Source: Oxalobacteraceae bacterium | GTDB taxonomy: Bacteria > Pseudomonadota > Gammaproteobacteria > Burkholderiales > Burkholderiaceae_D | Length of the DNA: 36,532 nt | Assembly: GCA_947464955.1 (NCBI GenBank) | Contig: CANHZI010000025.1 | Coordinates: forward strand, 1-36,532 | Direction of reading: 5' to 3' | Shown: one piece after another, positions 1-36,532 of the stretch | Position numbering within the stretch: the stretch's first letter is position 1 | Layout of the letters: each line of letters starts with the position of its first letter | The notes under the pieces: generated by a model | Databases searched by the model: none | What the model saw: the letters and a program-made list of their open reading frames with translations, nothing else | Told to the model about the DNA's origin: nothing | Program-made: the position numbers and the translations under genes

Positions 1-1
1 C

Positions 2-349
2 GACCGGGTGGTATGGGATAGAAAACGCGCCCTCGAATTATTCGATTTCGATTACCGCCTCGAGTGCTACACACCCGAAGCAAAAAGAAAATTCGGCTAC
101 TTCACTTTGCCGATTTTGCGTAGAGGAAAATTGATTGGCCGCGTCGATGCCAAAGCCCATCGAAAACAGGCGGAGATGGAGATCAAAGCGCTACATGTCG
201 AAGAGACGGTTGAAGTGAATGATGCGCTATGCAAAGATTTGGCGAAAGCCTTACACGCTTTCGCCCTGTGGCATGAAACACCAAACATACGCATTGAACG
301 CTGTGATCACAAAAGCTTGAAGAAGAGCCTCATTGCCTTACTAGTTTAA
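2..349 (+). CDS. C-terminal end of a YcaQ/AlkZ-family winged-helix DNA glycosylase (partial)
   Basis: The reading frame is open to the left window edge, so only about the last 115 residues are seen. The visible start, DRVVWDRKRALELFDFDYRLE followed by a YFTLPIL segment and RVDAKAHR, matches my memory of the C-terminal region of the YcaQ family. That family has tandem winged-helix domains, and its E. coli member unhooks DNA interstrand crosslinks and alkylated bases. The catalytic QxQ region lies upstream and cannot be checked here. A GTG at position 8 could be taken as a start, but family similarity runs through it, so I treat it as internal. The gene ends 3 bases before the convergent ispH stop. 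The family assignment is recognition by eye. Confidence 0.75.
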   Translation, partial: DRVVWDRKRALELFDFDYRLECYTPEAKRKFGYFTLPILRRGKLIGRVDAKAHRKQAEMEIKALHVEETVEVNDALCKDLAKALHAFALWHETPNIRIERCDHKSLKKSLIALLV

Positions 350-352
350 GCT

Positions 353-1312
353 TTACTCCACATCGACTTTTGGCAATCGACTCAATCCTTTCGGCAGCGG
401 GAAAGTAACATTTTCTTCTTCGCCTTCCAGCTTGCGTACACTTTTCACGCCAAACTCTTTCAAGCGATCGATCACTTGATTGACCAAAATCTCTGGCGCA
501 GAAGCTCCTGCGGTGACACCAACTCGAACAGCTCGCTCCAACCATTTAGCATCGATGTCGTCAGCTTTATCAACCATATAGGCGGCAGTCCCCATTTTCT
601 CTGCGACTTCGCGGAGACGATTAGAGTTTGAACTGTTCTTACTGCCGACCACGATTACAACATCGACTTGCGGTGCCATAAACTTCACAGCGGCCTGACG
701 ATTAGTGGTGGCGTAGCAAATGTCACCTTTTTTCGGCTCAGCGATCAGCGGGAAGCGTGCTTTCAGGGCTGCAATGATATCTGCTGTGTCATCAACAGAA
801 AGAGTAGTCTGCGATACATAGGCCAACATCGACGGATCTTTGACATCGAGCGTAGACACGTCTTCGACCGTTTCGACCAGATACATCCCATCTTCACTCT
901 GCCCCATTGTTCCTTCAACTTCAGGGTGACCTTGGTGGCCTATCATGATAATTTCACGGCCTTCTTTGCGCATCTTCGAAACCTCGATATGTACCTTGGT
1001 CACTAAGGGGCAAGTCGCATCGAAAATCTTGAGTCCACGTTTTTCCGCATCTTCACGAATCGCCTGTGACACACCATGTGCAGAAAAAATCAGCGTATTC
1101 CCCGCCGGCACATCATCGAGCTCTTCGATAAAGATCGCGCCTTTTTGACGCAAATCATTAACGACATAAGCGTTATGAACAATTTCATGACGCACATAGA
1201 TAGGCGCGCCAAATTGTGCCAGCGCCAATTCGACGATATCGATTGCTCGATCAACACCCGCACAGAAACCACGCGGTTGTGCCAGTAAAATTTCTTGATG
1301 TAGTTCGCTCAT
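353..1312 (-). CDS. ispH: 4-hydroxy-3-methylbut-2-enyl diphosphate reductase (IspH)
   Basis: Last enzyme of the MEP isoprenoid pathway. It is a cytoplasmic [4Fe-4S] protein that reduces HMBPP to IPP and DMAPP. From the ATG at 1312 the protein has 319 residues, normal for the family. It shows the three cluster cysteines in their usual motifs ([12 protein letters not shown] with C17, [19 protein letters not shown]), the substrate histidines in HEIVHN and SAHGVS, and the [10 protein letters not shown] phosphate-binding motif. A GTG four codons upstream (1324) would overlap the fkpB stop as GTGA. I prefer the ATG because the family normally starts just before the [11 protein letters not shown] segment and a GTGAG Shine-Dalgarno-like element sits about 7 bases upstream. 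It is almost certainly co-transcribed with fkpB. Confidence 0.97.
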
Positions 1313-1320
1313 GTTGTGGC

Positions 1321-1776
1321 TCACAAAATGCCAATAATCTTGGTTTCAAATAATACGCGCTGACCAGCCAATGGATGATTAAAGTCGAACAAGGCGGACT
1401 CATCATCAATCTCTTGAATCACACCAGCGAACTTACCGCCCGATGGTGCGGAGAAGTCGATCAAGTCTCCAACCTTAAATTCCTCCCCAAAGGCTGAATT
1501 TTCACGCAAGGTTTTTAGGGAAACACGCTGAATCAGGTCTGGATTTCGCAAGCCAAAAGCCTGTTCTGGAGCAAGTTCCTGCGTTGTATGCGAGCCCTCT
1601 TCCAAGCCCAGCAAGGCCTCTTCCAAGCTCGGCGCCAATTGACCTTGACCGAGCAATAAGGTGGCAGGACTTTCGTGAAAAGTCGAAATAATATCCTCGC
1701 CATCAAGAGTGGCAAGGCGGTAATGTAGTGTCAAATATGCACCATTGTTAACGACAAGTATAGACTTTTCAGACAT
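1321..1776 (-). CDS. fkpB: FKBP-type peptidyl-prolyl isomerase, SlpA/FkpB subfamily
   Basis: A 151-residue cytoplasmic FKBP. The [20 protein letters not shown] opening, the [19 protein letters not shown] core strand and loop and the following helix are the FKBP half-domain. The middle segment ([13 protein letters not shown]...FKVGDLIDF) corresponds to the insert-in-flap chaperone domain of SlpA-type proteins, and the end ([21 protein letters not shown]) closes the barrel. Proteins of this group fold and isomerise proline bonds. The stop is next to or overlapping the ispH start, an arrangement long known in proteobacteria. The start is ATG, with no strong Shine-Dalgarno visible upstream. Confidence 0.93.
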
Positions 1777-1940
1777 AATTTATTGATCGGAGCGGTAAAT
1801 TCTAGATAAGCTTCAGTAAATTTACCCTGCCCCACCTTTCAAATAGGATTTCGTAAGCAGCAAAACCGCTATTGTAAGGCAGACAGAGTGGAATTGCTTC
1901 CTAACCGAAGTCTCCAACTTAGTTTAAGGAGCAAGAAAGC

Positions 1941-2615
1941 ATGGGAATCAATCATTGGCCAGAAGATCAACGTCCGCGTGAGCGTTTAATTCGACAAGGC
2001 GCTCAGGTCTTATCGGACGCTGAACTCCTCTCCGTGTTTCTGCGTGTCGGCGTTCGCGGAAAAAGTGCGGTCGACCTCGGGCGCGATATGCTTGACGAAT
2101 TTGGTTCTCTGCGTACCCTTTTTTCTGCCAGTTTGCAGGATTTCTCCAAAGTACACGGTCTTGGCACCGCCAAATTTGCTCAATTACAAGCGGTGTTAGA
2201 ACTTGCGAAACGCTCGATCTCGGAAGAGCTGCAATTTAACTCAACATTATCATCGCCCCAGGCGGTCAAGCAATTCCTTCAACTCCAAATTGGAAACAAG
2301 CAGTACGAGTCCTTTACTGTACTTTTCCTCGATGTTAAGAACCGTCTAATCAGCGCACAAGAGCTCTTTCGAGGTAGTTTGAGCCATGCAAGCGTGTATC
2401 CCCGTGAGGTGGTAAAGACCGCCCTCAGCTATAACGCTGCTAGTCTTATCCTGGCCCACAACCACCCATCAGGTTCAACCGAGCCCAGTCAAGCAGATTT
2501 AAGTCTGACGCAGACCCTTAAATCTGCCTTAGCTTTAGTAGATATCCGCGTACTGGATCATTTTATTGTGGCCAACAACCAAATCTATTCTTTTGCTGAA
2601 AACGGGCAGATTTAA
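1941..2615 (+). CDS. radC: RadC-family JAB/MPN-domain protein
   Basis: A 224-residue protein of the UPF0758/RadC family. The N-terminal 90 residues are helical with a helix-hairpin-helix-like segment (VHGLGTAKFAQLQ). The C-terminal part is a JAB1/MPN metalloprotease-like domain with the zinc motif LAHNHPSGSTEPSQAD (HxH followed by S and D). The start is supported by AAGGAG about 9 bases upstream of the ATG. The family is widespread. The old DNA-repair assignment in E. coli was withdrawn, so the biochemical role is unknown. It lies directly upstream of rpmB-rpmG, a common proteobacterial order, but the ribosomal genes have their own promoter here. Confidence 0.95.
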   Translation: MGINHWPEDQRPRERLIRQGAQVLSDAELLSVFLRVGVRGKSAVDLGRDMLDEFGSLRTLFSASLQDFSKVHGLGTAKFAQLQAVLELAKRSISEELQFNSTLSSPQAVKQFLQLQIGNKQYESFTVLFLDVKNRLISAQELFRGSLSHASVYPREVVKTALSYNAASLILAHNHPSGSTEPSQADLSLTQTLKSALALVDIRVLDHFIVANNQIYSFAENGQI

Positions 2616-2699
2616 GCGTTCTCATAGAGGAGAATTGGCCCAAATTCAAATTGTTAAATTTTTCGATCAACAAAAGACACAATTGTTTTTCGCAAGTCG

Positions 2700-2728
2700 T
2701 TGATATTCCGTAGTTTTTTCGTTATACT
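2700..2728 (+). promoter_or_regulatory. sigma70-type promoter of rpmB-rpmG
   Basis: A -35 element TTGATA (2700-2705) and a -10 element TATACT (2723-2728) are separated by exactly 17 bases and lie about 40 bases upstream of the rpmB start. Both hexamers match consensus at 5 of 6 positions. This is the best-looking promoter in the window and suits a ribosomal protein operon. Confidence 0.75.
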
Positions 2729-2768
2729 CTCATTTTTTCCAATTTCGGAAATCATTAAGGAGTGAAAC

Positions 2769-3005
2769 ATGGCGCGTGTATGCCAAGTTACAGGGAAAGG
2801 GCCAATGGTTGGCAACAACGTTTCCCATGCGAACAACAAAACTAAACGTCGTTTTTTGCCTAACCTGCAAAATCGTCGCTTTTTCGTAGAATCAGAGAAT
2901 CGCTGGGTTTCCTTGCGTTTGTCTAACGCAGGTTTGCGTATCGTTGACAAAATCGGTATTGATGCCGTTTTGGCCGACTTACGTGCTCGCGGCGAAAAAG
3001 TCTAA
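2769..3005 (+). CDS. rpmB: 50S ribosomal protein L28
   Basis: A 78-residue L28 recognised along its whole length: [20 protein letters not shown] start, the [12 protein letters not shown] basic region, [12 protein letters not shown] and a [12 protein letters not shown] end. It is a structural protein of the large ribosomal subunit. AAGGAG lies about 6 bases upstream of the ATG. It is followed 41 bases later by rpmG, the usual L28-L33 pair. The first cysteine is kept, but there is no zinc-binding CxxC pair, so this is the zinc-free form. Confidence 0.99.
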
Positions 3006-3046
3006 GCTGACGCTGTTTATACAGAAATAATTGTTAGGAAAATATC

Positions 3047-3214
3047 ATGGCTAAATCTGGTCGCGACAAAATCAAATTAGAATCGACTGCTGGTACGGGT
3101 CACTTCTATACGACATCCAAAAACAAACGTACGATGCCTGAAAAAATGGAAATCATGAAGTTTGATCCAAAGGCACGTAAGCACGTTATCTACAAAGAAA
3201 CAAAAATTAAGTAA
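3047..3214 (+). CDS. rpmG: 50S ribosomal protein L33
   Basis: A 55-residue L33: [20 protein letters not shown] start, [20 protein letters not shown] middle, [15 protein letters not shown] end. It is a ribosomal protein of the large subunit. The CxxC zinc motifs of some L33 paralogues are absent, so it is the zinc-independent type. AGGAAA lies just upstream of the ATG. It is transcribed with rpmB and ends about 35 bases before a strong intrinsic terminator. Confidence 0.99.
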
Positions 3215-3246
3215 TCCTTACTTGGTTTCTGCTTCGGTAGAATGTC

Positions 3247-3279
3247 AAAAAAACCTGCAATTCTTTGCAGGTTTTTTTT
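3247..3279 (+). terminator. intrinsic terminator of rpmB-rpmG
   Basis: Inverted repeat AAACCTGCAA (3251-3260) / TTGCAGGTTT (3265-3274) with a 4-base TTCT loop, followed by a run of T. The left flank is A-rich, so the stem can extend. It lies 37 bases after the rpmG stop. Confidence 0.92.
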
Positions 3280-3388
3280 CGCCTCTTGTTTTATCGGAAC
3301 ACCAATTCAACGGCACGGACAACACCGTTGACATCGACTGAGTTCGCCTCTCTCGTCTGAACGTCGAAGAGGCAAGCTTAGTAGAAAT

Positions 3389-3417
3389 AAAAAATGGCGC
3401 ACTAGGCGCCATTTTTA
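3389..3417 (-). terminator. intrinsic terminator of the desaturase gene, possibly bidirectional
   Basis: AAAATGGCGC (3391-3400), loop ACTAG, GCGCCATTTT (3406-3415), with A-run and T-run on either side. It lies 20 bases after the stop of the minus-strand desaturase gene and could also back up the rpmG terminator. Confidence 0.85.
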
Positions 3418-3434
3418 GTAGTTCAACTCAAGCA

Positions 3435-4676
3435 TTAAGCATACGTACGCAAACGCAAAGAGAACTCCTGCAAAGTCTTGATGCCGGACGCTTCAGCACG
3501 TGCACACCAATCTTGCAGCTGGGCCACCAACTGTTCGCGCGTGGCGCTAGAACGTTCCCAAATCGCATTTAGTTCAACACGCATATCATGCATGGTTTTC
3601 AAGGCGCTGCTGTGGTCGAACAATTCACGTAAAGTTTGCAATTGCGTCGCCTCCAACTTAGCTGGCTCACGTTGCAAGGCTTTCTTCGCAGATTTCAAGA
3701 AGCTCTTTTCCAATTGCGCCTTTTCGCGCAACTGTTGAAACTCTTCGCTCCACTCCTTTTTGAGTGACTTCGCATATTTAGCCATAACGTCATAGCGATT
3801 CGCGATAACCGCTTGCAGCGTTTCAACGTCAACCATCATTTTCTCTTTTGAGAATTTAGGACGAGGTGCCACTTTCTTCACTTTTGCAAGGCCAATTGTT
3901 TCCAAAATACGGATATACCCCCAGCCAATATCGAATTCATACCATTTGGAGGACAACTTCGCCGAGGTACCAAAAGTATGATGATTATTGTGCAGCTCTT
4001 CACCGCCAATCAAAATACCCCAAGGCACGATGTTCGTTGCCGCATCATTACATTCGTAGTTACGGTAGCCCCAGTAGTGACCAATACCGTTAATGATGCC
4101 GGCCGCTGTCACTGGAATCCACAACATCTGTACCGCCCAAACCGTCACACCAATCACACCAAACAACATGAAATCAATGATCAACATTAAGGCAACGCCC
4201 TGCCAACTGAAACGGGTATACAAATTACGTTCAATCCAGTCATCCGGAGTACCGTGACCATATTTTTGAATCGTCTCTAAGTTCTTTGATTCGGCACGAT
4301 ATAACTCAGCCCCTTCGAACAAAACTTTTTTAATACCACGTGTCACAGGACTATGCGGATCTTCCTCAGTTTCACATTTGGCATGGTGTTTACGGTGCAC
4401 GGCAGCCCATTCTTTGGTCACCTGCCCTGTCGTCAGCCATAACCATAAGCGGAAGAAATGGCTTGGGATCGCATGCAATTCGAGTGCACGATGCGCCTGG
4501 CAACGGTGCAAGAAAATTGTGACGCTGGCGATCGTGATGTGCGTTACGACCATCGTAAAGATAAATACTTGCCATGCTGTTGCGCGGGTAAAACCGTTAC
4601 TCAGGAAGTCCACAGCGCTATCGATAAAATTACTCAAAATATATAACCACTCCAAAAGATTTTGAAACTCAGTCAC
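3435..4676 (-). CDS. membrane fatty acid (acyl-CoA delta-9 type) desaturase, DesA-like
   Basis: A di-iron membrane desaturase that puts a double bond into acyl chains. The histidine boxes are complete: HRCQAHRALELH, HRKHHAKCETEEDPHSP and EELHNNHHTFGTSAKLS. Hydrophobic segments before box 1 and between boxes 2 and 3 fit a four-helix membrane domain. After about residue 275 comes a hydrophilic, mostly helical tail of roughly 140 residues with a final WCARAEASGIKTLQEF segment. A similar tail is known in Pseudomonas/Burkholderia DesA-like proteins. The longest frame begins with TTG at 4694. I prefer GTG at 4676 (413 residues) because GAAGG lies 5 bases upstream of it and no ribosome site precedes the TTG. 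The substrate (phospholipid or acyl-CoA) cannot be told from sequence. Confidence 0.9.
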   Translation of the reverse strand: MTEFQNLLEWLYILSNFIDSAVDFLSNGFTRATAWQVFIFTMVVTHITIASVTIFLHRCQAHRALELHAIPSHFFRLWLWLTTGQVTKEWAAVHRKHHAKCETEEDPHSPVTRGIKKVLFEGAELYRAESKNLETIQKYGHGTPDDWIERNLYTRFSWQGVALMLIIDFMLFGVIGVTVWAVQMLWIPVTAAGIINGIGHYWGYRNYECNDAATNIVPWGILIGGEELHNNHHTFGTSAKLSSKWYEFDIGWGYIRILETIGLAKVKKVAPRPKFSKEKMMVDVETLQAVIANRYDVMAKYAKSLKKEWSEEFQQLREKAQLEKSFLKSAKKALQREPAKLEATQLQTLRELFDHSSALKTMHDMRVELNAIWERSSATREQLVAQLQDWCARAEASGIKTLQEFSLRLRTYA

Positions 4677-4755
4677 CGAAACCTTCGGCAACAAATACCA
4701 CTAAATTGTACGCTCGTTTAGCCTTTCGTCGCAGGCGCTAGGCACAAAAACGACG

Positions 4756-6063
4756 CTATCTCTTTGGTTCTGCTTGATGAATTGTTATGTCTCGATGCGG
4801 ATATGGCAATTCAACATTCAATTCTTTCAACAATTTCCAAATAACCCGGTTCACCTCGGAAGTAATATTGGTGCGTCCATTTTCCGGATCATCAATCCAA
4901 AAACCAACACGCACATCAAAACCATCCGCACCAAACTTCAGCAAGTAGGATGAAGGTGGGATTGCTTGCGATACTCGCGGTACCACACTCACCACCTCAA
5001 TCAATCGAGGCAAGAGAGTATCCAGATCTGTCTTGTAGTCGACCGTAAAATCTGTCGTAATTATGACCGCTCTATCAGTCAATGAAAGGTTTTGTACGGG
5101 ATTCGAAACTAGCATCTCATTTGGGATAATCGACTCCACACCATCAAGGCCTTTAAGAACCGTGTAGCGGGTATTGATTTGTGTGACGCGACCACTAAAT
5201 TTATCCACCGTAATCATGTCATCGATCGATAAACTACGATCAAACAAAATAATGAAACCAGAAACATAGCTGCTGGTAATGCGTTGCAAACCCAAACCTA
5301 AACCAACGCCGAGAGCGCCGCCAAAGACCGACAACACAGTCAGATCGATACCAACCAGTGACAAGCTAATCAGGATCGCCATCAGAATAAAAATCGCCCG
5401 ACCCAGACGCGACAGCACAACTTTCAATGAGGAATGCATGCTAGGAATCAGCATCAAACGGGCTTCCAGCATCGCACTCACCCACAGTGCCAAGACCACC
5501 GTCAATGCCACAGATGCAATTCCTTGCAATATCGCTAGCAAACTTACTTTACTCTTACCCAAGGGTAAAATGACTTCAGAGAGGCTGAGCAATAATTCAT
5601 CCCAAAGCCCAGTCATGTACAACACCACGCCCAGCCAAACCAAAGACGCGAATACTTTCTCAAACACGAGTAAAGTATTTCCAACGGCTCCCTCGCGTAC
5701 GAACGCACGCCGAAAAACATAAAAACTAAAGCGAATTAAAGCAAAGCTCGCCAATATCGGGAAAGATAGCTTGAGCAAACTTGTGTGTTGAAATTTCGCG
5801 AGGAAAAACTTTGCAAGAAACAAGAAAGCAAGCGCAAGCAAGGGCCACAATACGCGCGAAAAACTCTCCACCCCGATTTTGACGACATCAGAAGTATCGC
5901 CGACTTTGGCAAACATCTTATGCAATTGTTTTGACAGAAACCAAGCCAGCACAAAGCACAAAACGATGCTAAAGACCTGCCACATAAAATTGGCATCGCC
6001 AAAATCAGCAGAAATATCAGAAACCAAATGGGATATGGTATGCGTGCCCATGATCAATTTCAT
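4756..6063 (-). CDS. MscS-family small-conductance mechanosensitive channel, multi-helix type
   Basis: A 435-residue inner-membrane protein. Several hydrophobic helices (roughly residues 25-45, 70-90, 98-115, 130-155, 175-200, 218-243) precede the pore helix. Then comes the MscS signature: a Gly/Ala-rich pore helix VFGGALGVGLGLGLQRITSS, FIILFDRSLSIDDMITVD entering the beta domain, and IIPNEMLVSNPVQNLS. It therefore has more membrane helices than E. coli MscS (three). The family opens under membrane tension and releases solutes during osmotic downshock. Two starts are possible, ATG 6063 and ATG 6051, and neither changes the call. It lies about 80 bases upstream of the desaturase gene on the same strand. 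Confidence 0.9.
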   Translation of the reverse strand: MKLIMGTHTISHLVSDISADFGDANFMWQVFSIVLCFVLAWFLSKQLHKMFAKVGDTSDVVKIGVESFSRVLWPLLALAFLFLAKFFLAKFQHTSLLKLSFPILASFALIRFSFYVFRRAFVREGAVGNTLLVFEKVFASLVWLGVVLYMTGLWDELLLSLSEVILPLGKSKVSLLAILQGIASVALTVVLALWVSAMLEARLMLIPSMHSSLKVVLSRLGRAIFILMAILISLSLVGIDLTVLSVFGGALGVGLGLGLQRITSSYVSGFIILFDRSLSIDDMITVDKFSGRVTQINTRYTVLKGLDGVESIIPNEMLVSNPVQNLSLTDRAVIITTDFTVDYKTDLDTLLPRLIEVVSVVPRVSQAIPPSSYLLKFGADGFDVRVGFWIDDPENGRTNITSEVNRVIWKLLKELNVELPYPHRDITIHQAEPKR

Positions 6064-6106
6064 TCGTCGTTTTTTCTCTTCTTACTAAAACCAATTGTGG
6101 CAAATT

Positions 6107-7417
6107 CTATTCTTCGTTGGCGTCTTCGGCTTTAGCCACTTTCGCTGCTTTCACCACATCGAGCTTCTTACGCTGCAAAACTGCGGCAAAGAAGCCATCG
6201 GTCTGATGCAAGTGTGGGTAGAGTTTTAAGTAGTCTCCCATTTCCATCGCGATTTTTTGTTCTTGCAAGACTTGAGAGACCGGTAGCAATTCAAAATCTG
6301 GATGATTACTCAAGAATTGCGTCACAATTCCCTCGTTTTCTTCGTCCAAAATACTACAGGTTGCATACACCAAACGACCACCCGCCTTCACTAAGCGCGC
6401 GGCGCTATCAAGAATGGAAGCTTGCTTTTCATTCAGCTCGGCCACGCCCTTCTCTGTTTGACGCCACTTGACGTCGGGATTGCGGCGCAGGGTGCCGAGT
6501 CCACTGCAAGGCGCATCGACCAACACACGATCTAATTTACCAGCTAAGCGTTTGATCTTTGCATCACGTTCGTGGGCGATCACCACTGGATGAACATTTG
6601 ACAGGCCACTACGCGCCAAGCGCGGCTTCAATTTGGCTAAACGTTTTTCGGAAATATCGAAAGCATACAAACGGCCAGTGTTTCTCATAATGGCACCAAG
6701 CGCCAAAGTCTTGCCACCCGCGCCCGCACAGAAATCGGCAACCATCTCACCACGTTTTGCACCAACTAACTGTGCTAACACTTGACTGCCCTCATCTTGC
6801 ACTTCGATTGTGCCGTCTTTAAACAACGGCAAATTTTGAATCGATGGCTTTTTCAAGACGCGCAAACCTGTTGCGGAAAACGGCGTTGGTTCTGCGATGA
6901 TTGGTGCTTGCGCCAACGAACTAATGACATCGTCGCGGTTCGATTTCAAAGTATTTACGCGTAGATCCAAGGATGCAGGCGTGTTGAGCGAAGACGCCAA
7001 CTTCAATGCATCTTCTTCGCCAAATTTGGACTGTAACTTTTGCCATAGCCAATCTGGTAAATTTGACTTCAAAGCCAGCGGCAAATGGGTACGATCGATA
7101 TCCATCACACGACGCAACCAAGCATCTTCATCTTCTGTCAGACCGCCTAATGAATCGATGCCAACCGCATCCGCCAAGCCCAACAGAGTCAGGCGGCGCA
7201 TCGCAGAGCCCGAGCCAGACTCTGAAAAGCTGGTATAGACGCTCTTATTACGCAGCAATCCATAGATAGCTTCAGCGATGACGCCTCGCTCACGAGAGCC
7301 AAGACGTGGATGTTCGCGGAAATAGCGAGAGAGAGTACCATCTGCTGGCCCGGTGAAACGCAAAATTTCACGTAGAACTTCTTCTGCATGGCCAATAATC
7401 GCTGGTGGTAATCTCAT
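6107..7417 (-). CDS. RsmB/NOP-family RNA (cytosine-5) methyltransferase
   Basis: A 436-residue SAM-dependent methyltransferase of the RsmB/NOP2 group, which modifies cytosine in rRNA. The N-terminal 130 residues are a helical NusB-like domain. The catalytic domain has the SAM motif VADFCAGAGGKT (226-237), DAPCSGLGTLRRNPD with C304 and YATCSILDEEN with C354; these are the two cysteines used for release and covalent catalysis. E. coli RsmB makes m5C967 of 16S rRNA, but the exact target here is not shown by sequence, so I leave the symbol empty. The end is unusually Lys/Ala-rich (VVKAAKVAKAEDANEE). The gene lies about 100 bases downstream of purN on the same strand. Confidence 0.92.
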   Translation of the reverse strand: MRLPPAIIGHAEEVLREILRFTGPADGTLSRYFREHPRLGSRERGVIAEAIYGLLRNKSVYTSFSESGSGSAMRRLTLLGLADAVGIDSLGGLTEDEDAWLRRVMDIDRTHLPLALKSNLPDWLWQKLQSKFGEEDALKLASSLNTPASLDLRVNTLKSNRDDVISSLAQAPIIAEPTPFSATGLRVLKKPSIQNLPLFKDGTIEVQDEGSQVLAQLVGAKRGEMVADFCAGAGGKTLALGAIMRNTGRLYAFDISEKRLAKLKPRLARSGLSNVHPVVIAHERDAKIKRLAGKLDRVLVDAPCSGLGTLRRNPDVKWRQTEKGVAELNEKQASILDSAARLVKAGGRLVYATCSILDEENEGIVTQFLSNHPDFELLPVSQVLQEQKIAMEMGDYLKLYPHLHQTDGFFAAVLQRKKLDVVKAAKVAKAEDANEE

Positions 7418-7520
7418 GGTATTCCTCGGTAACTTGGTATAAATCGCTAATGCTGAACGGGCACAAAGGAAACATCATTTGCGCCTCTTTTTTTGTATCG
7501 ACAGTCAAACACCGTCGATT

Positions 7521-8138
7521 TTAGAACTGGCTGGTATCTGCCTTAATCAAAACACGATCGCCCTGAACTTCTAACTTGTCTTCGACGAACAAGCGTACTG
7601 CACGGGGATAAATCAAGTGTTCTTTTTCAAGCAGGCGCTGTGCCAAGGACTGTTCCGTATCATCGGATAAGACACGAATACATGCCTGGTCGATAATCGG
7701 ACCATGATCCAACTCGGCAGTCACGAAATGCACTGTGGCTCCATGCAATTTGACGCCAGCGTCCAGAGCTTGTTGGTGCGTGTGCAATCCAATAAAACTC
7801 GGCAATAGAGATGGATGAATATTGATGATTCGATTTTCGTAATGCTGCACGAATGCAGGCGTCAAAATACGCATAAAACCGGCCAACACAACTAAATCCG
7901 CTTGATATTCGTCTATTGCTGTTTGCAATGCTTGATCAAAAACCTCGCGGGTCAATCCCTTGCTTTCAATCACTCGTGTAGGAATACCTTGGCTCTGTGC
8001 AAATTGCAAACCAGCAGCATCGGCTTTGTTACTAATCACAGCAGCGATTTGTGCTGTCCATTGTTCTTTCTGGGAGGCTTGGACGATGGCTTGCATATTG
8101 CTACCGCGTCCAGAAATGAGGATAACGATCTTTTTCAT
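7521..8138 (-). CDS. purN: phosphoribosylglycinamide formyltransferase (GART), PurN type
   Basis: Third step of de novo purine synthesis: transfer of a formyl group from 10-formyl-THF to GAR. The protein is 205 residues, close to the E. coli enzyme. The catalytic triad falls at the same numbers as in E. coli: N106 and H108 in INIHPSLLPSF, D144 in ELDHGPI. The N-terminus MKKIVILISGRGSNMQAI carries the phosphate-binding loop. The ATG has no Shine-Dalgarno. A promoter-like pair just upstream would start transcription at the ATG itself (separate entry). It is transcribed toward the RsmB-type gene. Confidence 0.97.
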   Translation of the reverse strand: MKKIVILISGRGSNMQAIVQASQKEQWTAQIAAVISNKADAAGLQFAQSQGIPTRVIESKGLTREVFDQALQTAIDEYQADLVVLAGFMRILTPAFVQHYENRIINIHPSLLPSFIGLHTHQQALDAGVKLHGATVHFVTAELDHGPIIDQACIRVLSDDTEQSLAQRLLEKEHLIYPRAVRLFVEDKLEVQGDRVLIKADTSQF

Positions 8139-8144
8139 GCCAGC

Positions 8145-8173
8145 ATTGTACCTGTGTCGGGCTTGAAGCCCAA
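8145..8173 (-). promoter_or_regulatory. candidate purN promoter giving a leaderless transcript
   Basis: On the minus strand, TTGGGC (8173-8168) and TACAAT (8150-8145) are 17 bases apart. The base 7 positions after the -10 is the A of the purN ATG at 8138. The -35 matches only TTG of TTGACA; the -10 matches 5 of 6. The lack of a Shine-Dalgarno before purN fits a leaderless mRNA. This is inferred from spacing only. Confidence 0.4.
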
Positions 8174-8176
8174 GAA

Positions 8177-8204
8177 AAAAGCCCGAATTTGGGTGCTTTC
8201 CTCG
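8177..8204 (-). terminator. weak intrinsic terminator downstream of the barstar-like gene
   Basis: On the minus strand, AAGCACCC and GGGCTT flank AAATTC and are followed directly by TTTTTTC. The stem (CCC/GGG plus AAG/CTT) has a two-base bulge. It lies about 70 bases after the barstar-like stop and upstream of the purN promoter candidate, where a terminator is expected. Confidence 0.45.
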
Positions 8205-8273
8205 CTTTTTACTATCATTTAGTTAATAAACGCTAGGCGTCCGCCGACGCTTCCGAGACAAAAACATCGGGGC

Positions 8274-8672
8274 TCAAACGAAGGAATAAAACATGCGGAA
8301 GGGAATCTGTCGTTTGTTCCAGTATTCCGCCGCATCACGAAAGACGTCGATCAAGGTCTCCCTCGCATCACGATCAAACTCATCTGTGTAGGGCAATTGC
8401 TCAACAACCACCACAAACCCATTTTGTTTGCCTGATCTTTGGATTGAATCTGTCAGGCAATCATATAGGGCATCAAAGTTGAGACCAAAGTGCGCGGGAA
8501 AACCGAAAGAATTGCCGATACTACCGAGAACCTCATCCTTATTCTTCGTATCGCCGCAATAGGCATACAAAAAGTGCTGCCCCATCTCGACCGCATCCTG
8601 CTGTAACTCACTCACACGATAGGCACGAATTGATTGCACAACATTACTGGGAATTTCACTCAGCAAATTCAT
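8274..8672 (-). CDS. barstar-family ribonuclease inhibitor
   Basis: A 132-residue cytoplasmic protein. The core FGFPAHFGLNFDALYDCLTD (57-74 plus flank) matches the barstar helix that plugs the barnase active site; D67 and D71 align with barstar D35 and D39, and the aromatic/Asn/Asp pattern is kept. It has about 45 residues before this helix, more than the roughly 90-residue Bacillus barstar. GAGG lies 6 bases upstream of the ATG. It lies 60 bases downstream of a barnase-like ribonuclease gene on the same strand, the expected toxin-inhibitor pairing, so it presumably protects the cell from that enzyme before export. Confidence 0.88.
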   Translation of the reverse strand: MNLLSEIPSNVVQSIRAYRVSELQQDAVEMGQHFLYAYCGDTKNKDEVLGSIGNSFGFPAHFGLNFDALYDCLTDSIQRSGKQNGFVVVVEQLPYTDEFDRDARETLIDVFRDAAEYWNKRQIPFRMFYSFV

Positions 8673-8732
8673 TTGAACCTCAACTTAGGAAAGCTAGTAT
8701 TTTAAACAAGTAACAAGACTCGCTCGACAAAC

Positions 8733-9104
8733 TTAATTGATCACTTCGCGAAAACTTCGGTAATGGTCTTCTGTATAGTAGTAACGGTAACTTGGACTTC
8801 GTCCTCCGGTGACGATGCGCTTGGCCCCGCGATTTCTGGCATGAGGCGTCTTCACAGTGTATTCGCGGTAATAGCCTCGTTGTCGCTTTGGTAGTTGCTT
8901 CTCGTAATTACCAAAAACAGATCCATCTTTTTCATAAGGGAACGGTCCCCCTTGTTTAATCAATTCAATAGTTGCCTTGGCTTCACGCGGCAATTGTGCG
9001 AAGGCGACCACACCAAGCTCTGCAGCTTGAAGTATGCCCCCATAGCCGATTAAACAAGCAAACAATGCCCATCTTAAAAATAAAACGATTCGAGAAAAAC
9101 TCAT
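8733..9104 (-). CDS. secreted guanyl-specific ribonuclease, barnase/RNase Sa family
   Basis: A 123-residue protein with an N-terminal signal peptide (hydrophobic residues 5-24, likely cleavage in LQA-AELG near residue 27), so the mature enzyme is about 96 residues and probably periplasmic or extracellular. The mature part follows the microbial N1/T1-type RNase pattern: LPREAKATIELIKQGGPFPY, an FGNYEKQLP segment, GYYREYTV with general base E81, RGAKRIV with R92 and R96, and TEDHYRSF with general acid H114. The E-R-R-H spacing of +11, +15 and +33 is close to that of RNase Sa (E54, R65, R69, H85). Its inhibitor gene follows. I see no strong Shine-Dalgarno. Its role could be nutrient RNA scavenging or antagonism of other cells. 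Confidence 0.88.
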   Translation of the reverse strand: MSFSRIVLFLRWALFACLIGYGGILQAAELGVVAFAQLPREAKATIELIKQGGPFPYEKDGSVFGNYEKQLPKRQRGYYREYTVKTPHARNRGAKRIVTGGRSPSYRYYYTEDHYRSFREVIN

Positions 9105-9137
9105 AGTTCACAACCAAACAAATAATGACTGAAGATA

Positions 9138-10316
9138 CTAGTGCTTCTTCACACCAAAAAATGCAACGACTTCCGCTCGTTTTGCGTGCGTATCGCGCAT
9201 ACCCAATTCGATCAACTCCCGCGTGTAACTCGATTCAAACAAAAGATAGGATGCCAAAGCAGACCCACGTGCTTCTGTCGCACCGATCCCTCCCAACATA
9301 GTTCGTACTGGAAGTGGCAAACTTTGGATATGACGGCTCGCCATTTCATCCAAACGTTCAGAGGGTGCGATGACCAAAAGGTCAACTGGCTTTAATGGTG
9401 TTTGCTCTAACAACTCAGGCGGCAACATCGACAAGGTTTTATTGATCCTAGTCAGGCGTTCAATGTCGACTGCAAGACTATCCAAGAAAATACTAGACAT
9501 CGCATGACCAGCAATTTGCGCTAGGCTTGGGTACCGTGCCGCATCAAAATTTTGACGCACAGGTTCCGATAAACGTCCTGCACCAACAATCAATACTTTG
9601 CTGGCACCCAAATGAATAGCAGGTGAGATCGGCGCTAACTGGCGCATTGATCCATCGCCACAGTACTCGAGATGCCCACCCCAATTTAAAGGAACCGAGG
9701 GAAAAATAAATGGGATCGCGGACGATGCCATTAGATGTTGAATCCCAATAAAATCACGTTGCGCCAATCGTTGGCTACGTACCCAAGGCTGAATCTCAGC
9801 TAAGGTCTGATAGAAAGTTAGATGATGTCCTGTCGTATAAGAAGATGCAGTCACCGCTAATGCATGTAAATCGCCATTCATGAATGCTTGATCTAAGCGC
9901 TCCATGTCTAACATACGATGCAATAGACCTTCTAAAGGAGAGTGATCCAGCAAAGAAGTGGGTGGTGCTTTTCGCCATTTATTAAGCAGCCAACCGAAGG
10001 ATAAGATCGACAGCCATTTTGCGCCCGAACGAATAACACCGAGAGAATCGGCACGATACACTTGAGCTGCTTCGAAATTGCTCCAAACTTGGTGCACGTT
10101 TGTGACCGATTCGCGAAAATCGTCTGCACGGCAAGCTAAAGCAGTCGCATTAATCGCGCCAGCCGATGTCCCACAAATGATGCCGAAAGGATTGTCGCGC
10201 GGCGCCCATCCCTCTTCCAAGAGAATATCGGAAATGGCTTTAAGGACACCCACTTGATAGCCAGCACGGGCGCCACCGCCTGTCAAAATTAATCCGGTAC
10301 TCGCATTAGGGTGCAT
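9138..10316 (-). CDS. patatin-like phospholipase
   Basis: A 392-residue serine hydrolase of the patatin family, which deacylates phospholipids with a Ser-Asp dyad. It shows the oxyanion loop [13 protein letters not shown] (from about residue 11), the nucleophile elbow GTSAG (S51) and the catalytic Asp in [11 protein letters not shown] (D221; DGS instead of the usual DGG/DGA). No signal peptide or membrane segment is evident at the N-terminus. The longest frame starts at TTG 10334, but GAGGAG at 10332-10327 overlaps that TTG and stands 10 bases before ATG 10316, which I take as the start. The RNase gene follows 33 bases later on the same strand. Confidence 0.9.
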
Positions 10317-10326
10317 GCAAAAACGG

Positions 10327-10332
10327 CTCCTC
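10327..10332 (-). promoter_or_regulatory. Shine-Dalgarno that decides the patatin gene start
   Basis: GAGGAG on the minus strand, 10 bases before the ATG at 10316. It overlaps the alternative upstream TTG at 10334 and so excludes that start. Confidence 0.7.
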
Positions 10333-10494
10333 AAATCAGTTTAGTCAGATTCCATAATTTGCCTAAGTGTATTCTGAGACACAAAAAATGTCTGCATTTA
10401 CCAGCAATTCAAATGGGATTTGTCTGATTTTGGGAGCCGATTTCCTCAATGGCGAAGCAGATTCCTCGATTCAGAATCTACTTCTTCACCGAAT

Positions 10495-11253
10495 TTATTT
10501 TGGTTGCATACGGATGGCGCCATCGAGACGAATTGTCTCGCCGTTCAACATCATATTTTCGATGATTGTTTTTGCCAATTGTGCATACTCTTCTGGCTTA
10601 CCCAAACGAGATGGGAAAGGTACCATTTTGCCGAGCGCATCTTGTACTTCTTGCGGCATACCCAACAGCATCGGCGTTTCGAAAATGCCTGGAGCTACAG
10701 TCATAACACGGATACCATTACGTGACAAATCGCGCGCCATAGGCAAAGTCAAACCAACAACCGCAGCTTTAGAGGAAGCATAAGCCGCTTGGCCCATTTG
10801 ACCATCAAAGGCCGCCACGGATGCGGTATTAATGATCACGCCGCGTTCATCTTGGCTCGTTGCTTCTGTCTTAGACATTGCTTCAGCAGCCAAGCGAGCC
10901 ATGTTGAAAGTACCAACCAAATTAATATTGACCACACGTTGGAACAACTCCAAAGGATGCGCGCCATCTTTGCCCACTGTTTTCACTGCTGGTGCAACGC
11001 CCGCGCAGTTGATCAACCCGCGCAAGGTTCCTGCCGCGGTCGCAGCCGCAACAACCTCTTTACCATCGGCTTCGGAAGTTACATCGCATTTCACGAAAAT
11101 CGCATTGAGTTCAGTTGCTAATTTTTGACCCGCTTCAGCTTGAACGTCAGCGATCACCACTTGACCACCGTTTGCCTTAATCATACGCGCCGTTGCTTCG
11201 CCCAAACCAGATGCGCCACCAGTAATAATAAAAACGTTATTTTGAATTTGCAT
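10495..11253 (-). CDS. short-chain dehydrogenase, 3-hydroxyacyl-CoA dehydrogenase type II (HSD17B10-like)
   Basis: A 252-residue NAD-dependent classical SDR: cofactor loop TGGASGLG (11-18), NCAG motif (82-85), and catalytic S145, Y158 and K162 in NTASVAAFDGQMGQAAYASSK. The AAFDGQ.GQAAY stretch and the ending (GETIRLDGAIRMQPK) fit the 3-hydroxyacyl-CoA dehydrogenase / 3-hydroxy-2-methylbutyryl-CoA dehydrogenase branch, used in isoleucine and fatty acid breakdown. Residues 127-137 form a short acidic insertion. AGAGGAAA lies 3 bases from the ATG. Its upstream region carries a promoter and a palindromic operator resembling those of branched-chain amino acid catabolism regulators (separate entries). 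Confidence 0.9.
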   Translation of the reverse strand: MQIQNNVFIITGGASGLGEATARMIKANGGQVVIADVQAEAGQKLATELNAIFVKCDVTSEADGKEVVAAATAAGTLRGLINCAGVAPAVKTVGKDGAHPLELFQRVVNINLVGTFNMARLAAEAMSKTEATSQDERGVIINTASVAAFDGQMGQAAYASSKAAVVGLTLPMARDLSRNGIRVMTVAPGIFETPMLLGMPQEVQDALGKMVPFPSRLGKPEEYAQLAKTIIENMMLNGETIRLDGAIRMQPK

Positions 11254-11336
11254 AATTTCCTCTTGTTTTAGTTCAATTAATTCGATTGACGCATTTCAGG
11301 CAAAGGCCAGTAAAGCATGCCAACTGGGTCGCCAAA

Positions 11337-11359
11337 TTTAACGTTAACGTAAACGTCAA
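11337..11359 (-). promoter_or_regulatory. palindromic operator upstream of the SDR gene, LiuR-like
   Basis: Two overlapping ACGT-based palindromes: ACGTTAACGT (11341-11350, perfect) and the 16-mer TTAACGTAAACGTCAA (11344-11359), which on the minus strand reads TTGACGTTTACGTTAA. This resembles, from memory, the TTGACGT-type palindromes of the MerR-family regulator LiuR that controls branched-chain amino acid and acyl-CoA degradation genes in proteobacteria. It lies about 90-105 bases before the SDR start, at or just after the predicted transcription start. Confidence 0.5.
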
Positions 11360-11367
11360 TTAACGCT

Positions 11368-11395
11368 ATTGTATCGAATTTGGTCGCTCCCTCAA
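11368..11395 (-). promoter_or_regulatory. candidate promoter of the SDR gene
   Basis: On the minus strand, TTGAGG (11395-11390), a 16-base spacer, then TACAAT (11373-11368). Transcription would begin near 11361, so the palindromes at 11337-11359 would cover the first bases of the transcript, a normal place for a repressor site. Confidence 0.5.
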
Positions 11396-11423
11396 AATAA
11401 AAAAGGCAGCCTCAGCTGCCTTT
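11391..11423 (-). terminator. intrinsic terminator of hppA
   Basis: AAAGGCAGC (11402-11410), loop CTCA, GCTGCCTTT (11415-11423). On the minus strand the stem is followed by a TTTTTTATTTT tract. It lies about 57 bases after the hppA stop. The T tract overlaps the SDR -35 region. Confidence 0.88.
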
Positions 11424-11479
11424 CCTATGTTAGCCCAGTATTAATAATACATTAACAGGCTAACAAGATGAGATCAGTC

Positions 11480-13678
11480 CTATTTTCCAGCATCAGCCGC
11501 GGAAGCAGAACTCGCTGGGCTTGTTGGCGCTGGTGCAGCTGCCTTTACTTTCACCACATCCATACCTTCCGGTGCGGTTACAGCAGGTAATGGCGCTTCT
11601 ACTTGGTGCACCACTGGTGCGGGTGCTGCGGGAGCTTTTAACCATGGAACCAAGGGGAATAAAGGTACCAAAAGCAAAGCAACAATGTTGATAATCTTAA
11701 TCAATGGATTCACCGCAGGACCTGCAGTATCTTTATAAGGATCACCAACGGTATCGCCTGTCACTGCTGCTTTATGGGCTTCAGAGCCCTTGCCACCAAA
11801 ATTTCCGTCTTCGATGTATTTCTTCGCATTGTCCCAAGCACCACCGCCAGTTGTCATCGAGATCGCAACGAACAATCCAGTAATGATGGTACCCATCAAC
11901 ATTCCACCTAAAGCGGCCGCACCCAAGGTCAAACCTACGATAATAGGTACTGCTACGGGCAACAAGGAAGGCAAGATCATTTCTTTGATCGCAGACGCCG
12001 TCAACATATCGACTGCTTTGTCATACTCAGGTTTCCCTGTGCCATCCATGATGCCTTTGATATCACGGAATTGGCGACGCACTTCCACCACCACCGCACC
12101 AGCCGCACGCCCGACCGCTTCCATCGCCATCGCACCAAATAAGTAAGGAATCAAACCACCGATAAACAAGCCCACGATCACTTGCGGATCAGACAGATCA
12201 AACTTCACGTTCAAACCGACTGAACTCAATGCGTGAGTGTAATCAGCGAACAGAACCAAAGCAGCCAAGCCAGCAGAACCAATTGCATAGCCTTTAGTCA
12301 CTGCTTTCGTCGTATTGCCAACAGCATCTAATGGATCGGTGATCGCACGTACAGATTCATCCATACCAGACATTTCAGCGATACCACCCGCATTATCAGT
12401 AATCGGACCGTAAGCATCGAGTGCCACGATAATGCCAGCCATCGACAACATTGAAGTCGCCGCCACGGCAATACCGTATAACTCACCACCGTATTTATAG
12501 GAAACCAGAATCGCAGCACACACCGCCAACACTGGGTAAGCAGTCGATTTCATCGATACACCTAGACCCGCGATAATATTGGTGCCGTGTCCAGTTGTAG
12601 ATGCTTCAGCGATATGACGAACTGGTTTGAAGTCTGTGCCAGTATAGTATTCAGTGATGTAGACCATCAAACCTGTCAATACGATACCTACCACAGAAGA
12701 GATAATCATCTGATTGCGCATCGCTTCATCTTTGAACAGCAGATGGGTAACGATGACAAAACCAATCAAGGACAAACCAGCCGCCCACCACAGACCTTTA
12801 TACAAGGCGGACATAATTTTCTGACCTGGAGTGTGCTTCACAAACGCGCAGCCAATAATTGAAGCTGGAATAGATACGGCACCAAGCAACAATGGATAAA
12901 TAATCGCTTCAGTCACTGCATTCGTCACCATCAGCGCGCCCAACAACATTGTCGCAATCAAAGTCACGACATAGGTTTCGAATAAGTCAGCTGCCATACC
13001 AGCACAATCACCAACGTTGTCACCGACGTTGTCAGCAATCACCGCTGGATTACGAGGATCATCCTCTGGAATGCCTGCTTCAACTTTACCAACCAAGTCT
13101 GCGCCAACGTCGGCACCTTTAGTAAAGATACCGCCGCCAAGACGGGCAAAAATCGAGATCAAGGAGGCACCAAACGCCAAGCCGATCAAAGGTTTGATCA
13201 AGTCATGGGTCGGCGTAGTCCCACCTTTGGTGAGGAAAATATAGAACAGAGCGACGCCTAGCAAGCCCAAACCGGCGACCAGCATCCCTGTAATCGCACC
13301 ACCTTTGAAGGCCACATCCAACGCTTGATTCATGCCTTTAGTAGCAGCTTGGGCAGTACGGACATTGGCTCGTACCGAGACATTCATGCCGATAAAACCG
13401 CAGGCACCAGACAAAACTGCGCCCACTAAAAAACCTAAGGCGGTAACCAAGCCTAAGCCAGGTAAGACAGCGATGGCAATGAACAACACAGCACCTACCA
13501 TCGCAATCGTTTTATATTGACGTGCCAAATAAGCGGCGGCACCTTCTTGAATCGCTGTCGCGATTTCCTGCATACGGGCGTTTCCCGCATCCTGTTTCAA
13601 AATCCAACTTCTCGTCAGCAAACCATAAAGTACTGCAAGTACTCCACACCCAACAACAATCCACAGACTATCTACCAT
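11480..13678 (-). CDS. hppA: membrane-bound proton-translocating pyrophosphatase, K+-independent type
   Basis: A 732-residue polytopic inner-membrane pump that uses pyrophosphate hydrolysis to move protons. Catalytic motifs are complete: [14 protein letters not shown] (187-200), [22 protein letters not shown] (206-227) and a late [20 protein letters not shown] loop. [10 protein letters not shown] (454-463) carries Lys458 and Thr461 where K+-dependent enzymes carry Ala and Gly/Ala, so this is the K+-independent H+ pump class. An unusual feature is the Ala/Pro/Ser-rich tail of about 51 residues after the last helix (from about 682). GGAGGAG lies just upstream of the ATG, indicating strong translation. 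It is monocistronic, with its own terminator. Confidence 0.97.
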
Positions 13679-14002
13679 GTCGACTCCTCCAATTTTTCTT
13701 GGTGTTCACCAAAATACTTGATCTGGATTTAGCTCTTTTCGAATAGACCAAGTACTCGTTTTAAAACCATTTACAGAGCAAAACTTTTCTCTGCACCTGG
13801 CCCCTCTTTAAAACTGTACGAAAAATACTGCGTCTAACAATTACTTCAAGTTCTATACATTTTGCTGCTAATTTTTTGCTTTTCGTTTTCCGCCTACATG
13901 CAAGCGGAACGACTTTGATTCATTCTGCGTGAAATCTTACCTCCCTTAATTTTGCTTCAACATGAACAATGTTCAATTATCTGATTAACATCAAGACCCA
14001 CG
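13679..14002. other. intergenic region hppA/adk: hppA leader and promoter region
   Basis: There is no gene in the 361 bases between hppA and adk; the last part is the adk terminator. An hppA promoter candidate on the minus strand is TTGTTA (13840-13835), a 16-base spacer and TACAGT (13818-13813), each 4 of 6 matches, leaving a leader of about 130 bases. A perfect 13-base palindrome TGAACAATGTTCA lies at 13963-13975. Antisense frames here are short and without family character. Confidence 0.4.
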
Positions 14003-14030
14003 AAAAAAAAGCGGACGTGATGTCCGCTTT
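14003..14030 (-). terminator. intrinsic terminator of adk
   Basis: AAAGCGGAC (14008-14016), loop GTGAT, GTCCGCTTT (14022-14030). On the minus strand this is followed by eight T. It lies 10 bases after the adk stop. Confidence 0.93.
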
Positions 14031-14039
14031 CTCAATTTC

Positions 14040-14705
<666 letters not shown>

Positions 14706-14841
14706 CTAGACGAGTTTAATTATTCTGTTCGCAATTCAAAACCCTGAGTGTGTCAGGTTTGATTGACTTGCTCTTGCCATGCGACGCTCAATTATTTTTC
14801 TTCTGCTGCAGACTTGTCGTTGCAGAGCAGGTCGATGACAA

Positions 14842-14847
14842 ATTATA
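14842..14847 (-). promoter_or_regulatory. candidate -10 element of the adk promoter
   Basis: A perfect TATAAT on the minus strand, about 145 bases before the adk start, in the kdsB-adk gap. No good -35 is found at 16-18 bases, so this is only a candidate. I see nothing else coding in the gap 14697-14924. Confidence 0.4.
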
Positions 14848-14924
14848 TCTTTACGAAATTTACCACAGATTTTTCGGCTTGAAGCGCTTTAGTACTTCAA
14901 GTTTTTTCATTTTTTCGGCTTATC

Positions 14925-15671
14925 TCAAAAAAACTGTCGCACACGCTCCAAATCCTCTAGCGTATCAACACCAACCGCGGGGGTATGAGCTGTTACATGG
15001 ACTGCAATGGCGATGCCATTCCACAACACTCGCAATTGCTCTAATGCTTCAATTTGCTCCAGTGGCGATACTGGTAAATTGGGATAGGCTTGCAAAAATT
15101 GATTTTGATATGCATACAGCCCAATGTGCCGCAACGGTTGGTAGCCGTCAGGCATGACATTTTGATTTTGTGCGAATGCATCGCGAGCCCAAGGAATCAC
15201 GGCTCGCGAAAAATATAGGGCACGTTGATTCTTATCGAGTACCACTTTCACTATATTCGGATTGAACACTTCAGCGATGTCATGCAATGGGTGCGCGGCG
15301 GTAGCCATGGGTGCCTGAGCATTAACTTGGGTCGCCGTCGCAGCGATCAATGCTGGATCAATCATTGGCTCATCGCCCTGAACATTCACAACGACTGCAT
15401 CGTCCGTCAAATTCAATAGTGCAGCGACTTCCGCAATTCGGTCAGTGCCTGAGGGGTGGTCTACCCTTGTCATGAATGCTTCGATTTGATGAGCTCTGCA
15501 TGCGGCGAGTATATCTTCATGATCCGTCGCCACCACAACTCGAGCAGCACCAGATTCTTGCGCACGCATCGCTGTTCTCACCACCATGGGTTTGCCACCG
15601 ATGTCTGCCAAAGGCTTATTCGGCAGTCGGCTCGAAGCCATACGCGCTGGAACTATTACAGTAAAACTCAT
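14925..15671 (-). CDS. kdsB: 3-deoxy-manno-octulosonate cytidylyltransferase (CMP-Kdo synthetase)
   Basis: Activates Kdo to CMP-Kdo for the inner core of lipopolysaccharide; cytoplasmic. A 248-residue nucleotidyltransferase with [15 protein letters not shown] (CTP loop), [10 protein letters not shown] (metal/CTP), RHIGLYAYQ and [17 protein letters not shown], all diagnostic for KdsB. It follows the Trm112-like gene by 7 bases, and together with lpxK forms a lipid A/Kdo operon. The ribosome-binding site is weak, suggesting translational coupling. Confidence 0.97.
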
Positions 15672-15678
15672 AGTAAGA

Positions 15679-15864
15679 CTAATTTGAAGATTGGCTATCT
15701 GAATCTAATCGGCGGGCTTGGTCTTCCCACATGATTGGAATGCCATCACGAATTGGGAAGGCCAACTTATCGGCTTTACAGATCAATTCTTTCGCCGACT
15801 TATCGAATTCCAATGGCCCCTTACAAAGTGGGCATACCAGTACATCAAGCAGACGTGAGTCCAT
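15679..15864 (-). CDS. Trm112-family small protein (YcaR-like)
   Basis: A 61-residue protein: [40 protein letters not shown] and an acidic tail. This is the UPF0434/Trm112 pattern, with a CxxC pair (C11, C14) plus a further Cys. The longer frame from 15924 is unlikely. The ATG at 15864 has CGGAG 7 bases upstream and starts inside the last 20 bases of lpxK, showing translational coupling. In this genomic position (lpxK - here - kdsB) the gene is conserved in many Gram-negatives. The molecular role is not established; the eukaryotic/archaeal namesake activates methyltransferases. Confidence 0.9.
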
Positions 15865-16870
15865 GTTTAATCTCCGAAATCTTTGCAAGTAGCTGCGGTC
15901 CAAAATGCTTGTCGAGTTCAGCAACGACCGGCACTACCCAGATGCGCGGGTCATCTCTTAGACCTGCCAATTGCCGACATTTTACTGCATCCTTCTCTGT
16001 AATCAGGATGATTTCAGCGTCTTTTTGTGCGAACAGATCAGATGTATAGGAAAAATGATCGGGCAAAGGCATCTGTTCGAATTGCAAACCGTGCTGAGAG
16101 AGCAATTGAAAAAAACGTTGTGGATGACCAATACCAGCGGCTGCCAGTATTTTTTTACCGCGCAAGGTACGCAACTCCGCCTTATGCTGTTCTGCACTAA
16201 GTTGCGTCAATACTGAAGCCTGCAAAGACATCTTGAACACCGCATCCCCTATTCCCTTCGGTACTGTATCCATGTTGGAATTGAGAATAGTAAAGTCACG
16301 TCGCCTCTGTGGCATTTCACGCAAGGGGCCAGCAGGTAATAGAAAACCATTGCCGATCCCGCGCTGGTCAAACATCAAGATTTCAAGGTCACGTGCCAAA
16401 CCATAGTGTTGCAAGCCATCATCTGAAATGATGATATCTACCGAAGGGTGGATCGACAAAAGTTGGCTCGCAACAGCAGCTCGCCGACGCCCCACAGACA
16501 TTGGGCAGCCGGTGCTCTGCGCAATCAGCAGTGGCTCATCACCGACTTCGCTCGCCACAGACTGCGGGCTAACATCAAGGACAGCCTCTGGGTCAGCGCC
16601 GTATCCACGCGAAATCACACCAGGGTTCCATCCGTGCATGCGCAAGTATTCAACCAGCCAGATTACCATCGGTGTTTTTCCTGTACCACCAATGAAGATG
16701 TTGCCGACAACAATAACGGGTACGGTCATTCTTTGCTGGGACTTGTATCCCATCACATAAAGACCGTACCTGAAATTTAATAATGCGCCGTACAATTTCG
16801 ACAGTGGCCACAACAAAAGCGCAACAGGGCCTCGAGTTTGCCAAACTCGCATGAAAAACTTCTCAAGCAT
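15845..16870 (-). CDS. lpxK: tetraacyldisaccharide 4'-kinase (LpxK)
   Basis: Phosphorylates the 4' position of the lipid A disaccharide at the inner membrane. Membrane-proximal hydrophobic N-terminus ([20 protein letters not shown]), then a P-loop [13 protein letters not shown] (about residues 56-67), [33 protein letters not shown] and [11 protein letters not shown], all typical. Length is about 341 residues. The longest frame starts at TTG 16879; I prefer ATG 16870, although neither has a clear ribosome site, and a further ATG at 16852 is preceded by GAGAAG. It is followed by the overlapping Trm112-like gene and kdsB. Confidence 0.95.
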
Positions 16871-16945
16871 AACGACCAAGCACTTTCTCGTCCGTTTTCA
16901 TTGATTTATATGGTTTCATTGTAGATACCTGTTTCCCGACCCAAC

Positions 16946-16980
16946 AAGAAAAATGGGAAACGATCAAGGCGTTTCCCATT
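16946..16980 (-). terminator. intrinsic terminator after exbB-exbD
   Basis: An 11-base perfect inverted repeat AATGGGAAACG (16952-16962) / CGTTTCCCATT (16970-16980) with a 7-base loop. On the minus strand the stem runs into TTTTTCTTG. It lies 30 bases after the exbD stop and separates exbBD transcription from lpxK. Confidence 0.85.
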
Positions 16981-17009
16981 CAATGGCGACCTAGCGGCGC
17001 TTATAGGAC

Positions 17010-17453
17010 TTACTTACCGCCAGAAGAAGCTTGAGCAGCAAAGGTAACTTTGGCTAAACCAGCGATCCGAGCCGCCTCCAAGACGTCGATCACGGATTGG
17101 TGACTAGTCGCTCGATCAGCATTAATAATGATCACTGGATCAGGGTTTCCCTTGCCAGATCCAAGCGCGTCTGCTGCTTTTTTTAGATCATTGGCCAGAG
17201 TCGCCGTATCAAGAAAACTCACCGCTTCACTATTGATCTTATAACGTCCTTGCGCATCGATACCAATTTCAATTTGGCTCGGCTTTTCTTGCGCTTTTTC
17301 TGCATCTGCGGTCGGCAAGGTGATTTGTAACTCTGTAAAACGGCTATACGTCGTAGTGACCATTAAAAAAATCAGGATCACTAATAGCACGTCAATAAAT
17401 GGAATAAGGTTGATCTCAGGATCTTCCTTACCCAAACCTTTGCGAAATTTCAT
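17010..17453 (-). CDS. exbD: ExbD/TolR-family biopolymer transport protein
   Basis: A 147-residue inner-membrane protein with one N-terminal transmembrane helix and a periplasmic domain. NLIPFIDVLLVILIFLMVTT carries the conserved membrane aspartate (D21, equivalent to ExbD D25) that conducts protons. The periplasmic part (IEIGIDAQGRYKINSEAV... VIINADRATSHQSVIDVLEAAR) is the TolR/ExbD fold. It forms a proton-driven motor with ExbB, encoded 42 bases upstream. No tonB, tolA or receptor gene is close, so whether it serves TonB-dependent uptake or a Tol-like function cannot be decided here. Confidence 0.93.
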   Translation of the reverse strand: MKFRKGLGKEDPEINLIPFIDVLLVILIFLMVTTTYSRFTELQITLPTADAEKAQEKPSQIEIGIDAQGRYKINSEAVSFLDTATLANDLKKAADALGSGKGNPDPVIIINADRATSHQSVIDVLEAARIAGLAKVTFAAQASSGGK

Positions 17454-17495
17454 GGAGGCGACTTCTTCCTAAAATCTAAATCGAAAATCCAGCAA

Positions 17496-18101
17496 TCACT
17501 TACGTGTGCTATGCACAATGTCGACAAATTTGACCGCTTGCTGCTCCATTTCAACCACGAAGCTATCAACCAATGCACGGAAATGGCGATAAAAGATCAT
17601 CGCTGGCATCGCAATCAAAAGACCAAAACCGGTGTTATATAAAGCGACGGAAATACCATGCGCAAGCTGCGCTGGATTGGCACCTGCGGCATTTTGCGAG
17701 CCAAAAATTTCGATCATACCGACCACAGTTCCAAACAAGCCCATCAAAGGAGCCAAGGAAGCAATTGTTCCTAAAGTGGTCAAGAATTTTTCCAACTCAT
17801 GCGCAACCGCACTTCCAGCTTCTTCAATCGACTCTTTCATGACTTCACGAGGGGCATGGACATTACGCAGACCTGCCGCTAAGACGCGGCCTAAAGGTGA
17901 ATTAATCGCCAATTGATCAATCACTTCCTGCTTAATTTTTCCGCTTTGATACACACGAATAACCTCTTCAAGTAAGGTCTTCGGCAGAATACGTTGACGA
18001 CGAAGGGATAGGGAGCGCTCAATAATTAACGCCAGCGCCACGATAGAAGCTATCAAAAGTAAATAAATAGGCCAGCCAGCAGCCTGAATAATCGCGAACA
18101 A
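17496..18101 (-). CDS. exbB: ExbB/TolQ/MotA-family proton channel protein
   Basis: A 201-residue inner-membrane protein with three hydrophobic helices (about 8-28, 110-135 and 150-172). The MotA/TolQ/ExbB signature runs from LATIASLAPLMGLFGTVVGM-like residues through GISVALYNTGFGLLIAMPAM. It is the stator partner of ExbD. The start codon is TTG at 18101, supported by AAGGAG at 18113-18108 six bases upstream; no in-frame ATG is nearby. The long non-coding region with DnaA-box-like modules lies directly upstream. Confidence 0.93.
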   Translation of the reverse strand: MFAIIQAAGWPIYLLLIASIVALALIIERSLSLRRQRILPKTLLEEVIRVYQSGKIKQEVIDQLAINSPLGRVLAAGLRNVHAPREVMKESIEEAGSAVAHELEKFLTTLGTIASLAPLMGLFGTVVGMIEIFGSQNAAGANPAQLAHGISVALYNTGFGLLIAMPAMIFYRHFRALVDSFVVEMEQQAVKFVDIVHSTRK

Positions 18102-18107
18102 ATGAAA

Positions 18108-18113
18108 CTCCTT
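18108..18113 (-). promoter_or_regulatory. Shine-Dalgarno fixing the TTG start of exbB
   Basis: AAGGAG on the minus strand, 6 bases before the TTG at 18101. It is a near-perfect anti-16S match and the reason a non-ATG start is accepted. Confidence 0.75.
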
Positions 18114-18344
18114 ACATTGACTTAAAGATGGACCGCAAGCCTCAGCATTTCAACAAAGAATCTGCCTGAGCACAGGTCCCATGCTTCCGAACCTGAAGTT
18201 CGAAGATTGAATTGCTAAGTTAAGCTCGCAATGTATCGTGTTGTTGCGCAGCGGGCAAGTCTATCGAGCGGAATATTTTTGTTCGAGCTAAAACACGACA
18301 ATCAGCCATTATATTTTCAACAATAAAGACATGCGCCGACAAAG

Positions 18345-18410
18345 TTCTGCACAGTTTCTGTGTGCAATATTGTGGATATCTTTGGGATGAAATGATAAGT
18401 GATTGATTTA
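18345..18410 (+). repeat. DnaA-box-like module 1
   Basis: TTCTGCACA (18345-18353), 5 bases, TGTGTGCAA (18359-18367), 3 bases, TGTGGATAT (18371-18379), then AAGTGATTGATTTA at 18397-18410. It has the same layout and spacing as modules 2 and 3, with more degenerate boxes. Confidence 0.6.
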
Positions 18411-18515
18411 ACGACACATTAGTACTGCGCCACAAATTTAAGCATTCCTTTGAATTGACTAAAAAACGAACAAAAGGCATTTCCATCAGGAAATTAACAG
18501 AAAATATTCCGAAGA

Positions 18516-18524
18516 CGTGGATAA
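18516..18524 (-). repeat. solitary DnaA-box-like site
   Basis: CGTGGATAA on the plus strand, one mismatch from the reverse complement of TTATCCACA. It stands 10 bases before module 2. Confidence 0.45.
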
Positions 18525-18533
18525 GTAGCAAAG

Positions 18534-18599
18534 TTTTGCACACAAACTGTGGATGACTTTGTGAACAACACTTTCACATATCCTCAAGTGATTGATTTA
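18534..18599 (+). repeat. DnaA-box-like module 2
   Basis: TTTTGCACA (18534-18542; fits the relaxed consensus TTWTNCACA), 5 bases, TGTGGATGA (18548-18556; one mismatch from the inverse box), 3 bases, TGTGAACAA (18560-18568), then AAGTGATTGATTTA at 18586-18599, identical to the element in module 1 and at the same 38-base offset from the first TGTG. Confidence 0.7.
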
Positions 18600-18725
18600 T
18601 TTGAATAAAAGTATGCTGCTCGAATTTTGATCAAACACCGCATTTATTCATAAAACAAGAGAAAACATAAAAAATACATAATTTATTTAGGAAATTGAGT
18701 GGAAATTCGACGAATCCTTGACTAG

Positions 18726-18790
18726 TTTTGCACAAGAATTGTGGATAAGATTGTGAACATGCTGGGCAATAAAGTTTAAGTCGATGATTT
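18726..18790 (+). repeat. DnaA-box-like module 3
   Basis: TTTTGCACA (18726-18734), 5 bases, a perfect inverse DnaA box TGTGGATAA (18740-18748), 3 bases, TGTGAACAT (18752-18760), then AAGTCGATGATTT from 18778, again 38 bases from the first TGTG. It aligns to module 2 without gaps over about 65 bases. Confidence 0.72.
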
Positions 18791-18863
18791 CATTGATTTT
18801 TGTTTCACTGCCTTAAAAAAAGGCAAATCTTGTTTTAATGCCACATGGAAATATTTCAAGTTT

Positions 18864-18920
18864 TCTTTACGCACTCCTGTGGATAACTTTGTGAATAAAC
18901 TTCATGCCGAAGTAATTATA
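18864..18920 (+). repeat. DnaA-box-like module 4
   Basis: The left box is degenerate (TTTACGCAC near 18866). Then come a perfect inverse DnaA box TGTGGATAA (18878-18886), 3 bases, and TGTGAATAA (18890-18898; fits the relaxed consensus), followed by AAGTAATTATA from 18910. It borders the AT-rich stretch. Confidence 0.68.
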
Positions 18921-19019
18921 AAAAGTCTACAGCAAACAAAGAAACTTTTTTTACATGAAATAAAATTAATAAAAACATTAAAATTCATTAAAAATCAATA
19001 ACTTAAGAATTTCATCTAA
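18904..19019. other. AT-rich stretch beside the DnaA-box-like modules
   Basis: By my count 69 of the 80 bases at 18941-19020 are A or T. Near-repeats ATTAATAAAAAC (18965-18976), ATTAAAATTC (18977-18986) and ATTAAAAATC (18987-18996) follow in tandem. Such a stretch next to DnaA boxes resembles a DNA unwinding element, but it may simply be the AT-rich upstream region of the xseA promoter. Confidence 0.45.
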
Positions 19020-19062
19020 AGCAGTTTTTCAGATACAGGGCCACATTGCGCCTCCCCTACCC

Positions 19063-19068
19063 TATAAT
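19063..19068 (+). promoter_or_regulatory. -10 element of the xseA promoter
   Basis: A perfect TATAAT 35 bases before the xseA ATG. No recognisable -35 lies at 16-18 bases, so the site may be activator-dependent or helped by the AT-rich upstream stretch. The predicted start, near 19075, falls on TGTGGACAT (19076-19084), a poor DnaA-box-like match. Confidence 0.5.
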
Positions 19069-19102
19069 CGCTGCTTGTGGACATATATCCCTTACAGACA
19101 CC

Positions 19103-20467
19103 ATGGCATCCTATTCTTTGTTCGAAAATCCCACTAAAAATGAGCCCGTTATCACGGTATCGGCTCTAAACCAAGCTGTAGCGCGACTTCTCGAACAAAA
19201 TTTCCCGCTGACTTGGATTTCCGGTGAAATTTCCAATTTCACCCGCGCCGCATCGGGTCATTGGTACTTCACACTCAAGGATGCAGACGCGCAGGTTCGT
19301 GCTGTGATGTTTCGTGGTCGGGCACAATATGCCTCTTTCACACCTCGGGAAGGCGATAAAGTCGAAGTACGAGCAATGGTCGGACTCTACACGCCCCGTG
19401 GTGACTACCAAATCAATGTGGAGACCATACGCCGCGCGGGTCTTGGTTCTTTATATGAGACTTTTTTACGACTGAAGGCGCAACTGGAGAGCGAGGGCCT
19501 GTTTGACCCAACTAGGAAAAAAGATATCCCTTTGTTTGCCAGACGCATTGCCATTGTCACCAGCCCTAACGCCGCTGCACTCAGAGATGTCTTAAGCGCC
19601 TTCAAACGCAGAGCGCCACATATTGAACTCTGCATCTATCCCTGCCCGGTGCAGGGCGAAGGTGCTGCGGCCAAAATCGCACAAGCCATAGCGACCGCCT
19701 CGGCGGATCCCAAGAATGAGTTAATCATCGTCTGCCGCGGTGGCGGAAGTATTGAAGATCTATGGGCATTTAATGAAGAAATCGTGGCAAGAACCATTGT
19801 GAACTGTGAAATTCCAGTGATCAGTGGCGTTGGTCACGAGACAGATTTCACGATTGCCGATTTCGTCGCTGACTTGCGAGCGCCAACGCCAACAGCCGCA
19901 GCCGAATTAGCCGCCACCGCACAACAAGACTGGCTTGCGAGCCTTGACCATCAGCGCCAACGACTGCATCGTCTAATGCACCGACAACTACAAAACCAGT
20001 CACAACAGCTAGATTGGACGGCGCGGCGCTTGGTCAGCCCTATCGCCAGTATTTCGAGCAAACGCCAAAACTTGCAGATCGCCGCCCAACATTTACGGCA
20101 AGCCTTACAAGTTCCAGCGCAACGCGGCCGCACTCGACTACAACAACTTCAACAAAATCTGCTCCAAAAAAGGCCACAGGTTGCTGTTCATCAAAGCCGA
20201 CTAAGAAGCGAATCCAACGCTATCACGATGGCGATGACCAACAATTTACGTCAACACCAATTACGATTGACACACTTGAGCGAACAGCTTGAGCTACTTA
20301 ATCCACAACGGACACTAGATCGTGGGTATGTGATTTTAAGCCAAGCCGATGGCAGCCTTGTGCGTAGCGCCCAACAGCTTGAAGCCAATCAAAACTTCAT
20401 CTTACGCACCGCAACCGACCTCAGCGATGTCCAAGTCAAGTTAATCGGAAAACCCAGAAAATCGTAA
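19103..20467 (+). CDS. xseA: exodeoxyribonuclease VII large subunit
   Basis: Catalytic subunit of the single-strand-specific exonuclease VII, acting in repair and recombination with XseB (not in this window). From ATG 19103 it has 454 residues. The N-terminal OB-fold ([39 protein letters not shown]) is followed by the catalytic domain with [32 protein letters not shown] and [20 protein letters not shown]. After that come about 120 Gln/Arg-rich helical residues expected to form the long coiled coil, and a C-terminal LDRGYVIL segment. The longest frame begins at TTG 19046, upstream of the predicted transcription start, so the ATG is preferred. No clear Shine-Dalgarno. Confidence 0.96.
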
Positions 20468-20557
20468 GACTATTTAGCCTTTTTCTCGAATTCAAGCGAT
20501 CCTTGAGGATTCCCACAAAAAATCAAGGGCAAAGCTGCACGTAATCCGACAAACGCT

Positions 20558-20563
20558 TACAAT
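20558..20563 (+). promoter_or_regulatory. candidate -10 element of sodB
   Basis: TACAAT, 84 bases before the sodB ATG, with only a poor -35 (CTGCAC) 17 bases upstream. It is in the right place for a separate sodB promoter after xseA. Confidence 0.35.
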
Positions 20564-20602
20564 GATGGTTTTCGCTGAAACTATTTTAGCCATAACGGTA
20601 AC

Positions 20603-20626
20603 GCTCACACCAATCCTTTGGTGAGC
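20603..20626 (+). other. hairpin in the sodB 5' leader
   Basis: GCTCAC (20603-20608) and GTGAGC (20621-20626) form a 6-base stem, extended by CAA/TTG inside after a two-base bulge. It stands about 8 bases before the AGGA ribosome site. No T run follows, so it is not a terminator; it could influence translation or mRNA stability. Confidence 0.5.
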
Positions 20627-20646
20627 ACTTCTTGATAGGAACGATC

Positions 20647-21225
20647 ATGGAACATACTTTGCCAGCATTGCCATACGCAATTGACGCCTTAGCACCACAT
20701 ATCTCACAAGAAACCTTGGAATACCATTATGGTAAGCATCACCAAACTTATGTGACTAACCTCAATAACCTGATCAAAGGTACTGAGTTCGAGAATTCAA
20801 CGCTCGAAGAAATCGTCAAAAAATCCTCCGCTGGCATTTTCAATAATGCGGCACAAATCTGGAATCACACTTTCTATTGGAATGGTTTGAAACCAAATGG
20901 TGGTGGTGTACCAAGCGGAAAATTAGCCGATGCAATCAATGCAAAATGGGGTTCATTCGATGCATTCAAAGATGCATTCACTAAATCCTGTGTGGGTAAC
21001 TTTGGTTCAAGCTGGACATGGCTAGTGAAAAAAGCCGATGGCAGCTTGGACATCGTCAATACATCGAATGCAGCAACACCACTGACAACAACAGATACCC
21101 CATTGTTGACATGTGATTTGTGGGAACACGCTTACTACATCGACTATCGCAATGCACGTCCAAAGTATTTAGAGGCGTTCTGGGCATTGGTTAACTGGGA
21201 TTTCGCAACTGCAAACCTCGGTTAA
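20647..21225 (+). CDS. sodB: superoxide dismutase, iron type
   Basis: A 192-residue cytoplasmic Fe-SOD that dismutates superoxide. Metal ligands are H27 (EYHYGKHH), H74 (WNHTFYW), D157 and H161 ([11 protein letters not shown]). Q70 in NNAAQIWNH is the second-sphere glutamine in the position typical of the iron enzyme, and FGSSWTWLV is also Fe-type. The longest frame begins at TTG 20632, but ATG 20647 has AGGA 8 bases upstream and matches the family start ([11 protein letters not shown]). It lies downstream of xseA, probably with its own promoter, and ends at a strong terminator. Confidence 0.97.
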
Positions 21226-21252
21226 TTTCAGAATTCATCTGAACTAAATCGG

Positions 21253-21290
21253 AAAGCCTGTGGTCAGACACCACAGGCTTTTCTATTTTT
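21253..21290 (+). terminator. intrinsic terminator of sodB
   Basis: A 12-base perfect stem AAAGCCTGTGGT (21253-21264) / ACCACAGGCTTT (21270-21281) with a CAGAC loop, followed by TTCTATTTTT. It begins 28 bases after the stop. Confidence 0.94.
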
Positions 21291-21342
21291 GATTGTCGTT
21301 TAGCGCAATATTCAGAAACTTCCTCTTCTCTTGATCTTTATT

Positions 21343-22314
21343 ATGTTGCCTTCTTTTCCAAAGCAAATTCTCAGCGCAATTCTCGGTTTAAGCATGTCTA
21401 CAGCTCTTCAGGCCGCGACGCTCAACTCCCCATCCATTCAAACATCGCAAGCGATGCTCGATCTACAAACGCTTGCTAGTGCAGAAATGCAGGGGCGTGG
21501 AATCGGCAGTGAAGGCAGCGCAAAAGCGAGGGCTTATATTCTCAAGCGGCTCGACGAGCTTGGTCTCAAACCGTGTGCTACCGATCTCGTGACTGAGTTC
21601 AGTTTCAAAGATCGTAGCGGCAATGAAAAGAAAGGGCAAAACATCATCGCCTGCCAAGCGGGGCAATTGAGCAAGGCAGATTACTTAGTTGTATCGGCAC
21701 ACTACGATCACCTCGGCATACAAAATCAAAAAATTTATTTTGGTGCTGATGACAACGCGTCCGGCGTTGCTGGTGTGCTGGCGGTAGCGGAATACTTTAA
21801 AAAGAATTCACCGAACAACAATATTGCATATGCTTTTTTTGATGGTGAAGAAATCGGTTTACGCGGTGCACACGCTTTCGTCAAGCAACAAACAATCTCA
21901 ACCGCGAGTATTATCGCCAATATAAACTTCGATATGATTGCCCGTGGCGACAAGAACGAACTTTTTGCGAGCGGTTCATATCAAACACCAAGTTTCAAAT
22001 CGGCACTCACTTCACTCGATGGTACGGGTGGCATTAAACTAAAGTTCGATCACGATAGGCCAGAGCAAGGTCAAAATGACTGGACCAACCAATCTGACCA
22101 TTTCGCGTTCTATAACGTTGGCGTACCACACATCTATTTCGGTGTTGAAGATCATGCGGATTACCATAAACCAAGTGATACAGTCGAGAAAGTAAATCCT
22201 CGCTTCTTTAATGCTGCAATTGAATTAGTGCAGCGCGCGGTGAGCACTATCGACAAAGCTTCTTCTTACAATGACTTCCGAGCTGAACGTAAGAAATACG
22301 GGAAAGCGGACTAA
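21343..22314 (+). CDS. exported M28-family zinc aminopeptidase
   Basis: About 323 residues with a signal peptide (MLPSFPKQILSAILGLSMST..., cleavage probably after ALQA near residue 24). The co-catalytic zinc site of M28 is complete: SAHYDHLG (H120), GADDNASG (D136), DGEEIG (E169/E170), NFDMIARG (D197) and DYHKPSDT (H275). A PA-like insert is absent. It probably releases amino acids from peptides in the periplasm or outside the cell. The longest frame starts at TTG 21331; ATG 21343 fits the signal peptide better, but no Shine-Dalgarno is visible for either. Confidence 0.9.
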   Translation: MLPSFPKQILSAILGLSMSTALQAATLNSPSIQTSQAMLDLQTLASAEMQGRGIGSEGSAKARAYILKRLDELGLKPCATDLVTEFSFKDRSGNEKKGQNIIACQAGQLSKADYLVVSAHYDHLGIQNQKIYFGADDNASGVAGVLAVAEYFKKNSPNNNIAYAFFDGEEIGLRGAHAFVKQQTISTASIIANINFDMIARGDKNELFASGSYQTPSFKSALTSLDGTGGIKLKFDHDRPEQGQNDWTNQSDHFAFYNVGVPHIYFGVEDHADYHKPSDTVEKVNPRFFNAAIELVQRAVSTIDKASSYNDFRAERKKYGKAD

Positions 22315-22334
22315 AAGCTAGCAACAATAAACAA

Positions 22335-22362
22335 TGCCCAGATTTCTCTGGACATTTTTTAT
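22335..22362 (+). terminator. intrinsic terminator of the M28 peptidase gene
   Basis: CCAGA (22338-22342), loop TTTC, TCTGG (22347-22351), with outer TG/CA pairs around one mismatch, followed by TTTTTTATT. It lies in the gap between convergent genes and may act weakly on the minus strand too. Confidence 0.65.
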
Positions 22363-22369
22363 TCGGCAT

Positions 22370-23548
22370 TTAGTTTTTCTGCGACTTCACAGGAAACAAA
22401 AAAGCTTCCAACATTTGCGTCCATGTTGGCTCTTTACCGTACATCCGAATACCGAGCGTAAACACACGGGTTGCCGCCGACTTGAACCACCATAGGCAAG
22501 CGATCAACAAACTTAGAGCCAAGGCCCATTGCCATAACGGCACAACAGTATGGGCCATTCTGAGTGGCATGGCAGCGAACGAGGTCAAAGGAAAAATACT
22601 CATTACTTGCATCATCATCCCTTCGGCATTGTCGATACCGCTATAGGCTAATGCAACTGGAACCGCTGGCAGAAACATCATGATGCTACGACTCGAATGA
22701 TTCGGATCATCAATAGTCGCCGCAAAAGCCGCCATGAAAGTGTTGACCAATAACAAACCAAGTCCAATGAATACAATGTCACTAACAACATCCCAAACAG
22801 ACAAAGGCAAGTCGAGTCCACTCTTTCCATTAAATGCCGCAATCCCGTTTATAACAACAAAGAATATCAATCCATAAGTTAGCATGGTCTTGAGACAGAA
22901 TAATGAGATTCCTAAAATCTTTCCTTGTATCCACTGCGCTGGTGAAATCAAGGTTAATAACTGCTCAGTCACACGATTCTGTTTTTCACTCGTAATACCA
23001 GTAAACAAATAACCAAATCCAGAGAAAATTCCCATTATCAACAAAAATAATAAGGCCCCGCTCAAGAGATCTCGACCACGCTCATTGTCGTCCTGATTCT
23101 CTTGCTTGAGAGTCCGTACCAACACTTCGGGTAACTCTGTAATACTTTTTCGTTGAGCGTCATCCAATGGCAACGCGGCAATTAAACGTTGTTGCTGCCA
23201 ACTCTTCAAACCAGTTTTCAGCTTCCCTTGCCAACTCGCTTTCTCTTTCACAGTGAGTTGTACTTGTCCCTTATCAATCGTGATCACAGCATGCCAAGTA
23301 CTGCCGAGATTTTTCATCACATTTTCCTGACCTTGATTTCCTAATTGGCTGAACTGAAAACCTTCCAATTTCGGCATCACTCCTTCGGCGAACACCGCAA
23401 CTTGATAGTCTTTGTCGAGTACGCTTTTCAGCATAGGCCAAGCGAAAGAGAAACCAAAACCAACTAGCATCAACACGAGAGAGATGATCTCTTGCTTCCA
23501 TTTAAAGTAGCGCTTAAATTCAAATACAGCAATCGTCCACAAATTCAT
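22370..23548 (-). CDS. ABC transporter permease, NatB/ABC-2 type
   Basis: A 392-residue inner-membrane permease. One helix near residues 23-42 is followed by a large extracytoplasmic region (about 45-185), then about five helices beginning at LLSGALLFLLIMGIFSGFGY and ending at LWQWALALSLLIACLWW. This is the ABC2_membrane_3/NatB layout found in exporters of sodium, drugs or other solutes. The long frame from 23605 overlaps the ATPase gene. ATG 23548 has a perfect AGGAGGT and begins 1 base after the ATPase stop, so it is the start. The substrate is unknown. Confidence 0.88.
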   Translation of the reverse strand: MNLWTIAVFEFKRYFKWKQEIISLVLMLVGFGFSFAWPMLKSVLDKDYQVAVFAEGVMPKLEGFQFSQLGNQGQENVMKNLGSTWHAVITIDKGQVQLTVKEKASWQGKLKTGLKSWQQQRLIAALPLDDAQRKSITELPEVLVRTLKQENQDDNERGRDLLSGALLFLLIMGIFSGFGYLFTGITSEKQNRVTEQLLTLISPAQWIQGKILGISLFCLKTMLTYGLIFFVVINGIAAFNGKSGLDLPLSVWDVVSDIVFIGLGLLLVNTFMAAFAATIDDPNHSSRSIMMFLPAVPVALAYSGIDNAEGMMMQVMSIFPLTSFAAMPLRMAHTVVPLWQWALALSLLIACLWWFKSAATRVFTLGIRMYGKEPTWTQMLEAFLFPVKSQKN

Positions 23549-23549
23549 T

Positions 23550-24518
23550 TTAAACCTCCTTCGCCTGTGTAATGCTCGACGCCGCCACTTGATCTTGCGC
23601 GGCATTGTGCGTTTGAACTGCAGTCAAATACAAATCGTGCAAACTTGGTCGTTGACGCCCAAAATCGATTAGTTCTCCAAGCGACATCAGTTCTGACAAC
23701 AACTGATTCACTGTATGTCCCTCGCGCATTTCTACCAACACCTGTTGCTCTTCCTTCATTTCTGCGTGTTGAACCGCAGCACAAGCTTGAATCTGTACAA
23801 GGTCAGGCGCCGACATAAAACTGAGGGCATAGAATTTACGTGGACTCAACTGTTCAATCACCTGGTTTAGATCTCCGCGGGCAACCTCTTGGCCCTTATT
23901 TAACAATAGCATTTCGTCTGCCAAGCGCTCAATCAAGGCCATTTGATGCGCGCTGAGGACGATAGTCGTACCACTTTGACGAAGTTCATTCAAAATTGTC
24001 AGAACATGTTCTTGATTGACGGGATCAAGCCCTGAAAACGGTTCATCCAACACCAACAATTTCGGATGATGGATCAGGCAACTAATCAATTGCACCTTTT
24101 GTTGATTACCCTTGGAGAGCTTACTGAGGTTATCTTTTGCTTTATCTTGCAAATCAAATCGTGGCAGCCAATGTGCAAGTTCGTCGCTAATCTGTTGCCG
24201 GTTCAGGCCACGTAATTTACCGATGTAAGTAAGATTCTCGACCACAGACTTATCTGGATACAAGCCACGATCTTCAGGCAAATAGGCAAAACTCGTTTCA
24301 GGAAGCGCAGCGACCGACACACCATCTATACGTACCTCGATCTTGCCCGTATCTGGCTGAGTCAAGCCAACCAGCATACGAATCAAAGACGACTTACCAG
24401 CGCCATTTGGGCCCAACAAGGCAAAGATTTTCCCAGCACGAACGGTAAAGCTTAAGCCACGTACTGCTTGCACGGTACTGTATGACTTTTCAACAGCATC
24501 AACCACAATTTCTATCAT
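23550..24518 (-). CDS. ABC transporter ATP-binding protein, NatA type with DUF4162-like tail
   Basis: ATPase of the exporter encoded with the next gene. Walker A ALLGPNGAGKSS, Q-loop region YLPEDRGLYPD, signature LSKGNQQKVQL, Walker B LLVLDEPFSGLDP, and H-loop VLSAHQM. After about residue 215 a C-terminal domain (FYALSFMSAPDLVQIQ..., VNQLLSELMSLGELIDFGRQ, PSLHDLYLTAV) resembles DUF4162 of exporter ATPases. ATG 24518 has GGAG 5 bases upstream and matches the family start; the longer frame from 24542 lacks such a site. It forms a two-gene operon with the permease. Confidence 0.92.
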   Translation of the reverse strand: MIEIVVDAVEKSYSTVQAVRGLSFTVRAGKIFALLGPNGAGKSSLIRMLVGLTQPDTGKIEVRIDGVSVAALPETSFAYLPEDRGLYPDKSVVENLTYIGKLRGLNRQQISDELAHWLPRFDLQDKAKDNLSKLSKGNQQKVQLISCLIHHPKLLVLDEPFSGLDPVNQEHVLTILNELRQSGTTIVLSAHQMALIERLADEMLLLNKGQEVARGDLNQVIEQLSPRKFYALSFMSAPDLVQIQACAAVQHAEMKEEQQVLVEMREGHTVNQLLSELMSLGELIDFGRQRPSLHDLYLTAVQTHNAAQDQVAASSITQAKEV

Positions 24519-24678
24519 AAGAGCTCCAATGGACACAGGCATGCAAAGCTTCCTAACCTCTAATTCAGATCAGGAAGCGACATACAAAAGCATATGGGGA
24601 AAACTAAATTCTCGTTAGATGAAAGCGACAAAACACGAAACATGCAATCCGAAGCACGAAGAATCTAGCGGTGTGAAT

Positions 24679-25644
24679 TTATTCTGGCTTCTTAAACTTG
24701 AAGATAGGCGCCAAGAAGCGGTCATACAGCTGGTACGCACACAACACCAAAGCACCCGCAACTATTCCCACTAGAATATCTACTAAGGCTGGAATCAAGA
24801 AACCCAATACCACGCCCAAATAAGGAATGCTCGCGGTGGCGGTCGCCAAATGGTGCGAAAAGTCACCAATCGCATGCACACCGTGAGTCAGTATTCCACC
24901 GCCCACCATAAACATTGCGACTGTACCAATCACGGTTAAGGCTTTCATTAACCAAGGGGCGAAAGCCACCAAGCCATCGCCAAGCTTATGTTTCAGGCGA
25001 TGCAAAAATGAATCATTCGCATTTTTTCGTAAGTAAAACCCCATATCGTCGAGTTTCACAATCAAAGCGACGAAACCGTACACACCGACCGTCATGATCA
25101 GACTCACGCCAACCAAGACGGCTACGCGGGTAGAGAAAACAGATTCCGCGACAGTACCTAAAGTGATAATGATAATTTCTGCACTCAGAACGAAATCTGT
25201 TCGAATCGCCCCCTTAATTTTGTCCGCCTCATAGGCAACTAAATCCACATTGGTATCGGCAACGTGCGAGAGCAACTCAGCTTCCTCGGCTTTCTCTTCG
25301 GCGTCAGTGTGCAAGAACTTGTGTGCCAGTTTCTCAAAACCCTCAAAGCACAAATAAGCACCGCCCAACATCAACAAAGGCATAATCGCCCAAGACGCCA
25401 ATGCGCTTAACAATAAGGCCAAGGGCACGATAATCATTTTGTTTTTCAACGAACCTTTAGCGACTGCCCAAACCACTGGCAACTCGCGATCAGCTCGCAC
25501 GCCGTTAACTTGCTCGGCATTTAGCGCGAGATCATCGCCAAGTACACCTGCCGTTTTCTTAGCAGCAACTTTAGTCATTAGAGCGACATCATCTAAAACG
25601 GTCGCAATATCATCGAGAAGGGTTAAAAGGCTTGCACCTGACAT
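24679..25644 (-). CDS. DUF808 (YedI-like) inner-membrane protein
   Basis: A 321-residue polytopic membrane protein. The start MSGASLLTLLDDIATVLDDVALMTKVAAKKTAGVLGDDLALNAEQ (given here as the recognisable family opening, residues 1-45) and the middle segments TDFVLSAEIIIITLGTV and GDGLVAFAPWLMKALTVIGT match the DUF808 family. About eight hydrophobic helices follow the first 60 residues. The function is unknown; older names call it a putative transporter. It is upstream of the ABC operon on the same strand, 160 bases away; that gap has only a 7-base inverted repeat without a T run. Confidence 0.9.
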   Translation of the reverse strand: MSGASLLTLLDDIATVLDDVALMTKVAAKKTAGVLGDDLALNAEQVNGVRADRELPVVWAVAKGSLKNKMIIVPLALLLSALASWAIMPLLMLGGAYLCFEGFEKLAHKFLHTDAEEKAEEAELLSHVADTNVDLVAYEADKIKGAIRTDFVLSAEIIIITLGTVAESVFSTRVAVLVGVSLIMTVGVYGFVALIVKLDDMGFYLRKNANDSFLHRLKHKLGDGLVAFAPWLMKALTVIGTVAMFMVGGGILTHGVHAIGDFSHHLATATASIPYLGVVLGFLIPALVDILVGIVAGALVLCAYQLYDRFLAPIFKFKKPE

Positions 25645-25903
25645 AGATCTAATCTTTAAAAATAGAGGGGGATTCGCGTCATAAATGACGTGATTTCATA
25701 CAAATAAACTAAAATTTTACTGTACTTGAGCGTTCTAGTCGGGATTTTTTGACGGTCAAATTTTTTTATCTTCACCATTGCAAAAAAATAGAGGAAGGCA
25801 ATGAACTTCCGCCAGACTTAATTAGTCTACTTTTACCATTTTTTTATTGCGCCGGGACACCGGCTATTCACCATTCACCGCCTAATCTTAAACAAGGAAT
25901 AAA
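25645..25903. other. divergent leader region of the DUF808 gene and the S9 peptidase gene
   Basis: A 259-base gap containing a perfect palindrome TTTGACGGTCAAA (25748-25760), a GGAAG/CTTCC pair (25794-25810) and a GC-rich hairpin GCCGG-GACA-CCGGC (25851-25864) about 40 bases before the S9 start. TTGACG inside the palindrome could be a -35, but no good -10 stands at 17 bases. Nothing coding is seen. Confidence 0.45.
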
Positions 25904-28618
25904 ATGAGAAACCGTGTTATCGCTATCAGTATCGCCCTCATTTTTGCTAACACGAGTCAACTCAGTGTTGGCGCAGTCGCCGCCGAGACTGCATCGATTT
26001 CGAACCCAGCTGTCCCCAAAATAAGAGCTAGTGAACTCAGCCTCGAACAACTATTTCGAGCAAAAAGCTATATGGGTAAGGCCGCAAAACAATTGCGTTT
26101 CAGTGAGGATGGTCGATTCCTCGCCTATTTATGGAATCCCTTTAATGAGGAAGGCAGCGATCTTTATATTTACGACACGCAGTCTGGCAAGAGCCAACGC
26201 ATCACCTCGCCCACCCTCATGAGGGGTGTGGATGCACCCGAAGATTGGGATCGTTTTGACAAAAAATTACTACAGAAAGAGCGCGAACTGAGCGAACGCC
26301 AAGCAAAAGCCGAGGCACAAGCGGCTTATCTGCGAGGAGAAAAAGTTAACCTCAACCAATGGGAAGAAGCAGCGATTGAAGCCCTAAAGAAAGAACTCGC
26401 CGAGAAAAAAGCAAAAGATGCAGCACTCAAAGCTGAAAAAGATGCTGAGGTCGCAAAAGAAAAAGCAGCGACTGATGCCGTTAGACAAGACAAAAACAAA
26501 GTAGCAGAGACGACGAAGAGCGAATCAACGGATTCACAAAAAAATCTTGATACAAAAAAAGACAATACTGCAAACAAAGATAAGAAAGAGACCGAAAAGG
26601 AATTGTGGGAACTACGCGATGAATTAAAGAAAAAACTCAACAAAGAAAAGTTAAAACCTAACGATCTCTACCCAGGTGTCGAAAACTTGGTTTGGGCGAA
26701 GAAAACAAATGAACTGATCTTTCAATACCGTGGAGATCTTTTCCGCTTAAAAATGGATGGCAGTCCATTTCAACGATTGACCAAAACCGATAAGACGGAA
26801 CGCATTATTTCGTATAGCGCCGACGATAGTGGTTACCTGTACATGGATGATAGAAGAATCTATCAAGCCGATTTTCATCAAGGTCAACTACGTCAACTTA
26901 ATCCCGAATTGATTCACGCTGAGGATGTTGAGAAAAAGTACGCCATCAGTAGCACAACGCTGAGCGACGATAAACAATGGATGGCAATTGCGGCGACCGC
27001 AGGGCCATCTGACCCGTCCAAAGCACCCACTGGTCGCCAGGTAGAAATTATGAGTTACTCCGAACGTTTCGCTACCGCGAAAAAAGTTGGTCGTGAAGTC
27101 TCCGATGACAAGCGAAATGTACCCGCGACAGCAATTTACATTCGTCGCGTATCCGAAGAATCTATGCGCCAACCTAGCCCCGTTTTCACCAATGAGGGTG
27201 GAGACGTCTGGTTCGAAATGAGCCGTGTCAGTTTTAGTAAAGATAGCAAACAATACACCTTCTCAACTTGGGAACGCGAAAAAGAGCTACTGCGCATCTA
27301 TGTTGGTCAAACTGCTGAAGGAACGAAGCCTAAGTTAGTTTTTGAACGTCGAGGCAACGTCGGTCATGAAGTAGTTGATGTGGTTGCGCCCCAATTTACA
27401 CCCGATGGCAAACAACTTATCGCAGTGCTCGATGAACATGGCTTCCGTCAGCCATATCGAATCAATATCAACAATGGTGAAGCAACTAGCATTTTGAAAG
27501 GTGACTTCGAAGCGCATCAGATCCTTAGTTTTACTCCAGATAATCGTTTTATGTTTGTATTGGCCAACCGAGATGACTTTGCATCGATGAACGTGTTTAG
27601 AGTTGATTTAAGCTCTGGTGAAATGACAGGATTTGGCAAAAGTGCTGACTTCCATCGCACCACCGTCGTCACTGAAAATGGCGACAAAGTTGCAAGCGTT
27701 GCTGGACAATGGTCCGCGCCACCAGAATTAAAATTGATCGACACGCTAGCGCAAAAAAACGGACAATATCAGCAGCAGACACTCACACAAAGTCATGACC
27801 CAGCCTGGAACGCCGTTCATCTAATCCAACCCGAACGTTTCTATTTCACAAATCGTCATGGCGACCAAATCCAAGCCTATGTGTTTAAGCCTATGCAATG
27901 GAGTTCATCCGACAATCGTCCTGCTATTGTTTACACCTACGGCGGCCCTCTAGGCGATAGGCATATTATCGAGACCGATAGTTTCCAAGCGACGGCATAC
28001 CAATTCGGCATGTACATGGCAGCGAAACACGGTTATGTCACCGTTGCAGTCGACCCAAGAGGACATTCCAACTATGGCAGAAAATTTAGTGATGCCAACT
28101 GGGAACAAGTAGGTCAACCACAAACTGAGGACCTTGAAGACTTAGTGAAATATATGGATGCAAAACTTGGAGTAGACCGCAAACACATAGGCCTCACAGG
28201 CTGGAGCTTCGGAGGTTTTCAAACGCAACACACGATGTACACACGTCCTGATTTATTTGCCGCAGGGATTGCCGGTGCTGGCCCCACTGAATGGGAAAAC
28301 TACAATAGTTGGTATAGCGGGCGCACTATAGGCAAAGTCGACCGCAGCAAACCAAACCTGCGTCGTTACTCCTTGCTGCCGCTGACAGTTGGCCTCAAAA
28401 AACCACTACTATTAGTTCATGGCATGCAGGACCCAAATGTCTTATTTCAAGACACCGTGAATGTATATCGTGCTTTACTTGAAAATGGCAAAGAGAGTTT
28501 AGTAGATCTTTTCCTAGATCCGGATGGCGAACATGGTATGGGAGGAGCAGTGAAACCGAAAGCGTGGCACAAGAAATACGAAAGCTTTTTCTTGCAACAT
28601 CTAGGTCGAAATCGATAA
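25904..28618 (+). CDS. exported S9-family (prolyl oligopeptidase-like) serine peptidase
   Basis: A 904-residue protein with a signal peptide (MRNRVIAISIALIFANTSQL, cleavage near AVAA at residue 27). Residues 60-110 and about 255-620 form a WD40/beta-propeller-like gate. The C-terminal 220 residues are the alpha/beta hydrolase with GWSFGGF (S768), HGMQDPNV (D843) and DPDGEHGMGG (H877), in normal order and spacing. Between residues 115 and 255 the propeller is interrupted by a Lys/Glu/Ala-rich, probably coiled-coil insertion. AAGGA precedes the ATG. It probably cleaves small peptides in the periplasm. Confidence 0.9.
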   Translation: MRNRVIAISIALIFANTSQLSVGAVAAETASISNPAVPKIRASELSLEQLFRAKSYMGKAAKQLRFSEDGRFLAYLWNPFNEEGSDLYIYDTQSGKSQRITSPTLMRGVDAPEDWDRFDKKLLQKERELSERQAKAEAQAAYLRGEKVNLNQWEEAAIEALKKELAEKKAKDAALKAEKDAEVAKEKAATDAVRQDKNKVAETTKSESTDSQKNLDTKKDNTANKDKKETEKELWELRDELKKKLNKEKLKPNDLYPGVENLVWAKKTNELIFQYRGDLFRLKMDGSPFQRLTKTDKTERIISYSADDSGYLYMDDRRIYQADFHQGQLRQLNPELIHAEDVEKKYAISSTTLSDDKQWMAIAATAGPSDPSKAPTGRQVEIMSYSERFATAKKVGREVSDDKRNVPATAIYIRRVSEESMRQPSPVFTNEGGDVWFEMSRVSFSKDSKQYTFSTWEREKELLRIYVGQTAEGTKPKLVFERRGNVGHEVVDVVAPQFTPDGKQLIAVLDEHGFRQPYRININNGEATSILKGDFEAHQILSFTPDNRFMFVLANRDDFASMNVFRVDLSSGEMTGFGKSADFHRTTVVTENGDKVASVAGQWSAPPELKLIDTLAQKNGQYQQQTLTQSHDPAWNAVHLIQPERFYFTNRHGDQIQAYVFKPMQWSSSDNRPAIVYTYGGPLGDRHIIETDSFQATAYQFGMYMAAKHGYVTVAVDPRGHSNYGRKFSDANWEQVGQPQTEDLEDLVKYMDAKLGVDRKHIGLTGWSFGGFQTQHTMYTRPDLFAAGIAGAGPTEWENYNSWYSGRTIGKVDRSKPNLRRYSLLPLTVGLKKPLLLVHGMQDPNVLFQDTVNVYRALLENGKESLVDLFLDPDGEHGMGGAVKPKAWHKKYESFFLQHLGRNR

Positions 28619-28625
28619 GTCCTGT

Positions 28626-28668
28626 AAAAAATGCCTCGTGCTCATTAGAAGCGAGTACGAGGCATTGT
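28626..28668 (-). terminator. intrinsic terminator of the DUF2799-like gene
   Basis: AATGCCTCGT (28630-28639) and ACGAGGCATT (28657-28666) form a 10-base stem with an inner CTC/GAG pair. On the minus strand it is followed by TTTTTTAC. It also lies 11 bases after the S9 stop and may serve both convergent genes. Confidence 0.8.
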
Positions 28669-28696
28669 GTGAGATCAAATCAGAAACAATCTAACT

Positions 28697-30085
28697 TCAT
28701 AGTGAACGCATGATTTGCTCAAGTTGGTCAGTGTGACGGTGGCGCCACATTTCTAGATCATCAATTTTGTGATTCAAATCGCGGATGTAACGTATGAGTT
28801 CTGCCCTGTCCTTTTCGCGTTTCTTGTCAATTTTTGCATTCTCTTCATTTCGAGGACGATCTTTATTATCTTGATCGCGCTTGATTTCTTTCTCTAGTCG
28901 ACGCAACCTATCATTCGTGTCGTTCCGGCGTTCAATAGTGCTACTGAGATCACGTTCGACACGAATGCGCTCACGCATTACATTTTCGTAACGCTCCCCG
29001 CTTGCATAGCCATGTCTTGCCCGCGCTTGTACGCTTGGATTACAGACTTCTAAGGCAAAATAGGCGGAACGGCGTCCAAACTCAAATGCATTTTGTGGGC
29101 TGCAGTAACGCGCGTTCTCCGCATACCACGCTTGCATGTAATCGTCTTTCGACCGCGCTAAGACAAACAACTTGTCGTTACGTGCATTTGCATTGCGCTG
29201 TTCAAATCGATTAGGTTGTCCGAAACCGTCATCACGACCAGCATCAGACCAATATTGTTGCAAGCGATTCTCCCACATACTTTGGTACTCAGCTTCACTA
29301 AACTTCAGATCACGTTTCTTGGCATCGATACGACGCATGTACATATCCCAGCCATTGGTGGCATCCTGCCATGCTAACCGCTTCCAATACTCAATGATTT
29401 CTCGATCCCACGCTTCTCGGTAGGCTTTTTCTCTCACCAATAACTTGTTCTGCGCAGCGCGTTTTTGATGCTCCAAAAACTGCTTATCACTTATGCCGTT
29501 ATGGGCATCCTCAAAGCCTAATCGCGTCCAGTAGGCTTCGTTTCCGCGACTCCAACCTTGACGATAGGCATCGACGTTAAAACTAATATCACCACTGCTC
29601 TCCAATCGCGCTTTTTCTGCATCTGCATTCTTACCAGCGCTACCATCTTGATCGCCCAAGCCATGCCAGTAATCGGCGTTACCTGACTTCCAACCCGCAT
29701 CATATGCGCTCGGATTCAAAGGCGTCTTATTCTTGATGATTTTTTCAGAACTGATCTGTTGTGTATAAAAAGACTGGGCACGTGGTGCGCGGCCATCAGC
29801 GGCACCCATTCGGTTCCAGAATTGATAGTTACCTGAATTCCATCCCATCTGATACTGCGCAGCAGACTCTTTCTTTATTTTTTCTTCATCATAATGGGCA
29901 CAGAAATCACGCCGATCTTCAAACTTCGCGACAAAACCGGCTTCGCCATCTTTCTGACCGATGACCACCCAATCGCCTTTTTTGCAGTCGCGTATGTCAC
30001 GCATCGTCCCAGCGCAACCGGCCAGCACTAAAGCACAAGCCCCAACAAAGAATAAAGCGAGTAATTTTGAAATCCGAATATGCAT
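28697..30085 (-). CDS. DUF2799-like lipoprotein with about six internal repeats
   Basis: From ATG 30085, 462 residues. The N-terminus MHIRISKLLALFFVGACALV ending in the lipobox LAGC (C24) marks a lipoprotein. DCKKGDWVVIGQKDGEAG and the following RRDFCAHYDE resemble the first half of DUF2799; YCSPQNAFEFGRRSAYFALE, VCNP and GYASGERYENV resemble its second half. Between them the motif Y-x3-W-x6/7-YW-x5/6-D recurs at Y78, Y128, Y174, Y222, Y267 and Y316, a period of 45-50 residues; the last copy has YC instead of YW. The final 95 residues are a charged coiled coil. A longer frame from ATG 30160 would hide the lipoprotein signal. Function unknown. Confidence 0.75.
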   Translation of the reverse strand: MHIRISKLLALFFVGACALVLAGCAGTMRDIRDCKKGDWVVIGQKDGEAGFVAKFEDRRDFCAHYDEEKIKKESAAQYQMGWNSGNYQFWNRMGAADGRAPRAQSFYTQQISSEKIIKNKTPLNPSAYDAGWKSGNADYWHGLGDQDGSAGKNADAEKARLESSGDISFNVDAYRQGWSRGNEAYWTRLGFEDAHNGISDKQFLEHQKRAAQNKLLVREKAYREAWDREIIEYWKRLAWQDATNGWDMYMRRIDAKKRDLKFSEAEYQSMWENRLQQYWSDAGRDDGFGQPNRFEQRNANARNDKLFVLARSKDDYMQAWYAENARYCSPQNAFEFGRRSAYFALEVCNPSVQARARHGYASGERYENVMRERIRVERDLSSTIERRNDTNDRLRRLEKEIKRDQDNKDRPRNEENAKIDKKREKDRAELIRYIRDLNHKIDDLEMWRHRHTDQLEQIMRSL

Positions 30086-30256
30086 TTTGTAAAAGGTTTT
30101 AAATTGTATTAAAGGGAATAACGCCCAAGCTATGAATCTGTTGACTTGAAAATAGCTCATTGAGGGCGCACATGCTCAAGCAATGTCATGCAAAAGCTGA
30201 CACAATACACGAGCGCCAAACAGAGCGCAAAATTCATCTAGGCAACTCCGCAAATC

Positions 30257-32065
30257 ATGGCAACTAACAGCAGCAGCGAGGCAAAGCCCACGCAAAAAAG
30301 CACTCTGGCGACTCTGAAAGAGTTACTTCCTTTCTTAAGCCCATATCGGAAACAGTTTGCCCTAGCCGGCATTGCGTTGCTGGTCGCGGCAATGGCAACC
30401 TTGACCATCCCCTATGCGTTCAGGCAGATGATCGATCTGGGATTTAGCAAAATCGGCAACGGTAATAATGGGATAGAACATGTCAACCTCACCTTTCTCG
30501 CTTTATTTGGGGTTGCAGTAGTACTTGGAATTGCGACTGCCGCAAGGTTTTATATGGTGTCTTGGCTGGGCGAGCGCGTGACTGCCGACATTCGTAATGC
30601 CGTGTATTCGCATGTGGTTAATCAAAGCCCTGAATTTTATGAAACAACCCAAACCGGTGAGGTGCTCTCGCGTCTCACTACTGATACCACGCTGATTCAG
30701 ACGGTGGTTGGCACAAGTATCAGCTTGGCCCTACGTAATTTCTTATTATTCTTTGGTGGCTTAATCATGTTGTTTGTCACCAGCCCTATGCTTTCGTCCA
30801 TCATTATTGTCATGTTAGCCTTAGTTGTGTTGCCGATTGTGTTCTTTGGACGGCGCGTACGTAAACTATCGAGAGACTCACAGGATCGAATTGCCGATGC
30901 CTCTGCGGTGGCCGGCGAGATACTCAACGCGATGCCTACAGTACAAGCATTTACACACGAAAAGATTGAGGCCCAACGATTCTCCAACTCTGTTGAAAAA
31001 GCATTTTCCACAGCAATGCGTAGAATTCGAGCTCGATCACTATTAACAATGGTCGCTATTTTATTGATTTTCGGTGCCATTGTTTTTGTACTCTGGCTGG
31101 GAGCCCATGCCGTGGTTAACGGCGAAATGAGCGGCGGCAAACTAGGTCAGTTTATTTTATATGCATCGATCGTTGCTGGTGCCATCGGCGCACTGTCTGA
31201 GGTGCTCGGCGACGCCCAACGAGCGGCAGGTGCGACTGAGCGGCTATTAGAACTGATGTCTGTGAAATCACCGATTACCGATCCATCTTCTCCAATAGCA
31301 CTACCACCAACGAGCGGCTATGGCGCCAAGGTCGATATCAAAGACCTACAATTCTTCTATCCATCAAGACCACAATCCGCGGCCTTGAGCCAGATCAATC
31401 TCGAAATCAAAGAAGGTGAAACCATTGCACTTGTGGGTTCGTCGGGCGCGGGAAAAACAAGCTTGTTTCAGCTACTCCTGAGGTTCTACGATCCGCAATC
31501 CGGGAGTATCACGCTTGATGGTATTAATATTCGAGATCTCAGTTTGTATGAACTTCGCTCCACCATCGGTATTGTGCCGCAAGACACCATCATCTTTTCC
31601 GCCAACGCAATGGAAAACATTCGTTACGGCAAACACGATGCCAGTGATGACGACGTCATTAAAGCGGCGAAGATGGCAGCAGCACATGACTTTATTCAAC
31701 AACTTCCGGACGGTTATCAATCATTTTTAGGTGAGCGTGGAGTACGTTTATCAGGTGGGCAAAAACAAAGGATCGCAATTGCCCGCGCACTTTTGAAGAA
31801 TCCTCGCTTAATGCTGCTCGATGAAGCCACAAGCGCGCTAGATGCAGAATCTGAACGTTTAGTACAACAAGCATTGGAGACGGCGATGCGAGGCCGCACC
31901 ACTTTCATTATTGCGCATCGACTAGCCACCGTAAAGCGTGCGGATCGCATTATCGTGCTTGATCATGGTCAGATTGTTGAAACCGGCAATCACCAAAGTC
32001 TGGTGGCATTAGATGGCGTCTATGCCAAACTAGCGAAACTACAATTTCACTTTCAGGAAGAATAA
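30257..32065 (+). CDS. MsbA-related ABC exporter (fused permease-ATPase)
   Basis: A 602-residue half-transporter expected to work as a homodimer. Residues about 30-320 hold six transmembrane helices of the type IV exporter fold, with coupling segments such as GEVLSRLTTDTTLIQ. Residues 350-600 hold the ATPase: Walker A GSSGAGKTS, Q-loop VPQDTIIFS, signature LSGGQKQR, Walker B LMLLDEATSALD, H-loop IIAHR. It resembles the proteobacterial MsbA-related group rather than true MsbA, and the substrate is unknown. The leader to the divergent DUF2799-like gene is 171 bases. The VOC gene follows after 27 bases. Confidence 0.92.
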   Translation: MATNSSSEAKPTQKSTLATLKELLPFLSPYRKQFALAGIALLVAAMATLTIPYAFRQMIDLGFSKIGNGNNGIEHVNLTFLALFGVAVVLGIATAARFYMVSWLGERVTADIRNAVYSHVVNQSPEFYETTQTGEVLSRLTTDTTLIQTVVGTSISLALRNFLLFFGGLIMLFVTSPMLSSIIIVMLALVVLPIVFFGRRVRKLSRDSQDRIADASAVAGEILNAMPTVQAFTHEKIEAQRFSNSVEKAFSTAMRRIRARSLLTMVAILLIFGAIVFVLWLGAHAVVNGEMSGGKLGQFILYASIVAGAIGALSEVLGDAQRAAGATERLLELMSVKSPITDPSSPIALPPTSGYGAKVDIKDLQFFYPSRPQSAALSQINLEIKEGETIALVGSSGAGKTSLFQLLLRFYDPQSGSITLDGINIRDLSLYELRSTIGIVPQDTIIFSANAMENIRYGKHDASDDDVIKAAKMAAAHDFIQQLPDGYQSFLGERGVRLSGGQKQRIAIARALLKNPRLMLLDEATSALDAESERLVQQALETAMRGRTTFIIAHRLATVKRADRIIVLDHGQIVETGNHQSLVALDGVYAKLAKLQFHFQEE

Positions 32066-32092
32066 ATCGATCCACCAATGATAGGAGGCAGT

Positions 32093-32464
32093 ATGATCGG
32101 CTACGTCACTCTCGGAACTAATAACTACGATGCAGCGGCTCAGTTCTATGATGAATTACTCGCGCTAATTGGTGCATCCCGCTTCATGGAATCTGATCGA
32201 TTCATCGCTTGGGCGGTCAGCCCAACACAACCGTCCCTTGGCATTATCAAACCATTCGATGGCCAAGCAGCTACGGTCGGCAATGGCACGATGGTTTCAC
32301 TGGTCATGGATAGTCGCGACAAGGTCGACGCCTTGCACGCGAAAGCATTGGCACTCGGTGGAAAAGATGAGGGGCCTGCTGGCCCACGCGGGGACTCTGG
32401 GTTTTACGCTGGATATTTCCGCGACCTCGATGGGAATAAGCTCAACGTCTTTTGCATGGGCTAA
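32093..32464 (+). CDS. VOC-family (glyoxalase/bleomycin-resistance fold) protein
   Basis: A 123-residue protein of paired beta-alpha-beta-beta-beta units: MIGYVTLGTNNYDAAAQFYD in the first half and SGFYAGYFRDLDGNKLNVFC in the second, typical of VOC lactoylglutathione-lyase-like proteins. Potential metal residues exist, but the usual N-terminal histidine is absent (GYVTLGTN). AGGAGG stands 4 bases before ATG 32093, which decides against the in-frame ATG at 32078. It probably shares the transcript of the ABC exporter. The substrate is unknown. Confidence 0.88.
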   Translation: MIGYVTLGTNNYDAAAQFYDELLALIGASRFMESDRFIAWAVSPTQPSLGIIKPFDGQAATVGNGTMVSLVMDSRDKVDALHAKALALGGKDEGPAGPRGDSGFYAGYFRDLDGNKLNVFCMG

Positions 32465-32476
32465 GCTAAGCTAAGC
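32462..32476 (+). repeat. three tandem TAAGC units at the VOC stop codon
   Basis: TAAGC repeated three times, starting with the stop codon of the VOC gene. The repeat supplies extra in-register TAA copies but no obvious function. Confidence 0.6.
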
Positions 32477-32500
32477 TCGCAAAAGAATAAACCTGAGATC

Positions 32501-32581
32501 AAAAAAAGCGAGCTCAAAGTGAACTGAGCCCAAATAGTTGGAAACCAACTTTTGGGATTCAGTTCAAAGCTCGCTTTTTTT
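32501..32581. terminator. long bidirectional hairpin terminator between the VOC and amidohydrolase genes
   Basis: An inverted repeat of about 81 bases between two convergent genes: AAAAAAAGCGAGCT (32501-32514) pairs with AGCTCGCTTTTTTT (32568-32581); GAACTGA (32521-32527) with TCAGTTC (32559-32565); CCAAA with TTTGG; and AGTTGG with CCAACT around an AAA loop. Small internal loops separate the paired blocks. The A-run and T-run at the ends allow termination in both directions. Confidence 0.85.
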
Positions 32582-32590
32582 ATACGGCCA

Positions 32591-34276
32591 TCATTTTACA
32601 TAAACCTGCTTACCGGCTTGCCAGGTTTGCAGAACTTGTGTTTGATAGATCTGTTTTACTGGCACTTCGAAAATATCTTGGTCAATCACAATGAAGTCAG
32701 CCCATTTGCCTTTTTCCAAACTTCCGAGAATTTTCTCTTGCCTAGCCGCATAAGCAGCATCGATCGTGAAACAACGAAAAGCTTCTAAACGGGTCATTGC
32801 TTGCTCTGGATGCCACCCGCCTTCTGGTTTCTGCTCAAAATCTTGGCGGCTCACCGCAGAATAGATGCCCCAGAATGGATTCGGGCTTTCTATTGGAAAA
32901 TCTGAACCACAAGCAACGCGTGATCCTTGTTTCAAGAAGCTACGCCACGCATACGCACCTTCAAGGCGCTTCTTGCCAATTCTGTCTTCTGCCATGTTCA
33001 TATCAGAAGTGGCATGTGTTGGCTGCATCGAAGGGAGAATACTGCTGGCTTTCAAGCGTGGTATATCACTAAGCTGCAGCACTTGTGCATGCTCAATTCT
33101 GTGCCGCAATTGTGACGCACTACTCTTAGCTTTGAGTGCAGCGAGACTATCAATGACTTGCAGATTACCCGCATCTCCAATCGCATGCACATTCACTTGA
33201 TACCCTAAGGAAGCGGCCTTCGAAACCATCGACTGCATTTCCTGATTTGAGACAAATAGTAAACCTTTCGTATGAGGAGCATCACTATAAGGGGCTAGTA
33301 AAGCAGCACCGCGACTACCGAGCGCTCCGTCCGAATACAGTTTGACGGCACGTAAAGCATATTTATCGTCCGCATACGTGTGAAGAGGGCCACTCTTCGC
33401 CGCTTCGTCGAAGAAACCTTGTACTCCACCGATCATGCCATACACACGTGTCGTCAACTTCCCTTGATTCGCGTAATCGCGAAACAAGCGATCGTCTTCT
33501 TTCGAAACACCAGCATCATGAACTGATGTTAGGCCAACGCTGCGCAGTTGCGCCATTGCTGCATCAAGTGCTGTGCGCATCTCGCTTTCATTTTTCGCGG
33601 GTAAGACCTTTTCAATCAAGTCCATCGCGCTATCGACAAAAATACCGGTCGCCTCACCACTTGAATCGCGTTCGATTTTGCCACCTTGTGGATCTGCAGT
33701 GTCGCGATTAATGCCGGCGAGCTTCATTGCAGTTGAATTCGCCCACCCCGCATGACCATCAACACGGCGCAACCATACCGGGCGATCTTTCAACACCACG
33801 TCAATCTCAGCGGCAGTTGGGAAACGCCCTAATTTCCAAATAGCTTGGTTCCATTCCCCACCCAAAATCCATTGATTCTGAGGATATTTTTGTGCGTATT
33901 CGGCAATTGCTTTCTGCGCTTGTGCTAGATTCAAAGTTGCACGCAAACTCAGCTGACTTGCCGCAACACCTAATCCGAGTACATGGCCGTGTGCATCAAT
34001 CAAACCTGGCAACAAGGTCTTACCTCGTATGTCAACTTCCACCGCTTTAGGTTTAAGCGCTCGCATGGCTTTTTTGTCGCCGGTTGCCACAACTCTCCCT
34101 TGATCATCAATGAGCAAAGCTTGAAATCTCTTAAGCTGATTTGTCCTATCCAAGGTGTATCCATTGGCATTGACAAATAAAGTATCTGCATGTGCAGTTG
34201 AGCTAATCAATGTCGCGATTATTGGAGTGAATATGGCCGCAGCCAACGCAACTTTCTTATGCCAAGTTTGGTTCAT
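32591..34276 (-). CDS. exported amidohydrolase, YtcJ-like
   Basis: A 561-residue metal-dependent hydrolase of the amidohydrolase_3/YtcJ group. It has a signal peptide (hydrophobic residues 9-27, cleavage after AHA at residue 30). The motifs are DAHGH (H96, H98), NVHAIGD, LRHRIEHAQ and a late GSDFPIES aspartate, the expected TIM-barrel metal ligands. Such enzymes act on amides or N-acyl compounds; export suggests a periplasmic substrate, otherwise unknown. GGGAG lies upstream of the ATG. Confidence 0.9.
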   Translation of the reverse strand: MNQTWHKKVALAAAIFTPIIATLISSTAHADTLFVNANGYTLDRTNQLKRFQALLIDDQGRVVATGDKKAMRALKPKAVEVDIRGKTLLPGLIDAHGHVLGLGVAASQLSLRATLNLAQAQKAIAEYAQKYPQNQWILGGEWNQAIWKLGRFPTAAEIDVVLKDRPVWLRRVDGHAGWANSTAMKLAGINRDTADPQGGKIERDSSGEATGIFVDSAMDLIEKVLPAKNESEMRTALDAAMAQLRSVGLTSVHDAGVSKEDDRLFRDYANQGKLTTRVYGMIGGVQGFFDEAAKSGPLHTYADDKYALRAVKLYSDGALGSRGAALLAPYSDAPHTKGLLFVSNQEMQSMVSKAASLGYQVNVHAIGDAGNLQVIDSLAALKAKSSASQLRHRIEHAQVLQLSDIPRLKASSILPSMQPTHATSDMNMAEDRIGKKRLEGAYAWRSFLKQGSRVACGSDFPIESPNPFWGIYSAVSRQDFEQKPEGGWHPEQAMTRLEAFRCFTIDAAYAARQEKILGSLEKGKWADFIVIDQDIFEVPVKQIYQTQVLQTWQAGKQVYVK

Positions 34277-34580
34277 CTAGTCTCCCTCTTTTTGTTCTCA
34301 GTTTTTCAAATAAAGTGCAGCATTCAACACACTCTTGATCATAGCAGCCTAAATCATTCTTCTATTTACTTACCTGTCGATTGAGCTCGAACACAACTCA
34401 TCAGCGTCAATCATTGCGCTAGAGAAATAAACATTTCCATGCGGATATTATTGCTCCTTGCAGGCTCGTTAAGCTGCCATTTACACTAATTCACTTGACC
34501 TCGAATCGCCGCTTTGCGTACACTTCGATGTCCCACAATCTATGCTGACCTCTCTAGGCATTTCTTCACATAAATAATAT
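34277..34580. other. divergent leader region of the amidohydrolase and mltD genes
   Basis: 304 bases without a gene. On the minus strand an extended -10 TGCTATGAT (-10 hexamer 34343-34338) is a promoter candidate for the amidohydrolase, with no convincing -35. On the plus side the last 20 bases before mltD are AT-rich and carry no Shine-Dalgarno. No repeats or operators stand out. Confidence 0.35.
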
Positions 34581-36113
34581 ATGCGTCTAAGACTCTGTGT
34601 CATCGCTATTAGTTCAGTATTGACGGTTTTTTCAAACCCAATAGCACACGCACGAGTTGATGATGGCGATATTCTGAAGCTCAGCAAAGTCCTGACCAGC
34701 CCTGAAGCCAACAAGCTGAATGTCGACGCAAAGTTAGACGGTACTGATCAATTGACCGAAACTCCACTCGATATTATTGAAGTCGATTTATGGAGTCGCT
34801 TACGCAACGGATATGCGATTCCTAATCTTGAGAACAAACTGGTTAACCATCAGACTGAGTGGTACAGCTCGCGTGTAGATTACCTCTTACGAACCATTCA
34901 ACGCGGTTCAAAATATTTATATCATGTTGTCGATGCCCTTGAAAAAAGAGGCATGCCAACAGACTTAGCCTTGCTTCCATTTATTGAATCTGCATTCAAC
35001 CCAAATGCAGTATCAAGCGCAAAGGCATCTGGTATGTGGCAATTCATGCCTGCCACAGGACGCGACTTCAATTTGAAGCAAAGTATGTTCAAAGATGATC
35101 GCCGGGGTGTCCTAGGCTCAACTGAGGCAGCGCTCGATTATCTGCAACGCTTATACAATATGTTTGGCGATTGGCAGCTCGCCCTCGCCGCCTACAATTG
35201 GGGCGAAGGATCAGTACAGAGAGCCATCAAGAAACAACAAGCACTCGGCCTGCCTATCGATTTCGATAGCCTCTCTGCGCGTATGCCAGCGGAAACCAAG
35301 AATTACGTTCCGAAGCTGCAGGCGGTAAAGAACATTATTGGTCACCCAGAACAATTCGGATTAAATCTACCTCCACTCGACAATTCTCCTTACTTCACAA
35401 GTGTAAAGAAAGAAAAGGACATCGATGTTGAGTTGGCAGCCCGTCTCGCAGATATTCCGATCAGTGAATTTAAGGCCTTAAACCCTCAATTTAATCGCCC
35501 GATCATCACCGGTGGCAACAACACTTCTATCTTGTTGCCAGTCGAAAAAGCGAGCGTATTTGAAGATAATTTCGCCAATTGGAAAGGGCCGTACTCATCT
35601 TGGACTACTCTGAACGTGAATAAGTCAGAGAAAGTTGAAAGCCTGGCGACGAGATTCGGCTATCGACCTGACTTAGTACGTGAAGTGAACTCAATTCCAG
35701 CAAAAACGGTGGTGCGCGCTGGCTCGACGATTCTGGTACCCAAGTCCAGCATTTCGACGGAAGAAGATATTCCTGCGCATATTGCTGAACAAGCGCAACT
35801 GAACATCGATAAAGCGGGGAATGGAACGCGAAAAATCTTAGTCAAAGCGGGCCGCAAAGACAGCTTAGCTTCGCTTGCAAAAAGATACAAAGTAAGCGTC
35901 GCTGATATCAAGTCTTGGAATCAATTACGTAGAGATCAGCTTAATGTAGGGCAAAGATTAGAATTACATATCGCCGTCAATAACAAAAGGACAGAGACTA
36001 AGTCGAAACTTGCCGCATCATCCTCCAAACAAAAGCATGCGCAGCGCACTGGCTCAAAAGCAGTTCACAAAACTTCTATCGTACGCAATCATAAAAAATC
36101 AAAGCAAGCTTAA
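34581..36113 (+). CDS. mltD: LysM-containing membrane-bound lytic transglycosylase D (MltD-like)
   Basis: A 510-residue exported peptidoglycan lytic transglycosylase. It has a signal peptide (cleavage near IAHA, residue 24) without a lipobox, so it may be soluble or held through LysM. The SLT domain has LLPFIESAFNP with catalytic E136, SSAKASGMWQFMPATGRDFN and LALAAYNWGEGSVQRA. Two LysM repeats follow, about residues 345-388 (LNVNKSEKVESLATRFGY) and 418-463 (VKAGRKDSLASLAKRYKVS). It ends in a Lys/Arg/Ser-rich tail of about 40 residues that could bind nucleic acid or wall polymers. The ATG lacks a visible Shine-Dalgarno. Confidence 0.93.
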   Translation: MRLRLCVIAISSVLTVFSNPIAHARVDDGDILKLSKVLTSPEANKLNVDAKLDGTDQLTETPLDIIEVDLWSRLRNGYAIPNLENKLVNHQTEWYSSRVDYLLRTIQRGSKYLYHVVDALEKRGMPTDLALLPFIESAFNPNAVSSAKASGMWQFMPATGRDFNLKQSMFKDDRRGVLGSTEAALDYLQRLYNMFGDWQLALAAYNWGEGSVQRAIKKQQALGLPIDFDSLSARMPAETKNYVPKLQAVKNIIGHPEQFGLNLPPLDNSPYFTSVKKEKDIDVELAARLADIPISEFKALNPQFNRPIITGGNNTSILLPVEKASVFEDNFANWKGPYSSWTTLNVNKSEKVESLATRFGYRPDLVREVNSIPAKTVVRAGSTILVPKSSISTEEDIPAHIAEQAQLNIDKAGNGTRKILVKAGRKDSLASLAKRYKVSVADIKSWNQLRRDQLNVGQRLELHIAVNNKRTETKSKLAASSSKQKHAQRTGSKAVHKTSIVRNHKKSKQA

Positions 36114-36162
36114 TTGCGGAACTATGGAAGTAGCTCCGCGGTTTTCAAGCGCTAGACGGCAT

Positions 36163-36194
36163 AAAAAAAGGCAGCTTTCGCTGCCTTTTTCATT
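36163..36194. terminator. bidirectional intrinsic terminator between mltD and the TPR gene
   Basis: AAAAAGGCAGC (36165-36175), loop TTTC, GCTGCCTTTTT (36180-36190), with A and T runs on both sides. It lies 50 bases after the mltD stop and 17 bases from the stop of the convergent TPR gene. Confidence 0.9.
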
Positions 36195-36207
36195 TTAAGC
36201 CAATTGA

Positions 36208-36532
36208 TTATTTAGCTTGATTAGCGTAGATCGTCCAATAACGAGCGAGATCAGCTGTGCCATCTTTACCCTGCACTGTTTTCAGAATCTTCAAAGCATT
36301 TGCTTTTTTGCCGGCCATTAAATATGCCATGCCCAAATGTAACTTCGCATCTTCTTCATACTTCAAACTATCTTTCTTAATGCCTTTTTCCATCATGGCA
36401 ATACCTTTATCGTACTCACCACTCGTGACATAAGAAAAACCGATAGAAACTAAAGCTGTACCATCAGGAGCTGCTTCAGCAGCGGCTTCGTTAGCAGCTG
36501 CTGCTGCCTTTGCTTCTGTTTGTTTCTTAGTC
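36208..36532 (-). CDS. C-terminal part of a tetratricopeptide-repeat protein (partial)
   Basis: The frame is open through the right window edge; the short frame starting at the ATG at 36396 is internal. About 107 residues are visible. They begin with a Lys/Ala/Glu-rich linker (KKQTEAKAAAAANEAAAEA), followed by TPR-like helices: TALVSIGFSYVTSGEYDKGI, EDAKLHLGMAYLMAGKKANA and DGTADLARYWTIYANQAK at the end. TPR proteins mediate protein contacts; the N-terminus that would define this one is outside the window. A strong terminator follows. Confidence 0.75.
   Translation of the reverse strand, partial: TKKQTEAKAAAAANEAAAEAAPDGTALVSIGFSYVTSGEYDKGIAMMEKGIKKDSLKYEEDAKLHLGMAYLMAGKKANALKILKTVQGKDGTADLARYWTIYANQAK

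Follow-up and report, generated by a model that had tools for sequence, protein, structure and literature searches.

A gene-free region that carries regularly arranged DnaA boxes raises the question of whether these boxes mark an origin, hold DnaA, control a neighbouring gene or return DnaA to its active form. The region considered here lies in the window, that is, the whole stretch of DNA that was analysed, 36,532 nucleotides of a contig from an Oxalobacteraceae bacterium (G000:C25) whose ExbB shares 98% identity with the Undibacterium nitidum protein. A preliminary description had placed four modules of DnaA-box-like sites in about 1 kb without genes and had read them as a site that controls or titrates DnaA, such as datA or DARS, or as an origin. 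The gene-free stretch is confirmed and extends from 18102 to 19102, between exbB on the minus strand (17496 to 18101; MotA/TolQ/ExbB proton channel, Pfam PF01618, E 2.5e-32) and xseA on the plus strand (19103 to 20467, with its ATG at 19103; exonuclease VII large subunit, Pfam PF02601, E 8e-106). Its GC content is 35%, compared with 46% for the window. A scan of the window for structured RNA gave no hit that reached the gathering score of an Rfam family, and a search for plasmid relatives gave no match.

All four module starts given previously, 18345, 18534, 18726 and 18878, with spacings of 189, 192 and 138 bases, were recovered on the plus strand. The gap contains three full modules, in which a forward box I is followed after 5 bp by an inverted box II and after a further 3 bp by an inverted box III, and one half module. 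Against the corresponding triple-box pattern, module 2 (18534 to 18568) has no mismatch, module 3 (18726 to 18760), whose box II at 18740 has the full consensus, has one, and module 1 (18345 to 18379) has two, its boxes I, II and III being located at 18345 to 18353, 18359 to 18367 and 18371 to 18379. Module 4 (18878 to 18898) consists of boxes II and III only, and the position of its box I (18864) is degenerate, as it is in the U. nitidum locus (L002). The individual boxes also agree with the earlier account: exact inverse TTATCCACA boxes are present at 18740 and 18878, relaxed-consensus boxes at 18534 and 18726 (TTTTGCACA) and at 18890 (TGTGAATAA), and 9 of the 11 box positions in the four modules are at most one mismatch from TTWTNCACA; the two weaker boxes are box II in module 1 and box III in module 3. 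At up to three mismatches, the triple-box pattern occurs three times in the 36.5-kb window, while 100 dinucleotide shuffles of the window gave a mean of 0.05 matches and a maximum of 1. In the whole genome, there are six such matches, three in the exbB-xseA gap, one in the hemE-priA gap and two with three mismatches elsewhere; the reversed pattern, used as a control, matched once.

A 14-base element, AAGTGATTGATTTA, had been noted 38 bases after the first TGTG of a module and had been left without a name. Module 1 (18359/18397) and module 2 (18548/18586) have it at this distance, and a variant is present at 18778; on its other strand, the element is the consensus for integration host factor (IHF). 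The predicted IHF site of module 1 (TAAGTGATTGATT, 18396 to 18408) is an exact TAAnnnnTTGATW; that of module 2 (18585 to 18597) is an exact WATCAANNNNTTR on the minus strand, with one mismatch to the form TAAnnnnTTGATW; and module 3 has an IHF-like site (18777 to 18789) with one mismatch to the consensus. All three, listed on the plus strand, start at +51 from the start of the core. A terminal predicted IHF site, an exact consensus match in the opposite orientation (18993 to 19005, minus strand), lies 129 bp past the position where module 4 is projected to start.

We searched the DARS1 and DARS2 regions of E. coli K-12 for the same forward-5-inverted-3-inverted arrangement of boxes. The DARS1 core (L141:1608) reads TTATCCACT-5-TGTGGATAA-3-TGTGTATTA and the DARS2 core (L142:2136) reads TTATTCACC-5-TGTGGATAG-3-TGTGAAGAA, an arrangement identical to that in modules 2 and 3 of the window; module 1 has it too, within its two mismatches to the derived pattern. 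The pattern fits DARS1 with no mismatch and DARS2 with one, whereas in the E. coli datA stretch the best such triplet has four mismatches, and the E. coli oriC stretch has none at up to four. In its passage on DARS structure, a review describes equal box spacing, with box I opposite to boxes II and III, as what the two E. coli DARS share structurally (PMC5742627), and all full modules of the window have this three-box core. Because box order and both spacers are those of E. coli DARS1 and DARS2 and the arrangement recurs at the same place in relatives, the earlier reading of a DnaA-controlling locus is supported and can be narrowed from datA or DARS to DARS. We put at roughly 0.7 the probability that the exbB-xseA gap is a DARS-type locus, a tandem array of cores that reactivates DnaA. 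Since its DnaA sites are laid out like the reactivation sites of E. coli, the array probably helps to set the timing of DNA copying. Several features speak against a DARS: besides the frequent weakness of box III and the lack of box I in module 4, these are the nearer IHF site, the cores without an IHF-like site, the gaps without a core, the absence of an exact Fis consensus, the His at DnaA residue 227, the different neighbouring genes and the pattern matches at other loci, all described below.

The preliminary description had proposed comparing the exbB-xseA gap across related genomes, and had stated that absence of the modules from close relatives would refute its reading. At up to two mismatches, at least one core is present in 43 of 43 genomes of the genus, in which the reversed control gave about 7 matches in 7 genomes. 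Among the 30 genus loci listed, 29 adjoin xseA, 27 of them together with exbB and 2 with no exbB seen, and the remaining one is the hemE-priA locus. The best 80 of 447 loci, among them 23 titled as metagenome-assembled genomes (MAGs), supplied a broader set of 70 exbB-xseA gaps from Oxalobacteraceae and related MAGs; the other 10 loci were left out for want of an xseA match upstream of exbB. At up to three mismatches, 65 of these 70 gaps hold at least one core and 5 hold none, for a total of 317 cores, and the reversed pattern at up to two mismatches was found in none of the 70. The spacer pair (5,3) accounts for 181 triplets in the 70 gaps, the next pair for 29, and the 255 other pairs together for 106. 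Core numbers per gap, counted at the three-mismatch threshold, were 3 to 6 in Undibacterium (17 loci), 6 to 7 in Janthinobacterium (11 loci), 5 to 7 in Duganella (13 loci), 7 to 8 in Rugamonas (5 loci), 5 to 6 in Pseudoduganella (3 loci), 6 to 7 in Massilia (2 loci) and 0 to 1 in Noviherbaspirillum (7 loci, three with none). The single loci from Herbaspirillum, Herminiimonas and Lacisediminimonas have one core each, a Paucimonas MAG has none, two Burkholderiaceae/Burkholderiales MAGs have 2 and 6, and six other MAGs have 0, 1, 1, 1, 1 and 4; the gaps are up to 1.76 kb long. It is of note that 19 of the 54 gaps with at least three cores, the window included, have a weak box II (TGTGTG or TGTGCG) in the first module, and that no later module has one. 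As the weak box is confined to first modules, module identity seems to be conserved by position.

The position of the IHF site relative to the core is also constrained. Among the 120 exact minus-strand IHF matches in the 70 gaps, 118 start at +51 or +52 from a core start; of the other two, one is at +158 and one lies in a gap without an upstream core. Expressed per core, an exact site is present at +51/52 in 118 of 317 and a site with up to one mismatch in 212, 105 cores being without an IHF-like site at this position, and no IHF-like site was found among the 317 cores at any of six other offsets tested. Plus-strand matches number 50 in the same gaps; in 35 of the 70 gaps, one such match lies 118 to 120 bases after the start of the last core, and the remainder were found at 48 to 49 (6), 129 (2), 125 and 267 or had no upstream core (5).

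Sequence comparison between relatives indicates which parts of the array are held constant. In pairwise alignments of Undibacterium group A, boxes differ at 10.5% of positions, linkers at 22% and other gap sequence at 42%, and boxes differ less than the rest also in Undibacterium group B (7.7% versus 43%) and in Janthinobacterium (2.4% versus 28%). The bases specified by the IHF consensus differ at 1.6% of positions in group A, compared with 55% for the free NNNN within the same sites, which serve as an internal control; over the three alignments, the ranges are 1.6 to 8% and 33 to 55%. Both the box and the IHF rates are somewhat favoured, because boxes and IHF sites were classified by consensus in one of the two sequences compared. 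The linkers within cores change at 22% in Undibacterium group A, 38% in group B and 5% in Janthinobacterium, and no insertion or deletion inside a box was seen in any of the three alignments. Successive cores are 117 to 220 bp apart, with three longer spacings of 278, 304 and 345 bp, and corresponding spacings in neighbouring Undibacterium genomes differ in some cases by about 11 bp (189/178; 181/192/203) and in others by less (167/169). When the three spacings above 230 bp are left out, core spacing is phased at 10.5 bp with R values of 0.64 for one gap per sequence cluster (n = 67), 0.56 when each cluster contributes its distinct values (n = 103) and 0.35 when each spacing value is counted once (n = 50), with the significance of these values being a guide only, as the clusters are still related.

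Farther away, the pattern is widespread but not tied to one locus. With complete per-genome counts at up to two mismatches, as for the genus, 262 of 300 order genomes (control, about 18 matches in 17 genomes) and 241 of 274 class genomes (control, about 30 matches in 26 genomes) have at least one match. Among the 30 order loci listed, 13 adjoin xseA, 2 adjoin priA and 15 adjoin neither; a match to the pattern is therefore not always the exbB-xseA locus, nor necessarily functional. In a separate sample based on XseA, comprising the best 30 of 115 order genomes with an xseA match and including the genome under study, 17 have at least one core upstream of xseA at up to two mismatches, and 10 of these 17 have a reversed IHF-like site (up to one mismatch) 118 to 120 bases farther on. 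In light of this, a single core with a reversed IHF site is likely to be the older state, and the array a probable family-level expansion of it. Elsewhere in the class, a distantly related genome has the triple-box pattern three times at intervals of about 325 bp (G569:C206, 51221 to 51903), possibly an array that arose independently.

The density of boxes and the AT-rich gap would suit an origin or a secondary origin, as the preliminary description had allowed, but the position of the array in relatives runs against this. In the single-contig relative G014, GC skew read every 105 kb turns near 2.65 to 2.73 Mb and near 0.6 Mb, and a finer profile places the former turn at about 2.686 to 2.690 Mb. 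Over the 400 kb read, DnaA boxes are densest at this turn, with 10 boxes within 500 bp, and only one other place, at 2.965 Mb, reaches seven or more. The G014 array is located at 4.133 to 4.135 Mb, which is 1.45 Mb, or 0.69 of a replichore, away from the skew turn. At coarser sampling, G016 (sign change at 1.98 to 2.2 Mb, array at 3.768 Mb) and G067 (sign change at 0.02 to 0.26 Mb, array at 1.428 Mb) agree with G014, so that in all three relatives the array, intergenic in the window, lies between oriC and the terminus, at about 0.45 to 0.73 of the replichore. The origin reading is not borne out by these data, and we regard it as highly improbable. At the G014 skew turn itself, positions 5886 to 8492 of L267 (G014:C1, 2680001 to 2700000) contain 29 DnaA boxes at up to one mismatch in about 2.6 kb, approximately 262 kb from dnaA and 18 kb from mnmG; this cluster is probably the oriC of this Undibacterium relative.

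Among the remaining alternatives, titration is the main rival: the boxes would soak up DnaA or, together with IHF, promote ATP hydrolysis as at datA, and initiation would be delayed in either case. The 11 box positions of the window, and up to eight cores in relatives, would indeed hold many DnaA molecules, and datA, for which boxes 2, 3 and 7 plus one IHF site are the minimum and which promotes ATP hydrolysis, likewise pairs DnaA boxes with an IHF site, the E. coli locus having one such consensus. A review passage touching on subtilis and Streptomyces (PMC5742627) is also in its favour. Titration alone, however, leaves the fixed 5- and 3-bp spacers, the indel-free boxes and the fixed IHF offset unexplained; the poor fit of E. 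coli datA to the triple-box pattern contrasts with that of DARS1 and DARS2; and the array is far from oriC in three relatives, unlike E. coli datA, which is described in the accounts consulted as always close to oriC. For these reasons we consider titration or datA-like inactivation an unlikely explanation of the locus as a whole, but whether the array serves reactivation, titration or both is the main doubt, and titration may act as well. A promoter region responsive to DnaA and IHF would be a different matter. As exbB and xseA diverge, the gap should contain the promoters of both, and the E. coli loci are themselves located in promoter regions, DARS1 in that of uvrB and DARS2 in that of mutH, according to the part of PMC5835720 that describes them. 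Nevertheless, up to eight modules in gaps of up to 1.76 kb far exceed what promoter control needs, and a core with an IHF-like site recurs in the hemE-priA gap; control of exbB and/or xseA is, in our judgement, very improbable as the function of the array. An ordinary interspersed repeat spread by copying would account for modules in tandem, but at up to two mismatches the genome contains only the three cores of the gap and the one between hemE and priA, not the genome-wide scatter named earlier as grounds for rejection, and the boxes are better conserved than the linkers and the free IHF positions. The chance of such a repeat is negligible.

If the array is a DARS, it is a variant rather than an orthologue of DARS1 or DARS2, given its copy number, an IHF site four turns nearer to the core, the lack of an exact Fis consensus and its different neighbours. 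The array-bearing genera have 3 to 8 cores, whereas each E. coli DARS is described as having a single one in the sources at hand, and the array adjoins exbB and xseA, with the further core at hemE-priA, instead of uvrB or mutH. E. coli DARS2 needs Fis (FBS2-3), and the exact consensus GnnYAnnnnnTRnnC, which gives one position in E. coli DARS2, has no match in 18102 to 19102, where weaker sites are possible. Like DARS2, the array has an IHF consensus downstream of the core in the same orientation, but at +51/52 instead of +93, which is 41 to 42 bp, or about four helical turns, nearer. The E. coli DARS2 region has IHF-like sites at +93, oriented as the +51 sites are, and at +109 in reverse, 3 bp apart, and IBS1 and IBS2 are described accordingly in the relevant section of PMC4245941, where moving IBS1-2 by 5 or 10 bp towards the core is reported to leave DARS2 only partially active. 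E. coli DARS1 differs in having no IHF-like site at fewer than two mismatches in the stretch scanned. With regard to chromosomal position, the array resembles DARS2 in lying between oriC and the terminus (about 0.41 for E. coli DARS2) and DARS1 in its replichore fraction (about 0.66, compared with 0.69 in G014). The DARS of ColE1, set beside the array from its description alone, also has three DnaA boxes, two of them essential in the correct orientation as stated in PMC5835720, but is plasmid-borne and 70 bp long. A passage of the review cited above reports that beta- or gammaproteobacteria close to E. coli keep the spacing among the core, the IHF sites and the Fis sites of DARS2 (PMC5742627), and for this reason we do not claim that a DARS in betaproteobacteria is new; the excerpts found on DnaA or DARS in betaproteobacteria, Burkholderia, Burkholderiales and Undibacterium name no DARS of the array kind.

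Of the partner proteins expected for such a locus, IHF-alpha and Hda, the latter being responsible for ADP-DnaA formation in E. coli, were both found above curated cut-offs in the three genomes searched. DnaA is identical to E. coli DnaA at 247 of 464 aligned residues and has the same residues at R399, D433, H434, T435, R285 and L290, whereas R227 is replaced by His and R401 by Ala; Arg227 is named as important at DARS2 in the E. coli literature. For E. coli DARS, ADP release is attributed in a passage of PMC8682772 to head-to-head contact between the DnaA molecules on boxes I and II. By analogy, ADP-DnaA would assemble on the three boxes of a full module with the same contact between boxes I and II, DNA bending by IHF, bound downstream of box III at a distance of 16 to 17 bp, would assist ADP release from the complex, and the freed apo-DnaA would take up ATP. 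Several cores in helical phase and far from oriC would then provide more reactivation capacity late in the replication cycle. Binding of DnaA and IHF, ADP release and the cell-cycle role are predictions from sequence. More tentatively, it is conceivable that in this branch of the Oxalobacteraceae a phased array of DARS cores, most of them with an IHF site of their own four turns nearer than in E. coli, works as one cooperative, Fis-independent machine and that core number, from three to eight, tunes the initiation mass of a lineage, although we hold this for somewhat less probable than its contrary. Arrays within one family amount to natural experiments in copy number and spacing, and the near-invariance of the boxes, the 5/3 spacers and the IHF offset, set against the parts that change freely, suggests a design rule for DnaA reactivation. 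From the helical phasing of the cores, neighbouring DnaA-IHF complexes are predicted to be in contact. Candidate DARS loci are also gained for bacteria in which the literature searched names none.

Outside the array, the genome has one further core at up to two mismatches, located between hemE and priA (L209, 3675 to 4131; G000:C72) and followed by a reversed predicted IHF site at +119, which makes this locus a candidate second DARS. Seven hemE-priA loci from seven genomes contain eight cores, six of which have a reversed IHF-like site at +118 to +120, the loci without one being L210 and L211. Distances from dnaA to the hemE-priA core are about 183 kb in G002, 295 kb in G014 and 349 kb in G016, and in G014 this core is about 33 kb from the skew turn. 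Matches of 30 bases on other contigs of five genomes had been considered as oriC; this was dropped, and the one in G002 (L213), whose neighbours were checked, is the hemE-priA core. In G098, whose hemE-priA core is L208, two further DARS-type cores about 2.5 kb apart were seen at 4049 and 6566 of L216 (G098:C1, 4198500 to 4209000), each with a reversed IHF-like site at +119, in a region that has no match to HemE, PriA, ExbB or XseA. Elsewhere in the window, one open frame at 3435 to 4694 has matches to a fatty acid desaturase as well as to part of an ISL3 transposase and is perhaps a fusion caused by an insertion element.
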